The translations under genes and the position numbers were made by a program. Below the pieces are notes generated by a model that saw only the letters and a list, made by a program, of their open reading frames with translations, was not told the origin of the DNA and ran no database searches. 64,000 nt of DNA from Arthrobacter sp. SLBN-122 (GTDB lineage: Bacteria; Actinomycetota; Actinomycetes; Actinomycetales; Micrococcaceae). Numbering within the stretch: the first letter of the stretch is position 1; every line of letters begins with the position of its first letter. Below are positions 1 through 64,000 of the stretch, piece by piece. The stretch covers positions 4,154,001-4,218,000 of the forward strand of contig NZ_VFMS01000001.1 of NCBI RefSeq assembly GCF_006715165.1. Direction: 5' to 3'.

Positions 1-267
1 CCCCTTCTGGCGCAGGTAGCGGGCCACCACGTCACCCATGGCGAACGCTTCGGCGTGGCCCATGTGCAGGTCACCGGAGGGGTACGGGAACATGTCAAGC
101 ACGTAGCGGCGCTCCCGGGACCCGTCGTCCACCGGGGTGAAGACCTTGAGGTCTTCCCACACCTGGGGCCATTTGGCCTCCATGGCGGTGAAACTGTAGG
201 TGCCCTCTTCAGGCTCCGCCGATACTGTTGTTGCTGTTCCGGTCTCTGTCTCCGGCTGAACGCCCAC
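1..267 (-). CDS. leuS: Leucyl-tRNA synthetase, N-terminal part (runs off the left edge)
   Basis: Class I aminoacyl-tRNA synthetase that charges tRNA-Leu in the cytoplasm. The 89 visible codons contain [11 protein letters not shown] and then [16 protein letters not shown], which carries the HIGH-type ATP-binding signature (HMGH) of LeuRS. A GTG at 267 is taken as start because GAAGAGGG lies just upstream; the frame stays open further upstream but has no better start. A roughly 30-residue non-conserved leader precedes the catalytic core, as in other actinobacterial LeuRS. The rest of the gene lies outside the window. A leucine-codon leader peptide and an intrinsic terminator sit upstream, so expression is probably attenuated by charged tRNA-Leu. 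Confidence 0.95.
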
Positions 268-357
268 TGCTGCCCTCTTCTGTTCTGTTACGGCATCTGT
301 GCTGCCATAACGGCCTGATCCTCCTGCTGCCGGTCCGGTGCAATGCCCCGGACACAC

Positions 358-383
358 AAAAGCCCCTCGCCAAGGGAGGGGCT
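358..383 (-). terminator. Intrinsic terminator inside the leuS leader
   Basis: On the minus strand an 8-bp perfect stem, AGCCCCTC pairing with GAGGGGCT around a 7-base loop, is followed directly by TTTTGTGTGT. It lies between the leader peptide and leuS, about 90 bases before the leuS start, so it can only act on leuS transcription. Its 5' arm overlaps a weaker alternative hairpin at 375-398, the arrangement expected of an attenuator. Confidence 0.75.
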
Positions 384-417
384 GCCGCTCAGCTGTCCTA
401 TATTCGGAGCCGGCGGC
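375..417 (-). promoter_or_regulatory. Alternative leader RNA hairpins (protector and antiterminator) before leuS
   Basis: Two further pairings can be drawn on the minus strand. A protector pairs GCCGC (417-413) with GCGGC (388-384), with an inner GCT/AGC. An antiterminator pairs GGA (398-396) with TCC (377-375) and GCTG (393-390) with CAGC (384-381), burying the 5' arm of the terminator. The two exclude each other. A ribosome stalled on the Leu codons at 431-423 would cover 417-413 and favour the antiterminator. This is inference from base pairing by eye; no folding energy was computed. Confidence 0.5.
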
Positions 418-443
418 TAACTAAGCAGAAGGATCGCACGCAT
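417..443 (-). CDS. Leucine-rich leader peptide MRAILLLS upstream of leuS
   Basis: A nine-codon reading frame encodes Met-Arg-Ala-Ile-Leu-Leu-Leu-Ser and then TAG. Three consecutive Leu codons (CTT CTG CTT) come right before the stop. It lies 34 bases upstream of a terminator hairpin that precedes leuS. Leader peptides rich in the regulated amino acid are the sensing element in ribosome-mediated attenuation, known in Actinobacteria for branched-chain and tryptophan operons. No good Shine-Dalgarno is visible. A TAAAGT -10-like hexamer ends six bases before the ATG, so the transcript may be leaderless and start at this ATG. Confidence 0.6.
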
Positions 444-449
444 GGATCT

Positions 450-455
450 ACTTTA
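450..455 (-). promoter_or_regulatory. Candidate -10 element for the leuS transcript
   Basis: TAAAGT on the minus strand fits the actinobacterial TANNNT -10 pattern and ends six bases before the leader-peptide ATG, a spacing that would give a leaderless mRNA. No convincing -35 is visible 16-18 bases upstream. Confidence 0.4.
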
Positions 456-555
456 GCGCACCGGCACGCGGCCCGCCGCAGCCAGGGGGCGTCCCCGTTG
501 CATTACCCGGGGGAAGCGCGCATGATCATCCCACAATGCAGGGAGGCGGCACACG

Positions 556-2094
556 ATGTCAGAGGCAAGCACCGCCGGCTTCGCGGAAGGGGTACCCCTC
601 TCCTTGTGGCTGGCGACCGCCGGCGGCACCGACTTTCCCAAGCTGCGCGGTACGGTCGAAGTAGACGTGGCAGTCATCGGGGGCGGCATTGCCGGCCTGA
701 CGGCAGCGCTGGCCCTGAAGCGCTCGGGACGCTCGGTGGCAGTTCTCGAAGCGGGCCGGATCGGCACCGGCGTCACAGGCCACACCACCGGCAAGGTGAC
801 CTCCCTGCACCGCCTGGCGTACACGGAGCTGGACCGGACCCATGGAAGGAGCGCCGCCCGAATCTACGGACTCGCCAACCAGGCCGCCGTGGAGCACGTC
901 GCCGGGGTGGTGGCGACGGAAGGCATCTCCTGTGGTTTCCGCCGGGTTGCCAACTACACCTTCGCCGCCGGTGGGGACGCCCTGCCGGCGGTCCGCGCGG
1001 AAGCCGGCCTCGCCGCCGGCCTCGGCCTTCCAGCTGCGTTCACAGCCGAGGTGCCCCTCCCGTTCCCTGTGGCGGGCGCCGTCCGGTTTGACGGGCAGGC
1101 TCAGATCCACTCCGTGCAGTACCTCCAGGGGCTCGCCGCCAGGGTGGACGGGGAGGGCAGCTTCGTCTTTGAGGGGACCCGCGCGAACGACCTTCAGGAG
1201 GGAACCCGGGTGAGGATCGCTGCCGAAGGCGGCACGGTGCTGGCGGCTGATGCAATCGTTGCCACCAATGTCCCCTTCGGGGACCATGGCCGATTCGAAG
1301 CGCTCTGCCCGCCGCACCGCTCCTATATCGTTGCCGCGCCACTGGACACCCCCGCCCTGGACGCCACCTTCATCAGCGCCGATGAACCCATGCGCTCGTT
1401 GCTGACCGTCCACCTGAACGGGATGACCTATCTGTTGACCGGCGGCGAGGGCCACCCCGCCGCCGAACCGGTCGATCCGGCGTCGCGCCATGCCAGCCTG
1501 GCAGCCTTCGCGCGCAGCCAATTCGGCGCCGGACCCGTTGCCTACCGCTGGTCCACCCAAGACGCGATGCCCCTGGATGGACTGCCCTATGCCGGTCCCC
1601 TGAATCCCGACAGCCGCCATGCCTTCGTCATTACGGGCCTGCGCAAATGGGGACTGACGAACGGTACCGCCGCCGCCCTGATGCTCGCAGACCTGCTCAA
1701 CGGCACACCCAACGACTGGGCGCCTTTGTTTGACAGCAGCCGCGCGCCGTCACCGACCGTGACACGGCCGGAAGTGTCAACGGCACCAACGCCGGCCGGT
1801 ACCGGGAACATTGACGGGACCCGCCCGGACGACGCCGCACGGCAGATAGCGGACCTGGCTCCGAACGACGGCACGGTCATTGAAACCGCCGGGGCAAGCA
1901 GCGCGTATTTCCGGGACGAAGCGGGACGCATCCACGCCGTATCCGCCATCTGCACCCATCTGGGCTGCACCGTGGGGTTCAACCGGGGAGAACGCACCTG
2001 GGATTGCCCCTGCCACGGTTCCAGGTTCGACGTGGACGGGAAGGTCATCCAGGGACCCGCCACCGAGGACCTGCCGCAGCAGCCTGCGCCGTGA
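556..2094 (+). CDS. FAD-dependent oxidoreductase with C-terminal Rieske [2Fe-2S] domain
   Basis: A 512-residue fusion of a DAO-type FAD oxidoreductase (about residues 1-390) and a Rieske domain (about 410-505). The FAD-binding motif VIGGGIAGLTAAL is near residue 37. The Rieske cluster ligands are CTH (C466, H468) and CPCH (C484, H487); C471 and C486 are placed for the disulfide of high-potential Rieske proteins. The family oxidises amines or amino acids and passes electrons through the iron-sulfur centre; the substrate here is unknown. The ATG at 556 follows GGGAGG at a good distance. The gene stands alone between leuS (divergent) and the convergent glp genes. No signal peptide is evident, so it is probably cytoplasmic. 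Confidence 0.88.
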   Translation: MSEASTAGFAEGVPLSLWLATAGGTDFPKLRGTVEVDVAVIGGGIAGLTAALALKRSGRSVAVLEAGRIGTGVTGHTTGKVTSLHRLAYTELDRTHGRSAARIYGLANQAAVEHVAGVVATEGISCGFRRVANYTFAAGGDALPAVRAEAGLAAGLGLPAAFTAEVPLPFPVAGAVRFDGQAQIHSVQYLQGLAARVDGEGSFVFEGTRANDLQEGTRVRIAAEGGTVLAADAIVATNVPFGDHGRFEALCPPHRSYIVAAPLDTPALDATFISADEPMRSLLTVHLNGMTYLLTGGEGHPAAEPVDPASRHASLAAFARSQFGAGPVAYRWSTQDAMPLDGLPYAGPLNPDSRHAFVITGLRKWGLTNGTAAALMLADLLNGTPNDWAPLFDSSRAPSPTVTRPEVSTAPTPAGTGNIDGTRPDDAARQIADLAPNDGTVIETAGASSAYFRDEAGRIHAVSAICTHLGCTVGFNRGERTWDCPCHGSRFDVDGKVIQGPATEDLPQQPAP

Positions 2095-2171
2095 CACGCT
2101 GCACGTGCGACGCCTTGCGACGCCTTGCACTGGGACACCCTGCACCTGGCCGGGCCTGGCGGAAAACGCCA

Positions 2172-2202
2172 GGGCCGCCCTGCCGGATCGGCAGGGCGGC
2201 CC
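2172..2202. terminator. Bidirectional hairpin terminator between the Rieske oxidoreductase and glpK
   Basis: A perfect 13-bp GC-rich inverted repeat, GGGCCGCCCTGCC and its complement, has a five-base loop. It sits between two convergent genes. There is no clear T-tract, as is usual for many actinobacterial terminators. Confidence 0.7.
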
Positions 2203-2217
2203 CGTGAAGGGTCGAGG

Positions 2218-3732
2218 CTAGCGCACGTCCTCGTCGACCCACTCCATGGACTTGGTGACGGCCTTCTTCCAAAGCCGCATCTGGCGGTCCTGTTCAGCCT
2301 TGTCCATCTGCGGTTCCCAGCGCTTGTCCTCGGACCAGTTGGCGGAGCATTCCCCGAGGTCCTTCCAGAAACCCACGGCCAGTCCTGCCGCGTAGGCAGC
2401 CCCCAGTGCCGTGGTTTCAATGACCTTGGGGCGGATGACCGGGACGCCCAGGATGTCGGCCTGGAACTGCATGAGCGCGTCATTGGCCACCATGCCGCCG
2501 TCGACCTTCAACTCACTCAGCGGCACGCCTGAGTCGGCGTTGACCGCGTCCAGCACCTCGCGGGTCTGGAACGCGGTGGCCTCCAGAGCGGCCCGGGCGA
2601 TGTGGTTCTTGTTGACGAACCGGGTGAGGCCCACGATCGCGCCGCGGGCGTCGGAGCGCCAGTACGGGGCGAACAGGCCGGAGAACGCGGGGACGATGTA
2701 CACGCCGCCGTTGTCCTTGACCGACGCGGCAAGGGTTTCCACCTCCGGTGCGCTGCTGATCATGCCCAGGTTGTCGCGGAGCCACTGGATCAGCGAGCCG
2801 GTGACGGCGATGGATCCTTCGAGGGCGTAGTGCGGCTTGGCGTCGCCCAGCTTGTACCCCACCGTGGTGAGGAGCCCGTTCTTCGAGTGGACGATTTCCT
2901 CGCCCGTGTTGAAGATCAGGAAGCAGCCCGTACCGTAGGTGTTCTTCGCTTCGCCGGCGTCGAAGGCGGCCTGCCCGAAGGTTGCGGCCTGCTGGTCGCC
3001 AAGGATGCCGGCCACCGGCGTCTCGCGGAGCAGCTGGGAGCTGTGGACGGTGCCGTACACCTCGGAGGAGGACTTGATCTCCGGCATCATGCTGCGGGGC
3101 ACGCCGAAAATGCGCAGGATTTCGTCGTCCCACTGCAGCGTCTCGAGGTCCATGAACAGGGTCCGGGAGGCGTTGGTGACGTCGGTGACATGGACGCCGC
3201 CGTCCACTCCGCCGGTCAGGTTCCACAGGACCCAGGCGTCGGTGTTGCCAAAGACCAGGTCCCCGGCCTCTGCCTTTTTCCGCGCGCCGTCAACGTTGTC
3301 CAGGATCCATTTGATCTTGGTGCCGGAGAAGTAGGTGGCCAGCGGCAGGCCCACTTTCTGTTTGAAGCGGTCCGCACCGCCGTCCCTGCCCAGTTCGTCC
3401 ACGATGTCCTGGGTACGGGTGTCCTGCCACACGATGGCGTTGTACACCGGTTTGCCGGTGGTCTTGTCCCAGACCACCGCGGTTTCGCGCTGGTTGGTGA
3501 TGCCCACGGCGGCAATGTCGTGCCGCGTCAGGTTCGCCTTTGAGAGGGCTGAGCCGATGACCTCACGGGTGTTGTTCCAGATTTCCGTGGCGTCGTGCTC
3601 CACCCACCCTGCCTGCGGGAAGATCTGCTCGTGTTCCATCTGGCCGGAGGAGACAATGGCGCCGCTGTGGTCGAAGATGATGGCGCGGGTGCTGGTGGTG
3701 CCCTGGTCGATGGCGATTACGTACTGGTTCAT
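2218..3732 (-). CDS. glpK: Glycerol kinase
   Basis: ATP:glycerol 3-phosphotransferase of the FGGY carbohydrate kinase family, 504 residues, the usual length. The N-terminus [16 protein letters not shown] holds the phosphate-binding loop, and [12 protein letters not shown] matches glycerol kinases closely. [11 protein letters not shown] and [19 protein letters not shown] are the conserved C-terminal-domain motifs. It is the last gene of the glpD-glpF-glpK block. It traps glycerol imported by the facilitator as glycerol-3-phosphate, the substrate of GlpD. The ATG at 3732 gives the canonical [11 protein letters not shown] start. Confidence 0.97.
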
Positions 3733-3773
3733 GATGACGTCCTTGTCTTGTTAATGGCTGAGGTGAGTACGGG

Positions 3774-4523
3774 TCAGGAAGCGGCCGTGATGATGATCGG
3801 GACAATCCGGGCGACGAGTCCGCCCAGGGCTCCGCCTACAAGCGGGCCAACCACAGGAATCCATGAATAACTCCAGTCACTGGAGCCTTTGCCCCTGATG
3901 GGAAGCACTGCGTGGGCGATGCGGGGTCCCAGGTCGCGGGCGGGGTTAATGGCGTAGCCGGTGGGGCCGCCGAGGGAAACACCGATACCGACGACGAGCA
4001 GCGCCACTGCCAGCGGGCCGAGCCCCGAGGGGGTACCGCCGAGGGTGAGGATGACGAAGACCAGCACAAAAGTACCGATGATTTCGGTGATCAGGTTCCA
4101 TGGGGTGGACCGGATGGCAGGGCCGGTGGAAAAGGTCCCGAGCTTGCCTGCAGGCTCCGGCTCGTCGTCGAAGTGCTGCTTGTAGGCCAGCCAGCAGACC
4201 ACGGCGCCAAGGAATGCACCCACCATCTCGCCCCCGAAGTAGGTGAGGGTGGAAGCGAAGTCTACGGTGACTCCCGGCGCATACTCAGCCTTGCCGTTGA
4301 GCAGCAGGCCGAGCGTGACGGCAGGGTTCAGGTGCGCGCCCGACTTGGCGGCGACGAAGACACCACAGAAGACGGCAATGCCCCATCCCCAAGTGACCAT
4401 CAGGAAGCCGCCACTGTTGCCTTTTGTCCCCCGCAAAGCCACATTGGCAACGACGCCGCAACCCAACAGGGTCAGCATGCCCGTGCCAAAGACTTCGGAG
4501 AGGAAGACTATTCCTAGAGACAT
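3774..4523 (-). CDS. glpF: Glycerol uptake facilitator (aquaglyceroporin, MIP family)
   Basis: A 249-residue integral membrane channel with the two half-helix NPA boxes, HLNPAVTLG and AINPARDLGPR. The Asp after the second NPAR is typical of glycerol facilitators rather than strict aquaporins. About six membrane segments are visible. I prefer the ATG at 4523, preceded by GGAG, giving MSLGIVFLSEVFGTGML; an in-frame ATG at 4535 would add four residues. It lies 41 bases before glpK and 93 bases after glpD in the direction of transcription, consistent with a glycerol uptake operon. Confidence 0.95.
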   Translation of the reverse strand: MSLGIVFLSEVFGTGMLTLLGCGVVANVALRGTKGNSGGFLMVTWGWGIAVFCGVFVAAKSGAHLNPAVTLGLLLNGKAEYAPGVTVDFASTLTYFGGEMVGAFLGAVVCWLAYKQHFDDEPEPAGKLGTFSTGPAIRSTPWNLITEIIGTFVLVFVILTLGGTPSGLGPLAVALLVVGIGVSLGGPTGYAINPARDLGPRIAHAVLPIRGKGSSDWSYSWIPVVGPLVGGALGGLVARIVPIIITAAS

Positions 4524-4525
4524 CT

Positions 4526-4537
4526 TTGACTCCATTT
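4526..4537 (-). promoter_or_regulatory. AAATGGAGTCAA box upstream of glpF, also found upstream of the regulator
   Basis: The 12-mer AAATGGAGTCAA overlaps the glpF start region and recurs exactly at 6521-6532 before the SorC-type regulator. It could be a shared operator or chance; there is no direct evidence of binding. Confidence 0.25.
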
Positions 4538-4578
4538 CTTTGTTTAGTTGTCGGTCCTCCGCGGGTGAAGGACCGTGT

Positions 4579-4604
4579 GGCCGGGACGCTGTAACGCCCC
4601 GGCC
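4579..4604. terminator. Hairpin between glpD and glpF
   Basis: GGCCGGG pairs with CCCGGCC across an imperfect inner stem in the gap between two genes of the same operon. There is no T-tract. It could be a partial terminator or an mRNA-stability element that sets glpD apart from glpFK. Confidence 0.35.
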
Positions 4605-4616
4605 GGAAACCTGGCC

Positions 4617-6440
4617 TTAGGCGACCAGGCTGTGCGTTTCCACACGGTGGAAACGCTGCAGCACGTCCTGTGCGTGCTTGATCTCCGCAGCGCGCGCCGC
4701 CGCGTCCCACTTGAGCGGGACGGACAGAACTTCCGCCACTTCGTTGAGGAGTTCACCGGTAACCAGCCCGCGGAAGGCCAGGGAGGTACGCCGGATAAGG
4801 ACATCCACCAGGTGCCCCACCTGCTCGTTGGCCGCCATGAATTCCAGTTCGCGGACACTGAGTTCGCGGGTGGAGCGCAGCGCGTGGTCAGGCTCGGCAT
4901 CGAGGTAGGCGATCACCTCTTCGGCCCGGGTCCCATAACGGGTCAGCAGCCCGGCCGTGCGGTCTGCATCGCGCCCGGACGCCATGTGCGCCTTGATCCA
5001 CTTCTGCACGCCGGCTTCGTCGGCAGGGAAGCCGGCGCCACCGCCGATGGGCAGTTGGGCGGTGGACACTTTGCGCTGCACGCCCAGTTCGCTGAGGACA
5101 TCGTTGGTGAGGTGCTCCGCGAGGGCACGGAAGGTGGTCCACTTGCCGCCCACCAGGCTCAGCACGACGGCGCCGCTTCCGTCGGGTGCGGAGGTGCGGC
5201 GTTCGATGCGGTAGTCACGGGAGACGAAGCCGGGCTGGGTGGCGTCATGGCTGGGCAGGGGGCGGACGCCCGAGAACGTGTAGACGATGTCGTCAGGGGT
5301 GACGTCGATTGAGGGGAAGACGTGGCCGATCAGGTCGAAGAAGTACTGGATCTCCTCGTCGGTGCACACAGCGTCCTCCGACATGTCCGCGTCAACGTCC
5401 GTGGTGCCTACAAGCACGCGGTCCCCCATCGGGTAGATGAGGACGATCCGGCCGTCGGTGTGCTCAAAGAAGATTTCCCGGCCGCGGCAGGCGGCGAGGA
5501 GGCCGGGGTGGTCCAGTACGATGTGGGAGCCCTTGGTGCCTCCCATGAAGGATGAGGCCGCGCCCATTGCACCGTTGGTGAGGTCAACCCACGCCCCGGT
5601 GGTGTTGATGATGATGTCCGCCGTGAAGTCGAATTCCTCGCCGGTGAGTTCGTCGCGAAGGCGGACAGTACTTCCCCGCCCGGTCCCCGGATTGGGAACC
5701 GGCGACATGGACTGCAGCGAGAGGTAGTTGCTGGCGCGGGCCGTATCGCCCTGGGCACTGGTGCTCTCCGGGGTCCCCGGACGGCCGGCCTTTTCGCCAT
5801 CCTGCAGGACGTCCAGGGTCAGCCGCTCGGGATTGTGGACCGAAGCATCGAAATAGGTGGCGGTGTACTTGACGTCCGGCCGCAGGGCAGGCAGTTCCTG
5901 CAGGGCCGCCTTATGGGTCCGGAACTGGTGCCGCGGCACCGTCCCGCCGTCCCTGGAGAAAGAATCATAGAGGCTGAGGCCGAGCTTGATGAGGAACGCC
6001 CCGCGCTCCTTCGGCTTGCCCTGCTGCTTGTGGGTCAGGAAGCGCAGCGGCGCCGAGAGGACGCCGGAGAATGTGCTGAAGATCGGGATGGTTGTTTGCA
6101 GGGGCTTGACGTAGTGCGGGGCAATCCTGAGCAGGCGGTTGCGTTCCACCACCGACTCGCGGACCAGGCGGAACTCGCCGTTTTCGAGGTACCGGATGCC
6201 GCCATGGATCATGTGCGAGGAAGCGCCGCTTGCTCCCTGGCAGTAGTCACCGCGCTCCACCAGGGCTACATCCACGCCCTGCAGCGCCAGGTCACGGAAT
6301 GTCCCCACTCCGTTGATGCCACCACCTACCACCAGCACTTTCGCATGGGGGCGCCGCCGCAGGTTGTGGACCGACGCGCGTTCGGCTCCGGGGCGGGGCG
6401 CTGAAACAGGGGGTTGAACAGTTGAATCCTTGGGTCCCAA
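4617..6440 (-). CDS. glpD: Aerobic glycerol-3-phosphate dehydrogenase (FAD)
   Basis: A 607-residue FAD enzyme oxidising glycerol-3-phosphate to dihydroxyacetone phosphate with electrons passed to the respiratory chain. VLVVGGGINGVGTFRDLALQG is the dinucleotide-binding motif, and DYCQGASGASSHMIHGGIRYLE is a GlpD signature. A roughly 30-residue basic, proline-containing leader precedes the fold, and an insert around residues 220-250 is rich in Gly, Ser and Thr. The TTG start at 6440 follows AAGGGAG by seven bases. It is the first gene of glpD-glpF-glpK and is divergent from a SorC-family regulator that probably controls it. Confidence 0.95.
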   Translation of the reverse strand: MGPKDSTVQPPVSAPRPGAERASVHNLRRRPHAKVLVVGGGINGVGTFRDLALQGVDVALVERGDYCQGASGASSHMIHGGIRYLENGEFRLVRESVVERNRLLRIAPHYVKPLQTTIPIFSTFSGVLSAPLRFLTHKQQGKPKERGAFLIKLGLSLYDSFSRDGGTVPRHQFRTHKAALQELPALRPDVKYTATYFDASVHNPERLTLDVLQDGEKAGRPGTPESTSAQGDTARASNYLSLQSMSPVPNPGTGRGSTVRLRDELTGEEFDFTADIIINTTGAWVDLTNGAMGAASSFMGGTKGSHIVLDHPGLLAACRGREIFFEHTDGRIVLIYPMGDRVLVGTTDVDADMSEDAVCTDEEIQYFFDLIGHVFPSIDVTPDDIVYTFSGVRPLPSHDATQPGFVSRDYRIERRTSAPDGSGAVVLSLVGGKWTTFRALAEHLTNDVLSELGVQRKVSTAQLPIGGGAGFPADEAGVQKWIKAHMASGRDADRTAGLLTRYGTRAEEVIAYLDAEPDHALRSTRELSVRELEFMAANEQVGHLVDVLIRRTSLAFRGLVTGELLNEVAEVLSVPLKWDAAARAAEIKHAQDVLQRFHRVETHSLVA

Positions 6441-6499
6441 AACGACTCCCTTGGGGCTTTGTGTGATGCGGTCACCGCTGGATGGCGCCGCCGTTCTGC

Positions 6500-6536
6500 T
6501 CTATTGTTCGGAGAAATGGAAAATGGAGTCAAGGAC
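6500..6536 (-). promoter_or_regulatory. Candidate glpD promoter
   Basis: On the minus strand TTGACT is followed after 18 bases by AACAAT, which together resemble a housekeeping -35/-10 pair. The start of glpD lies about 60 bases downstream. A palindrome at 6539-6552 sits immediately upstream of the -35. Confidence 0.4.
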
Positions 6537-6538
6537 TA

Positions 6539-6552
6539 TGCACGAATGTGCA
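6539..6552. promoter_or_regulatory. Palindromic operator candidate TGCACGAATGTGCA
   Basis: A perfect inverted repeat (TGCAC, four bases, GTGCA) lies in the divergent glpD/regulator promoter region, next to the glpD -35 and 14 bases before the regulator ATG. It is well placed for autoregulation and glp control by the SorC-type protein; this is inference from position. Confidence 0.4.
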
Positions 6553-6565
6553 GTTGGGAACTGAG

Positions 6566-7531
6566 ATGGGACTTTCACGCGACGCAGATGCCCTCCGAGC
6601 TGCACAAATGTATTACCTGCAGGACCTGACCATGGACGCGATTGCCCGGGAACTGCACACCTCCCGCTCCACGGTTTCCCGCCTGTTGTCCTCGGCAAGG
6701 GAATCGGGTTTGGTGCAAATCCAGATCCGCAACCCGCTGGACACGGGTCCCGAGCTGGAGGGGATGATCCGGCGCCGGTACAACCTGGACGTCCACGTGG
6801 TCCCCATCCTTGGGACGCTCAACGAAGCCGAAACCCTGGACCGCGTAGCCATGCAGGCGGCACGCACCATTGGACCCCTGGTGGACTCGAACGCCATCAT
6901 TGGCGTGGCCTGGGGATCGACGCTCAGTGCCGTCAGCCGGCATCTCACCAGGAAGATCACGCACGACAGCGTCATCGTCCAGCTCAATGGTGCCGGAAAC
7001 ATGCACACCACGGGCATCACCTACGCAAGCGACATCATGCGCAGGTTCGGCAGCGCCTACGGGGCACGGGTGGAGCAGTTCCCCGTTCCGGCCTTCTTCG
7101 ACCATGCGGCCACCAAGACGGCCATGTGGAATGAACGCAGCGTGCAGCGGGTCCTGGAACTGCAGGCCAAAATGAGCATCGCCATTTTCGGCGTGGGTTC
7201 GGTCCACGCCGACTATCCGAGCCACGTCTACGCGGGCGGGTACCTGGATGAGGACGACCTGAACGCACTGGCCAAATCGGACGTGGTGGGCGACGTTGCC
7301 ACCGTCTTTTTCCGGGCCGACGGTTCCTCCGACGGCATTGTCCTGAACGAAAGGTCCACCGGGCCGGCACTTGCCCAACTCCGCCAGGTCCGCCGCAGGA
7401 TCTGCGTGGTGTCCGGGGTTTCCAAGATCAACGGGCTCCGAGGAGCCCTGGCAGCCAGGCTGGCCACCGACCTGATCCTGGACGAAGCCACCGCACGGCG
7501 CCTGATCGATTACGAGGGACTGACCAGCTGA
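6566..7531 (+). CDS. SorC/DeoR-type sugar-binding transcriptional regulator
   Basis: A 321-residue regulator. An N-terminal helix-turn-helix (MYYLQDLTMDAIARELHTSR followed by STVSRLLSSA) is joined to a SorC-family sugar-phosphate sensing domain covering the rest; GVAWGSTLSAVSRHL and the SKINGLRGALAARLATDLILDE region are typical. I chose the ATG at 6566 because it begins the conserved MGLSRDADALRAAQ N-terminus; the frame is open upstream, and a GTG at 6548 is possible. It is divergent from glpDFK, so it probably responds to glycerol-3-phosphate or a related phosphate ester. That ligand is inferred from context only. Confidence 0.85.
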   Translation: MGLSRDADALRAAQMYYLQDLTMDAIARELHTSRSTVSRLLSSARESGLVQIQIRNPLDTGPELEGMIRRRYNLDVHVVPILGTLNEAETLDRVAMQAARTIGPLVDSNAIIGVAWGSTLSAVSRHLTRKITHDSVIVQLNGAGNMHTTGITYASDIMRRFGSAYGARVEQFPVPAFFDHAATKTAMWNERSVQRVLELQAKMSIAIFGVGSVHADYPSHVYAGGYLDEDDLNALAKSDVVGDVATVFFRADGSSDGIVLNERSTGPALAQLRQVRRRICVVSGVSKINGLRGALAARLATDLILDEATARRLIDYEGLTS

Positions 7532-7537
7532 AGTGGG

Positions 7538-7543
7538 TAGAGT
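7538..7543 (+). promoter_or_regulatory. Candidate -10 for a leaderless aldo/keto reductase transcript
   Basis: TAGAGT fits TANNNT and ends seven bases before the ATG at 7551. If it is used, the mRNA would have almost no 5' UTR, and the upstream in-frame GTG at 7533 could not be the start. Confidence 0.35.
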
Positions 7544-7550
7544 CGTTGCC

Positions 7551-8420
7551 ATGAGAACCTCACCCCGGCTCAGCCTGAACAACGGCGTGCTGATAGACCA
7601 GCTCGGCTTTGGGCTCTACAAGGTGCCGGCAGCAGACGCTGAAGGGCTGGTGGCCACCGCGCTCGCCGCCGGTTACCGCCATTTCGACACCGCCGCCATG
7701 TACGGGAACGAAACCGGCGTTGCCCGCGGCATCAGTTCCCAGCTGGGCGACGGGACCGGGAGCGGCGGGTCCGGGGAGCTGTCCCCGTCCCTGGCCCGGG
7801 AGGACATCTTCATCACCACGAAAGTGTGGAACGACCACCACGGCTACGACGCGGCGCTGCGCGCCTTCGATGATTCCATGGTCAACCTGGGCCTGGACTA
7901 TGTGGATATGTACCTGATCCACTGGCCCTGCCCCCGGCGGGGACTGTTCCCCGAAACTTACCGGGCCCTGGAAACGCTGTACCGGGAAGGCCGGGTCCGT
8001 GCCATCGGCGTTAGCAACTTCCAGCCGGCGCATCTTGACCGCCTGCTCCAAAGCGCCGAAGTGGTCCCGGCCGTCAACCAGGTCGAACTGCACCCGTGGC
8101 TGCAGCAGGAGGAACTGCGCAGCAGGCACGCGGAACTCGGCATCCGCACGGAAGCGTGGAGCCCGCTGGGCCGCGGCCAGGTGCTGGCCGACCCCGTCAT
8201 CCAAGCCTGCGCGGCCGAGCACCGGCGGACGCCTGCGCAGGTGATCCTTCGCTGGCACATGCAACTGGGAAACATCGCCATTCCCAAGGCCAGCTCCGAA
8301 GCAAGGATCCGGGAGAACCTCAACGTTTTCAATTTCGAGCTCTCCGAACGTGATCTGTTGGCCATCAAAGCGCTGGACCGCGGGCAGCGGACCGGGTCGC
8401 ACCCGGACAACGTCAACTAG
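7551..8420 (+). CDS. Aldo/keto reductase (AKR5-like)
   Basis: A 289-residue NADPH-dependent oxidoreductase with a TIM-barrel fold. GFGLYKVPAADAEG, HFDTAAMYGNE (catalytic Asp and Tyr), FITTKVWNDHHGY (Lys), YLIHWPCP (His), AIGVSNFQPAHL and IAIPKASSEARIREN (cofactor binding) are all present. The arrangement resembles 2,5-diketo-gluconate reductase-type AKRs that reduce small carbonyls; the substrate is unknown. The ATG at 7551 is preferred to the GTG at 7533. It starts a tight plus-strand run with a hydrolase and a glycosyltransferase. Confidence 0.92.
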   Translation: MRTSPRLSLNNGVLIDQLGFGLYKVPAADAEGLVATALAAGYRHFDTAAMYGNETGVARGISSQLGDGTGSGGSGELSPSLAREDIFITTKVWNDHHGYDAALRAFDDSMVNLGLDYVDMYLIHWPCPRRGLFPETYRALETLYREGRVRAIGVSNFQPAHLDRLLQSAEVVPAVNQVELHPWLQQEELRSRHAELGIRTEAWSPLGRGQVLADPVIQACAAEHRRTPAQVILRWHMQLGNIAIPKASSEARIRENLNVFNFELSERDLLAIKALDRGQRTGSHPDNVN

Positions 8421-8428
8421 GCCCGCGC

Positions 8429-9358
8429 ATGGACACCGTAAACCCGGGGGCCTCCCCCGCGCCTGCCTACCTGAGCCCGGAACTTTCCGCCCGCACCTCC
8501 ACGTCCACCGTGACCATCGACGGCGCCACGGTGGCCTCCTGGACGTATGAGCCACTGCAGGAGACACCGGAGACCCGCACGATTTTGGTGGTCCATGGGT
8601 TCCGCGGCGACCACCACGGGCTCCTGCGCGTCGCGGACCAGCTGCCGGAGATGCGCCTCATCATGCCTGACCTGCCCGGCTTTGGCAGGTCCGACGCCTT
8701 TGCCCGTGGCCCGCACTCGGTGGAGCGCTACGGGGCATTTCTCAGTGACTTCATGGCTTCCCAGGGCCTGGGGCCGGACACCGTGCTGCTGGGGCACTCG
8801 TTCGGATCCATCGTGGCGGCGCACTTCGTAGCGAACAACCCCACGGCCGTGCGTCCCTTGATCCTCATCAACCCCATCGCCGCTCCGGCGCTGGAAGGGC
8901 CAAAGGGCGTCATGACGCGGCTGGCGGTGCTGTACTACCGGCTGGCGGCACGGCTCCCGCAAGGGCCGGGGCTGGCCCTGCTGCGCAACCGGCTGATTGT
9001 GCGGGTGATGAGCGAGGCCATGGCCAAGACCCGTGACAGCGACCTGAGGGCCTTCATCCATGGCCAGCACCACGCGTACTTCAGTTCCTTCGCGGACCGG
9101 GACAGCCTGCTGGAGTCGTTCACTGCCTCCGTCAGCCACCATGTGGCAGAGGTGGCCGGAGAACTTGAACTGCCCGTACTGCTGATCGCGGGTGAAAAGG
9201 ATGAGATCGCCACCCTTCCCAGCCAGCACAGCCTCCTGTCACGGCTGCCGGACGGGGAGCTGAAGGTGATTCCCGGCGTCGGGCACCTGATCCACTACGA
9301 AACGCCGGAGCCGGCCGCCCGCTACATCCGCAGCTTCCTGAAGGACCATCCCGCGTGA
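8429..9358 (+). CDS. Alpha/beta hydrolase
   Basis: A 309-residue serine hydrolase. VVHGFRGDHHGL is the oxyanion-hole strand, LLGHSFGSIVAAH is the nucleophile elbow (Ser), and VGHLIHYETPE carries the catalytic His. PDLPGFGRSD is the usual DxPGxG turn. No secretion signal is seen. It begins eight bases after the aldo/keto reductase and its TGA overlaps the GTG of the next gene by four bases, so the three are probably co-transcribed. The substrate cannot be inferred. Confidence 0.9.
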   Translation: MDTVNPGASPAPAYLSPELSARTSTSTVTIDGATVASWTYEPLQETPETRTILVVHGFRGDHHGLLRVADQLPEMRLIMPDLPGFGRSDAFARGPHSVERYGAFLSDFMASQGLGPDTVLLGHSFGSIVAAHFVANNPTAVRPLILINPIAAPALEGPKGVMTRLAVLYYRLAARLPQGPGLALLRNRLIVRVMSEAMAKTRDSDLRAFIHGQHHAYFSSFADRDSLLESFTASVSHHVAEVAGELELPVLLIAGEKDEIATLPSQHSLLSRLPDGELKVIPGVGHLIHYETPEPAARYIRSFLKDHPA

Positions 9359-10431
9359 AGATCGTCATTGATGCACGTTTCACCCGTACCGACCATCACG
9401 ACGGCATCAGCCGCTACGGAGCCAGCCTGATCGCTGCCACGGCGAAGATCGCTGACGTCTCCATGCTGGTTTCCGACGTCCGGCAGCTTGCACTCCTCCC
9501 GGACGTGCCGTACACGCTCATCAGCAGCCCGCTGTCACCGCTGGAACTCTTCGTTGCCCGGAAGGTCAACGCCATCGGGGCGGACGTGGTGGTGTGCCCC
9601 ATGCAGACCATGGGCACCTGGGGGCGGAAGTACGGGCTGATCCTGACCCTGCACGACCTCATCTACTATGAGCACCCTGCTCCCCCGGGGTTCCTGCCGG
9701 CCCCCGTCAGGGTGCTCTGGCGCCTCTACCACAAGGCGTTCTGGCCGCAGCGGCTCCTGCTCAACCGGGCCGATACCGTGGCCACCATCAGCCGGACCAC
9801 AGAGGCCCTGATGGCCAAGTACCGTTTGACGAAAAGGCCCGTGCGCATTATCGCCAACGCACCCCAGCCGGCGCAGGAACCACGCAAGCCGGACCACGGC
9901 GCGGACAAAACGGTCATTTACATGGGTTCATTCATGCCCTACAAGAACGTGGAAACCATGGTGGCAGGCATGGCAGGGCTGCCCGGTTACACGCTCCACC
10001 TGCTCAGCCGGATCACGCCCCAGCGGAGGGTGGAACTGGAACGCATCGTCCCGCCGGGCGCCTCCGTGGTGTTCCACAACGGCGTGACCGACGCGGAGTA
10101 TGACGGGCTGCTGCGGCGGGCAACGGCACTGGTGAGCCTGTCCCGGGCCGAGGGATACGGCCTTCCCCTCGTGGAGGCCATGGCGGTGGGGACCCCGGTG
10201 ATCGCCAGCGACATTCCGATCTTCCGCGAAGTGGGATCCGACGCTGCCATCTACGTGGATCCGGAGTCTCCCGGGCAGTTCGCGGACGCTGTGCGGCAGC
10301 TGCAGGATGAGCGGCACTGGCAGGAGATGTCGCGCCGCTCCCTGGCCCGGGCAGCGGAGTTCAGCTGGGATGAATCGGCACGCCAACTGGTGGACGCGGC
10401 GCACGAGGTAGTGGCGAAGAGGCATCACTAA
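9355..10431 (+). CDS. Glycosyltransferase family 4 protein
   Basis: A 358-residue GT-B fold glycosyltransferase. The N-terminus MKIVIDARFTRTDHHDGISRY is typical of GT4 enzymes acting on cell-surface glycans. The C-terminal nucleotide-sugar site is clear: VIYMGSFMPYKNVETMV, SRAEGYGLPLVEAMAVGTPV with the EX7E motif, and a final helical cap. It starts at a GTG overlapping the hydrolase stop (GTGA), implying translational coupling. The acceptor and donor sugars are unknown. Confidence 0.9.
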   Translation: MKIVIDARFTRTDHHDGISRYGASLIAATAKIADVSMLVSDVRQLALLPDVPYTLISSPLSPLELFVARKVNAIGADVVVCPMQTMGTWGRKYGLILTLHDLIYYEHPAPPGFLPAPVRVLWRLYHKAFWPQRLLLNRADTVATISRTTEALMAKYRLTKRPVRIIANAPQPAQEPRKPDHGADKTVIYMGSFMPYKNVETMVAGMAGLPGYTLHLLSRITPQRRVELERIVPPGASVVFHNGVTDAEYDGLLRRATALVSLSRAEGYGLPLVEAMAVGTPVIASDIPIFREVGSDAAIYVDPESPGQFADAVRQLQDERHWQEMSRRSLARAAEFSWDESARQLVDAAHEVVAKRHH

Positions 10432-10481
10432 GGACGTCACCACTTAGAGGACGTCAACAGTTACAGGACGTCAACACCGTC
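10431..10481. repeat. Three 17-bp direct repeats beginning AGGACGTCA
   Basis: AGGACGTCA occurs at 10431, 10448 and 10465 with the same 17-base period; the remaining bases of each unit are partly conserved. The array spans the gap between the convergent glycosyltransferase and priA genes and includes the last codons of priA. Its role is unknown and it may be a replication-slippage product. Confidence 0.6.
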
Positions 10482-12545
10482 CAGGCGCAGCTGCACGGGG
10501 TCCGTGGCCCGTTTGGCGGCCACGGCTGCGCGGGTCACCCGCAGGACACGGACGACGGCGGTGGCCTGGCCGTAAGGAAAGAACAGCAGTGTCCGCACGT
10601 CCTCGGCCGAGCGCCTGCCGGAGGGGGGTGCGGTCAGCAGGAGCGGCGCCGGGCCCGCGGCGCGGACTGTTATGCCCGTGCGGGCAAGGTCCGCTTCCAC
10701 GGCTCCAGTGTAGTGTTCGACGGCGGCGCGCGGCCCGGTGACAGAGGCAATCCGGACCGCCGGGGGAAGCTGCAGTTCCACGCGGAGGGACAGCTCCCGC
10801 TGCGCATAGCCGGCCGGGTCCCATCGCAGCAGGGCGCCGGTGCCGGCGGTCTCCGTTGCGGTGACCACCACCAGCCCGCCGTCCGGGGCGGGGCGCACCA
10901 GGGCAGCGGCGTTGAACCAGCGGCGCACGGTGTCTTCGCCCGCGCGGAGGGTTTCCCGGCGCAGCAGGGAATCCCCGTCCAGCAGCAGGGCGGCGGCATA
11001 TCCGGCCTCCGCGACCGGTTCGGCCCCCACCGTTGCCACCACCAGCGCCTTGCCCGTGCCTACTGTGGTCTTTACCTGGTCCCCTGACGAGGTGATGACC
11101 GTTGTGCCGGGAAACGCCCGGCCAAGCTCCTCGGCGGTGCGCAGGACTCCGGTGGCCCCTTTCCGGAGCTGCCGGCCGCCGCAGTGGGAGCACTTCCAGT
11201 CCGGGGCCGGGGTGGAACACCACCGGCACTGCGGCAGGGCGGAGGTGCCGGCCAGCGCCAAGGGTCCCTGGCAGTTACCGCAGCGGGCCGGTTCCCGGCA
11301 TGCTTCGCACACCAGCGAGGGCGCGTACCCTGCCCTGGCAACCTGGACCAGGACGGGACCGCGCTCGAGTCCCTCCTTGGCGGCCTGCCATGCTGCGTGC
11401 GGCAGCCGCGCGATGGTTGCCAGCGGGTCCCGTTCCTGCTCGAAGCTGTCGGCAGTGCTGAGGACGCGTGGAACAGTCCTGCGGACGGTGGCACGCTCGG
11501 TTGCTACCGGGACGGCCCACCCGGCTTCCACCAGCCGCTGGACCTCGGTGCTGCGTGCATGCCCTGCAAGGAGGCAGGCAGTATTTTCCTGCTCGGCCCG
11601 AAGGAGCAGGACTTCCCGGGCATGGGCGTACGGTGCGCGCTGCTCGATGTGGAGGTCGTCGCCGTCGTCCCAGCACGCGACGAGCCCCAGGTGCCGCACC
11701 GGCGCGAAGGCCGCTGAGCGCGTACCGATGGCGATGGTGGCCGTGCCTGCGAGCAGGCGCAGGAAGCTCCGGTACCGGGGTGTGGGGCCGTCGTCGGCCG
11801 TGAGCCTGGCCACGGCCGTCCCAGGTACCAGGTCCTTGAGTGCCTGCTCCAGCCGGTCGAGGTCCCGGTAGTCGGGAACCACCAGCAGCGCGCCCCTGCC
11901 GGAGGCATAAGCTGCGGCAGCGGCCTGGGCAAGCATGGCCGGCCAACCGGCGGTACCATAGCCCTGCAGCGGGTTGACGGCGGCGCGCGGGGATCCCCCG
12001 CTGGCCAGGTGCCGGAGGAACGCGGCACCGGTGCGGTAGGCGGTCCAGGCTGAAGAGCCGACGGTGCCGGGCGGGGGTTGGGTGCCCTCTCCCTCCGCGG
12101 GGTCCAGGGAGCCGGGGTAATCCTTTTCCAGCCTGGCGACCCGGGGTGGTACGGCGAGGCGCAGGACATCGCTGACCGTCCCTGCGTAGCGGGCAGCGAC
12201 GGCGTGGGCGAGGTCCCTGACGGCGGGCGTGAGGACCGGAACCGGGGACACGACTTTTGCCAGGGGCACCAGGGTGTGCCCGGCGTCGGACTGCGCCACA
12301 CGTTCAAGGAGGAATCCGCTGAGGTCCTGGCCGTTGAACTTGACCTTGACCCGGACTCCCGGCTGGGCCGCCTGGTCAAGTGCAACCGGGATTGCGTAGT
12401 CGAAGGGGCGGTCCAGATGCGGCAGCGGGGACTCAATGAGGACCCGCGCCACCGGAAGTTGCTCCGCCAGGTCAAGGCCGCCCGGCGTCTGCCGTGTGGG
12501 GAAACCCTGCAGCAGTGAGGGCTGGACGGAACTGTCAGGAGCCAT
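10461..12545 (-). CDS. priA: Primosomal protein N'-like protein, helicase motifs degenerate
   Basis: A 694-residue PriA homologue, the last gene of the pyrimidine-to-metK series. The N-terminal DNA-binding region (VARVLIESPLPHLDRPFDYA, VKFNGQDLSGFL) and the cysteine-rich insertion (CEACREPARCGNCQ, then CRWC and CSHC) are intact. The ATPase motifs are not: the Walker A loop reads LQGYGTAGWPAML without GKT, and the DEEH box reads CWDDGDD. Such degenerate PriA is known in Actinobacteria and is thought to load the primosome without helicase activity. The ATG at 12545 is used. Confidence 0.88.
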   Translation of the reverse strand: MAPDSSVQPSLLQGFPTRQTPGGLDLAEQLPVARVLIESPLPHLDRPFDYAIPVALDQAAQPGVRVKVKFNGQDLSGFLLERVAQSDAGHTLVPLAKVVSPVPVLTPAVRDLAHAVAARYAGTVSDVLRLAVPPRVARLEKDYPGSLDPAEGEGTQPPPGTVGSSAWTAYRTGAAFLRHLASGGSPRAAVNPLQGYGTAGWPAMLAQAAAAAYASGRGALLVVPDYRDLDRLEQALKDLVPGTAVARLTADDGPTPRYRSFLRLLAGTATIAIGTRSAAFAPVRHLGLVACWDDGDDLHIEQRAPYAHAREVLLLRAEQENTACLLAGHARSTEVQRLVEAGWAVPVATERATVRRTVPRVLSTADSFEQERDPLATIARLPHAAWQAAKEGLERGPVLVQVARAGYAPSLVCEACREPARCGNCQGPLALAGTSALPQCRWCSTPAPDWKCSHCGGRQLRKGATGVLRTAEELGRAFPGTTVITSSGDQVKTTVGTGKALVVATVGAEPVAEAGYAAALLLDGDSLLRRETLRAGEDTVRRWFNAAALVRPAPDGGLVVVTATETAGTGALLRWDPAGYAQRELSLRVELQLPPAVRIASVTGPRAAVEHYTGAVEADLARTGITVRAAGPAPLLLTAPPSGRRSAEDVRTLLFFPYGQATAVVRVLRVTRAAVAAKRATDPVQLRLDGVDVL

Positions 12546-12655
12546 GGCAGTTACCTCCGTTCAGCGGCCGGGTTGGACAGGAACAGCCAAGCACCGGGCA
12601 CTGACATTGGACTTCCGGCCTGGGTGATTGTGCTTCCGCCCTGGGCGGGAGTGGA

Positions 12656-13891
<1,236 letters not shown>

Positions 13892-14026
13892 TCAACTACC
13901 TTACTGGTTGGTGTCGGCACTCCCGTCAGGGAGCAGTCTGTAGATGTCCCCGTGCTAAGCAAAGGTGGCCGGAAACACTTCAGGCGGGCGCTGAAACAGG
14001 TTCAGTTGAAGGAAACCCGGTTCAGG

Positions 14027-15259
14027 TCACAAGGAAACATGGTTCAGTTCAAAACTGATGCGGCGGATGATGGCTTCCGAAACCTCTGTCTTGGTTCCTG
14101 ACGCTTCCTGTGGTTCGGAACCGGAGCGCGAGAGGATGACCACCGAGTTGGAGTCCTGCCCGAAGACCTTGTCCGTGCCCACGTGGTTCACCACCAGCAG
14201 GTCGCAGCCCTTCCGCTGCAGTTTTGCTTCCGCATACGCCAGGACGTCGCCGTCGCTGTCCCCCGTTTCGGCCGCGAAACCGACGATGAGTTGCCCGGCC
14301 CCGGCGGCACCGACGGTGCGCTGCTCCACGAGCTCCTGCAAAATATCGGGGTTTCGGACCAGGGTGATGACGGGATCGGCGGTGTCGTCCCGCTTCTTGA
14401 TCTTGGTGTCCGATACTTCGGCCGGGCGGAAATCGGCCACGGCTGCGGACATGATGACGACGTCGGACACGGCAGCGGCGTGCAGTGCGGCTTCCCGGAG
14501 TTGCAGGGCCGTCTCCACGCGCACCACTTCCACGCCCGCCGGCGGTGGAACGTCCATGTGGGCTGCCAGCAACCGTACGGAAGCGCCCGCGTTGCGTGCT
14601 GCGACGGCAAGTGCCACCCCCTGTTTGCCGGAGGAGCGGTTGCCGAGGAAGCGCACGGGGTCCAGGGGTTCGCGGGTTCCGCCGGCGCTGATGGTGACGG
14701 TGCGGCCGGCAAGGGGCAGCTGGTAATCGCCCTGTCCCTGCAGCAGGGCCATGGCTGCGTCGAAGATCACCTGGGGTTCCGGAAGCCTGCCGGGGCCCGA
14801 GTCGGCGCCGGTCAGCCTTCCCGAGGCCGGCTCCAGGACAGCGGCTCCGCGGCTGCGGAGCGTTTCCACGTTGGCCCGGGTGGCTGCATGCTGCCACATT
14901 TCGGTGTGCATCGCGGGGGCGAACAGCACCGGGCCGTGGGCCATCAGCAGGGTGTTGGTGAGCAGGTCCCCAGCCTGGCCGGTGGCAGCCTTCGCCAGGA
15001 GGTCCGCCGTGGCGGGTGCCACCACCACCAGGTCTGCCTCATGGCCGAGGCGCACGTGGTTGACCAGGTGCACGTCATCGAAAACACTGTTGCTCACCGG
15101 GTTTCCGGACAGCGCCTCCCAGGTGGCGGTTCCGATGAAGCGGGTGGACGCCTCAGTGGGAATCACCGTGACGTCATGGCCGGCTTCAGTAAAAAGCCGG
15201 AGGAGCGATGCCACCTTGTAGGCGGCGATCCCTCCCCCGACTCCGAGGACTATGCGCAC
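14027..15259 (-). CDS. coaBC: Bifunctional phosphopantothenoylcysteine decarboxylase / phosphopantothenate-cysteine ligase
   Basis: Two steps of coenzyme A synthesis in one 410-residue flavoprotein. The CoaC half (about 1-180) has GVGGGIAAYK, the catalytic-histidine segment NHVRLG and PAMHTEMW. The CoaB half (about 185-410) has TISAGGTREPLDPVRFLGN for CTP and substrate binding, and LIVGFAAETGD. The GTG at 15259 follows GGAGG, giving MRIVLGVGGGIAAYK. It is 38 bases downstream of rpoZ, as in most Actinobacteria. Confidence 0.96.
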   Translation of the reverse strand: MRIVLGVGGGIAAYKVASLLRLFTEAGHDVTVIPTEASTRFIGTATWEALSGNPVSNSVFDDVHLVNHVRLGHEADLVVVAPATADLLAKAATGQAGDLLTNTLLMAHGPVLFAPAMHTEMWQHAATRANVETLRSRGAAVLEPASGRLTGADSGPGRLPEPQVIFDAAMALLQGQGDYQLPLAGRTVTISAGGTREPLDPVRFLGNRSSGKQGVALAVAARNAGASVRLLAAHMDVPPPAGVEVVRVETALQLREAALHAAAVSDVVIMSAAVADFRPAEVSDTKIKKRDDTADPVITLVRNPDILQELVEQRTVGAAGAGQLIVGFAAETGDSDGDVLAYAEAKLQRKGCDLLVVNHVGTDKVFGQDSNSVVILSRSGSEPQEASGTKTEVSEAIIRRISFELNHVSL

Positions 15260-15297
15260 GTGACCTCCGTCAACAGCAAGTCAGTTCAGCGGCAGGA

Positions 15298-15558
15298 TTA
15301 CTCTGCAGCTTCGATCGGCGTGGAAACCAGCTTGCCTTCGTTGATCTCGCGCAGCGCGATGGACAGCGACTTTTCGTTCAGCTTGGTGTCAACCAGGGGT
15401 CCGACGTATTCGAACAGGCCCTCGTGCAGCTGGGCGTAGTAGGCGTTGATCTGACGAGCACGCTTGGCACCGAAGATCACCAGGCCGTACTTGGAGTCGG
15501 CTGCCTCAAGCAGCGAGTCGATCGGCGGGTTGATGATGCCTTCAAGGTTCGTGGACAC
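15298..15558 (-). CDS. rpoZ: RNA polymerase omega subunit
   Basis: An 86-residue subunit that helps assemble RNA polymerase by binding beta prime. [29 protein letters not shown] is the conserved omega core with the KY and AKRARQI segments (here split: [10 protein letters not shown], then [15 protein letters not shown]). The GTG at 15558 follows TTGGAGAATTC. It sits between gmk and coaBC in the same operon. Confidence 0.95.
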
Positions 15559-15573
15559 GAATTCTCCAAATTC

Positions 15574-16167
15574 CTAGCGGGCTGACGGTTCCGGCAGCTG
15601 TGGATGCGGTGTCAGCCCCATGAGTGAAACAAGCTCGTCCGCTGCCCGGCGGACGTCGTCATTGATGACGGTGTGGTCGAACTCCGGTTCAGCAGCAAGT
15701 TCCAGTTTAGCGGTTTCCAGGCGCCGCTGCTGTTCTTCGGGTGTTTCGGTGCCGCGGCCCACCAGCCGGCGGACCATCTCGTCCCAGGTGGGCGGGGCCA
15801 GGAAGACGAACTGGGCGTCCGGGACGGCTTCCTTTACCTGGCGCGCACCCTGCAGGTCGATCTCGAGCAGCACGGAGCGGCCCTCTGCAATGGCCTGGTT
15901 CACGGTGCTCTTCAGGGTGCCGTAGGTGTTCTGCCCGTGGACGACGGCCCACTCAAGAAGTTCGCCGTCGGCGATGAGCTGTTCGAACTCGTCCTTAGTC
16001 TTGAAGAAGTAGTGGACGCCATCCACCTCCCCTGGCCGGGGCGCCCGCGTGGTGGCCGAAACGGAAAGCCAGACCTCGGGGTAGTTGTCACGGATGTAAG
16101 TGGACACGGTGCCTTTGCCAACAGCCGTCGGACCTGCGAGGACTGTCAGTCCAGGTTTCTTGCTCAC
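15574..16167 (-). CDS. gmk: Guanylate kinase
   Basis: Phosphorylates GMP to GDP. The 197-residue protein has the P-loop [11 protein letters not shown] near its N-terminus, [19 protein letters not shown] for GMP binding and [12 protein letters not shown]. The start is a GTG at 16167 preceded by AAAGGAATAC. Downstream of mihF and 15 bases before rpoZ, it belongs to the nucleotide-metabolism end of the operon. Confidence 0.96.
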
Positions 16168-16212
16168 GTATTCCTTTTGCCGCAGTTGGGGAAAGACAGG
16201 ACGCCGCCTGCC

Positions 16213-16539
16213 TCAATGCTCATCTATAAAATCTACCAGCGCCCGGCGTTGGTGGACGCCCAGGCCCCGGACCCTGCGGGACGCCGCGATGCCAAGCTGC
16301 TGCATGATGGCGGCAGCCCGCACCTTCCCGATGCCGGGAAGGGCCTCGAGCAGTTCCGAGACCTTCATGCGTGCCAGCGCGTCGTCCTCCAGGGCGGAGC
16401 TGATGATGTCCGCTGCGGACCTGTCGCCGTTCCGAAGGCTTTCCTTTGCTGCGGCACGGGTGGCCCTGGCCGCTGCTGCCTTGCCCAGGGCGTCGGCCCG
16501 TTCAGATGCGGAAAGAGGTCGCAGGACCATCACGGACAC
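16213..16539 (-). CDS. mihF: Actinobacterial integration host factor (mIHF)
   Basis: A 108-residue nucleoid-associated protein specific to Actinobacteria. The C-terminal segment MKVSELLEALPGIGKVRAAA followed by IMQQLGIAASRRVRGLG is the helix-two-turn-helix DNA-binding core of mIHF. The N-terminal helix is Ala/Arg rich. The start may be the GTG at 16539 (MSVMVLRP), or GTG 16533 or ATG 16530; none has a strong Shine-Dalgarno. Its place between pyrF and gmk is conserved across the phylum. Confidence 0.92.
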   Translation of the reverse strand: MSVMVLRPLSASERADALGKAAAARATRAAAKESLRNGDRSAADIISSALEDDALARMKVSELLEALPGIGKVRAAAIMQQLGIAASRRVRGLGVHQRRALVDFIDEH

Positions 16540-16640
16540 CCCCGGATTCGGCGGATTTCATCCAAGGGCGGCCGCCCTTGGACCTGTCCTGAAACTACCC
16601 TCTGGTGCAGCCCGAATCAATGCATCCCAGCAATTGCAGC

Positions 16641-17511
16641 CTATTGTCCGCGCAGCCCGTCCAGCGTGCGCAGGGCGGCCTCCCGCAGGCCGCGGACCTG
16701 CGGACCTGCCGAAAGGATGTCGCGGCTGGAGGTTCCCAGGACCAGCGGGTAGGCGTCGCCGAAGGTGGCCCGAAGGTCCGCCGGCGTGGCCCCCTGCGCT
16801 CCCAGGCCGGGCGCCAGGATGGGACCGCGGACGGCAGCGAGATCCATATCCAGATCCGTCAAAGCTGACCCCACGGTGGCGCCGACCACCAGGCCCACGG
16901 AGCCCAGGTTGCCCCCGTACCGGGAGTTTTCCGCCGCTGCCGCAGATGTGATCCTGCGCGCCACGGAATCCCTTCCGCCAACATGCTGGACCGAAGCTCC
17001 TTCAGGGTTGGAAGTCAGTGCCAGCACGAAGACACCGCGTCCGGTTTCGGCCGCGAGGTCCAGCGCGGGGCGCAGCGACTCGAAGCCAAGGTAGGGGCTC
17101 AGCGTGACGGAGTCCGCCGCCAGCGGGGACTCGTCCCGCAGCCAGGCGTCGGCATAGGCGGCCATGGTGGATCCGATGTCGCCGCGTTTGGCGTCGGCGA
17201 TGCTCAGGACAGACTCGTCCCGGGCGGTGGCCAGGATTTCCTCCAGTACCGCCATGCCGGCTGACCCGTGGCGTTCGTAAAGTGCCACCTGCGGCTTTAC
17301 CGCGGCAGCGAGCGGAGCCACCGCCTCCAGGACCGTCAGGGAAAAGCGCCGAAGCCCGGCGGCGTCGTCGTCCAGTCCCCAGCTCTTCAGCAGTGCCGGG
17401 TGCGGGTCGATGCCCACGCAGAGCGGGCCGCGGGCGGCCATGGCCGCGCCGAGCCGGGAGCCGAAGGACTCCCGGCCGGCGGTGGATACCGGGCTGTTGC
17501 CTGATGCCTGC

Positions 17512-17519
<8 letters not shown>
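16641..17519 (-). CDS. pyrF: Orotidine 5'-phosphate decarboxylase
   Basis: Last step of UMP synthesis. The 292-residue protein is the long mycobacterial-type OMP decarboxylase: [11 protein letters not shown] near residue 31 and the catalytic motif [11 protein letters not shown] with K111. [10 protein letters not shown] and APGLGAQGA bind the phosphate. The same frame is open much further upstream, but that part only shadows carB; the ATG at 17519 overlaps the carB stop by eight bases and begins [10 protein letters not shown]. It follows carB and precedes mihF. Confidence 0.95.
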
Positions 17520-20825
<3,306 letters not shown>

Positions 20826-20826
<1 letters not shown>

Positions 20827-22091
20827 TACTTCTTGTCCTCAGTCTTGTTGTCGTTTTTGTGGTCAGCGCCTGCAGGGTGGGCGGCGTCCACGGGCTCCTT
20901 GGAAAGGTTGGCGTTCCTGCCGTCCCGCGTGCCGTCCATGAGCTCGATGAAGCGGTCGAACAGGTAGGCGGCGTCGTGCGGGCCGGCCGCGGCTTCCGGG
21001 TGGTACTGCACGGAGAACGCCGGGATGTCCAGGCAGGCGAGGCCTTCTACGACGTCGTCGTTCAGGCTGATGTGGCTCACTTCCACACGTCCGTAGCGTG
21101 CCTCCGGGGCCTGTGTGGCGCCGTCGAGCGGGGCGTCCACGGCAAAGCCGTGGTTCTGGGAGGTGATCTCCACCTTGCCGGTGCGGCGGTCCATCACGGG
21201 CTGGTTGATGCCGCGGTGGCCGTAGCGGAGCTTGTAGGTGCCAAAGCCCAGTGCGCGGCCCAGGATCTGGTTGCCGAAGCAGATGCCGAAGTAAGGCAGC
21301 TTCTCGTCCAGGACCGAGCGCAGCAGCTTGACCTGGGCATCGGCCGTGGCGGGGTCACCGGGGCCGTTGGACATGAAGAAGCCGTCCGGGTTGACGGCCT
21401 TCACGTCCTCAAGAGTGGCGGTGGCGGGAAGCACGTGGACGCGGACACCGCGCTCGGCGAACCGGACCGGGGTCATGGCCTTGATGCCGAGGTCGATCGC
21501 CGCGATGGTGAAGCGGGGTTCACCGTCCCAGCCGTGGTCCTTCGGCTCCACAACGTAGGCTTCGTCCACGCTGACTTCCTCGGCCAGGCGCGAACCTTCC
21601 ATGGGCGCGCTGGCCAGGACGGCGTCGACCAGTTCCTTGTCCGTGGCCTGGGCTGCCTCGCCGGAGAAGATGCCGGCGCGCATGGTCTTGTGCTCGCGCA
21701 GGTGCCGGGTGATGGCGCGGGTGTCCACGCCCTGGATGCCCACGATGCCCTGGGCCACAAGTTCTTCGTCCAGCGACCGTTCGGAGCGCCAGTTGGAGGG
21801 CCGGCGGGCTGCGTCGCGGACAATGTAGCCGGCCACCCAGATGCGCCGGGACTCGGCGTCGTCATCGTTCACGCCGGTGTTGCCGATGTGCGGGGCCGTC
21901 TGGACCACCAGCTGGCGGGCGTAGGACGGATCGGTGATGGTTTCCTGGTAGCCGGTCATTCCGGTGGCGAAGACGGCCTCGCCCAGGGCGGTACCGGTGG
22001 CGCCGTAGCTGGTGCCGCGGAAAATGCGCCCGTCTTCGAGAACCAGTGTTGCCGGAGCGGAGGTGGTTGCTGTCAATGTATTCGCTTTCAC
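20826..22091 (-). CDS. carA: Carbamoyl-phosphate synthase small (glutaminase) subunit
   Basis: Releases ammonia from glutamine for CarB. The class I amidotransferase domain has [11 protein letters not shown], the catalytic Cys in [16 protein letters not shown], and HPE in [13 protein letters not shown]. About 421 residues with the start used here. I prefer the GTG at 22091, which has GGAAAG seven bases upstream; the GTG at 22115 would add eight residues and overlap the preceding gene by 20 bases. Used for both pyrimidine and arginine synthesis. Confidence 0.95.
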
Positions 22092-22095
22092 TGTC

Positions 22096-22614
22096 TTACT
22101 TTCCACTGGTGGCACCAGCCGCTGGGGCTGACGAAATCAAATCCTGAAGGGCCTGGTAGAGCACGTCCTTGTCGGCGCCGCGGCGGGTCCGGAAGCCGGT
22201 GTCCAGTCCGTGCGCGCCGAGCGTCCATCCGAGAACCAGCAGGCCGTCCTTTTCCACGAACTTCCCGGCCATGCCGCTGTCCTGCCGGACACCCGTGAGG
22301 GACGATGCGGGGATATAGATGGCAGGCGCGCCCGACCGTTCGTAGAGGACGCCGTGCGGGAACACCGCGAGGGTGGCGTTGGTGCGGATGCCCAGCCCGT
22401 GCACGGCGATCCGGTCCAGCCAGTCGCCGGCCGTGGTGGTGGCCACGTACTGTCCTTCGGCAACGGCGGTGGGCGCGCCGGGCGCGGCGGGCACCTGGGG
22501 CAACTGTTCGACGTCGGACTGGCGCTTCAGGCGGTTGCGCCAGCCTATGGCGAGGAGGACGAATACGACGGCGACCACCGCCAGCATGGCAAGTCCGGGA
22601 AGGATCTTGTCCAT
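22096..22614 (-). CDS. Small membrane-anchored protein of the pyrimidine operon, function unknown
   Basis: A 172-residue protein with one N-terminal membrane segment (about residues 5-24, [20 protein letters not shown]) followed by a basic stretch and a soluble domain of about 120 residues rich in beta strands. Actinobacteria commonly carry such a PH-like protein between pyrC and carA. No catalytic motif is visible. Its ATG overlaps the pyrC stop (TGATG) and its TAA is close to the carA start, so it is translated with the pyrimidine genes. A link to that pathway is inferred from position only. Confidence 0.8.
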
Positions 22615-23954
22615 CAGGCAGCGCCTGCGGGGGTTGCGGCGGAGTCCGGGTGGGGCGTGTTGAGTTCGCCGTTGAGGACGGTGGGGTGCCCCTTGAAGAA
22701 GGTGGCCATCACCTTGCCGGGGAGCTCCCTGCCCTTGAACGGCGAGTTGCGGCCCATGGTGGCCATCTGGAAGGGGTCAACGGTCCAGCGTGCCGCCGGG
22801 TCCACGAGGATGATGTTGGCGGGTTCCCCGGCTTCGATGGGCCGGCCCTGGTCGCCCAGCCGGCCGATCTTCGCGGCCGCGGTGGAGGTGACCCTGGCAA
22901 AGTCCGCCCAGGTCATGAGGCCGGTGTCGATCATGGCGTGCTGGACCACGGACAGGGCGGTTTCAAGCCCGGTCATGCCCATTGCTGCCTGAGCCCATTC
23001 GCATTCCTTGTGTTCACTGGGGTGCGGTGCATGGTCGGTACCCACAACGTCGATCGTCCCGTCTGCCAGTCCAGCACGCAATGCCTGGACGTCGGCATCA
23101 GTGCGCAGCGGCGGGTTGACCTTGAACACGGGGTCGTAGCTTCGCACCAGGTCATCGGTCAGCAGCAGGTGGTGCGGGGTAACCTCGGCCGTGACGTCAA
23201 TGCCCCGTTCCTTGGCCCAGCGGATGATTTCCACCGAGCCGGCGGTGGACACATGGCACACGTGGAGGCGGGAGCCGACGTGCTGGGCCAGCAGGACGTC
23301 GCGGGCGATGATGCTTTCCTCGGCCACCGCCGGCCAGCCGGTGAGGCCCAGGACCGCGGAGACGTCGCCCTCGTTCATCTGGGCGCCGGCGGTGAGGCGC
23401 GGTTCCTGCGCGTGCTGGGCCACGACGCCGTCGAACGCCTTGACGTATTCCAGCGCGCGGCGCATCAGCACGGGATCGTGGACGCAGATGCCGTCGTCGG
23501 AGAACATCCGCACCCTGGCGCGGGAATCTGCCATGGCGCCCAGTTCGGCCAGCTGCTCTCCTGCCAGGCCGACGGTGACGGCGCCGACGGGGCGGACATC
23601 CACCCAGCCGGCGGCCCGGCCCAGCGTGTAGACCTGCTCCACGACGCCGGCGGTGTCCGCGACCGGGGTGCTGTTGGCCATGGCGTGCACGGCCGTGTAG
23701 CCGCCAAGGGCCGCTGCCCGCGTTCCGGTCTCCACGGTCTCGGCGTCTTCGCGGCCCGGTTCGCGGAGGTGCGTGTGCACATCCACCATGCCGGGCAGGG
23801 CCACCAGGCCGGCGGCGTCGATGACGGTGGCCCCGTCTGCGCTCAGGCCGGTGCCGATCTCGGCGATGATGCCGTCGCGGACCAGGAGGTCGGCGGGCTC
23901 ACCGCCCAGGATGGCGGCGCCTTGGATGAGGTAGGTTCCGGTGTTGCCTGCCAT
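22614..23954 (-). CDS. pyrC: Dihydroorotase
   Basis: Type I dihydroorotase, 446 residues, closing carbamoyl-aspartate to dihydroorotate. Zinc ligands lie in DVHTHLREPGREDAET; further amidohydrolase motifs are HVGSRLHVCHVST, TAEVTPHHLLLT and VVGTDHAPH. The ATG at 23954 shares one base with the pyrB stop. Found between pyrB and the small membrane gene. Confidence 0.96.
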   Translation of the reverse strand: MAGNTGTYLIQGAAILGGEPADLLVRDGIIAEIGTGLSADGATVIDAAGLVALPGMVDVHTHLREPGREDAETVETGTRAAALGGYTAVHAMANSTPVADTAGVVEQVYTLGRAAGWVDVRPVGAVTVGLAGEQLAELGAMADSRARVRMFSDDGICVHDPVLMRRALEYVKAFDGVVAQHAQEPRLTAGAQMNEGDVSAVLGLTGWPAVAEESIIARDVLLAQHVGSRLHVCHVSTAGSVEIIRWAKERGIDVTAEVTPHHLLLTDDLVRSYDPVFKVNPPLRTDADVQALRAGLADGTIDVVGTDHAPHPSEHKECEWAQAAMGMTGLETALSVVQHAMIDTGLMTWADFARVTSTAAAKIGRLGDQGRPIEAGEPANIILVDPAARWTVDPFQMATMGRNSPFKGRELPGKVMATFFKGHPTVLNGELNTPHPDSAATPAGAA

Positions 23955-24982
23955 CAGTTGCTCTCCTTGGTGGACGGGGCGGCGGCGGCATAAGCCGGGA
24001 CGCGGTGGGCGGCTGGTTCCCGGGTGTCCCCGGAGAGCAGCAGGTACAGTGCGGCCATCCGCACGGACACGCCGTTGCGGACCTGGGCCAGGACGGTGGA
24101 ACGGGGTGAGTCGGCGGCGGCGGCGCTGATTTCCAGGCCCCTGTTCATGGGGCCGGGGTGCATGATGATGGTGTCCGTCATGCCCAGGTCGTCCAGGGCG
24201 CGGAGCCGGTTGTCATCGAAGCCCCACCGGCGCGAGTATTCACGGGTGCTGGGGAAGAACGACGCGTTCATGCGTTCGCCCTGGACGCGGAGCATCATCA
24301 TGGCGTCCACGCCGTTTGCCAGGGTTTGGTCCAGGTCGTAGCTGACGCTGCAGGGCCATTTTTCGACGCCGACCGGCAGCAGGGTGGGGGGCGCCACCAG
24401 GGTGACTTCCGCCCCGAGGGTCCGGAGCAGCCACACGTTGGACCGCGCCACGCGGGAGTGCAGGACATCACCGGCGATGGCTACCCGCATGCCTTTGAGG
24501 TCGGTCCCTTCAGAACCAGTGCCGGCGAGGCGGGCCCAGTGCCGACGCATGGTGAAAGCGTCGAGCAGGGCCTGGGTGGGGTGTTCGTGGGTGCCGTCGC
24601 CGGCGTTGATGACGGCGGCGTCGATCCAGTCGGTTGCGGCGAGGCGGTGTGGAGCGCCCGACGCCCAATGCCGGATGACCACGGCATCGGCGCCCATGGC
24701 TGACAGGGTCTGGGCGGTGTCCTTGAGGGATTCACCCTTGGATACCGAGGATCCCTTGGCGGCGAAGTTGATGACGTCCGCAGACAAGCGCTTGGCGGCG
24801 GCTTCGAAGGAGATGCGGGTGCGGGTGGAGTCCTCGAAGAAGAGGTTGACCACGGTGCGTCCGCGCAGGGCCGGAAGCTTCTTGACTTCCCGCTCCCCCA
24901 CGGCCGACATTTCCTCGGCCGTGTCCAGGATGCGGATGGCGTTCGAAAGGCTGAGGTCCTCGGTGGACAGGAGGTGCTTCAT
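23954..24982 (-). CDS. pyrB: Aspartate carbamoyltransferase catalytic subunit
   Basis: Condenses aspartate with carbamoyl phosphate. The 342-residue protein has the carbamoyl-phosphate loop [37 protein letters not shown] and [11 protein letters not shown]. No regulatory pyrI is nearby. The ATG at 24982 overlaps the pyrR stop by four bases (ATGA), so the two genes are translationally coupled and PyrR-mediated repression of pyrR would extend to pyrB. Confidence 0.97.
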
Positions 24983-25566
24983 GCGCCGCCCTCGATCACG
25001 ACTTCGTTGACCGGGGTTCCGGCATCGGAGGTGTCTGTCTCTTCGAGCCGGACCCGGACCTTTTCGGCGGAGGAGGTGGGCAGGTTCTTGCCCACGTGGT
25101 CAGCCCGGATGGGAAGTTCGCGATGGCCCCTGTCGATCAGGACTGCCAGCCGGACGATGCGGGGACGGCCAAGATCCACCAGCGCGTCCAGGGCAGCACG
25201 GATGGTGCGGCCGGAGTACAGGACATCGTCGATCAGCACCACAACCTTGTTGTCGATGCCCGTACGGGGCAGCCTGGTGGGGTACGGCGGCCGGGTCCCC
25301 TGGTGGGAGAGGTCGTCGCGGAACATGGTGACGTCGAGCTGGCCCACTATGGCAGCGGCATCAACGGTGGAGTCTGCGGCGGCAATTTTTTCGGCCAACC
25401 GGACAGCCAGCGGATAGCCGCGGCGGGGAATTCCCAACAGGACCAGGTCGCGGGATCCCTTGTTGGCTTCGAGGATCTCGTGGGCGATACGAGTGAGGGC
25501 CCGGTCAATGTCCGCCTGGCTGAGGACAACCCTGGCTGGAACCGGTGCGCTGGTGACAGAAGTCAA
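24979..25566 (-). CDS. pyrR: PyrR, RNA-binding pyrimidine operon regulator / uracil phosphoribosyltransferase
   Basis: A 195-residue PRTase-fold protein. [22 protein letters not shown] is the PRPP-binding loop, and [12 protein letters not shown] lies in the N-terminal half. PyrR binds a conserved hairpin in pyr mRNA when UMP is high. The TTG at 25566 is chosen because AGGGGAG precedes it by seven bases and a PyrR-type RNA loop lies directly before that. It opens the pyrimidine operon. Confidence 0.94.
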
Positions 25567-25576
25567 CGCTCGTCTC

Positions 25577-25602
25577 CCCTTTCCCCGCCTCACAGGACGG
25601 AA
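25577..25602 (-). promoter_or_regulatory. PyrR-binding RNA hairpin in the pyr operon leader
   Basis: The minus strand reads UCCUGUGAGGC at 25597-25587, an exact match to the UCCNGNGAGGY core of the PyrR-binding loop consensus. UUCC before it can pair with GGAA after it, giving a stem with a purine bulge. The hairpin ends at the AAAGGGGAG Shine-Dalgarno of pyrR, so PyrR-UMP binding would block translation rather than termination, as proposed for mycobacteria. I saw no terminator hairpin in the leader. Confidence 0.7.
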
Positions 25603-25627
25603 TTAAAAAAGGAATGTTTGCTGTTCA

Positions 25628-25636
25628 AAATTACCA
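25628..25636 (-). promoter_or_regulatory. Candidate extended -10 promoter of the pyrimidine operon
   Basis: TGGTAATTT on the minus strand resembles an extended -10 (TGN plus TAATTT) and lies about 25 bases before the PyrR loop. No convincing -35 is visible, as tolerated for extended -10 promoters. Confidence 0.3.
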
Positions 25637-25710
25637 CACGGTCCCTGCCTGGCCGGTCCCCGGGGAAGCGGTGATGGTCACACCCCGAACGGCGCGGACG
25701 GCTGGATCCT

Positions 25711-25738
25711 TTGTGCTGCGGTGGCCCCCGCTTAGGCT
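25711..25738 (+). promoter_or_regulatory. Candidate leaderless promoter of the PrsW-like gene
   Basis: TTGTGC and TAGGCT separated by 16 bases form a plausible -35/-10 pair; the -10 ends seven bases before the ATG at 25746. No Shine-Dalgarno is seen, in keeping with a leaderless message. Confidence 0.4.
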
Positions 25739-25745
25739 TTCGGGT

Positions 25746-27023
25746 ATGCCGATGTATCCGCAGCAGCCTTCCTCCGGACTCCCAGACGATCCCTACCGTG
25801 GTGCCACCGGTCCCCTGCCGCAGCAGGCCAACCCCAGCTGGATGGGGCACGTGCAGCCCGAACACTACCGCGCGGCGCCGGGTCACCAGGGCAGCCCGAT
25901 GGCGGTTTTGGTGCCGCCGGGCGCCCAGGGCGCGGCCCTGCAGGCGTCGCGGACCCGCAGCGGGCTGGTGGGGCTGACGGTTGCCGGCGGCATCCTGGCT
26001 TTCATGAGCCTCTTCCTGGTGGTGCCGTTCCTGCTCTCCAACACCGGCGCCGGCGGTTTCCTGATTGGTTTCGTGGCGTCGCTGGTCCCGCTGTCGGTGG
26101 TCCTGGCCGCGGTCCACATCATCGACAGGTGGGAACCTGAACCTAAACGGCTGCTGTTCTTTGCCTTCACCTGGGGTGCTGCGGTGTCCGTTGCCGTGAC
26201 CCTGCTCATCCAGCCGTTCTTTGTGATCGCCTTCCAATTCACTGACGAGCCCGACCTGCAGACCTACATGGCCACCGTGCAGGCACCCATCGTCGAGGAA
26301 TTCGCCAAGTCACTTGGCCTGCTCATCCTCCTCCTCGCGGCGCGCCGGCAATTCGACGGGCCCGTGGACGGCGTGGTGTTCGCCTTCACCATCGCCGGCG
26401 GGTTCGCCTTCACCGAAAACATCCTCTATTTCGGCAGGGCCATTGCGGAATCGGCATCCCCGGCAAGCGACTTTGCGCAGGTCTTCTTCCTCCGCGGCGT
26501 TATGTCCCCGTTCGCCCATGCGATTTTCACCGGGACCACCGGCCTGATTATGGGCTTCGCTGCCAGGCGCTGGCATACCGGTGCTTCGATCGGCGCCTTT
26601 TTCGTGGGTCTGCTGCCGGCCATGTTCCTGCACAACAGGTGGAACAGCATGGGCCAGGGATTTCTGCTGGACTACATCCTGGTCCAGGTGCCCATCTTCC
26701 TCCTGGCCGTGGGCGGCATCATCTTCCTGCGGGTGGCCGAGAACCGCCTGACCCGCCAGCGGCTGCTGGAGTACTCCGCGGCCGGCTGGTTCACACCGGC
26801 CGAAGTCCAGTTGCTGGCCACCCGCGGCGGCAGGCGGACGGTCCTGGCATGGGCTGCGGGTTCGGGCAGGAAGCGCCAGATGAAACAGTTCGTGAAGGCG
26901 GCCACCCAGCTCGCCAACACCCGCCAGCGGATCCTGAGCGGACGCGACGTTGCGCTGCACCAGGCCGAGGAAAGGCAGCAGCTCCAGCGCATCGTATCCC
27001 TGAGGGCGGCCGTAGCGGGCTGA
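25746..27023 (+). CDS. PrsW family intramembrane metalloprotease
   Basis: A 425-residue polytopic membrane protein. Residues 1-70 are a Pro/Gln-rich cytoplasmic tail; about eight membrane segments follow from residue 72, then a basic C-terminal helix. Family motifs are present: VEEFAK (E184, E185), AFTENILYF (E224) and SPFAHAIFTG (H258), thought to bind the metal. PrsW-type proteases cleave membrane proteins such as anti-sigma factors; no partner is adjacent. The ATG at 25746 begins MPMYPQQPSS; the longer open frame from 25614 lies upstream of the promoter-like sequence. Confidence 0.88.
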   Translation: MPMYPQQPSSGLPDDPYRGATGPLPQQANPSWMGHVQPEHYRAAPGHQGSPMAVLVPPGAQGAALQASRTRSGLVGLTVAGGILAFMSLFLVVPFLLSNTGAGGFLIGFVASLVPLSVVLAAVHIIDRWEPEPKRLLFFAFTWGAAVSVAVTLLIQPFFVIAFQFTDEPDLQTYMATVQAPIVEEFAKSLGLLILLLAARRQFDGPVDGVVFAFTIAGGFAFTENILYFGRAIAESASPASDFAQVFFLRGVMSPFAHAIFTGTTGLIMGFAARRWHTGASIGAFFVGLLPAMFLHNRWNSMGQGFLLDYILVQVPIFLLAVGGIIFLRVAENRLTRQRLLEYSAAGWFTPAEVQLLATRGGRRTVLAWAAGSGRKRQMKQFVKAATQLANTRQRILSGRDVALHQAEERQQLQRIVSLRAAVAG

Positions 27024-27044
27024 GCTGGACCGGCCGGGACGCAA

Positions 27045-27075
27045 ACAGGGCCCCGCCGAAATGGCGGGGCCCTGT
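27045..27075. terminator. Bidirectional terminator between the PrsW-like gene and nusB
   Basis: A perfect 13-bp stem, ACAGGGCCCCGCC and its complement with a five-base loop, lies between two convergent genes. On the minus strand the stem is followed by TTTG. Confidence 0.8.
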
Positions 27076-27090
27076 TGCTTGGTGGAAAGG

Positions 27091-27501
27091 CTACGCGAGC
27101 AGCGAAGGCTTCAGCTGCTGCAGCCGGCCCAGCAGGCCGTTGATGAACTGCGGGGACTCGTCCGTCGACAACGTCTTGGCCAGCGCTACGGCCTCGCTGA
27201 CCGCCACACCGTCCGGGACGTCGTCGTTGTAAAGAAGCTCCCAGGTGCCGATGCGCAGGATGATGCGGTCCACTGAGGGCATCCGCTCCAGGCTCCAGCC
27301 CTGCGAGTACGTCTCCAGGAACTCGTCGATGGCTGCCTGCTGGGACACCACGCCTTCGACGATCTCCAAGGTGTAGGGGTTGACCACCTGGTCGGTCTTT
27401 TCCCGGCGTGCGCGAAGCACGTCGAACGCCGAAACAGAGCGCTGCTCCGCCTCGAACAGAACATCCAGTGCCCTGTTGCGGGCTTTACCGCGGGCGCTCA
27501 C
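27091..27501 (-). CDS. nusB: Transcription antitermination protein NusB
   Basis: A 136-residue all-helical RNA-binding factor for rRNA antitermination. SARGKARNRALDVLFEAEQR is the arginine-rich N-terminus, and WSLERMPSVDRIILRIGTWE plus NEAVALAKTLST-like residues (here SEAVALAKTLSTDESPQFIN) are characteristic. The GTG at 27501 overlaps the efp stop by one base (TAGTG). It is the last gene of the alaS-aro-efp series. Confidence 0.95.
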   Translation of the reverse strand: MSARGKARNRALDVLFEAEQRSVSAFDVLRARREKTDQVVNPYTLEIVEGVVSQQAAIDEFLETYSQGWSLERMPSVDRIILRIGTWELLYNDDVPDGVAVSEAVALAKTLSTDESPQFINGLLGRLQQLKPSLLA

Positions 27502-28064
27502 TACTCGGTGACCCGGCCCAGGTAGCTGCCGTCGCGGGTGTCCACCTTGACCTTGGTGTTGTTCTCGATGAACAGCGGAACCTGGATCTCGTAGCCGGTT
27601 TCCAGCGTGGCAGGCTTGGTGCCTGCGGAGGAGCGGTCGCCCTGCAGGCCCGGCTCGGTGTAGGTGATTTCGAGGACGACGCTCGGCGGCAGTTCGATGT
27701 AGAGCGGGTTGCCGTCGTGGATGGCGATGTTGACCATCTGGTTTTCGAGCATGAAGTTGGTGGCGTCGCCAACCGTGGCACCGGAGACGGTTATCTGGTC
27801 GTAGTCTGAGGTGTCCATGAACACGAAGTCCGCGCCGTCCTGGTACAGGTACTGGTAGTCGCGGCGGTCAACGGTGGCGGTCTCGATCTTGAGGCCGGCG
27901 TTGAAGGTCTTGTCAACAACCTTGCCGGACATCACGTTGCGCATCTTGGTCCGCACAAAGGCGCCGCCCTTGCCGGGCTTGACGTGCTGGAATTCGATGA
28001 CGTTCCAGAGCTGGCCCTCGAGCTTCAGGACCGTTCCGTTCTTAATGTCGTTAGTGGTTGCCAC
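27501..28064 (-). CDS. efp: Translation elongation factor P
   Basis: Rescues ribosomes stalled on polyproline. The 187-residue protein has all three beta domains; the tip loop reads [10 protein letters not shown] with K32 at the position modified in other bacteria. The PGKG loop is the actinobacterial form, thought to work unmodified. The GTG at 28064 follows GAGGAAACCA and gives [10 protein letters not shown]; the frame is open further upstream but without homology. Confidence 0.96.
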
Positions 28065-28115
28065 TGGTTTCCTCTGGTTTCTTTGTCTGGCCGCGTGGTC
28101 AGATGCTGTATGCCG

Positions 28116-28156
28116 GGCGGGCACGCCTTAACGGCCCGCCTGCACGTGTTTGTCAA
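28116..28156 (-). promoter_or_regulatory. Possible efp promoter and leader hairpin
   Basis: A perfect TTGACA (28156-28151) lies 87 bases before the efp start, but no good -10 follows at the usual distance. GGCGGGC and GCCCGCC (28116-28140) form a 7-bp hairpin in the same leader. The 171-base gap between the TPR-like gene and efp otherwise shows nothing. Confidence 0.3.
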
Positions 28157-28235
28157 AAATCGCGTGGATGCAAAAATTCCACAACCATTCTACCGGTAAA
28201 TCGGGGCCGGCCTTTCCGCGGCCGCTGCCTGCGGC

Positions 28236-28742
28236 CTAGCAGGCCAGGTCCAGGACGTCCCTGGCCCGCTGGAGGGCCACGGTGGAGGAGTAAATCTGGG
28301 CGGCATCGGCCGATTGCGCAACCCGCAGATCGAGCGCGCGGGTGAAGGATTCGACCGCAGCGGAGGTTTGGCCGGCGGCGTACTGTGTCCGGCCCAGGTA
28401 TTGGAGGGCGAGAGCTTCACGCGGTGTGCCGTGCGCTTCAGCCAGGAGTTGGCGGAACAGCTCAATGGCGCGGTCCATGCGGTGGGTGACGCTCAGCACT
28501 TCGGCTTCGAACACGCGAAGCAGGAACGACTCCGGGTCCTTGAAGCGTGCCTCGGCCAGCAGTTCGGCGGCCTCGGACGCGTGGCCCTGGACCAGGAGCA
28601 CGAAGATATGGTCGGCGGGGTCCGTTGAGGTGCCCAATGTCTCTCGCACAACATCCTCATTGACGATCTGGGGCAGCAGGGTATCGGGGTTGATTCGGAT
28701 TCCCGGGAACCCCGCCTCGGGCCAGTCGGACGTGCCGCTCAT
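28236..28742 (-). CDS. TPR-like protein of unknown function
   Basis: A 168-residue helical protein. Residues about 45-165 look like three to four degenerate tetratricopeptide repeats (AAELLAEARFKDPESFLLRV, then ALALQYLGRTQYAAGQTSAA), so it is probably a protein-interaction scaffold. No signal peptide or catalytic motif. The ATG at 28742 is preferred because AGGGCGAC precedes it; the in-frame ATG at 28754 overlaps the aroB stop. Position after aroB suggests co-expression with shikimate genes, but no role can be assigned. Confidence 0.8.
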   Translation of the reverse strand: MSGTSDWPEAGFPGIRINPDTLLPQIVNEDVVRETLGTSTDPADHIFVLLVQGHASEAAELLAEARFKDPESFLLRVFEAEVLSVTHRMDRAIELFRQLLAEAHGTPREALALQYLGRTQYAAGQTSAAVESFTRALDLRVAQSADAAQIYSSTVALQRARDVLDLAC

Positions 28743-28753
28743 GTCGCCCTGCA

Positions 28754-30410
<1,657 letters not shown>

Positions 30411-30411
<1 letters not shown>

Positions 30412-31607
30412 TACTGGCCGATCGAGTCCAGGGATGCCGGGATGTTGTCCAGGTAACCCTTGATGTTGCGCGCGGTTTCCGCCACTGAGTCACCGCCGAA
30501 CTTTTCGATGACGGCTTCGGCGAGGACCAGGGCCACCATGGCCTCGGCCACCACGCCGGCGGCCGGGACTGCGCAAACGTCGGAACGCTGGTGGTGGGCC
30601 TTGGCCGGTTCGCCGGTGCTGACATCAATGGTCCGCAGGGCACGCGGTACGGTGGCGATGGGCTTCATGGCCGCGCGGACGCGCAGGACGTCCCCGATGC
30701 TCATTCCGCCTTCGATGCCGCCGGCGCGGTTGCTGGCGCGGACAATCGTGCCCTCGCCGTCGCGGACGATTTCATCATGGGCGGCAGAACCGCGACGGGC
30801 GGCGGTAAGGAAGCCGTCGCCCACCTCCACGCCCTTGATGGCCTGGATGCCCATGAGAGCGGCCGCGAGCCTGGCGTCCAGCCGGCGGTCCCAGTGCACG
30901 TAGCTGCCAAGTCCGGGCGGAAGGCCGTAGGCCAGGACCTCCACCACGCCGCCCAGCGTCTCGCCTTCCTTGTGCGCGGCGTCCACCTCGGCCACCATGG
31001 CGTTGGAGGTTTCGCGGTCGAAGCAGCGCAGGGGGTCGGCATCCAGGGCGATGACGTCGCCCGGCGCCGGCAGCGGGCGGCCTTCCGGGACCGTCACGCT
31101 GGCGATGGACACGGTGTGGCTGACCAGTTCAATGCCGAGGTGCCTCAGGAACTGTGCCGCCACGGTGCCCAGCGCCACGCGGGTGGCTGTTTCCCGTGCA
31201 CTGGCGCGCTCAAGCACCGGACGGGCTTCGTCGAAGCCGTACTTCTGCATGCCCGTGAAGTCGGCGTGTCCCGGGCGGGGGCGCGTGAGAGGCGCGTTAC
31301 GGGCCTGGTCGGCGAGGAGTTCGGCGGCCACGGGGTCGGCGGACATGATCTGCTCCCACTTGGGCCATTCGGTGTTTCCCACCTGGATGGCCACGGGACC
31401 GCCTTGGGTGATGCCGTGCCGGACACCGCCGAGGATGGTCACGACGTCCTGCTCGAATTTCATCCGCGCACCGCGGCCGTAGCCAAGGCGGCGGCGGGCC
31501 AGGGAGTCTGCGATGTGCCCGCTGGTGATTTCCACACCGGCGGGGACGCCCTCAATAATTCCCATCAGAGCCGGGCCATGGGATTCACCGGCAGTCAACC
31601 AACGCAT
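30411..31607 (-). CDS. aroC: Chorismate synthase
   Basis: Last step to chorismate, using reduced FMN. The 398-residue protein begins [14 protein letters not shown], the family signature, and contains [11 protein letters not shown] and [13 protein letters not shown]. The ATG at 31607 is preferred because AGGATGG lies upstream and the conserved N-terminus starts there; an in-frame ATG at 31616 would place the Shine-Dalgarno too close. Confidence 0.97.
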
Positions 31608-31633
31608 AATTTCCATCCTGCCACGTAGGGCGG

Positions 31634-32494
31634 TCAGAACGCCCGCCGGGCAAGGCCGACTGCGTCACACATCACATCTATGACAGCTGCATTAACGTCT
31701 TCCCCGCGCCGGGTGAAGAGCCGCACCTGCTCAACGGCCTGGTACAGCAGCATTTCCAGGCCGGGCACTACCCGGCCGCCGCCGGCCTGCCATACCGAGG
31801 CAATCAGGCTGGGCCAGGGATCGTAGGCAACATCGAGCAGCACACCCGGCGTCGGCGTCTTCAGCGCAGCAAGTTCCGCGGCGAGTCCGTCTGCCGCACG
31901 CGGCGGCAGGGTGGAAACCACGACGTCGGCTTCCGACGTGGGGCGGGCGGCTTCCGTTAGGGAATGGACCTCGAGGGCAACGCCCAGGCTGTCGGCGGCC
32001 GCCCGGACGTCCGCTGTCCGTGACGTATCGCGGACGAACAGCTGTACCGTTCCGGTTCCGAGTTCCTTCAGGGCAGCGACCGCCGAAGCAGCCGTCCCTC
32101 CCCCACCCAGGATGACTGCCGAAGGTGCTGCCGGGGTCCCGGCGTGGCAAAGGGCGTTGACGATGCCGGTGACGTCCGTATTGGAGCCCACCACCCTGGT
32201 ACCGCCGGCTGATTCCTCGAACGTAACGGTGTTCACCACACCCAGGGTCTGTGCCACTCCCCGGACCTCGTCCACCTCGTCGAGCATCGCCGTCTTCAGG
32301 GGCATCGTGACCGAGAGTCCGCGCCAGCCGGGCTGGTGGCGGATCTGGCGCATGAAGGACGGCAGCAACTCCTCCGTGACGTCGATGGCCGTATAGCTAA
32401 TCCCTGCACCGAGCTGCCCGTACGCCGACAGATGCAGCGCCGGGGATTTCGAGTGGCTGATCGGGTGGCCCAGGACGGCAGCCCGCAGGCTCAT
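31634..32494 (-). CDS. aroE: Shikimate dehydrogenase
   Basis: NADPH-dependent reduction of 3-dehydroshikimate. The 286-residue protein shows [13 protein letters not shown] for substrate binding, LSVTMPLK with the catalytic Lys, GSNTDVTG and [12 protein letters not shown] for the cofactor. The ATG at 32494 overlaps the mltG stop (ATGA), so I use it rather than a longer frame that would overlap mltG by 31 bases. Confidence 0.95.
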
Positions 32495-34194
32495 GTGCAG
32501 CGGCCAGCGTTGGCCTGGCACCAGGCGTTGTACTGCTCCACGTAGGCGTTGTGCTCGGCCAGGGTCTTGGCGAACTTGGTTTCCTTGGTGTCCAGGTTGA
32601 TGGTCACCCAGTACAGGTAATCATTGGCCTTGGGCCGGGCGGCTGCATCGATGGCGGTCTTGCCCGGGGAACCGATGGGCCCCGGCGGCAGGCCGGGATT
32701 GGCGTAGGTGTTGTAGGGGTTGGACTTGTCCTGGCGCTGTTCATCGGTGAAGTTGAAGCTGCGGGTGCCAAGGCCGTACGTGACGGCGGAGTCAACCTGG
32801 AGGAAGCCGCCGGTCTGGTCGTTCGGCTTGAGGCGGTTGTAAATGGCGCCCGCTACGTCGCCGTAGTCGGCCTGGCCGCCCTCGGCCTGGACGATGCTGG
32901 CCACGATGACGGCCTCATACTGCTTGGCCGGATCCGTGATGCCCTGCGACACGAGCTCATCGGTGGTGGCCTTCACCAGCGCCTGCAGGATGTCCTTGGC
33001 TGGCGTTTCCAGCGGGAAACGGTATTCCCCGGGTGCCAGGTAGCCCTCGAGGTTCTTGGCGCTGGCGGGCAGGCCAAACTGCGCCGGCTGGTTGCTGAGG
33101 GCCTGCAGCTGCTGGACGGAGATCCCGGATCCCTCCGAAATCGACTGCAGGGATTCACCGATCCTCAAGCCTGCGCTGAGGGCGAAGTAGATGACTTTCG
33201 TCTTGTCCTTGCCCACCAGGATGTTCACCGCGTCGGCGTTCTTCATCTCGGTTTTGAAGATGTAGTCGCCCGGCGCAAGCGTGGCGCCGGACGCATGGAA
33301 CGCCTGCATGAAGGTATCCGCGTTGGCAACGACACGCTTGTTTTCCAGGTCGGTGGCTACTGAACGGGTTCCCTCGCCGCTCTCCACCGTTATTTGGACC
33401 TCACCCGTTCCGGGACCGGGGAAGTCCGACGGCTTGCCGTTACCGAGAAGGGGCTTGAGGAACTGGGCTCCCACGGCTACGGCGATCACGAAGACAGCGA
33501 GCGTCAGGAACAGGGCCAGCAGCCTGCGGCGGCGCCGGACCTTCTTCGATGGGCGCGGCACTACCTGGGCTGCCGATGAGCCGGGAAGCAGTCCGTGATC
33601 CGCACCGTAGTGGTGTTCGTCGTGGTGCTGGACATCGTGGTGCGGCGCATCCACGTGGCCGTCGTCGTGGTACCCGGCGGCGTGGTGGCCATGGTCGTGG
33701 TGCACTTCCTGGTAGTCGTGCGCGCCGGCTCCGTGGTGCAGGTCCGCTTCGTGGTGCACGCCGGCGTACTGGACCTCGTCCGCCCGGTACGCCACGCTGT
33801 CCCCGTAGGCAACGTCGTCGTGGTGCTCGACGGCGGCGTGGTGCTCGACGTCGTCGTGGGATTCAAGAGGGTGGGGGGCATCCGCGGCGGCATCGTTCGC
33901 GTGGGAAGTGTCCGGGTGCTGCTCATCCTGGATCGACGGCGGTGCTTCCGGCGCTGCCGGTACGTCCCGGGCGCCGGGCAACGGGGCAAACGAGGGCTCC
34001 GCTGCGGGAGGCGCAACGGCCGGCGGCGCGGCGGGGGCTGGCGGGACGTCGCCGGTTTCGTAGGCGTGCTCGGGCACGGTGTCCTGCCCACCGGTATGGG
34101 TCTTCTCCCGTGCCCGCAGTTCCTTGCGGGTCAACGGCCTCCCGGCCCCGGTATCCAGCGGGCCGGAGGCGTCGTCAATGTTGGCAGGGCTCAC
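32491..34194 (-). CDS. mltG: Endolytic murein transglycosylase MltG with histidine-rich N-terminal region
   Basis: Cuts nascent glycan strands in the cell wall, fixing their length. In this 567-residue protein residues 1-90 are Pro/Ala-rich, 93-200 hold 27 histidines among Asp and Glu, and KKVRRRRR (217-224) precedes one membrane helix (about 225-244). The YceG domain follows: VIVASIVQAEGG with the catalytic Glu region, YGDVAGAIYNRL, NPYNTYANPGLPPGPIG. The His-rich part lies on the cytoplasmic side and is unusual. The GTG at 34194 overlaps the ruvX stop by four bases. Confidence 0.95.
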   Translation of the reverse strand: MSPANIDDASGPLDTGAGRPLTRKELRAREKTHTGGQDTVPEHAYETGDVPPAPAAPPAVAPPAAEPSFAPLPGARDVPAAPEAPPSIQDEQHPDTSHANDAAADAPHPLESHDDVEHHAAVEHHDDVAYGDSVAYRADEVQYAGVHHEADLHHGAGAHDYQEVHHDHGHHAAGYHDDGHVDAPHHDVQHHDEHHYGADHGLLPGSSAAQVVPRPSKKVRRRRRLLALFLTLAVFVIAVAVGAQFLKPLLGNGKPSDFPGPGTGEVQITVESGEGTRSVATDLENKRVVANADTFMQAFHASGATLAPGDYIFKTEMKNADAVNILVGKDKTKVIYFALSAGLRIGESLQSISEGSGISVQQLQALSNQPAQFGLPASAKNLEGYLAPGEYRFPLETPAKDILQALVKATTDELVSQGITDPAKQYEAVIVASIVQAEGGQADYGDVAGAIYNRLKPNDQTGGFLQVDSAVTYGLGTRSFNFTDEQRQDKSNPYNTYANPGLPPGPIGSPGKTAIDAAARPKANDYLYWVTINLDTKETKFAKTLAEHNAYVEQYNAWCQANAGRCT

Positions 34195-34790
34195 TGTTGC
34201 CTTCCATTATCTGAAGATTGTGCCGTGTCTGCGGGGGCGGCGCGGACCGATTCGTCCACCCCACCGGTCCCCTGGTCCACGGACGGGGATGGCGCTGTCA
34301 CGCGTGAGCCGACATCGGCTCCCCTGGCTTTTTGCATGTCGATGGCGTGCTGAAGAATACCCGCTGCCGCGACCTGATCAACTACTTTACGGTGGTCCCT
34401 GCTGCTCATGCCAGCTTCATGCAGGTTCCGGTGGGCCGTGACACTGCTGAGGCGCTCGTCCACGAGGTTCACCGGGACAGCAAGCCCGCGCCGTGAAAAC
34501 TCGGCCGCGAGGAGCAGGGCGTAGTCCATGGCCATCCTTGCGGAGGCATGTTCCTCGCCCTTCATCGTCCTGGGCAGTCCGACGATGACCTGCACCGCCC
34601 CAAGTTCCTCCGCCAGGCCGGCGATGACGCGCACGTCCGAATTCTTTTTGGCGTTCCGGTCAAGGGTCTTGTACGGCGTGGCCAGGATGGAGTCTCGGTC
34701 GCAGACCGCCACCCCCACCCGTACGGTGCCGACGTCCACCCCCAGTTTGACGCCCTGGGGGTATCCGCCGGCAGCAACAGGATTGGTCAT
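34191..34790 (-). CDS. ruvX: Putative pre-16S rRNA nuclease (YqgF/RuvX family)
   Basis: A 199-residue RNase H-fold protein implicated in 5' maturation of 16S rRNA. LGVDVGTVRVGVAV, VGLPRTMKGEE, LVDERLSSVTA and VDQVAAAGILQHAID give the acidic active-site residues. The C-terminal 50 residues are a non-conserved Ser/Ala/Asp-rich tail. The ATG at 34790 gives MTNPVAAGGYPQG; the longer open frame overlaps alaS and is not used. Confidence 0.93.
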   Translation of the reverse strand: MTNPVAAGGYPQGVKLGVDVGTVRVGVAVCDRDSILATPYKTLDRNAKKNSDVRVIAGLAEELGAVQVIVGLPRTMKGEEHASARMAMDYALLLAAEFSRRGLAVPVNLVDERLSSVTAHRNLHEAGMSSRDHRKVVDQVAAAGILQHAIDMQKARGADVGSRVTAPSPSVDQGTGGVDESVRAAPADTAQSSDNGRQQ

Positions 34791-34797
34791 GACTGGA

Positions 34798-37476
<2,679 letters not shown>

Positions 37477-37602
37477 GAGCTGTTTTCTTACCCTTCTTGG
37501 TCCGCGCCGCCAGGCGGCACGGATATTTCGTTCAGGTGGCACGGTTCCCGGAACGGGTTCCTGCCGGTTGTTGGCTTATGCCGGTGTGGTGCCTCGCGGG
37601 GG

Positions 37603-37833
37603 TCAGCGGCGGACCAATTCCGCGGACTCCACGCCCAGGGCGGTCCGCAGGTCGGTTTCCCGTTCACGCATTCCTGCGCGGACGGCGTCGGCGAAGTCGT
37701 ACACCCCGTCGGCGAGCTGCCCCACAGCACGGTTGAGGCCTGCCGGCCCCAGCGCGGACTGGGTCTGGCTCACTTTGCGAAAGGCAATGACTCCAATGGC
37801 CACGCCGATTCCCATCCAAACAATTCTTTTCAT
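37603..37833 (-). CDS. Small single-pass membrane protein, function unknown
   Basis: A 76-residue protein with one N-terminal membrane segment (about residues 4-18, IVWMGIGVAIGVIAF) and a helical charged remainder. Such a gene commonly lies between the DUF948 gene and alaS in Actinobacteria. Nothing points to a specific role. It begins 17 bases after the DUF948 gene, so the two are probably made together. Confidence 0.7.
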   Translation of the reverse strand: MKRIVWMGIGVAIGVIAFRKVSQTQSALGPAGLNRAVGQLADGVYDFADAVRAGMRERETDLRTALGVESAELVRR

Positions 37834-37850
37834 GTTCGTTCTCTTCGAAT

Positions 37851-38225
37851 CTAGCGGCTGCGGCGGCCGGCAGCGGGCTTCCGGCGGTTGGCGAAGGCGC
37901 TGCGCACGCCGTAGCTGAACGCCGCGACCTTGATCAGCGGCGAACCGACGGTGGCGGCCACAAGCGAGGACAGGGCGGAAATGTTCGCGGACGCATCGGA
38001 GACGTTGGACGAGATACCGTCCACCTTCTTCAACTGCTGGTTGGTGGTGGAGACGGTAGCCGTCACCTCGTCCATCAGGGGCGTGGCGCCGTCGCTGATG
38101 GACCTGATGGCGGTCCGCACCTCGTCGAAGACTTTACCCAGCTTCAGGATCGGGACCGCGAGCAGCAGCACCAGGAGCGCAAACACCCCGGCAGCGATCA
38201 GGCCGGCAATATCGCCACCAGACAT
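37851..38225 (-). CDS. DUF948 domain-containing membrane protein
   Basis: A 124-residue protein with one N-terminal membrane helix (GLIAAGVFALLVLLLAVPI) and an amphipathic helical region of about 70 residues rich in Ser, Thr and Val that is predicted to form a coiled coil, as in the DUF948 family. The tail is basic (NRRKPAAGRRSR). The ATG at 38225 follows GAGGAGATG. Its function is unknown; it is found upstream of alaS in many Actinobacteria. Confidence 0.85.
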   Translation of the reverse strand: MSGGDIAGLIAAGVFALLVLLLAVPILKLGKVFDEVRTAIRSISDGATPLMDEVTATVSTTNQQLKKVDGISSNVSDASANISALSSLVAATVGSPLIKVAAFSYGVRSAFANRRKPAAGRRSR

Positions 38226-38319
38226 AGACGTTCATCTCCTCGAAATTCTGTGGTTGAGCCACATCCGCGGCATGCACGGAAAGCCCGTTGCGCAGATGTC
38301 CCCCAAGTACCTTACATAC

Positions 38320-38354
38320 AAAGAAGCCCGCGGCGCTTGCCACGGGCTTCTTTG
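38320..38354. terminator. Terminator downstream of rpsD
   Basis: AAGAAGCCCG pairs with CGGGCTTCTT in a stem extended by GGC/GCC around a four-base loop, followed by TTTG on the minus strand. It separates rpsD from the DUF948-alaS series. Confidence 0.85.
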
Positions 38355-38370
38355 GATACGCTGCTGGGAT

Positions 38371-38997
38371 TTAGCGTGCGTAGAATTCGACGACGAGCTG
38401 CTCTTCGCAGGTCACCGGGATTTCCGAGCGCTTGGGGCGGCGGACCAGGCGTGCCTGCAGGGCTTCCAGCTTGACGTCCAGGTAGGCCGGAACGGCAGGC
38501 AGGACATCGCGGTGTGCACCGGCTGCGGCAACCTGGAGCGGAACCATGGTCTCGCTGCGGCTGTGGACGTGGACCAGCTGGCCCTCGCCGACGCGGAACG
38601 ACGGGCGGTCAACGCGGATGCCGTCAACCATGATGTGACGGTGCACAACCAGCTGGCGGGCCTGGGCGATGGTGCGGGCGAAACCGGCACGCAGGACCAG
38701 GGCGTCGAGGCGCATTTCGAGCAGTTCGATGAGGTTTTCACCGGTCAGGCCCTTGGTGCGGCGGGCTTCCTCGAAGGCACGGGTCATCTGTGCTTCGCGG
38801 ATGCCGTACTGGGCGCGCAGGCGCTGCTTTTCGCGCAGACGTACGGCGTAGTCGGAGTCCTGCTTCTTGCGGGCACGGCCATGCTCACCGGGGCCGTACG
38901 GGCGGCGCTCCATGTACTTGGCGGCCTTGGGGGTCAGAGCGATGCCGAGGGACCGCGAGAGGCGGGCCTGACGGCGAGCACGAGTGTTGTTAGCCAC
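38371..38997 (-). CDS. rpsD: 30S ribosomal protein S4
   Basis: A primary 16S rRNA-binding protein, 208 residues. NNTRARRQARLSRSLGIAL starts the protein, RRPYGPGEHGRARKKQDSDY follows, and the S4 RNA-binding domain covers about 97-160 (RLDALVLRAGFARTIAQARQ). The N-terminal zinc-binding cysteines found in some S4 proteins are absent, so this is the zinc-free form. The GTG at 38997 follows GGAAGGACACCA. It stands alone with its own terminator. Confidence 0.97.
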   Translation of the reverse strand: MANNTRARRQARLSRSLGIALTPKAAKYMERRPYGPGEHGRARKKQDSDYAVRLREKQRLRAQYGIREAQMTRAFEEARRTKGLTGENLIELLEMRLDALVLRAGFARTIAQARQLVVHRHIMVDGIRVDRPSFRVGEGQLVHVHSRSETMVPLQVAAAGAHRDVLPAVPAYLDVKLEALQARLVRRPKRSEIPVTCEEQLVVEFYAR

Positions 38998-39166
38998 TGG
39001 TGTCCTTCCAATATCTACGGTTGTCAGTGTTACTGGCCTCCAGGATGGAGAGCATCGGCCAACCGCCGCCTTTTGCTACTGGGCCCAGGGCATAGCCTTC
39101 CCAACGTGAATTGGGGAGATTTTGCGTCCGTGCCTTGCCAGACAAACATCCAGCCTACCACGGCAG

Positions 39167-40621
39167 CTACTTGCCCCGCACAATCTTCCGCAGGCGCTCC
39201 AGCCGCTGGGCGATGTCCCTTTCCGCGCCGTTGCCGGTGGGCTGGTAGTAGTCCCGGCCCACCAGGTCGTCCGGCGGGTACTGCTGGGTGGCCACTGCGT
39301 GTGGGGCGTCATGGGCGTACTTGTAGCCCACGCCGTGTCCCAGCTGCTTGGACCCGGGGTAGTGCGCGTCCCGCAGGTGCGCCGGAATCCCGACTCCGAG
39401 GCCTGCCCGCACGTCGGCGATGGCCTTGTTGATGCCCATGTAGGCCGCGTTCGATTTTGGTGCGGTGGCCAGGTGGACCACGGCTTCAGCCAGGATGATC
39501 CGCCCCTCCGGCATCCCGATCAGCTGCACCGCCTGCGCCGCGGCCACGGCGGTCTGCAGCGCGGTGGGGTCAGCCATGCCCACGTCCTCTGCGGCGGAAA
39601 TGACGATCCGCCGGGCCACGAACCGCGGATCCTCCCCCGCTTCCAGCATCCGGGCGAGGTAATGCAGGGCGGCGTCAACGTCCGAGCCCCTGATGGACTT
39701 GATGAAGGCGCTGATGACGTCGTAGTGCTGGTCGCCGGCGCGGTCATAGCGGACAGCGGCGGCGTCCAGGGCGCGTTCGGTGTGGCGCAGTTCAACGATG
39801 ACCGGCTCCGCGGTGGCCGGCACGTCAGCTGCGCTGTCCTCCCCCACGGAACGTTCGACGTCGTCCGCGTCACCGAAAGCCACGCCCGCCGCGGCCTCCA
39901 GCGCGGTGAGCGCCCTGCGCGCGTCCCCGCCGGACAGCCGGACCAGGTGGTCCAGTGCGTCGTCGCTGAGCCGGACCTTGCCGCCCAGCCCGCGCGGGTC
40001 CTCCACGGCGCGCACCAGGAGGCCCTCGATATCGGCGTCGGTGAGGGGCTTGAGCGTGAGGTGCAGGGAGCGGGACAGCAGGGGCGAGACCACCGAAAAG
40101 GAGGGATTTTCCGTGGTGGCCGCCACCAGGACCACCCATCGGTTTTCGACGCCCGGCAGGAGCGCGTCCTGCTGGGCTTTGTTGAAGCGGTGGATCTCGT
40201 CAAGGAACAGCACTGTGGTGGTCTTGTACAGGTCCCTGGCGGTCAGGGCGTCGTCCATCACGCGGCGTACATCTTTGACGCCTGCGGTGATGGCGGACAG
40301 CTCCACGAATTTCCGCCCGGGTCCGCGGGCTATGACGTGGGCCAGCGTGGTTTTGCCCGTGCCGGGCGGTCCCCACAGGATGAGGGAGGTGGGACCCGCC
40401 GGGCCGGTGGTGTCCGCTCCGGCGCCTGCGGCCAGCTGCCGCAGCGGGGACCCTTGGCCCAGCAGGTGCTGCTGGCCCACTACCTCATCCAGGGTGCGCG
40501 GACGCATCCGGACGGCCAGCGGGCTGCGCGGTGAACCCTTGCCCCGGGAACCGGTGCTTACCCCGGCGACCGGACCGTCGTCGTCGTCGTTTTCCGGCCC
40601 GTGCCCGAAGAGATCATCCAC
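39167..40621 (-). CDS. rarA: Replication-associated recombination protein A (RarA/MgsA AAA+ ATPase)
   Basis: A 484-residue clamp-loader-like ATPase acting at stalled replication forks. [21 protein letters not shown] is the family N-terminus, [13 protein letters not shown] is Walker A and [20 protein letters not shown] is Walker B with its sensor. The C-terminal tetramerisation domain includes [20 protein letters not shown]. An acidic stretch (ENDDDDGP) lies near the N-terminus. The GTG at 40621 is used. Confidence 0.95.
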
Positions 40622-40685
40622 ATAGATAGGCTACTTCCAGTTGACCCCTCCTTTTCGTCGGGGCCCTGACACCGAAGGAACCCCC

Positions 40686-41354
40686 ATGCCTGCCCCCGCC
40701 GCCGCCAACGGTCCGCCCTCCGTCCGGACCGCGTTCGTGCCCGGTGCCCGGCTGGCCGGCTGGGCGGACCGGTTCGGCGCCTCACACGGCGGGTACACGC
40801 TGCAGGATAACGACGACGGCCTCCGCCTTGTGGCGGCTGACGGCACCGGGGCGCTGCTGCAGGCGCCGTGGCCGGCTGACGGGCGGCCGGGACGCGGCAG
40901 CGGGCCACTGGAGCGGCTGGCCGCGCTTGCGTCCCAGCCGCGCCCGCTGGGACTGCTGCTGGTGCGGCGGGGCGGCTACGGCATCGGGGTTGCCAGCGAG
41001 GGTGTGCTGCTGGCGTCCAAGGCAGGCACCAGGTACGTCCAGTCGCGCACAGCTGCGGGTGGCCAGTCCCAGCAGCGGTTCGCGCGCCGCCGCTCCAACC
41101 AGGCGGACGCGTTGGTGTCGGCAGTGGCACAGCAGGCGGCCGAAGTCTTTTGCGCAGCTACCTTCGAGTACGTGGTGCCGGGCGGCGACCGGACCCTGGC
41201 CGACCTGGTCCTGGAGGAACCGGCCCTGCGTGATTACGCCCGCCTGCCGCGCCTCGCCTACCTGGACGTGGCGGAGCCCCGGGCCGCTGTCCTGAAGAAG
41301 GCCGCGGCGGACGCCTGCTCGGTCCGGATCACGGTGACCGACCCGCCAGGCTGA
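40686..41354 (+). CDS. acVLRF1 family peptidyl-tRNA hydrolase (Vms1-like release factor)
   Basis: A 222-residue member of the actinobacterial Vms1-like release factor family. The central motif TAAGGQSQQRFARRRSNQAD carries GGQ at residues 125-127, like the peptide-release loops of release factors and of Vms1/ANKZF1. By family it should free nascent chains from peptidyl-tRNA on split or stalled ribosomes. The ATG at 40686 follows GAAGGA; the longer frame from 40641 adds non-conserved residues. Divergent from rarA. Confidence 0.85.
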   Translation: MPAPAAANGPPSVRTAFVPGARLAGWADRFGASHGGYTLQDNDDGLRLVAADGTGALLQAPWPADGRPGRGSGPLERLAALASQPRPLGLLLVRRGGYGIGVASEGVLLASKAGTRYVQSRTAAGGQSQQRFARRRSNQADALVSAVAQQAAEVFCAATFEYVVPGGDRTLADLVLEEPALRDYARLPRLAYLDVAEPRAAVLKKAAADACSVRITVTDPPG

Positions 41355-41370
41355 GCCTGCCGGGGAAGGC

Positions 41371-42201
41371 TCAACAGCCAGCCGGCGCGCGGCGGGGGCG
41401 TTCCTGGCGGTAAAGGTACCGGCCCGCCTCCCGGAATCCTGCTTGTGCATACAACGCCTGTGCCCCTTGGTTGGCGGCGGTGACCAGGAGCCAGAAGTCC
41501 GCGACGCCCTGTTCCACACCGGCCTGCAGCAGGGCACGCATGATGGCTGTGCCGAAGCCACGGCGGCGGGCGTCCGGCAGGGTGGCCATGCAGTACAGGC
41601 CGCCATGCCTGGTGCCGTTGGGAAGGGCCAGCCGGCCGACGGCGGCGGCCTTGCCGTTCGCGTCCCGCACCAGGGCATACAGCGACGGGCACCCTTCGAG
41701 AATCGCCCGTGCGGTTGCCAGGGCATCCTCCCCTCCACGGCCGTCCACGTCCCACCAGACCCGCAGCCAGTCCGGGGACGGTACCGATGACAGCTCGACC
41801 GGCGACAGCCCGGTTGCCGCGGTGGCTGGGGCGGCGTCCGGGAACGGATCCGTCGTTGCACTGCGCGTCATGACCAGTGTCTCGGACTGGCGGGTGAAGC
41901 CTTCAGCATCGAGCAGGTCGTGGAGTGCCGACGCGGCAGGGTTGTCGAACAGCTGGAAGATGACAGGCAGGCGTCGCCTGCGGTACCAGGCCCGGGCTTT
42001 GCGGAGCAGGCCGGGAAGGTCGTCACCGGACTGGCCGGCAGTGAGGGAACGCGGCCAGATGGAGTTGGCACGCTGGGTCACGCCGCCGGCTGCGCGCAGG
42101 GTCCAGCCGCCGGCGTCGTGCCGTTCCAGGGCAGGCCAGGCGGCATCCATGGCGGCTTCGAGGTCCACGGGTGAGGGTTCGATGGTGCCCAAGGCGGACA
42201 A
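41371..42201 (-). CDS. GNAT family N-acetyltransferase
   Basis: A 276-residue protein with an N-terminal GNAT-like half lacking obvious acetyl-CoA residues and a C-terminal GNAT domain with LPDARRRGFGTAIMRALL (pyrophosphate loop) and NQGAQALYAQAGFREAGRYLY. The substrate is unknown. The TTG at 42201 follows GGAGCTG; an internal ATG 17 codons later is the main alternative. It lies downstream of aspS behind a terminator and convergent with the acVLRF1 gene, 16 bases apart. Confidence 0.85.
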   Translation of the reverse strand: MSALGTIEPSPVDLEAAMDAAWPALERHDAGGWTLRAAGGVTQRANSIWPRSLTAGQSGDDLPGLLRKARAWYRRRRLPVIFQLFDNPAASALHDLLDAEGFTRQSETLVMTRSATTDPFPDAAPATAATGLSPVELSSVPSPDWLRVWWDVDGRGGEDALATARAILEGCPSLYALVRDANGKAAAVGRLALPNGTRHGGLYCMATLPDARRRGFGTAIMRALLQAGVEQGVADFWLLVTAANQGAQALYAQAGFREAGRYLYRQERPRRAPAGC

Positions 42202-42224
42202 CGGACAGCTCCTTTGTTAACAGC

Positions 42225-42254
42225 GGAGGCTCCCCGGTGATCCGGGGAGCCTCC
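42225..42254. terminator. Terminator downstream of aspS
   Basis: A perfect 13-bp stem, GGAGGCTCCCCGG and its complement with a four-base loop, lies between the aspS stop and the GNAT start. There is no long T-tract. Read-through could still feed the GNAT gene. Confidence 0.75.
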
Positions 42255-42283
42255 CTGGCCGCCTTATGGCAGCGTCCGTGCTG

Positions 42284-44080
42284 CTACTGCTTCTCTTCGG
42301 GCTTCTTCTCTTCCGGCTTCTTCGCCTCAGGCTTGAAGTCCACGCCTGCCTCCTTGCGCTGCTGCGGCGTGATGGGGGCCGGAGCATCCGTCAGGGGGTC
42401 GTGGCCGCCGCCGGACTTCGGGAAAGCGATGACGTCGCGGATGGACTCAACGCCCGCCAGCAGCGACACCACCCGGTCCCAGCCGAAGGCAATGCCGCCG
42501 TGCGGCGGGGCGCCGTACTTGAACCCCTCCAGCAGGAAGCCGAACTTCGTCTGGGCATCATCCTTGTCCAGGCCCATCAGCTCAAACACGCGCTCCTGCA
42601 CGTCACGCTGGTGGATACGGATGGACCCGCCGCCGATTTCGTTGCCGTTGCAGACGATGTCGTAGGCATAGGAAAGTGCCGACTCGGGATCCTTGTCAAA
42701 AGTGTCAAGGAACTCCGGCTTGGGCGAGGTGAAGGCGTGGTGGACAGCGGTCCACTGCCCTCCGCCGACGGCGACATCGCCCGAGGCAACAGCGGCTGCG
42801 GCCGGCTCGAACATCGGCGCGTCCACGACCCAGCAGAAGGCCCAGGCGGTGGGGTCGATCAGGCCCGTGCGGTGGCCGATCTCGACGCGTGCAGCGCCCA
42901 GCAGGGCACGCGACGGCGTCTTCTCACCCGCTGCGAAGAAGATGCAGTCGCCGGGCTTGGCGCCAACGGCGTCAGCCAGGCCCGCGCGCTCGATCTCGGT
43001 GAGGTTCTTGGCCACCGGGCCGGCAAGCTCGCCGTCTTCCTTGTACAGGACATAAGCCAGGCCCTTGGCGCCGCGCTGCTTGGCCCATTCCTGCCAGGCG
43101 TCAAGGGCGCGGCGCGCCTGTGAGGCGCCACCGGGCATGACGACGGCGCCGACGTAGGGTGCCTTGAATACGCCGAAGTTGGTGTCCTTGAAGAAGTCGG
43201 TGAGCTCGGTCAGTTCCTGGCCGAAACGCAGGTCCGGCTTGTCCGAGCCGTAGCGCGCCATCGCATCGGCATACGTGATGCGCTGGATGGGCGTGGGGAT
43301 GTCGACGCCGATGAGCTGCCATACCGCTTTGACGATGTTTTCGCCCAGCCGGATGATGTCGTCCTGGTCCACGAAGCTCGCCTCGATGTCCAGCTGGGTG
43401 AACTCCGGCTGCCGGTCCGCGCGGAAGTCCTCGTCACGGTAGCAGCGGGCAATCTGGTAGTACTTTTCGAAGCCGCCCACCTGCAGCAGCTGCTTGAACA
43501 GCTGCGGGGACTGCGGCAGCGCGTACCAGGAACCCGGGGCCAGGCGTGCCGGAACCAGGAAGTCACGGGCGCCTTCCGGCGTCGAACGGGTCAGTGTGGG
43601 TGTCTCGATCTCCACGTAGCCCTCATGGTGGAGCAGCTCGCGCGCCACCCGGTTCGCCTCGGAACGGAGGCGCAGGTTGCGGCTGGGGCCGGGACGGCGA
43701 AGGTCCAGGTAGCGGTGCTTGAGCCGGGCTTCCTCGCCGACTTCCACGTGCTCGTCGATCTGGAACGGCAGCGGGTCCGAGGTGTTGAGGATGGTGACGT
43801 CCTCGGCGATGACCTCGATGTCGCCCGTGGCCAGCGCCGGGTTCTCGTTGCCTTCCGGGCGCCTGGATACCGTGCCCTTGACCTGCAGGACGTACTCGTT
43901 ACGCAGTCCGTGGAACACTTCTTCCTCGCGGACCACCACCTGGGCCACGCCGGAAGCATCGCGCAGGTCCACGAATGCCACACCACCGTGATCACGGCGG
44001 CGGCCCACCCAGCCGGCCAGGGTTACGGTTTGTCCAATGTGCTCGGAACGAAGGGATCCGAGGTCATGTGTGCGCAGCAC
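42284..44080 (-). CDS. aspS: Aspartyl-tRNA synthetase
   Basis: A class II synthetase of 598 residues. The OB-fold anticodon domain starts [19 protein letters not shown]; motif 2 is [20 protein letters not shown] and motif 3 is [15 protein letters not shown]. The protein ends in a short Lys/Glu/Pro repeat ([12 protein letters not shown]). The GTG at 44080 follows AAAGGCG. The frame runs open for 270 codons upstream, but that part is antisense to the divergent transporter and is not used. Confidence 0.97.
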
Positions 44081-44119
44081 AGCACGCCTTTCTGCGGGAA
44101 AACAGTGGGAAGTCAATAT

Positions 44120-44138
44120 GATCGTTGCGGGAACGATC
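44120..44138. promoter_or_regulatory. Inverted repeat between aspS and the APC transporter
   Basis: GATCGTT and AACGATC separated by five bases form a perfect repeat in the 96-base divergent intergenic region. It overlaps TATGAT (44117-44122), a possible -10 for the transporter. It may be an operator; no regulator gene is nearby. Confidence 0.35.
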
Positions 44139-44176
44139 CCGTCCGAGTTTACCCGTTGGAAAGGGACTGCCGCCGC

Positions 44177-45430
44177 ATGAGCGAACCGCAGCAGCTGCAA
44201 CGCAGGCTGGGAACCTTTGACGCCACCGCCATCGGCCTGGGTTCCATGCTGGGCGCCGGTGTGTTTGTGGTGTTCTCCCCGGCCGCGGCGCTTGCGGGCA
44301 ATCTCCTGGTCCTGGCCGTGGCCGTTGCCGGAATTGTTGCGTACTGCAACGCCGTGGCCTCCGCAGCCCTGGCGGCCAAGTACCCCACCAGCGGCGGAAC
44401 CTACGTCTACGGCCGGAAACAGCTCGGCGAATGGCCGGGATTCCTGGCCGGCTGGGGTTTCGTGACCGGTAAGACGGCGTCCTGCGCAGCCATGGCGTTG
44501 ACATTCGGCAGCTATGTGGCGCATGACTACGCGGTCCCGGTCGCCGTGGGCGCCGTCGTGGCCCTGACCGGCGTCAACCTGTTGGGCATCACCCGGACAG
44601 CCCTGCTGACGCGGATCCTGCTGTGCATGGTCCTGGCAACCCTGGTGTTCGTTGGCATCGCGGCCGTGCTGGGTCCGCACCCGGCCGCGCAGCCGGCAGG
44701 TGTGCCTTCCGGGGGTGCGGCCGGTGTCCTCCCTGCCGCCGGCCTGATGTTCTTCGCGTTTGCGGGATATGCCCGGATCGCCACGCTGGGCGAAGAGGTT
44801 AGGAATCCCGAACGTGCCATCCCCCGTGCCATCCTCGCAGCCCTGGCGGCCGCCTTCGCCATCTACCTGCTGCTGGCCCTGCTCCTGCAGGCACACCTCG
44901 GGGCGCAGCTTGGGTCCGCCAGGACTCCCCTGCTGGACGCCGTCCTGGACAGCCGGCTGGCAGCGGCGGCCCCGCTGGTGCAGGCAGGAGCTGCCGCGGC
45001 GTGCCTGGGCGCCCTACTGGCGCTGATAACGGGCGTAGGGAGGACAACGCTGGCCATGGCGAGGGAGCGCGATCTCCCGGGACCGCTGGCCAGGGTGGGC
45101 GGCGCCCACACGGTTCCGTTCGTCGCCGAACTGGCCGTGGCCGCCGTCGTCATCCTGCTGCTCCTGACCACCGACGTGATGACCGTGGTGGGCTTTTCAA
45201 GCTTCGGCGTGCTGGTCTACTACGCAGTCGCCAACGCGTCCGCCTTTACCCTTGCCGCCCACCCCGGTTACGCTCCGCGCTGGCTGAACATGCTGGGCTT
45301 CCTGGGGTGCGTGGTGCTTGCCTTCACTTTGCCGCCCGCGTCGGTCCTGACCATGGCGGCGGTCCTTGCCGCCGGGGTGGCTGGACGCTGGCTGGTGCTG
45401 CGGTTCCGGCAGCACGAGCCAGCGTCGTAA
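44177..45430 (+). CDS. APC family amino acid permease
   Basis: A 417-residue membrane protein of the amino acid-polyamine-organocation superfamily with about 11-12 hydrophobic segments. The first helix holds [15 protein letters not shown], the broken-helix substrate site; [16 protein letters not shown] and [20 protein letters not shown] are further family motifs. The substrate is uncertain. The ATG at 44177 is preceded by a weak GGGACTG. It is divergent from aspS and ends 11 bases from hisS. Confidence 0.9.
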
Positions 45431-45436
45431 ACGCCC

Positions 45437-45453
45437 GCCTCCTAGACGGAGGC
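45437..45453. terminator. Weak hairpin at the junction of the APC permease and hisS
   Basis: GCCTCC and GGAGGC with a five-base loop overlap the hisS stop codon between the convergent genes. The stem is short and has no T-tract. Confidence 0.3.
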
Positions 45454-46809
45454 TGCGGCCGCGGTGGTCTCCACCTGCACCGCCAGGTCCTCCAGGGGCG
45501 GCATCCAGGTCTCAGGGGCCGCCAGCACCTGCTCGCCGGTGCGGATGTCCTTCACCTGGTGGGTGCCGTCCTCATCCGTGAACCACACAAATGGGATTCC
45601 CCTGCGGTCTGCGAACTTGATCTGCTTGCCGAACTTCTCCGCCTTGGCCGCAACTTCCGTGGGGATGCCCCGGCTGCGCAGCAGTGCGGCAACGTCCTGG
45701 GCTGTACCCCAGCTGTTGTCATGGTTCAGGGCCACCAGCACTGCGGTGGGAACGGAGCGGGAAGCTCTGGCGAGGTCCTGGCTCAGGATCCGGGACACCA
45801 GGCGGGTGACGCCGATGGAAAGCCCAACCCCCGGAAACTTCCGGTTGCCCTTCGACGCCAGGGCGTCGTACCGGCCGCCGGAACAAATGGATCCCAGCTG
45901 TTCGTGGCCCACCAATACGGTTTCCACCACTGTGCCGGTGTAGTAGTCCAGGCCGCGGGCGATGCTGAGGTCAGCCAGCACTTTTCCCGGAGCGCGCTGC
46001 ACGGCCGCGTCGATGACCTGCTCCAGCTCGTCCAGGCCTTCATCAAGGAGTTCGTTGGTGACGCCCAGGGCGCGGACCTGGGCCACAAACGACGTGTCTT
46101 CGGTGCGGATGGCAGCCAGCTGCAGGGCTTTCTGCGCCTGTTCGTCGGTGGCGCCGAGTTCCGCCTTCAGCAGCTCGGCCACCTTTGCGGGACCGATTTT
46201 TTCGAGCTTGTCGATACTGCGCAGCACGCCAGCGGTGTCATCGAGGCCGATGCCCCGGTAGAAACCTTCAGCGAGCTTGCGGTTGTTGATCCTGAGGCGG
46301 AAATCAGGGATGGGCAGGGCACTGAGTGCCTCGGCGATGACCAACGCGATCTCGACGTCGTAACGGAACGGAAGCTCGCCGTCGCCCACCACGTCGATGT
46401 CCGCCTGGGTGAACTCGCGCGCCCGGCCTTCCTGGGGCCGTTCGCCGCGCCACACCTTTTGGATCTGGTAGCGGCGGAAGGGAAAGGCCAGGTAGCCGGC
46501 GTTCTCCACCACGTAGCGGGCGAAGGGCACCGTCAGGTCGAAATGCAGCGCAAGCGCGTGGGGGTCGGCTTTGCCGCCCTTGACGGGGTTATCGCTCTCG
46601 TCCTCCTGGAGCCGGCTCAGTCCGTACACTTCCTTGTCGATCTCGCCTTTGCGCAGCAGCTGCCCCACCGTTTCCACGGCGCGGGTTTCGATCGACGAGA
46701 ACCCGTGCAGTTCAAAGACCCGGCGCAGGGTATCGAGCACATGCAGCTCCACCAGCCGCTCCTCGGGAAGCCACTCGGGGAATCCGGACAGGGAGGCGGT
46801 GCGTGCCAT
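45442..46809 (-). CDS. hisS: Histidyl-tRNA synthetase
   Basis: A class II synthetase of 455 residues. HFDLTVPFARYV, YQIQKVWRGERPQEGRAREF (motif 2) and ARGLDYYTGTVVET (histidine-binding loop) identify HisRS; the anticodon domain closes the protein. The ATG at 46809 gives MARTASLSGFPEW, with AAGGAG ten bases upstream; the frame is open for another 32 codons without homology. Its promoter region contains a long-armed inverted repeat. Confidence 0.95.
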   Translation of the reverse strand: MARTASLSGFPEWLPEERLVELHVLDTLRRVFELHGFSSIETRAVETVGQLLRKGEIDKEVYGLSRLQEDESDNPVKGGKADPHALALHFDLTVPFARYVVENAGYLAFPFRRYQIQKVWRGERPQEGRAREFTQADIDVVGDGELPFRYDVEIALVIAEALSALPIPDFRLRINNRKLAEGFYRGIGLDDTAGVLRSIDKLEKIGPAKVAELLKAELGATDEQAQKALQLAAIRTEDTSFVAQVRALGVTNELLDEGLDELEQVIDAAVQRAPGKVLADLSIARGLDYYTGTVVETVLVGHEQLGSICSGGRYDALASKGNRKFPGVGLSIGVTRLVSRILSQDLARASRSVPTAVLVALNHDNSWGTAQDVAALLRSRGIPTEVAAKAEKFGKQIKFADRRGIPFVWFTDEDGTHQVKDIRTGEQVLAAPETWMPPLEDLAVQVETTAAAASV

Positions 46810-46901
46810 GGGGAAGGTTCTCCTTAGGAATGGAAGGTGCGCCGGAGCTGCCGGCCCCGCCCGCGCAACGGCGGGCATACGGCGGCAGAACAGCCAGCCA
46901 T

Positions 46902-46932
46902 GCATAAACTATGTGCGGCAGCCAGTTTATGC
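46902..46932. promoter_or_regulatory. AT-rich inverted repeat GCATAAACT between hisS and the cyclophilin gene
   Basis: GCATAAACT and AGTTTATGC are perfect 9-base arms separated by 13 bases. Each arm contains the -10-like hexamer TAAACT on one strand, and the right arm overlaps the possible -35 of the cyclophilin gene. It could be an operator or a dual promoter. The rest of the 230-base gap shows no other clear element. Confidence 0.45.
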
Positions 46933-46954
46933 GTCATCCGTGTGCATCTCTAAT
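46926..46954 (+). promoter_or_regulatory. Candidate promoter of the cyclophilin gene
   Basis: TTTATG and TCTAAT separated by 17 bases form a fair -35/-10 pair about 85 bases before the gene. Confidence 0.35.
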
Positions 46955-47039
46955 GCGGCGGACCCGCAAAGCCTGGCCCTAATCCCTGCGCCCAGCGGCC
47001 ACCCGCCGGGCACCAGCAGCCCGACGACGAGGAGGACCC

Positions 47040-47858
47040 TTGGCGGCCAGTTCACGCAGTGCACGCGAAACAAAGCGGCGCATCCAGCAGATGGAGGCCA
47101 AGCGTGAGCTCCGGCGCACGCAGGAGAAGCGCCGGAAGCGCGACAACCTCGTGGCCGCCGGCGCCGGAACCGCCGTCGTGCTGCTCGCCGTCGTCCTCCA
47201 ACTCACGGCGTTCGCCGGAAATCCCACCGAGGACGAATATGCCGCCGCGCAGGCAGGGCTGACGGATCCGTCCGCCTCTGCAAGCGCACCGGCCACACCC
47301 TCGGCACCGCCAACCAACGCACCCAACATTCCGGCAGCGGACACCGCAGCGGGAAAGACGTTCACGGGCGAGCTGCTGCTGAACGGCAGCCCGCTGGGCG
47401 TGGAAGTGGACGGGACCAAGGCTCCGCAGGCGGCGGCAGTGTTCAAGTCGCTCAGCGACGAAGGCTACTTCAACGGCAAGTCATGCCACCGACTCACCAC
47501 GGCGGACCAGTTCGGCGTGCTGCAGTGCGGCTCCCCCAACGGCGACGGGCAGGGGGACCCGAACTACACGTGGGGTCCGCTGGAGAACACCCCCGCCGAC
47601 AACACCTATCCTGCAGGCACCATCGCCGTGGCCCGCACGGGAAACAATGCCTACGGCAATGGAACACAGTTCTTCATTGTGTACAAGGACACCGTCATTC
47701 CTGCGGACACGGCAGGCGGCTATACCGTGGTGGGAAAGGTGACGTCCGGGCTTGATGTCGTGTCCAATATCGCCGCCGCAGGCATCACCCCCGCCGCCGG
47801 CGACACGGACGGCGCGCCAAAACAACCAGTCACGATAGACTCGTTCTCTCTGAAGTAG
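47040..47858 (+). CDS. Membrane-anchored cyclophilin-type peptidyl-prolyl isomerase
   Basis: A 272-residue protein in three parts. Residues 1-36 are a basic, probably coiled-coil cytoplasmic segment; about 37-60 form one membrane helix; a Ser/Ala/Pro/Thr linker then leads to a cyclophilin domain (about 108-272) placed outside the membrane. CHRLTTADQFGVLQCG and GTIAVARTGNNAYGNGTQFF match the active-site strands. It likely helps fold exported proteins. The TTG start at 47040 follows GAGGAGG, which no nearby ATG does. Confidence 0.9.
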   Translation: MAASSRSARETKRRIQQMEAKRELRRTQEKRRKRDNLVAAGAGTAVVLLAVVLQLTAFAGNPTEDEYAAAQAGLTDPSASASAPATPSAPPTNAPNIPAADTAAGKTFTGELLLNGSPLGVEVDGTKAPQAAAVFKSLSDEGYFNGKSCHRLTTADQFGVLQCGSPNGDGQGDPNYTWGPLENTPADNTYPAGTIAVARTGNNAYGNGTQFFIVYKDTVIPADTAGGYTVVGKVTSGLDVVSNIAAAGITPAAGDTDGAPKQPVTIDSFSLK

Positions 47859-47925
47859 GAAGCCGGGCCGGACAGGCCGCGGTGCAGCACGTGAGTATTT
47901 CCCTCCAAGCGAAAGACTTTTAGCG

Positions 47926-49551
47926 GTGACAGACAGTCAGAAATCCGACGAAACAGCAACAGACGTGACCGAAACAGCGGCTCCGGCCGAGGTCGGCGGT
48001 ACTGATGCCGATGCCGATGCCGGGCAGTCCCCCGTAACCCCTGAAGCCGCGGCTTCTAACGAGGGTGCAGGGCAGGCCGCCGAAAACCAAAGCGCTGAGA
48101 ACCAGGGCGCGGACCAGAGCGCTGGGGACCAGGACAGCGGGACCGCCGCTGAAGAGTCCGCGCCTGCCGCGGCGGCTTCCAACGCCCCGGCTCCCGGACC
48201 GCGGCCCTCCGCTCCGTCTCCCGCAGCTTTCGCATCGCGTCCCAAGCCTGCTGCCGCCGCTCCCGCCGCAGCCGCGGCTCCTGCTGCGCCCGGCACATCT
48301 GTTGCCGAGGCTTCCAAATGGGGCAGGGTGGAGGGGGACGGCCACGTCTACCTGACCATCGATGGCGAGGAACACCCCGTGGGCCAGTACCCGGGCGTCA
48401 GCGACGACGAAGCGCTGCTGTACTTCGCGCGGAAATACGACGACGTTGTGGCCCAGATCGTGCTCCTGGAGCAGCGGGTCAGCTCCAAGGCCCCCAGCAC
48501 CGACATGCAGAAGACCGTAACGCACCTGCGTGAACAGCTTGCCGAACGGAACATGGTGGGTGACCTCCGCTCAGCCGAGGCGCGCCTGGACAAGCTGGCA
48601 GGCCAGATCACCGAACTGGAAAAGGCCGAAAAGGCCGAGCACGACGCCGTGCGCGCTTCCGAGCTCGCAGCCCGCGAAGCCATCGTGGCGGAAGCAGAGG
48701 AAATCTCCGGCCAGGATCCCGCGCAGACGCAATGGAAGACCTCCAGTGCGCGGATGAACGAGCTCTTCGAGAACTGGAAGGCAGCCCAGAAGAGCGGTGT
48801 CCGCCTGGGCCGCAGCAACGAAGACGCCCTGTGGAAGCGCTTCCGTGCCGCCCGCACCGTCTTCGACCGGCACCGTCGGGCCTACTTCTCGCAGTTGGAC
48901 AGCAACAACTCCGCCGCAAAGGCCGCCAAGGAGAAATTGATTGCCGAGGCCGAGGCGCTCTCCACGTCCACCGATTGGGGCTATGCTGCCGGTGAATACC
49001 GCCGGTTGATGGACCAGTGGAAGGCCTCTCCTCGGGCAAGCCGCAAGGACGACGACGCCCTCTGGGCGAGGTTCCGCGCCGCCCAGGACGTCTTCTTCAC
49101 CTCCCGCCAGGCCGCCAACGAGGAGATCGACCAGGAGTATGCCGCCAACCTGACCGTGAAGGAGGCGCTGCTGGACGAGGCCAACGCCATCCTGCCCGTG
49201 AAGGACCTGGCAGCAGCCAAGAAGGCACTCCAGTCCGTCCGTGACCGGTGGGAGGAAGCCGGCAAGGTTCCCCGCGCAGACATGGGCCGGATCGAGGCCG
49301 GGCTGCGGAAGGTCGAAGACGCCGTGCGCTATGCGGAGGAAGAGCAGTGGCAGCGGTCCAACCCCGAGCGCAAGGCACGCACCAACAGCGCGCTCTCGCA
49401 GCTGGAATCCGCTATCGCCGGGCTCCAGGACGACCTTGCCAAGGCTGAGAAGAGCGGCGACCAGCGCAAGATCAAGGCTGCCCAGGAAGCACTCGAGGCA
49501 CGCCAGGCCTGGCTGGACCAGATCCAACGTTCTGCCAGCGAGCTTGCCTGA
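47926..49551 (+). CDS. DUF349 domain-containing protein
   Basis: A 541-residue protein. Residues 1 to about 125 are a low-complexity Ala/Pro/Ser/Glu region; the rest is helical with several DUF349 repeats, each with a W..A....R..DD.LW.RFR pattern (for example VRLGRSNEDALWKRFRAART and ASRKDDDALWARFRAAQDVF). The family is thought to form coiled coils; its function is not established. The GTG at 47926 starts the protein. It lies 67 bases after the cyclophilin gene and is followed by a strong hairpin. Confidence 0.85.
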   Translation: MTDSQKSDETATDVTETAAPAEVGGTDADADAGQSPVTPEAAASNEGAGQAAENQSAENQGADQSAGDQDSGTAAEESAPAAAASNAPAPGPRPSAPSPAAFASRPKPAAAAPAAAAAPAAPGTSVAEASKWGRVEGDGHVYLTIDGEEHPVGQYPGVSDDEALLYFARKYDDVVAQIVLLEQRVSSKAPSTDMQKTVTHLREQLAERNMVGDLRSAEARLDKLAGQITELEKAEKAEHDAVRASELAAREAIVAEAEEISGQDPAQTQWKTSSARMNELFENWKAAQKSGVRLGRSNEDALWKRFRAARTVFDRHRRAYFSQLDSNNSAAKAAKEKLIAEAEALSTSTDWGYAAGEYRRLMDQWKASPRASRKDDDALWARFRAAQDVFFTSRQAANEEIDQEYAANLTVKEALLDEANAILPVKDLAAAKKALQSVRDRWEEAGKVPRADMGRIEAGLRKVEDAVRYAEEEQWQRSNPERKARTNSALSQLESAIAGLQDDLAKAEKSGDQRKIKAAQEALEARQAWLDQIQRSASELA

Positions 49552-49572
49552 CGTTCCAGTCCTGAACTGATG

Positions 49573-49622
49573 GGCACAGGCCCGGTCCCGGTTATCCACA
49601 TAACCCGGACCGGGCCTGTGCC
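49573..49622. terminator. Long hairpin terminator after the DUF349 gene
   Basis: A 23-base arm starting GGCACAGGCCCGGTCCCGG pairs with its downstream complement with one mismatch and a four-base loop. It lies between the DUF349 stop and the next gene. No T-tract follows. Confidence 0.75.
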
Positions 49623-49651
49623 TGTTAATGGTGTCCGGGCAGGATGGGGGT

Positions 49652-50425
49652 ATGGCCACACCTCCAGCTTCCCCAGCCGCCCGATCGGGCAGGGAAGCGT
49701 CCACTGCCGCTTTCCGGGCGGGCTGCCAGGCGAACGGCGCGGAGCCCCCGGCACCGCCGCGCTTTCCCGACCTGTACGCACCCGGCGTGCCGTTCGCCGG
49801 CCCTGAATTGCAGTCCCTGGCCGCCGACGGGCTGCTGGCCCGCTTCCACCAGCACGGCTACACCCTCCCCGGAATTCCGGCATCGCCGCAAATGCGGGCC
49901 AGGGCTGCGGCTGGAGCAGTCCCACCAGCCATCCGGCAGCGTGTCGTGGCCGGAAGGCTGACTGCCGCCTGGATCTACGGCTGCGCCGGGGAACCGGACA
50001 GGCTGGCGCTGCTGGTTGATGCCAAGCGGAGGGTGTCCAGCCTCCGGAATACGCGCGGCTGCACGCTGCACGAGGTGAAGCTCGGACCGTTCGATGTGGT
50101 CAGCCTGGGCGGACTGATGGTCTCCAGCCCGCTGCGCACCGCCCTCGATATCGCCCTGCACGTGGAGGCCGAACGCGCCGTCCCGGCACTGGCCGGGTTG
50201 CTCGCCCGGCCGCAGCACGACGTCAGGCTCCGCCTCCTGGTGCGCGCCATCGAGGCTACCCCGCGGGTCCCGCACAAACGGGCTGCTTTGGAAAAGCTCG
50301 CGCTGCTAGCTCCGGCGCTTGTTCCCGGTGGTGCGGTAGACGTCGAACACGCCGTCGATCCGCCGGACGGCACTGAGCACGTGGCTGAGGTACTTGGGGT
50401 CCCCCATCTCGAAAGCGAACTTTGA
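49652..50425 (+). CDS. AbiEi-like (type IV antitoxin domain) protein, partner absent
   Basis: A 257-residue protein. The segment [21 protein letters not shown] followed by [20 protein letters not shown] resembles the C-terminal domain of AbiEi-type antitoxins, common as orphan genes in Actinobacteria. I see no AbiEii-like nucleotidyltransferase toxin next to it, and no clear N-terminal winged helix. The ATG at 49652 follows GGGGG. Its last 120 bases overlap the 3' end of rel on the other strand, so the true C-terminus deserves checking. Confidence 0.55.
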
Positions 50426-52714
50426 GATGGCCACCCGGTCCGTGGACGTGTGGACGCTGGCGGCGAGGATGTTGACGTGGTTGTCCGACAGGACCCGGGT
50501 CACGTCGGAGAGCAGGGATTTCCGGTCTAGGGCCTCAACCTGGATTTCCACCAGGAACACACTGGATTGCGTGGGCGCCCAGTCAACGTCCACGATCCGG
50601 TCCGGCTGGTCCTTCAGGTCCGAGATGTTGGTGCAGTCCGTCCGGTGCACGGACACGCCGGATCCACGGGTCACGAAGCCGAGGATCGGGTCCGGTGGTA
50701 CGGGCGTGCAGCAGCGCGCCAGCTTCACCCAGACATCACCAACGCCGCGGACCACAACGCCGGAGTCGGAGAAGCGGGCCTTGCTGACCTGCGTGGGGAT
50801 GCTGACTTCTTCGACGTCGTCATCGGCGCTCTCGTTGCCGCCAAGGCTCTCAATGAGCTTCTCCATGACCGACTGGGCGGAAGTGTGCCCGTCGCCCACG
50901 CCGGCATAGAGGCCTGAGATGTCCGCGTACTTGAATTCCTCGGCCACGGCGGCCAGCGCCTCGTGCGTCATCAGCCGCTGCAGCGGAAGGTTCTGTTTCC
51001 GCATGGCGCGGGTCAGCAGCTCCTTGCCGCGGTCAATCGCCTCTTCGCGCCGTTCCTTGCTGAACCACTGGCGGATCTTGTTGCGCGCCCTGGCGCTCTT
51101 GACGAAATGCTGCCAGTCCTGGCTGGGCCCCGCCCCCTCGGCTTTGGAGGTAAAGATCTCCACCCAGTCACCGTGGTTCAGCTCGCTGTTGAGCGGGACC
51201 AGTTTGCCGTTGACCCTGGCACCGATGGTGCGGTGGCCCACCTCGGTGTGCACGGCGTAGGCAAAGTCCACCGGCGTGGATCCCGCGGGAAGCGCCATGA
51301 CTTCGCCCTTGGGCGTAAACACAAACACTTCACGGGCATTGATTTCAAAGCGCAGCGAATCCAGGAACTCACCGGGATCAGAGGTTTCCTGCTGCCAGTC
51401 CACCAGGGAACGCAGCCACCCCATGTCGCCATCGCGCGGGCTTCCGGGACCGACGGCGGTGCGGTTGGGCTGGTCCTTGTACTTCCAGTGCGCCGCAACG
51501 CCATATTCGGCGCGCCGGTGCATTTCGTGGGTCCGGATCTGGATTTCCACGGGCTTTCCACCGGGGCCGATCACCGTGGTGTGCAGGGACTGGTACATGT
51601 TGAACTTGGGCATCGCGATGTAGTCCTTGAACCTGCCGGGCAGCGGGTTCCAGCGCGAGTGCATGGTGCCCAGGGCAGCGTAGCAGTCCCGGACGGAGTC
51701 CACCAGGACGCGGACGCCCATGAGGTCGTTGATGTCGTCGAAGTCCTTGTCGCGGACGATCATCTTCTGGTAGATGGAGTAGTAATGCTTGGGCCGGCCT
51801 GTGATGGTGGCCTTAATCCGGGCGGCACGCAGGTCCTCGGTGATCTGGTCACGGATGACGCCCAGGCTCTTTTCCCGCTCAGGTGTCCTGTCCCCCACCA
51901 TCCGGACGATCTCTTCGTACACCTTGGGGTACAGCGCAGCGAAGGACAGGTCCTCAAGTTCCCACTTGATGGTGTTCATGCCCAGGCGGTGGGCCAGCGG
52001 TGCGAAGATCTCCAGGGTTTCCCGGGCTTTGCGGGCGGAGGACTCAGCCGATACGAAGCGCCAGGTGCGGGCGTTGTGCAGACGGTCCGCCAGCTTGATC
52101 ATCAGGACGCGGATGTCCTTGGCCATGGCAACGACCATTTTGCGGACCGTCTCGGACTGCGCGGCCTCACCAAAGCTGACCTTGTCCAGTTTGGTGACGC
52201 CGTCCACCAGCATGGCCACTTCAGGGCCGAAATCCCGCTTCAAGTCAGCGAGGGTGTAGGAGGTGTCCTCGACCGTGTCATGCAGCAGGGCGGCAGCCAG
52301 GGTAGTGCCGCTGAGTCCCAGTTCCGCGAGGATGGTGGCCACTGCCACCGGGTGGGTGATGTACGGATCCCCGCTCTTGCGCTTTTGCCCGCGGTGGCAG
52401 CGCTCGGCGACATCGAACGCACGCTGGATAAGGTCGAAATCCTCTTTTGGATTGTTGGCGCGTACGGTCCGCAGCAGCGGCTCGAGGATGGGCGAGTAGG
52501 TGGCAGGTCCCCGCCCGGTCAGGCGGGCAAGCCGGGAGCGGGTGCGCTCCCTGCGGCCGGGAAACGTGGGGCGTGATCCTGAGTTATCGACAGGAACCAA
52601 CGAGCCCGGGCGCGCGGAAGGTGCCGCACCGGTTTGCAAACCGGCAGGATTTTTTTCCTCCTGCGCCGTTGGCGCTGACGCCGAACGTTCTTCCAATGAA
52701 GTACCCCTCACCAC
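50306..52714 (-). CDS. rel: Bifunctional (p)ppGpp synthetase/hydrolase
   Basis: Controls the stringent response, making and degrading (p)ppGpp on the ribosome. The 802-residue protein has an HD hydrolase domain (LLHDTVED, H145-D146), a synthetase domain with the RxKD motif in [14 protein letters not shown] and [20 protein letters not shown], a TGS domain ([20 protein letters not shown]), a Cys-containing domain ([13 protein letters not shown]) and a C-terminal ACT domain. RxKD marks the bifunctional type. The first GTG is at 52714; a TTG at 52696 with AGGGG upstream is an alternative start. Confidence 0.96.
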
Positions 52715-52777
52715 CGACTTAATTACCCCAGTCTATTCCTCCGGGCAGCGACTTTTATAACCGGGCCTGCACAGGCA

Positions 52778-52816
52778 AAAGGCCGGGCGGCGCACAGTGT
52801 GCGCCGCCCGGCCTTT
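52778..52816. terminator. Terminator between secF and rel
   Basis: An 18-bp perfect stem starting AAAGGCCGGGCGGCGCAC with a three-base loop; the secF-side strand continues TTTTGCC. It separates the yajC-secDF series from rel. Confidence 0.85.
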
Positions 52817-52846
52817 GGCTGTATCAGGACTGGTGGTGGTTGCCGG

Positions 52847-53863
52847 TCAGGCCTTGGCCGGCGATGCCGGAACTGCCCGTTCCGCTGCTCCTGCGCGGCG
52901 CTGCTCAACCCGCCTTGCCTGCTTCACGAGGTCCGGTTCGCCCTGGCGGAGCCAGGCGTACATGGGCGCAGCCACGAAGATGGTGGCTGCCGTACCGATG
53001 AGGATTCCAACGAACAGGGCCAGGGACAGGTCACGGAGGGTGCCCGCGCCCAGGAGGCCGGCGCCGATGAACAGGATGGCACCCACGGGGAGGATGGCCA
53101 CCATCATGGTATTGATGGACCGCACCAGGGTCTGGTTGACGGCGAGGTTGACCTCCTCGCCGAAGGTCCGGCGGGTGGAGGCGTCGATTCCACTCGTGTT
53201 TTCCCGGATCTTGTCGAAGACCACCACCGTGTCATACAGCGAGTAGCTGAGTACGGTGAGGAACCCGATGATGGCCGAAGGGGTGACTTCGAAATCGCTG
53301 AGGGCGTACACCCCGGCCGTGATGAACATGGTCACGGCCATGCCGGCAAGCGCCGAGAGGGACATCTTCCAAGTGCGGAAGTACAAGGCCATCAGCAGGG
53401 CCGCGAGCAGCACGAACACCACCAGGCCGATCAGCGCCTGCTTGGTCACGTCTGCGCCCCAGGTGGGTCCAACGAACGTGGAGGTCACCTCATTGTCGGT
53501 AACGCCGTAGGCGCTGGTGAGGCCCTGTTTGATCCGGAGGGTCTCGTCATCGGTCAACTTGTCGGTCTGGATCCGCATGGTGTTGCCGGCTACGTTGGCC
53601 ACGCGCGGCACACTGCCGGACACAACGTCCGTGACTGCCTTCTCACCGATGGCGGCATCAGTGGTCTTGACGTTGGACACCGTAAATTCGGAGCCGCCGC
53701 GGAACTCGATGCCGAGGTTGAAGCCCCCCTTGGCCGCCGGGATGATGATGGACAGGGCCACGCCCACCGCTGCGATGATGAACCAGATTTTCTTGGCGCC
53801 CACGAAGTCGTAGGAGCGCTTTCCAGTGTAGAGCTCGTTGCCGAAAGTGGCGAAGCCTGACAT
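52847..53863 (-). CDS. secF: Protein translocase subunit SecF
   Basis: A 338-residue membrane protein with six predicted helices that, with SecD, uses the proton gradient to complete protein export through SecYEG. GIEFRGGSEFTV starts the periplasmic domain; SLYDTVVVFDKIREN is the conserved signature in the helical bundle. Its ATG overlaps the secD stop by one base. The C-terminal 30 residues are basic and non-conserved. Confidence 0.97.
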   Translation of the reverse strand: MSGFATFGNELYTGKRSYDFVGAKKIWFIIAAVGVALSIIIPAAKGGFNLGIEFRGGSEFTVSNVKTTDAAIGEKAVTDVVSGSVPRVANVAGNTMRIQTDKLTDDETLRIKQGLTSAYGVTDNEVTSTFVGPTWGADVTKQALIGLVVFVLLAALLMALYFRTWKMSLSALAGMAVTMFITAGVYALSDFEVTPSAIIGFLTVLSYSLYDTVVVFDKIRENTSGIDASTRRTFGEEVNLAVNQTLVRSINTMMVAILPVGAILFIGAGLLGAGTLRDLSLALFVGILIGTAATIFVAAPMYAWLRQGEPDLVKQARRVEQRRAGAAERAVPASPAKA

Positions 53864-55620
53864 TACTTGTTCTCCTTCGCGGAGGTCTTGGACGAGCCGG
53901 CCAACTGTTCCTGCTTCTCTGCCAGGCGCCGTTCAGCGATGGTCATGCGGCGTTCGGCTTCGGCTGCAGCACCGGCGTTCTTGCTGCGGACGGCCACGGG
54001 CCGGTCCTCCGGGGTGCGGATGCGGCCGGCACCGCGGTACAGCGGCACGGCGCCAAGCCGCTCGGGGTCAAGTCCGGAGAACTTGTGGCCTTCACCGAAG
54101 AACCGGGTGCGTGCCAGGAGCTGGAGCGTGGGGTGGGTGAACATGAACACCACGATCAAGTCGGCGACGGCGGTCAGGCCCAGGGTGAAGGCGAACCCGC
54201 GGACGTTGCCCACTGCCACGAAGTACAGGACCAGTGCGGCCAGGAGGTTGACTGCCTTGGAGGCCAGGACGGTGCGCTTGGCCCGTTTCCAGCCGTTTTC
54301 GACGGCGGATACCAGGCCGCGTCCTTCGCGCAGTTCGTCCCTGATGCGCTCGAAGTAGACAATGAAGGAGTCGGCAGTCTGGCCGATGGCCACGATGATG
54401 CCGGCGACACCTGCCAGGGACAGCCGGTAGTTCTCCGTCCAGCCGAGGATTGCGATGGCCAGGTACGTCAGGGCACCGGCCACCACCAGCGATGCGATGG
54501 TAACGAAGCCCAGGGCCCGGTACTGGAACAGCGAGTAGACCACCACGAGCAGCAGCCCGATCAGGCCGGCCAGCAGGCCCATGCGCAGCTGTTCGCCACC
54601 GAGCGTGGCGGAAATCTGCTGTTCGCTCTGGATATCGAAGCTGATGGGAAGGGCGCCGAACTTCAACTGGTCCGACAACGCCTTGGCGGTCTGTTCGGTG
54701 AAACCACCTGTGATCTGCGGACGGCCGTCGGTGATGACGGCCAGCGAACGAGGCGCGGAGATGACCTGGTCGTCCAGCACGATGGCGAACTGGGACTTGG
54801 GGTCGGTGCCCGACTCGCCGCCGGCAGCCACGTAGAACTGGTTCAGCCGTTCGGTGACCTCTTTGAACTTTGCCGTGCCTTCGCCGTCGAACTGGATGTT
54901 GACCGCCCAGTCATTGGTGACCGCGCCCTGGGCGCCCTGCTGCAGCTGGAAGGACGAGGTGACGATGTTGCTGCCCTTCACCTCCACGGGACCCAGGATG
55001 TACTTGATGGCAGGCGACTTGTCCGTGGCCGGTTCGCAGGTCACCAGCGGCTTGGTGGGGTCCGACCGCTCGGATTTCTCGGCAGCAGGACTGTTGCAGT
55101 CCAGCGCCTCGAACTGCTTGTAGATTTCCGGGGTGATCCAGTTGGTGTCACTGCTGTTGGCCGGCTCGGCGGTCGGCTTGGGCAGCTGGTCCTCGGGGGT
55201 CTGCGACTCGGGAGGAACTGCTGCGCCGTCGCCATTGAGGAGGACGGGGCGGAAATTCATGTCCGCTGAGGCCTGGATCAGGTTGCGGGTTTCGGCAGAG
55301 GGTGTGCCGGGAAGGCTGACCACCACGTTGCGCCCTGACTGGGTGCTGATTTCCGCTTCGGAGACGCCGGAGCCGTCAACGCGCTGGCGGATGATCGCCA
55401 CGGCCTGGTTGAGCTGCTGTTCGTTGATGTCCGAACCGCCCTCCACCTTCGGCGCCAGGATCATCTGGGTGCCGCCCTCAAGGTCAAGCGCCAGTTTGGG
55501 TGCCCAGCTGGCCTGTCCGGCGATGGTGCCGCCAGCCAGGACGGCGGTCAGCGCTGCCAGGATTACACCGAGCCAGACCAGGACGCGGAGCCCTGGTGTC
55601 TTGCGGCCAGTTCGTGCCAT
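53863..55620 (-). CDS. secD: Protein translocase subunit SecD
   Basis: A 585-residue partner of SecF. One N-terminal helix, a large outer domain (GLDLEGGTQMIL-like LALDLEGGTQMILAP, and QRVDGSGVSEAEI) and five C-terminal helices with GVAGIIVAIGQTADSFIVYFERIRDE (shown here as AGIIVAIGQTADSFIVYFER). The outer domain has Pro/Ser-rich insertions. The C-terminal tail is charged. The gene lies 99 bases after yajC; an imperfect hairpin at 55650-55681 precedes yajC's end. Confidence 0.97.
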   Translation of the reverse strand: MARTGRKTPGLRVLVWLGVILAALTAVLAGGTIAGQASWAPKLALDLEGGTQMILAPKVEGGSDINEQQLNQAVAIIRQRVDGSGVSEAEISTQSGRNVVVSLPGTPSAETRNLIQASADMNFRPVLLNGDGAAVPPESQTPEDQLPKPTAEPANSSDTNWITPEIYKQFEALDCNSPAAEKSERSDPTKPLVTCEPATDKSPAIKYILGPVEVKGSNIVTSSFQLQQGAQGAVTNDWAVNIQFDGEGTAKFKEVTERLNQFYVAAGGESGTDPKSQFAIVLDDQVISAPRSLAVITDGRPQITGGFTEQTAKALSDQLKFGALPISFDIQSEQQISATLGGEQLRMGLLAGLIGLLLVVVYSLFQYRALGFVTIASLVVAGALTYLAIAILGWTENYRLSLAGVAGIIVAIGQTADSFIVYFERIRDELREGRGLVSAVENGWKRAKRTVLASKAVNLLAALVLYFVAVGNVRGFAFTLGLTAVADLIVVFMFTHPTLQLLARTRFFGEGHKFSGLDPERLGAVPLYRGAGRIRTPEDRPVAVRSKNAGAAAEAERRMTIAERRLAEKQEQLAGSSKTSAKENK

Positions 55621-55649
55621 TGTCGATCTTTCTCTTATTCGCGGAGAAA

Positions 55650-55681
55650 CCGCCGGAGCAGGCTGTTGCCTGCGCCGGCGG
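55650..55681. other. Intergenic hairpin between secD and yajC
   Basis: CCGCCGG and GCAGGC pair with GCCTGC and CCGGCGG with one mismatch and a four-base loop, in the 99-base space between yajC and secD. It may stabilise or process the mRNA; no T-tract. Confidence 0.4.
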
Positions 55682-55719
55682 CGATCCGCAGCGGTAGAGG
55701 GAGGAAGGGGCCAGCGGGC

Positions 55720-56136
55720 CTAGCTGTCCTTTTTGCCCTCATCGTTGAGTCGCTTCAGGGTTTCCTCGGGAGTCTCGGAGCCAACTGCGGTGCTGCCGGT
55801 CTCCGTGGTGGTGAGGGATGACGCATCGTCCGGAACCACGGGGGATGCCTCGGCCGGCTCCGCGACGGTTTCCGCGGCAGGCTCGACGACCTTGGTGACG
55901 GCCTGGCGGTGTACCGTGGCCAGGTTGCCGGGGGAAAGTTCAAGGGTGACCTTGTTCTCGGCCTCGTCGATGTCCACGATCCGGCCGAAAAGGCCAAAGC
56001 TGGTCATGACCTCCACGCCCGGGGCAAACTTCGACTGGAGCTCTGCCTGCTGCTGCTGCGTCTTCTTGTTGCGGCGGAACATCATGAAGATGAAGACGCC
56101 GAGCATGACGAACAGGAGAATTGACATTGGATCCAA
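55720..56136 (-). CDS. yajC: Preprotein translocase subunit YajC
   Basis: A 138-residue accessory protein of SecDF. One N-terminal membrane helix (ILLFVMLGVFIFMMF) is followed by RRNKKTQQQQAELQSKFAPG and VMTSFGLFGRIVDIDE, the YajC signature. The C-terminal third is an Ala/Glu/Thr-rich tail longer than in Proteobacteria. The start could be TTG 56136 (MDPMS) or ATG 56127 (MSILLF). A 203-base gap separates it from ruvB, so it may have its own promoter. Confidence 0.93.
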   Translation of the reverse strand: MDPMSILLFVMLGVFIFMMFRRNKKTQQQQAELQSKFAPGVEVMTSFGLFGRIVDIDEAENKVTLELSPGNLATVHRQAVTKVVEPAAETVAEPAEASPVVPDDASSLTTTETGSTAVGSETPEETLKRLNDEGKKDS

Positions 56137-56339
56137 GGGGAATTCCGTTCTTTAGCGTGGTGTAGCTGGGTTCTCCAGCGACGTCGGCTTCGCTTCGGCC
56201 GGGGTGGACGTGCGGTGCAGGCAGAACGCCTGACATTTTTCTTCCCCAAGCGACGGGGGCGTCAGGGCCACCCGCGAAACAAAGACCCGAACGTGCCGGG
56301 CGTCATACCAGTCTAAAGGGAAAAGCTGGAGGGAGCCTG

Positions 56340-57425
56340 CTATTGGCTCTCCGGGGCCCAGTCCCCCGCGGTCGAAGCGGCGTCTTCGGGCTCGAAAAGG
56401 TCAAGCTGCTCCTGTGCGAAGACACCGGACGGGATGGCGTAGCCCAGGTGCGTCCAGGCGGGTGCCATGGCGATCCTGCCGCGGGGCGTTCGGCCCAGCA
56501 GGCCCTCCCGGACCAGGAAGGGCTCGGCAACAGTCTCAACCGTTTCGGTTTCTTCCCCGACGGCGATGGCGAGGGTGGACAGACCGACGGGCCCGCCGCC
56601 GAACTTGGTGATCAGCGCATCGAGGACTGCGCGGTCCAGCCGGTCCAGGCCCTTTTTGTCCACTTCATACATGTCCAGGGCAGCGGACGCGGTCCTGGCG
56701 TCGATTTGGTCGACGCCGTGCACCAGGGCCCAGTCCCGGACGCGCCGCAGCAGCCGGTTGGCGATTCGGGGCGTGCCGCGGGAACGGCCGGCGATTTCAG
56801 CGAATCCGGCCGAGTTGACTTTCAGGTCCAGCAGGCCCGCAGAACGGCGCAGCACGAGTTCCAACTCCGGGACGGAGTAGAACTCCAGGTGCCCGGTGAA
56901 GCCGAAACGGTCGCGCAGGGGTCCCGGGAGCAGCCCGGCGCGGGTGGTGGCGCCCACCAGCGTGAACGGCGGCAGCTCCAGAGGAATGGCTGTGGCACCT
57001 GCGCCTTTGCCCACCACGATGTCAACGCGGAAGTCTTCCATGGCCATGTACAGCATTTCCTCGGCCGGGCGGGACATGCGGTGGATCTCGTCGAGGAAAA
57101 GGACCTCGCCTTCAGAGAGCGAGGACAGGATTGCTGCGAGGTCGCCGGCGTGCTGGATGGCGGGTCCGCTGCTGAGCCGCAGCGGCGCATTCATCTCCGC
57201 GGCCACGATCATCGCCAGGGTGGTTTTGCCCAGGCCGGGCGGGCCGGAGAACAGCACGTGGTCAGCGGTCCGTCCGCGCATCCGGGAGGCCTGGAGCACC
57301 AGTGACAGCTGCTTGCGCACCCGGTGCTGGCCAACGAAGTCGTCCAGGTTCTTCGGCCTAAGGGCTGCCTCAATGGCCCGCTCCTCGGGCTCCTCCCCCG
57401 CTGCGACCAGGGACGGTTCAGCCAC
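56340..57425 (-). CDS. ruvB: Holliday junction branch migration ATPase RuvB
   Basis: The 361-residue motor that drives branch migration with Ruv[19 protein letters not shown], Walker [16 protein letters not shown], Walker [11 protein letters not shown] and sensor [16 protein letters not shown] are present, followed by a winged-helix domain. The GTG at 57425 overlaps the ruvA stop by eight bases. Confidence 0.97.
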
Positions 57426-58062
57426 GGCTGCCTACGCGGTTGCCTGCCCGTGCGCCGTCCTGGCCCAGCCAGCGGAGCGTGGTCCGCAGGATTTCAGGCA
57501 CGTTGCCGCGGAAGGATACTTCGGGATCCTCCGCCAGGGCTTTATCGATGCTGGTGGAGGCGTCCTTCTCGGACCAGCCCAGGCTGGTCATGGCGGCCAC
57601 CACTTGGGGCTTCCAGGCGGCTTCTGCAGGGGTAGCGGCCCCAGGGGCCGCAGCGGTTCCCTGCGGGACGAGCTTTCCGGCCAGCTCCAGCACGATCCGG
57701 CCGGCCACCTTGGGACCGATCCCCGGCACCTTCGTGAAGGTCTTGCTGTCCCCCGTGTGCGCTGCCACCCTGATGGCTTCGGGATCGTGGACGGCCAGGA
57801 CTGCAAGGGCAAGCCTGGGGCCAACCCCGCTGACACTGAGCAGGACGTCAAAAACCTCCCGTTCGTCGTCGGAGGCGAAGCCAAAGAGCGTCAGCGAATC
57901 TTCCCGGACAATAAGGGACGTGAACAGCTGGCCCTGTTCGCCCACGTGCAGCCGGCTGAGCGTCTGGGGTGTGGCATTGACGCTCATCCCGGCACCATTG
58001 AGGTCTATCACGGCCGTGGACAGGCCAACATGCGCTACGGTTCCGCGGAGGAAACTGATCAA
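57418..58062 (-). CDS. ruvA: Holliday junction DNA helicase subunit RuvA
   Basis: The 214-residue junction-binding subunit. It has the N-terminal OB fold ([20 protein letters not shown]), two helix-hairpin-helix motifs ([13 protein letters not shown] and [16 protein letters not shown]) and a C-terminal RuvB-binding domain. The TTG at 58062 follows GGGAG by seven bases; no ATG is available at the conserved N-terminus. Confidence 0.96.
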
Positions 58063-58151
58063 AGCCGGGCTCCCGTTGTACCGCCGGCCTCACAGCGAGG
58101 ACCCGGCTATCCGAACATATCTACGAATACCCTAGCAAGCGGCAGGGACAA

Positions 58152-58730
58152 TCACCGTGCGCGGCGCGCCTTGGCCTCCGCATCGGCCCATGCCCGCTGG
58201 GCAGCCGTCAGCGATGAACTGCCGGGACCCGTGGTTGCCACGGCCGCGCCGCTTCCCGCGCGCCAGGCATGCGTAATGGCAAGTGCCAGCGCGTCCGCTG
58301 CATCGGCCGGGCGCGGCGGCGCATCAAGACGCAGGATCTTGGTGACGAGCTTGGTCACGGCGTCCTTGTTGGAGGATCCGCTGCCGGTCACCGCGGCTTT
58401 GACTTCCGACGGCGTATGCAGCGCTACGGGGATCCCGCGGCGCGCGGCGGCGGCAATCACCACGCCGGACGCTTGGGCCACACCCATGACCGTGCTGACG
58501 TTGAGCTGGGAAAAGACGCGTTCGACGGCGAGCACCTGGGGTTCGTAGCGGTCCAGCCACTCGTCGATGGCCAGGGCGATCACCAGGAGCCGCTGGTCCA
58601 GCGTCTCCTCGGGTGAGGTGCCCACCACGCCAACAGCCACCATGGTGGCCCGCCTGTTCCGCTCGACGTCCACCACGCCAATGCCGCAACGGGTCAGTCC
58701 CGGGTCAACCCCGAGTACGCGCAGCGTCAC
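58152..58730 (-). CDS. ruvC: Holliday junction endonuclease RuvC
   Basis: The 192-residue resolvase with an RNase H fold. Acidic residues lie in [27 protein letters not shown] and [16 protein letters not shown]. The GTG at 58730 gives [11 protein letters not shown]. The last 20 residues are basic. It stands between yebC and ruvA. Confidence 0.96.
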
Positions 58731-58762
58731 GGGCGTGCAGTTTCAGCCGGCACTGCCGGGCG

Positions 58763-59518
58763 TCACTCGGATTCCAGGGCAGCCTGGACTTCATCACTGA
58801 GGTCGGCGTTGCTGTACACGTTCTGGACGTCGTCGAGGTCTTCGAGGGCATCGGCAAGCTTCATGAACTTGCGGGCGCCGTCCACATCCAGTTCAACCTG
58901 CATGGAAGGCACGAATTCAACTTCGTCGGTGTCGTACTCGATGCCGGCTTCCTTGAGGGCCTCGCGGATGGCGGGAAGATCGGCCGGTTCCGAGTGGATC
59001 TCGAACGTCTCGCCGTTGTCCTTGACTTCCTCCGCGCCTGCGTCGAGGACGGCCATCAGGACATCGTCCTCGCTCAGGCCGTTCTTGGGCAGGTTTACAA
59101 CGCCCTTGCGGGTAAAGAGGTAGCTGACGGAGCCGGGGTCGGCGATGGTGCCGCCGTTGCGGGAAATGGCCAGGCGCACCTCGGAGGCTGCCCGGTTCTT
59201 GTTGTCGGTAAGGCACTCGATCAGCAGCGCGGAGCCCTGGGGGCCGCGGGCTTCGTACATGATCTCGGTGTAGTCCACCACTTCACCGGTGAGGCCGGCG
59301 CCGCGCTTGATGGCACGGTCGATGTTGTCGTTGGGGACCGAGGTCTTCTTCGCCTTGGTTACGGCCAGTTCCAGGCCAGGGTTGCCGGCGAGGTCGGGGC
59401 CGCCCATCCTGGCGGCAACTTCGATGTTCTTGATCAGCTTGGCGAACGACTTTGCGCGGCGGCTGTCAATGATCGCCTTTTTGTGCTTGGTCGTTGCCCA
59501 TTTGGAGTGGCCTGACAT
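58763..59518 (-). CDS. yebC: YebC/PmpR family protein
   Basis: A 251-residue three-domain protein starting [20 protein letters not shown], a near-invariant family N-terminus. Members act as transcriptional regulators or, as recent work proposes, as translation factors easing ribosome stalling at proline stretches; both roles remain possible. Conserved location next to ruvC and three bases downstream of pdxT. Confidence 0.95.
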
Positions 59519-59521
59519 GCT

Positions 59522-60232
59522 TTACGCTTCTCCTCTGATCATGCGGATAAAAAGTTCGTGTACGCGTTTCTCGCCGGTCACTTCCGGATGGAAGGAGGTG
59601 GCCAGCAGCTGGCCGGAACGCACTGCGACAATTCTAGCCGTCCCCGGGAGCGATGCCGCGTGGGACGCCTGGCCGGGGTCCGCCGGTTCCACCTGGGCCA
59701 GGACCTCCACGTCCGCACCCACCCGCTCCACCCAGGGGCCGCGGATGAATACGGCGTGCACCGGTTCAACGCCGGATTCGGTGGCGCTGAAGTCCAACCC
59801 CTTGAAGTCCAGGTCGGTTTCAAAGGACTCGCGCTGCCGGCCGAAGGCATTGCGGCGGACAGTGATGTCCAGGCCGCCGAACGTCTGCTGGGGAGCGCCT
59901 GAAAGATCGGTGGCGGGATCGGCGATATCAGAGGCCAGCAGGATCATCCCTGCGCAGGAGCCATAGACGGGCAGGCCTTCGGCGATGTACTTCCGCAACG
60001 GGTCGGCAAGGTCAAAGGCCCGGGCCAGTTTGTCGATGGTGGTGGACTCGCCACCGGGGATGACGAGGCCGTCCAGGCCGTCCAGCTCCCCGGGGCGGCG
60101 GACAGCCACGCCCTGGGCACCGGTGGCTTCGGCGGCGCGCAGGTGCTCGCGGAAGTCTCCCTGGAGGGCCAGGACACCAATCCGCAGGCCCGAGCCCACG
60201 CGCGCAGGATCAGCAGAAGGGGGGTTTGTCAT
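59522..60232 (-). CDS. pdxT: Pyridoxal 5'-phosphate synthase glutaminase subunit
   Basis: A 236-residue class I glutamine amidotransferase that supplies ammonia to Pdx[36 protein letters not shown] with the catalytic Cys, and [15 protein letters not shown] complete the triad. The ATG at 60232 has GGAGGG almost directly before it. pdxS, usually immediately upstream, is not here; murT-gatD lies divergent instead. Confidence 0.94.
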
Positions 60233-60311
60233 CCCTCCAGCATACGGGGCACAACCCCTTCGCTGCTGCCGTGCGGACGCGGCTGGCAAAGGTTGCATGC
60301 CGCTGCTGGGA

Positions 60312-60317
60312 TATATT
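60312..60317 (+). promoter_or_regulatory. -10 element of a leaderless murT promoter
   Basis: TATATT, a near-consensus -10, ends six bases before the ATG at 60324. It would be inside the coding sequence if the upstream ATG at 60297 were used, so it argues for the later start. No clear -35. Confidence 0.5.
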
Positions 60318-60323
60318 CAAAAC

Positions 60324-61616
60324 ATGGTCTTCTTCAGTGTTCCGCTCGGCAAGCTGGTCCGCAGGGTATCCCGGCTGCGCGGCGGCGGGTCCGCCCTTCC
60401 AGGACTGGTGGTTGAGAAAATCGACCCCGGCTTTATGCGGCGGACACTCACCACACTGCCCCACGGTGTGGCGGTGGTCAGCGGCACCAACGGCAAGACC
60501 ACCACCACCAAAATGGTGGTTGAACTGCTGGAAAGCCAGGGCCTTAAAGTCTTCACCAACCGCACCGGCAGCAACTTCACCCGCGGTGTGGCCGCGGCGC
60601 TCCTGGGCGAGGTGGACTGGCGCGGCCGGCTGGACGCGGACATCGCCGTGCTGGAACTGGACGAAGCCCATGCTGTCCATTTCGTGAACAGCGTCCCGCC
60701 GCGCTACTGCCTGCTGCTCAACGTGCTGCGCGACCAGCTGGACCGCTTTGGCGAGATCGACAAGACAGCGCAGCTCCTGCAGCACATCGCTGCCAAAACC
60801 ACAGGAACGGTTGTCCTGAACCGCGAGGACCCACGTGTTGCCAGGATCGCGGATACGCTCACGGGACAGGAGGTCAAGTACTTCGGCCTTGACGACTCCC
60901 TGCTCGGCACCTTTCCCAACGACGATGACATGCGCGCCGCCCCAGGCTCCCCCGCCCCGGCGGGCCTGCCGGAAAAGCCCGCGGCCGACGTCGTACTCCG
61001 CAAAGTGGGCGCGGACAGCGCCGAGTTTGAGTACGACGGCGGTACGGTCACCACGGCGATGAAGCTGCGCGGTGTGTACAACATCTTCAACGCCGCCGCG
61101 GCGATGACGCTGGCCCGCAGCATCTGCGGCGGAGGCGCCGCAGCCGCAGACCATGCCACCTTGCTCGAAGCCCTGTCCAGGGTGGCGCCGGCCTTTGGCC
61201 GCGGTGAAAGCCTTACCGTCGACGGCCAGCCGCTGGACCTGGTGCTGGTGAAGAACCCCAGCGGTTTCCGGCTGGGACTCAAATCCTTCCCCGCCGAGGG
61301 CTACGCCACCATGATCGCCATCAACGACAATTACGCGGACGGACGGGACATGTCCTGGCTCTGGGACGTGGAATTCGATTCCCTCCGCGGCGGTGGCGTG
61401 GATGTGCTCACCGGATCACGCGCCTACGACATGGCGCTGCGGCTCCAATACGACGACGTCCGCGTCGGAGCGGTGCAGACCGACATTTCCGCCGCCCTGG
61501 CAGCCTTCATTCGCGAAGGCCGGGACAGGCCCAAACGGATCTTCTGCACCTACACCGCCATGCTGGCCATTCGCCGCGAGCTGGCCAAAATTACCACCGT
61601 GGAGGTTGTCTCGTGA
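60324..61616 (+). CDS. murT: Lipid II isoglutaminyl synthase, MurT subunit
   Basis: A Mur-ligase-like ATPase that, with GatD, amidates D-Glu in lipid II. The protein is 430 residues from the ATG at 60324, with a leaderless-type -10 before it; ATG 60297 would add nine residues. VVSGTNGKTTTTKMV is the ATP loop, and DNYADGRDMSWLWDVEFD closes the active site. The four-cysteine zinc ribbon known in streptococcal and staphylococcal MurT is missing: a Pro/Ala-rich stretch (PGSPAPAGLPEKPAAD) takes its place and only three unrelated cysteines occur. Confidence 0.93.
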   Translation: MVFFSVPLGKLVRRVSRLRGGGSALPGLVVEKIDPGFMRRTLTTLPHGVAVVSGTNGKTTTTKMVVELLESQGLKVFTNRTGSNFTRGVAAALLGEVDWRGRLDADIAVLELDEAHAVHFVNSVPPRYCLLLNVLRDQLDRFGEIDKTAQLLQHIAAKTTGTVVLNREDPRVARIADTLTGQEVKYFGLDDSLLGTFPNDDDMRAAPGSPAPAGLPEKPAADVVLRKVGADSAEFEYDGGTVTTAMKLRGVYNIFNAAAAMTLARSICGGGAAAADHATLLEALSRVAPAFGRGESLTVDGQPLDLVLVKNPSGFRLGLKSFPAEGYATMIAINDNYADGRDMSWLWDVEFDSLRGGGVDVLTGSRAYDMALRLQYDDVRVGAVQTDISAALAAFIREGRDRPKRIFCTYTAMLAIRRELAKITTVEVVS

Positions 61617-62368
61617 ATCCGGCAGAAGCAACGGCGGCCGATGGCCCGTCCAAGGGAACCATCCGCGTGGTCCAGCTGTACCCGCGCGACATGAACATTT
61701 ACGGCGACTGGGGCAACGCCCTGGTCCTGAAGCGCCGGATCGACTGGCACGGGTACACGCCTGAACTACTGGAATACAACGTGGGCGATCCCTTCCCCGA
61801 GGACGTGGACATCATTGTCGGCGGCGGGGGCCAGGACAGCGGGCAACTGGTGATCCAGGACGACCTGCAGGCCAGGGCCGGCCAGCTCAAGGAATTGGCC
61901 GAGGATGGTGCACCGATGCTGGTCATTTGCGGCCTCTACCAGCTGTTTGGCCGGTACTTCAAAACCCGCACCGGCGCCGTCATTCCGGGCATCGGCATCC
62001 TGGACGTGGAAACCCACGGCACGGATGAGCGCCTGATCGGCAACGTCAAGGTCTCAACCACGGAGTTCGGCGAAGTCCTGGGCTACGAAAACCACAGCGG
62101 CCAGACCACGCTCGGCAGCGGTGTGCAGCCACTGGGCACCGTAGCGAAGGGAACTGGAAACAACAGCAATGACGGCCATGAAGGGGCCCGGTACCGCAAC
62201 ATCGTTGCCAGCTACCTGCACGGATCGCTGCTGCCCAAGAACCCTGCCATTGCCGACTTCCTGATCCGTACCGCGGCGGAGCGGAAGTTCGGCAGCTTCT
62301 CCCCTGGCAACCCGGACGACACCTACGCCGTCCTGGCCCGGGAGCACGCTGCCCGCCGGCCCCGCTGA
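61613..62368 (+). CDS. gatD: Lipid II isoglutaminyl synthase, GatD glutaminase subunit
   Basis: A 251-residue glutamine amidotransferase supplying ammonia to MurT. QLYPRDMNIYGDWGNAL is the family N-terminus, MLVICGLYQLFG carries C106 and YLHGSLLPKNP carries H203, the catalytic pair. The GTG at 61613 overlaps the murT stop by four bases, so the subunits are translationally coupled. Confidence 0.96.
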   Translation: MNPAEATAADGPSKGTIRVVQLYPRDMNIYGDWGNALVLKRRIDWHGYTPELLEYNVGDPFPEDVDIIVGGGGQDSGQLVIQDDLQARAGQLKELAEDGAPMLVICGLYQLFGRYFKTRTGAVIPGIGILDVETHGTDERLIGNVKVSTTEFGEVLGYENHSGQTTLGSGVQPLGTVAKGTGNNSNDGHEGARYRNIVASYLHGSLLPKNPAIADFLIRTAAERKFGSFSPGNPDDTYAVLAREHAARRPR

Positions 62369-62432
62369 CCCGGGACCTTCCTTGCCTTAGCCACCGCTGA
62401 AGGGCAACCCTGCTGTAATGGCTCATCGCAGG

Positions 62433-63794
62433 TCACCGCCACTGGAAATACTCCCGGTGGATGTTGGCCCTGCGAACACCTGCGCCCCGGAAGGCCTTAC
62501 GGAACTGCCGCAGCATGGCGTCCGGTCCGCCCATGAATACCGAGAGCTCGCGGGGTTCGGTGCCTACGGCGGCCAGGACCGCCTCCGGGGTCAGCCGTCC
62601 GTCTGCTTCGGTGTCCACGGCATGGACCGTGAGCCGTGGCTGGTTCCGGGCGATGGCAGAGACCTCATCGGCAAAGGGGGACGGGCCCGCCGAGGTGACG
62701 AAGAAGTGGACATCGTCGTGGAGTTCGCCGTCCAGGGACCGCAGCCAGCTGAGGAAGGGCGTGATTCCCACGCCGCCCGCGATCCAGACCTGATGCGCTG
62801 TTCCGCGGTGCCGGTCAAAGCGTCCGTAGGGCCCGCCAACCACCGCCGGCATCCCGGGCTGCACCACGTCCGGAAGCCTGGCCGTATGGTCGCCCAGCGC
62901 CTTGACCGTGATGCTGATCCCGCCTTCCAGCGCCAGCCCCGAGATGGAAAACGGGTGCCGCTGCCAGCCGTCCGCTGTTTCCAGGTAGACCATGGCGAAC
63001 TGCCCGGGTTTGAAGACCAGCGGCCGGCCCAAGGGACGCAGTGCCACTTCCACCAGGTCCGGTGCCACCGGCTGGACCGCAGCCACCTGGTAATCGTGGT
63101 GGGGCAGGAAATGCCGTGCCAGCAGTTCGCGGTAGGCATAGAACCCCAACCCGGTTCCACCGATGGCCACGTAGCTCCAGCGAAGCGCGGGCACAGCCTC
63201 AAACGCACTGGCGTCGAGCAAGCCGTGAAGGAACCCGGCGGCCAGGAACAGGCCGGTCAGCCGGTGGAAGCCGCGCCACCGCTCGTAGCCGCCCAGCAGG
63301 CGGGCGGCCAGCCGCACCGGCCTGGTCCTCAACAAGGTGCGGACCAGCCCGCGGACAGGCGCGGGAAGTATGGTCCGCCAGCGTGGCAGGACTGCCCATA
63401 CAACCAACGCGGCGAGCCCGCTGATGGCAACCACCGCCAGTGTCTTGCCAAGGCTGGTTGCCTCCGGATTAGCGGCAAGTTCCATGTGCGGCAGCAACAG
63501 GATTGTTGCCGTCATCGCCGCCCTGCGGTGCCAGATGGCGGCGTGGTCAATGCCACCGAAAACCGGCTCAACGTGAGGCAGGGTGCTGACCAGGACCAGC
63601 GCGATTGAATACAGCAGGACGGATTCGCCGCCGAAGAGTTGCCCTACGTGCCCCAGGACGGGTTCGCCCGCAGGCCGAGCGAGGGACCAGAAAATGCCGT
63701 AGGCCCCGGCCAGCACCATGATTGCGCCTGGACCAAGCCACCGGAACGGCATTCCCAGGAAGACGGTCCCCTGTCCGGCGCCACCCTTGGTCAT
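62433..63794 (-). CDS. Ferric reductase-like transmembrane flavoprotein
   Basis: A 453-residue membrane oxidoreductase. The N-terminal half has about six hydrophobic segments with histidines suited to heme (for example THLPHVEPVF-like STLPHVEPVF, LLPHMELAA, RWRGFHRLTG and FLHGLLD). The C-terminal half is an FAD/NAD(P) module: RHPFSISG binds FAD, IAGGVGITPFLSWL binds the nucleotide, and HREYFQWR ends the protein. It probably moves electrons from NAD(P)H across the membrane; the acceptor is unknown. The ATG at 63794 is preferred, with AAAGGA upstream. Confidence 0.87.
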   Translation of the reverse strand: MTKGGAGQGTVFLGMPFRWLGPGAIMVLAGAYGIFWSLARPAGEPVLGHVGQLFGGESVLLYSIALVLVSTLPHVEPVFGGIDHAAIWHRRAAMTATILLLPHMELAANPEATSLGKTLAVVAISGLAALVVWAVLPRWRTILPAPVRGLVRTLLRTRPVRLAARLLGGYERWRGFHRLTGLFLAAGFLHGLLDASAFEAVPALRWSYVAIGGTGLGFYAYRELLARHFLPHHDYQVAAVQPVAPDLVEVALRPLGRPLVFKPGQFAMVYLETADGWQRHPFSISGLALEGGISITVKALGDHTARLPDVVQPGMPAVVGGPYGRFDRHRGTAHQVWIAGGVGITPFLSWLRSLDGELHDDVHFFVTSAGPSPFADEVSAIARNQPRLTVHAVDTEADGRLTPEAVLAAVGTEPRELSVFMGGPDAMLRQFRKAFRGAGVRRANIHREYFQWR

Positions 63795-63958
63795 AGCCAC
63801 GGTCCTTTCATCATTGACAAACCGTTGCGCGTTCCCTGCAGGAGACGGTAAATGCGGTCCGGGGCGGACCGTATAGCGGCCATTGTAGGGTTACCGGCTG
63901 GGAGGACGTGCCCCGCCCCACAATTGAGAAGCCTGTCCCGCTGTGAAAGGTTTAGCCC

Positions 63959-64000
63959 ATGACGAACCCGCTCCTTGCCGCCAGTCCCCTGCCCTACGGC
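63959..64000 (+). CDS. Start of a probable M3 family metallopeptidase (runs off the right edge)
   Basis: Only 14 codons are visible (MTNPLLAASPLPYG). This N-terminus resembles oligopeptidase A/dipeptidyl carboxypeptidase proteins of the M3 family in related actinobacteria, which begin similarly. GAAAGG lies ten bases before the ATG. The zinc site would be outside the window, so the identity is tentative. The 164-base gap to the ferric-reductase-like gene holds no clear structure. Confidence 0.45.
   Translation, partial: MTNPLLAASPLPYG

What the first reader, a model, noticed from the sequence alone, without database searches (positions are those of the whole stretch)
358..455. Predicted leucine-sensing attenuator controlling leuS
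Seen directly: a -10-like TAAAGT, a nine-codon frame encoding MRAILLLS with three consecutive Leu codons, and a terminator with a T-run, all before leuS on the same strand. Two further hairpins (417-384 and 398-375) exclude each other and the terminator in the order needed for attenuation. Known: leader-peptide attenuation in Actinobacteria is described mainly for branched-chain and tryptophan biosynthesis. Inference: leuS is switched on when charged tRNA-Leu is scarce, and the leader peptide itself may be translated from a leaderless start.
Basis: partly seen in the sequence, partly recalled or inferred. Interest (0 to 1): 0.7.

Follow-up and report, generated by a model that had tools for sequence, protein, structure and literature searches.

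The report
Leucine-sensing leader before leuS
A very short leucine-rich reading frame and a transcription stop signal sit before the gene for leucyl-tRNA synthetase and probably let the cell make more of this enzyme when leucine runs short; this kind of switch is known from Streptomyces, but the second RNA hairpin that such switches normally need seems to be built differently here.

Summary
All 40 leuS loci examined from the genus carry the leader. P1 is supported by compensatory changes. A covariance model also finds leaders encoding MRAVRLLLSEPR, the peptide reported as leaderless before leuS in S. lividans (PMC8079986); leuS attenuators were predicted in Streptomyces in 2005 (PMC1262725). 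So this is a new member of a known kind. Instead P1 lies 0-2 nt from the terminator (66 of 69 and 77 of 78 loci, in a search that favoured short gaps) and begins about where a ribosome stalled at the first Leu codon should end. I infer that P1 is a non-overlapping antiterminator, melted when the ribosome reaches the stop codon. Nothing here shows a response to leucine.

The parts
450..455 (-). -10 element TAAAGT, six nucleotides before the leader start codon; implies a transcript that begins at the ATG
   Evidence: sequence; spacing 6 nt in all 38 genus loci that the parser accepted and in 72 of 77 accepted loci, 7 nt in 5 (the parser favoured 6). In 80 named loci, with no such preference: 6 nt in 73, 7 nt in 5, none found in 2
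417..443 (-). leader [12 protein letters not shown], Leu codons CTT CTG CTT
   Evidence: 31 of 40 genus loci read MRAILLLS, 9 differ by one or two residues or run on past a lost stop codon
384..417 (-). P1 hairpin; 5' arm starts in the last base of the stop codon, 3' arm abuts the terminator
   Evidence: covariation on alignment A1, 36 doubly changed cells against 9.0 in shuffles; consensus fold; geometry
361..383 (-). terminator hairpin AGCCCCTCC...GAGGGGCT
   Evidence: 5 of its 6 core pairs never vary in 42 aligned sequences
351..360 (-). U-rich tail TTTGTGTGTC, nearly invariant
   Evidence: alignment A1
273..278 (-). probable Shine-Dalgarno sequence AGAGGG of leuS
   Evidence: position and conservation in the genus, read by eye
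1..267 (-). leuS, 5' part, probable GTG start at 267-265; the gene runs off the window
   Evidence: TIGR00396 match G000:C1:4152462-4154198; start inferred by eye from the conserved GTG(A/G)GCGTTCAG in most genus loci

Best explanation
It is a ribosome-mediated, leucine-responsive transcription attenuator of leuS. Transcription starts at the leader ATG and a ribosome initiates on this leaderless end (inferred from the -10 spacing; reported only for the S. lividans homologue). If leucyl-tRNA is plentiful, the ribosome runs to the stop codon and melts P1, and transcription ends at 383-361. If leucyl-tRNA is scarce, the ribosome stalls at the first Leu codon, P1 stays folded directly against the terminator, and more polymerases read into leuS. 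That P1 is the element switched by the ribosome is inferred from geometry and conservation; that it hinders the terminator by its position and not by competing pairing is my preferred but weaker inference.
For: Leader, P1 and terminator before leuS in the genus: 40 of 40 loci examined have the leader (40 of the 43 genus genomes with a match); a LLL leader in 61 of 99 leuS loci examined from genus, family and order. P1 covaries. The covariance model finds 11 genomes of one large-genome genus, 9 with MRAVRLLLSEPR and 2 with a one-residue variant, the S. lividans LeuL2 peptide (PMC8079986, passages); and the same layout before leuS in another class (L111, L116, L120, L121, read by eye). Of 80 listed named pattern hits 75 have the LeuS HIGH motif downstream, 4 contigs end too early, 1 lacks it. 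The Leu run is rich in CTT: 70 of 113 Leu codons in 38 genus leaders against 13% in 215 long ORFs of the own genome. P1 starts 14 nt after the first base of the first Leu codon of the run in 43 of 69 measured loci and 17 nt in 6; it lies 0-2 nt from the terminator in 66 of 69 and 77 of 78, by a search that looked at gaps up to 8 nt and penalised each nt. The consensus fold, made without that penalty, places them equally close.
Against: No expression data in this organism. No competing antiterminator was found, so the step from stalled ribosome to read-through is not shown. 19 of 99 leuS loci examined, among them every locus examined from 11 of 30 family genera, have no leader that I could find; 373 of 396 phylum genomes gave no model hit at E 0.01 under strict filters. 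Several leaders keep the hairpins but have few Leu codons (MNPKRNLV, MSAVLRPS, MVLRPALR) or a broken run (MRAILQLS, MSALELSQPR). Three loci of one genus (MAYFLG) lack P1 (by eye).
Confidence: 0.8

Rival explanations
1. Classical attenuation: a third hairpin (398-375, or another upstream segment) pairs with the terminator's 5' arm when the ribosome stalls and so blocks the terminator.
For: Hairpin 398-375 can be drawn and overlaps both P1 and the terminator. In the window's own subclade another fold can use AGCC of the terminator arm before its 3' arm is made. PMC1262725 calls the Streptomyces leuS leaders classical attenuators with an antiterminator (text and legend seen, figure not held).
Against: Upstream pairing of the terminator's 5' arm is weaker than in shuffles: 0 of 68 loci at p<=0.05, mean z +0.46; with five ribosome settings 0 of 58-60 family loci and 0, 0, 0, 0 and 1 of 78 named loci. 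The same test flags trpL, leuL, thrL and pheM of E. coli in the stalled state, but misses hisL. Hairpin 398-375 exceeds shuffles only slightly.
Confidence: 0.15
2. Direct occlusion or coupling: a ribosome close behind the polymerase keeps the terminator from forming, and P1 is only a pause signal that lets the ribosome catch up.
For: In the MAYFLG loci (L050, L054, L059) P1 is gone and the terminator's 5' arm overlaps the stop codon (-2 nt), so a ribosome there would cover it.
Against: In most other loci the terminator starts about 20-60 nt beyond the stop codon, out of reach of a ribosome at the Leu codons. A pause hairpin need not abut the terminator.
Confidence: 0.15
3. When the ribosome melts P1, the freed P1 3' arm pairs with the U-rich tail and lengthens the terminator; P1 formation prevents this. 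P1 and the lengthened terminator exclude each other.
For: Predicted tail pairing rises from 0.15 to 2.49 nt on average in the family when the ribosome is moved to the stop (at least 2 nt in 34 of 58), and from 0.44 to 1.12 nt in named loci (20 of 78; stop position approximated there).
Against: Mostly G-U pairs, predicted in about six in ten of the family and a quarter of the named loci; it could form only after the tail is made.
Confidence: 0.1
4. LEU-element-like translational control: the Leu codons pair with the ribosome-binding region of leuS.
For: In the window GATCCTTCTGCT can pair over 12 bases with AGCAGGAGGATC between terminator and leuS (duplex). Within the genus the pairing is a little better than shuffles (mean z -0.64).
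Against: That stretch is not the likely ribosome-binding site of leuS. Over 72 loci 1 reaches p<=0.05 and the mean z over genera is +0.37.
Confidence: 0.03

Closest known systems
leuS leader of Streptomyces (LeuL2 of S. lividans TK24, MRAVRLLLSEPR; predicted attenuators of S. coelicolor and S. avermitilis, PMC1262725)
   Same: Gene, leucine run, leaderless start, P1 in the same place relative to the Leu codons, abutting terminator; found by the covariance model built from the window's family; of 31 named loci with exactly this peptide 30 are titled Streptomyces.
   Different: The window's peptide is shorter and its stop codon lies at the base of P1; in Streptomyces the stop lies within the P1 5' arm. 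The tail is UUUUGUGUGUC.
E. coli leuL and pheM (leader-peptide attenuators before leuA and pheST)
   Same: Run of codons for the amino acid concerned, intrinsic terminator before the gene.
   Different: They score for an antiterminator that competes for the terminator arm; the actinobacterial leaders do not. They are not leaderless (recalled).
LEU element before leuA of Actinobacteria (PMC1262725)
   Same: Leu-rich leader peptide; in this genome VRAELLLLSCRGEATDAI before leuA, with TACCCT 6 nt before its start and a related CTTAGCT stretch.
   Different: Described as a pseudoknot with the Leu codons paired to the Shine-Dalgarno box; the S. lividans leuA leader lacks a typical terminator.
Polycysteine leaderless short ORFs of mycobacteria (Canestrari 2020; title seen only in a reference list; paper not held)
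   Same: Leaderless short ORF with a codon run as an amino-acid sensor, by the title.
   Different: Cysteine; other details not seen here.

Membership tests
Actinobacterial leuS leader (Streptomyces LeuL2 kind) | short ORF with a Leu run directly before leuS | tested here: met
Actinobacterial leuS leader (Streptomyces LeuL2 kind) | leaderless transcript | tested here: inconclusive
   -10 element 6 nt before ATG in the window and most relatives, but no 5' end mapped in this organism
Actinobacterial leuS leader (Streptomyces LeuL2 kind) | intrinsic terminator between ORF and leuS | tested here: met
Actinobacterial leuS leader (Streptomyces LeuL2 kind) | detectable relation to the Streptomyces leader | tested here: met
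   model R1 hits 11 genomes of genus f21 g57 (E 9.5e-8 to 8.9e-6); all 11 leaders read out, 9 MRAVRLLLSEPR, 1 MRAVRLLLSGPR, 1 MRAVRLLLTEPR. That this unnamed genus is Streptomyces is inferred from the peptide and genome size
Classical ribosome-mediated attenuator (trp, leu, thr, pheST of E. coli) | antiterminator that competes for the terminator's 5' arm when the ribosome stalls | tested here: not met
   0 of 58-60 family and 0-1 of 78 named loci per setting; 4 of 5 controls positive, hisL missed
Classical ribosome-mediated attenuator (trp, leu, thr, pheST of E. coli) | read-through rises when the amino acid is limiting | not testable with these tools
   needs experiment
LEU element | Leu codons paired with the gene's ribosome-binding site | tested here: not met
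   pairing at shuffle level outside the genus and slight within it; a terminator is present. The pseudoknot was not tested
T-box and other Rfam families | match above the curated score | tested here: not met
   no Rfam family matches the window at gathering thresholds

The most novel reading that the evidence does not exclude
Leader-peptide attenuation without a competing antiterminator: P1 stands flush against the terminator, and because the base of a terminator stem must close inside the polymerase, a stable hairpin directly at its 5' foot keeps it from closing. A ribosome that reaches the stop codon melts P1 and frees the terminator; one stalled at the first Leu codon stops just short of P1. 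The switch is thus steric, works with many P1 sequences (hence covariation at near-constant distance), and occurs in several families and at least two classes of Actinomycetota on leuS, and in one hit before what reads as leuA.
Probability: 0.3. Interest if true: 0.7.

Novelty: new member of a known kind. Interest (0 to 1): 0.4.

Why it matters
It ties the Streptomyces leuS leader to leaders in the Micrococcaceae and in another class of Actinomycetota as one recognisable element with similar geometry. With positive controls it also shows that the overlapping antiterminator thought to define such attenuators is not detectable here. A minimal switch of about 85 nt, made of a nine-codon frame and two abutting hairpins, would be easy to test and to reuse.

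Tried and rejected
Equilibrium folding with the 5' part masked to mimic a ribosome: the terminator forms with probability near 1 in nearly all correctly delimited cases, but the E. coli controls behave the same way, so this test has no power and I do not count it as evidence. Many zeros come from wrongly delimited terminators.

Pairing of Leu codons with the stretch before leuS (LEU-like): suggestive in the window, not upheld over 72 loci. Extended P1 overlapping the terminator by AGC: seen by eye in part of the genus, not in other genera (sequences); dropped. The small frame MAAQMP after the terminator is not conserved (by eye). A second model hit in the own genome (E 1.16) shows no leader and is followed by what looks like a tRNA gene (by eye; no tRNA search run); dropped.

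Selections and weaknesses. Genus: 40 of 43 genomes with a match were looked at. Other family genera: 52 of 148 genomes with a match, one to five per genus, 29 genera besides the window's. Order: 7 of 22 genomes, those with the best matches. Alignment A1 used 42 of the 69 sequences prepared (25 of the genus, 17 of other genera); loci without P1 or with irregular layout were left out, so covariation counts hold for the regular layout. One P1 pair (columns 32-66) is unpaired in 25 of 42. One search measured 70 of 77 loci, one fell under its score cut; a few genus loci were read in a wrong register (offsets 6, 11, 19). Searches searched P1 ends only within 8 nt of the terminator, with a penalty per nt, so the gap counts are biased to small values; the consensus fold is not. 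Searches used 68, 72 and 58-60 of 77 loci; searches used 78 of 80 named loci, with ORF start and stop set at fixed distances from the last Leu codon and not read from each ORF.

Full report
What is there. On the minus strand before leuS lie a -10 element TAAAGT (455-450), a nine-codon frame ATG CGT GCG ATC CTT CTG CTT AGT TAG (443-417), a hairpin P1 (417-384), a terminator hairpin (383-361) with the tail TTTGTGTGTC (360-351), and about 85 nt after the tail the probable GTG start of leuS (267) behind AGAGGG. The window lies at G000:C1:4154001-4218000, and the genome has one leuS over the TIGR00396 cut-off. No Rfam family matches the window at gathering thresholds.

Is it more than chance. I scanned 464 kb of the own genome (20 stretches of 20 kb plus the window) for frames of 5-15 codons with TANNNT exactly six nucleotides before ATG or GTG: 7 were found, one with LLL, and that one is this leader, followed by a terminator. 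I then examined 99 leuS loci: 40 of the genus (the window's own included; 43 genus genomes had a match), 52 of other family genera (148 genomes had a match) and 7 of other families of the order. In the genus 40 of 40 have the leader: 31 read MRAILLLS, 6 differ by one or two residues, 3 run on past a lost stop codon. Over all 99, 61 leaders have LLL or more, 12 have two close Leu, 7 have fewer or scattered Leu, and in 19 I found no leader. Twelve of the 30 family genera examined have at least one LLL leader; in 11 genera no locus examined had a leader.

Relatives outside the family. A covariance model from 42 sequences matched 23 of 396 genomes drawn from the phylum, under strict filters. All 11 hits in one large-genome genus read MRAVRLLLSEPR (9) or a one-residue variant (2), the LeuL2 peptide reported as leaderless before leuS in S. 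lividans TK24 (PMC8079986; passages seen). Four hits in another class carry MAAALLLSWPR or similar before a leuS frame (L111, L116, L120, L121; peptides and gene read by eye). One hit (L130) has the same layout before a leuA-like frame, with the leader MTSTLTLLLLS (by eye). L127 has a glutamine-rich peptide with one Leu before leuS; in L131 I did not find the leader, and the offset I looked at was a guess. Of the 80, 75 have the LeuS HIGH motif downstream, 4 end too early and 1 (L198) lacks it; the -10 to start spacing was 6 nt in 73, 7 nt in 5 and not found in 2. All 8 named loci with exactly MRAILLLS are Arthrobacter or Paenarthrobacter, so the window is probably from that group; of 31 with MRAVRLLLSEPR 30 are titled Streptomyces. 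Some named leaders have a broken run, such as MRAILQLS in Pseudarthrobacter sulfonivorans.

The hairpins. On alignment A1 (42 of 69 prepared sequences) P1 and terminator together show 36 cells changed on both sides against 9.0 in shuffles; 7 of the 9 P1 pairs have double changes; 91.7% of cells are paired, against 42-55% for slid versions. One P1 pair is open in 25 of 42 rows, a conserved mismatch. The terminator stem hardly varies and so gives no covariation.

Is there an antiterminator. In a classical attenuator an upstream segment captures the 5' arm of the terminator when the ribosome stalls. I measured the free energy gained when that arm may pair upstream before its own 3' arm is made, and compared it with dinucleotide shuffles of the upstream part. 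With the ribosome at the last Leu codon 0 of 68 loci reach p<=0.05 (mean z +0.46). With five settings (no ribosome, first Leu, last Leu, further on, stop) 0 of 58-60 family loci and 0, 0, 0, 0 and 1 of 78 named loci do (positions approximated in the named set). The same test on E. coli K-12 leaders gives z -3.7 (trpL), -2.6 (leuL), -2.7 (thrL), -2.3 (pheM) and +1.2 (hisL); for the first four the signal vanishes without a ribosome and with one at the stop, as it should. So the test can see antiterminators, though not all, and sees none here. Equilibrium probability of the terminator is near 1 in all states, but so it is in the controls, and I do not use it.

What is constant instead. P1 begins 14 nt after the first base of the first Leu codon of the run in 43 of 69 measured loci, 17 nt in 6 and elsewhere in 20; among the 31 loci outside the genus it is 14 nt in 11 and 17 nt in 6. 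The stop codon moves more: at nt 19 of MKTLLL, nt 25 of MRAILLLS, nt 37 of the longer peptides. P1 lies 0-2 nt from the terminator in 66 of 69 and 77 of 78 loci; both searches looked only within 8 nt and penalised distance, but the consensus fold, which did not, puts the two stems as close. From recalled ribosome footprints (leading edge about 12-14 nt from the first base of the A-site codon) a ribosome waiting at the first Leu codon ends just before P1, and one at the stop codon covers its whole 5' arm.

Interpretation. P1 is the only conserved element besides ORF, terminator and tail, so I take it to be what the ribosome switches: kept when the ribosome waits at the first Leu codon, melted when it reaches the stop. 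Since a synthetase gene should be induced when its charged tRNA is scarce, P1 should oppose termination. It does not seem to do so by competing pairing; its flush position suggests that it hinders closure of the terminator foot in the polymerase. This last step is inference. A milder alternative is that the freed P1 3' arm pairs with the tail and lengthens the terminator. Stalling at the second or third Leu codon would melt the foot of P1, which weakens the steric model, and the MAYFLG loci do without P1.

Codon choice. CTT makes up 13% of Leu codons in 215 long ORFs of the own genome, but 70 of 113 Leu codons in 38 genus leaders; the last Leu codon of the run is CTT in 58 of 65 runs. The loci are related, so these are not independent counts. 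Of PMC1183508, on what makes attenuation sensitive to amino-acid limitation, I saw only the title and the start of the abstract.

Prior work. PMC1262725 (abstract, leucine section and passages read) predicted leuS attenuators in S. coelicolor and S. avermitilis. PMC8079986 (passages read) gives LeuL2. Searches in the held library listed no paper that by title or abstract start reports a Micrococcaceae leuS leader, and search 59 none on an attenuator without an antiterminator; most subscription journals are not held.

Noticed in passing
L050, L054, L059 (one family genus, g49): Leader MAYFLG with one Leu codon; P1 is lost and the terminator's 5' arm overlaps the stop codon, so that a ribosome there would cover it: a possible simpler descendant.
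   Followed up: partly
L009, L015, L055: The leader stop codon is changed to AAG or CAG and the frame runs on to a stop inside P1 ([17 protein letters not shown] and similar).
   Followed up: partly
L130 around 1501: Same layout (leaderless-like MTSTLTLLLLS, hairpin, abutting terminator) before what reads as leuA in a distant small-genome actinobacterium, where a LEU element might be expected.
   Followed up: no
G000:C1, about 168 nt before the leuA match at 4128364 (L152): Leaderless-like VRAELLLLSCRGEATDAI before leuA of the same genome, with TACCCT 6 nt before the start and a CTTAGCTGCCGC stretch like the leuS leader's CTTAGTTAGCCGC; the two leaders may share an origin.
   Followed up: no
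window 311-287, minus strand: A further hairpin GTTATGGCA...TGCCGTAAC between terminator and leuS, by eye with paired changes in some genus loci and absent in others; it overlaps a small frame MAAQMP.
   Followed up: no
L127: leuS leader with similar hairpins but a glutamine-rich peptide VASQQQRLIGPR: the sensed amino acid may have changed or the sensor decayed.
   Followed up: no
window 2218-7531: ORFs that read as glycerol kinase, aquaporin-type facilitator, glycerol-3-phosphate dehydrogenase and a divergent sugar-type regulator (named by eye from the translations).
   Followed up: no
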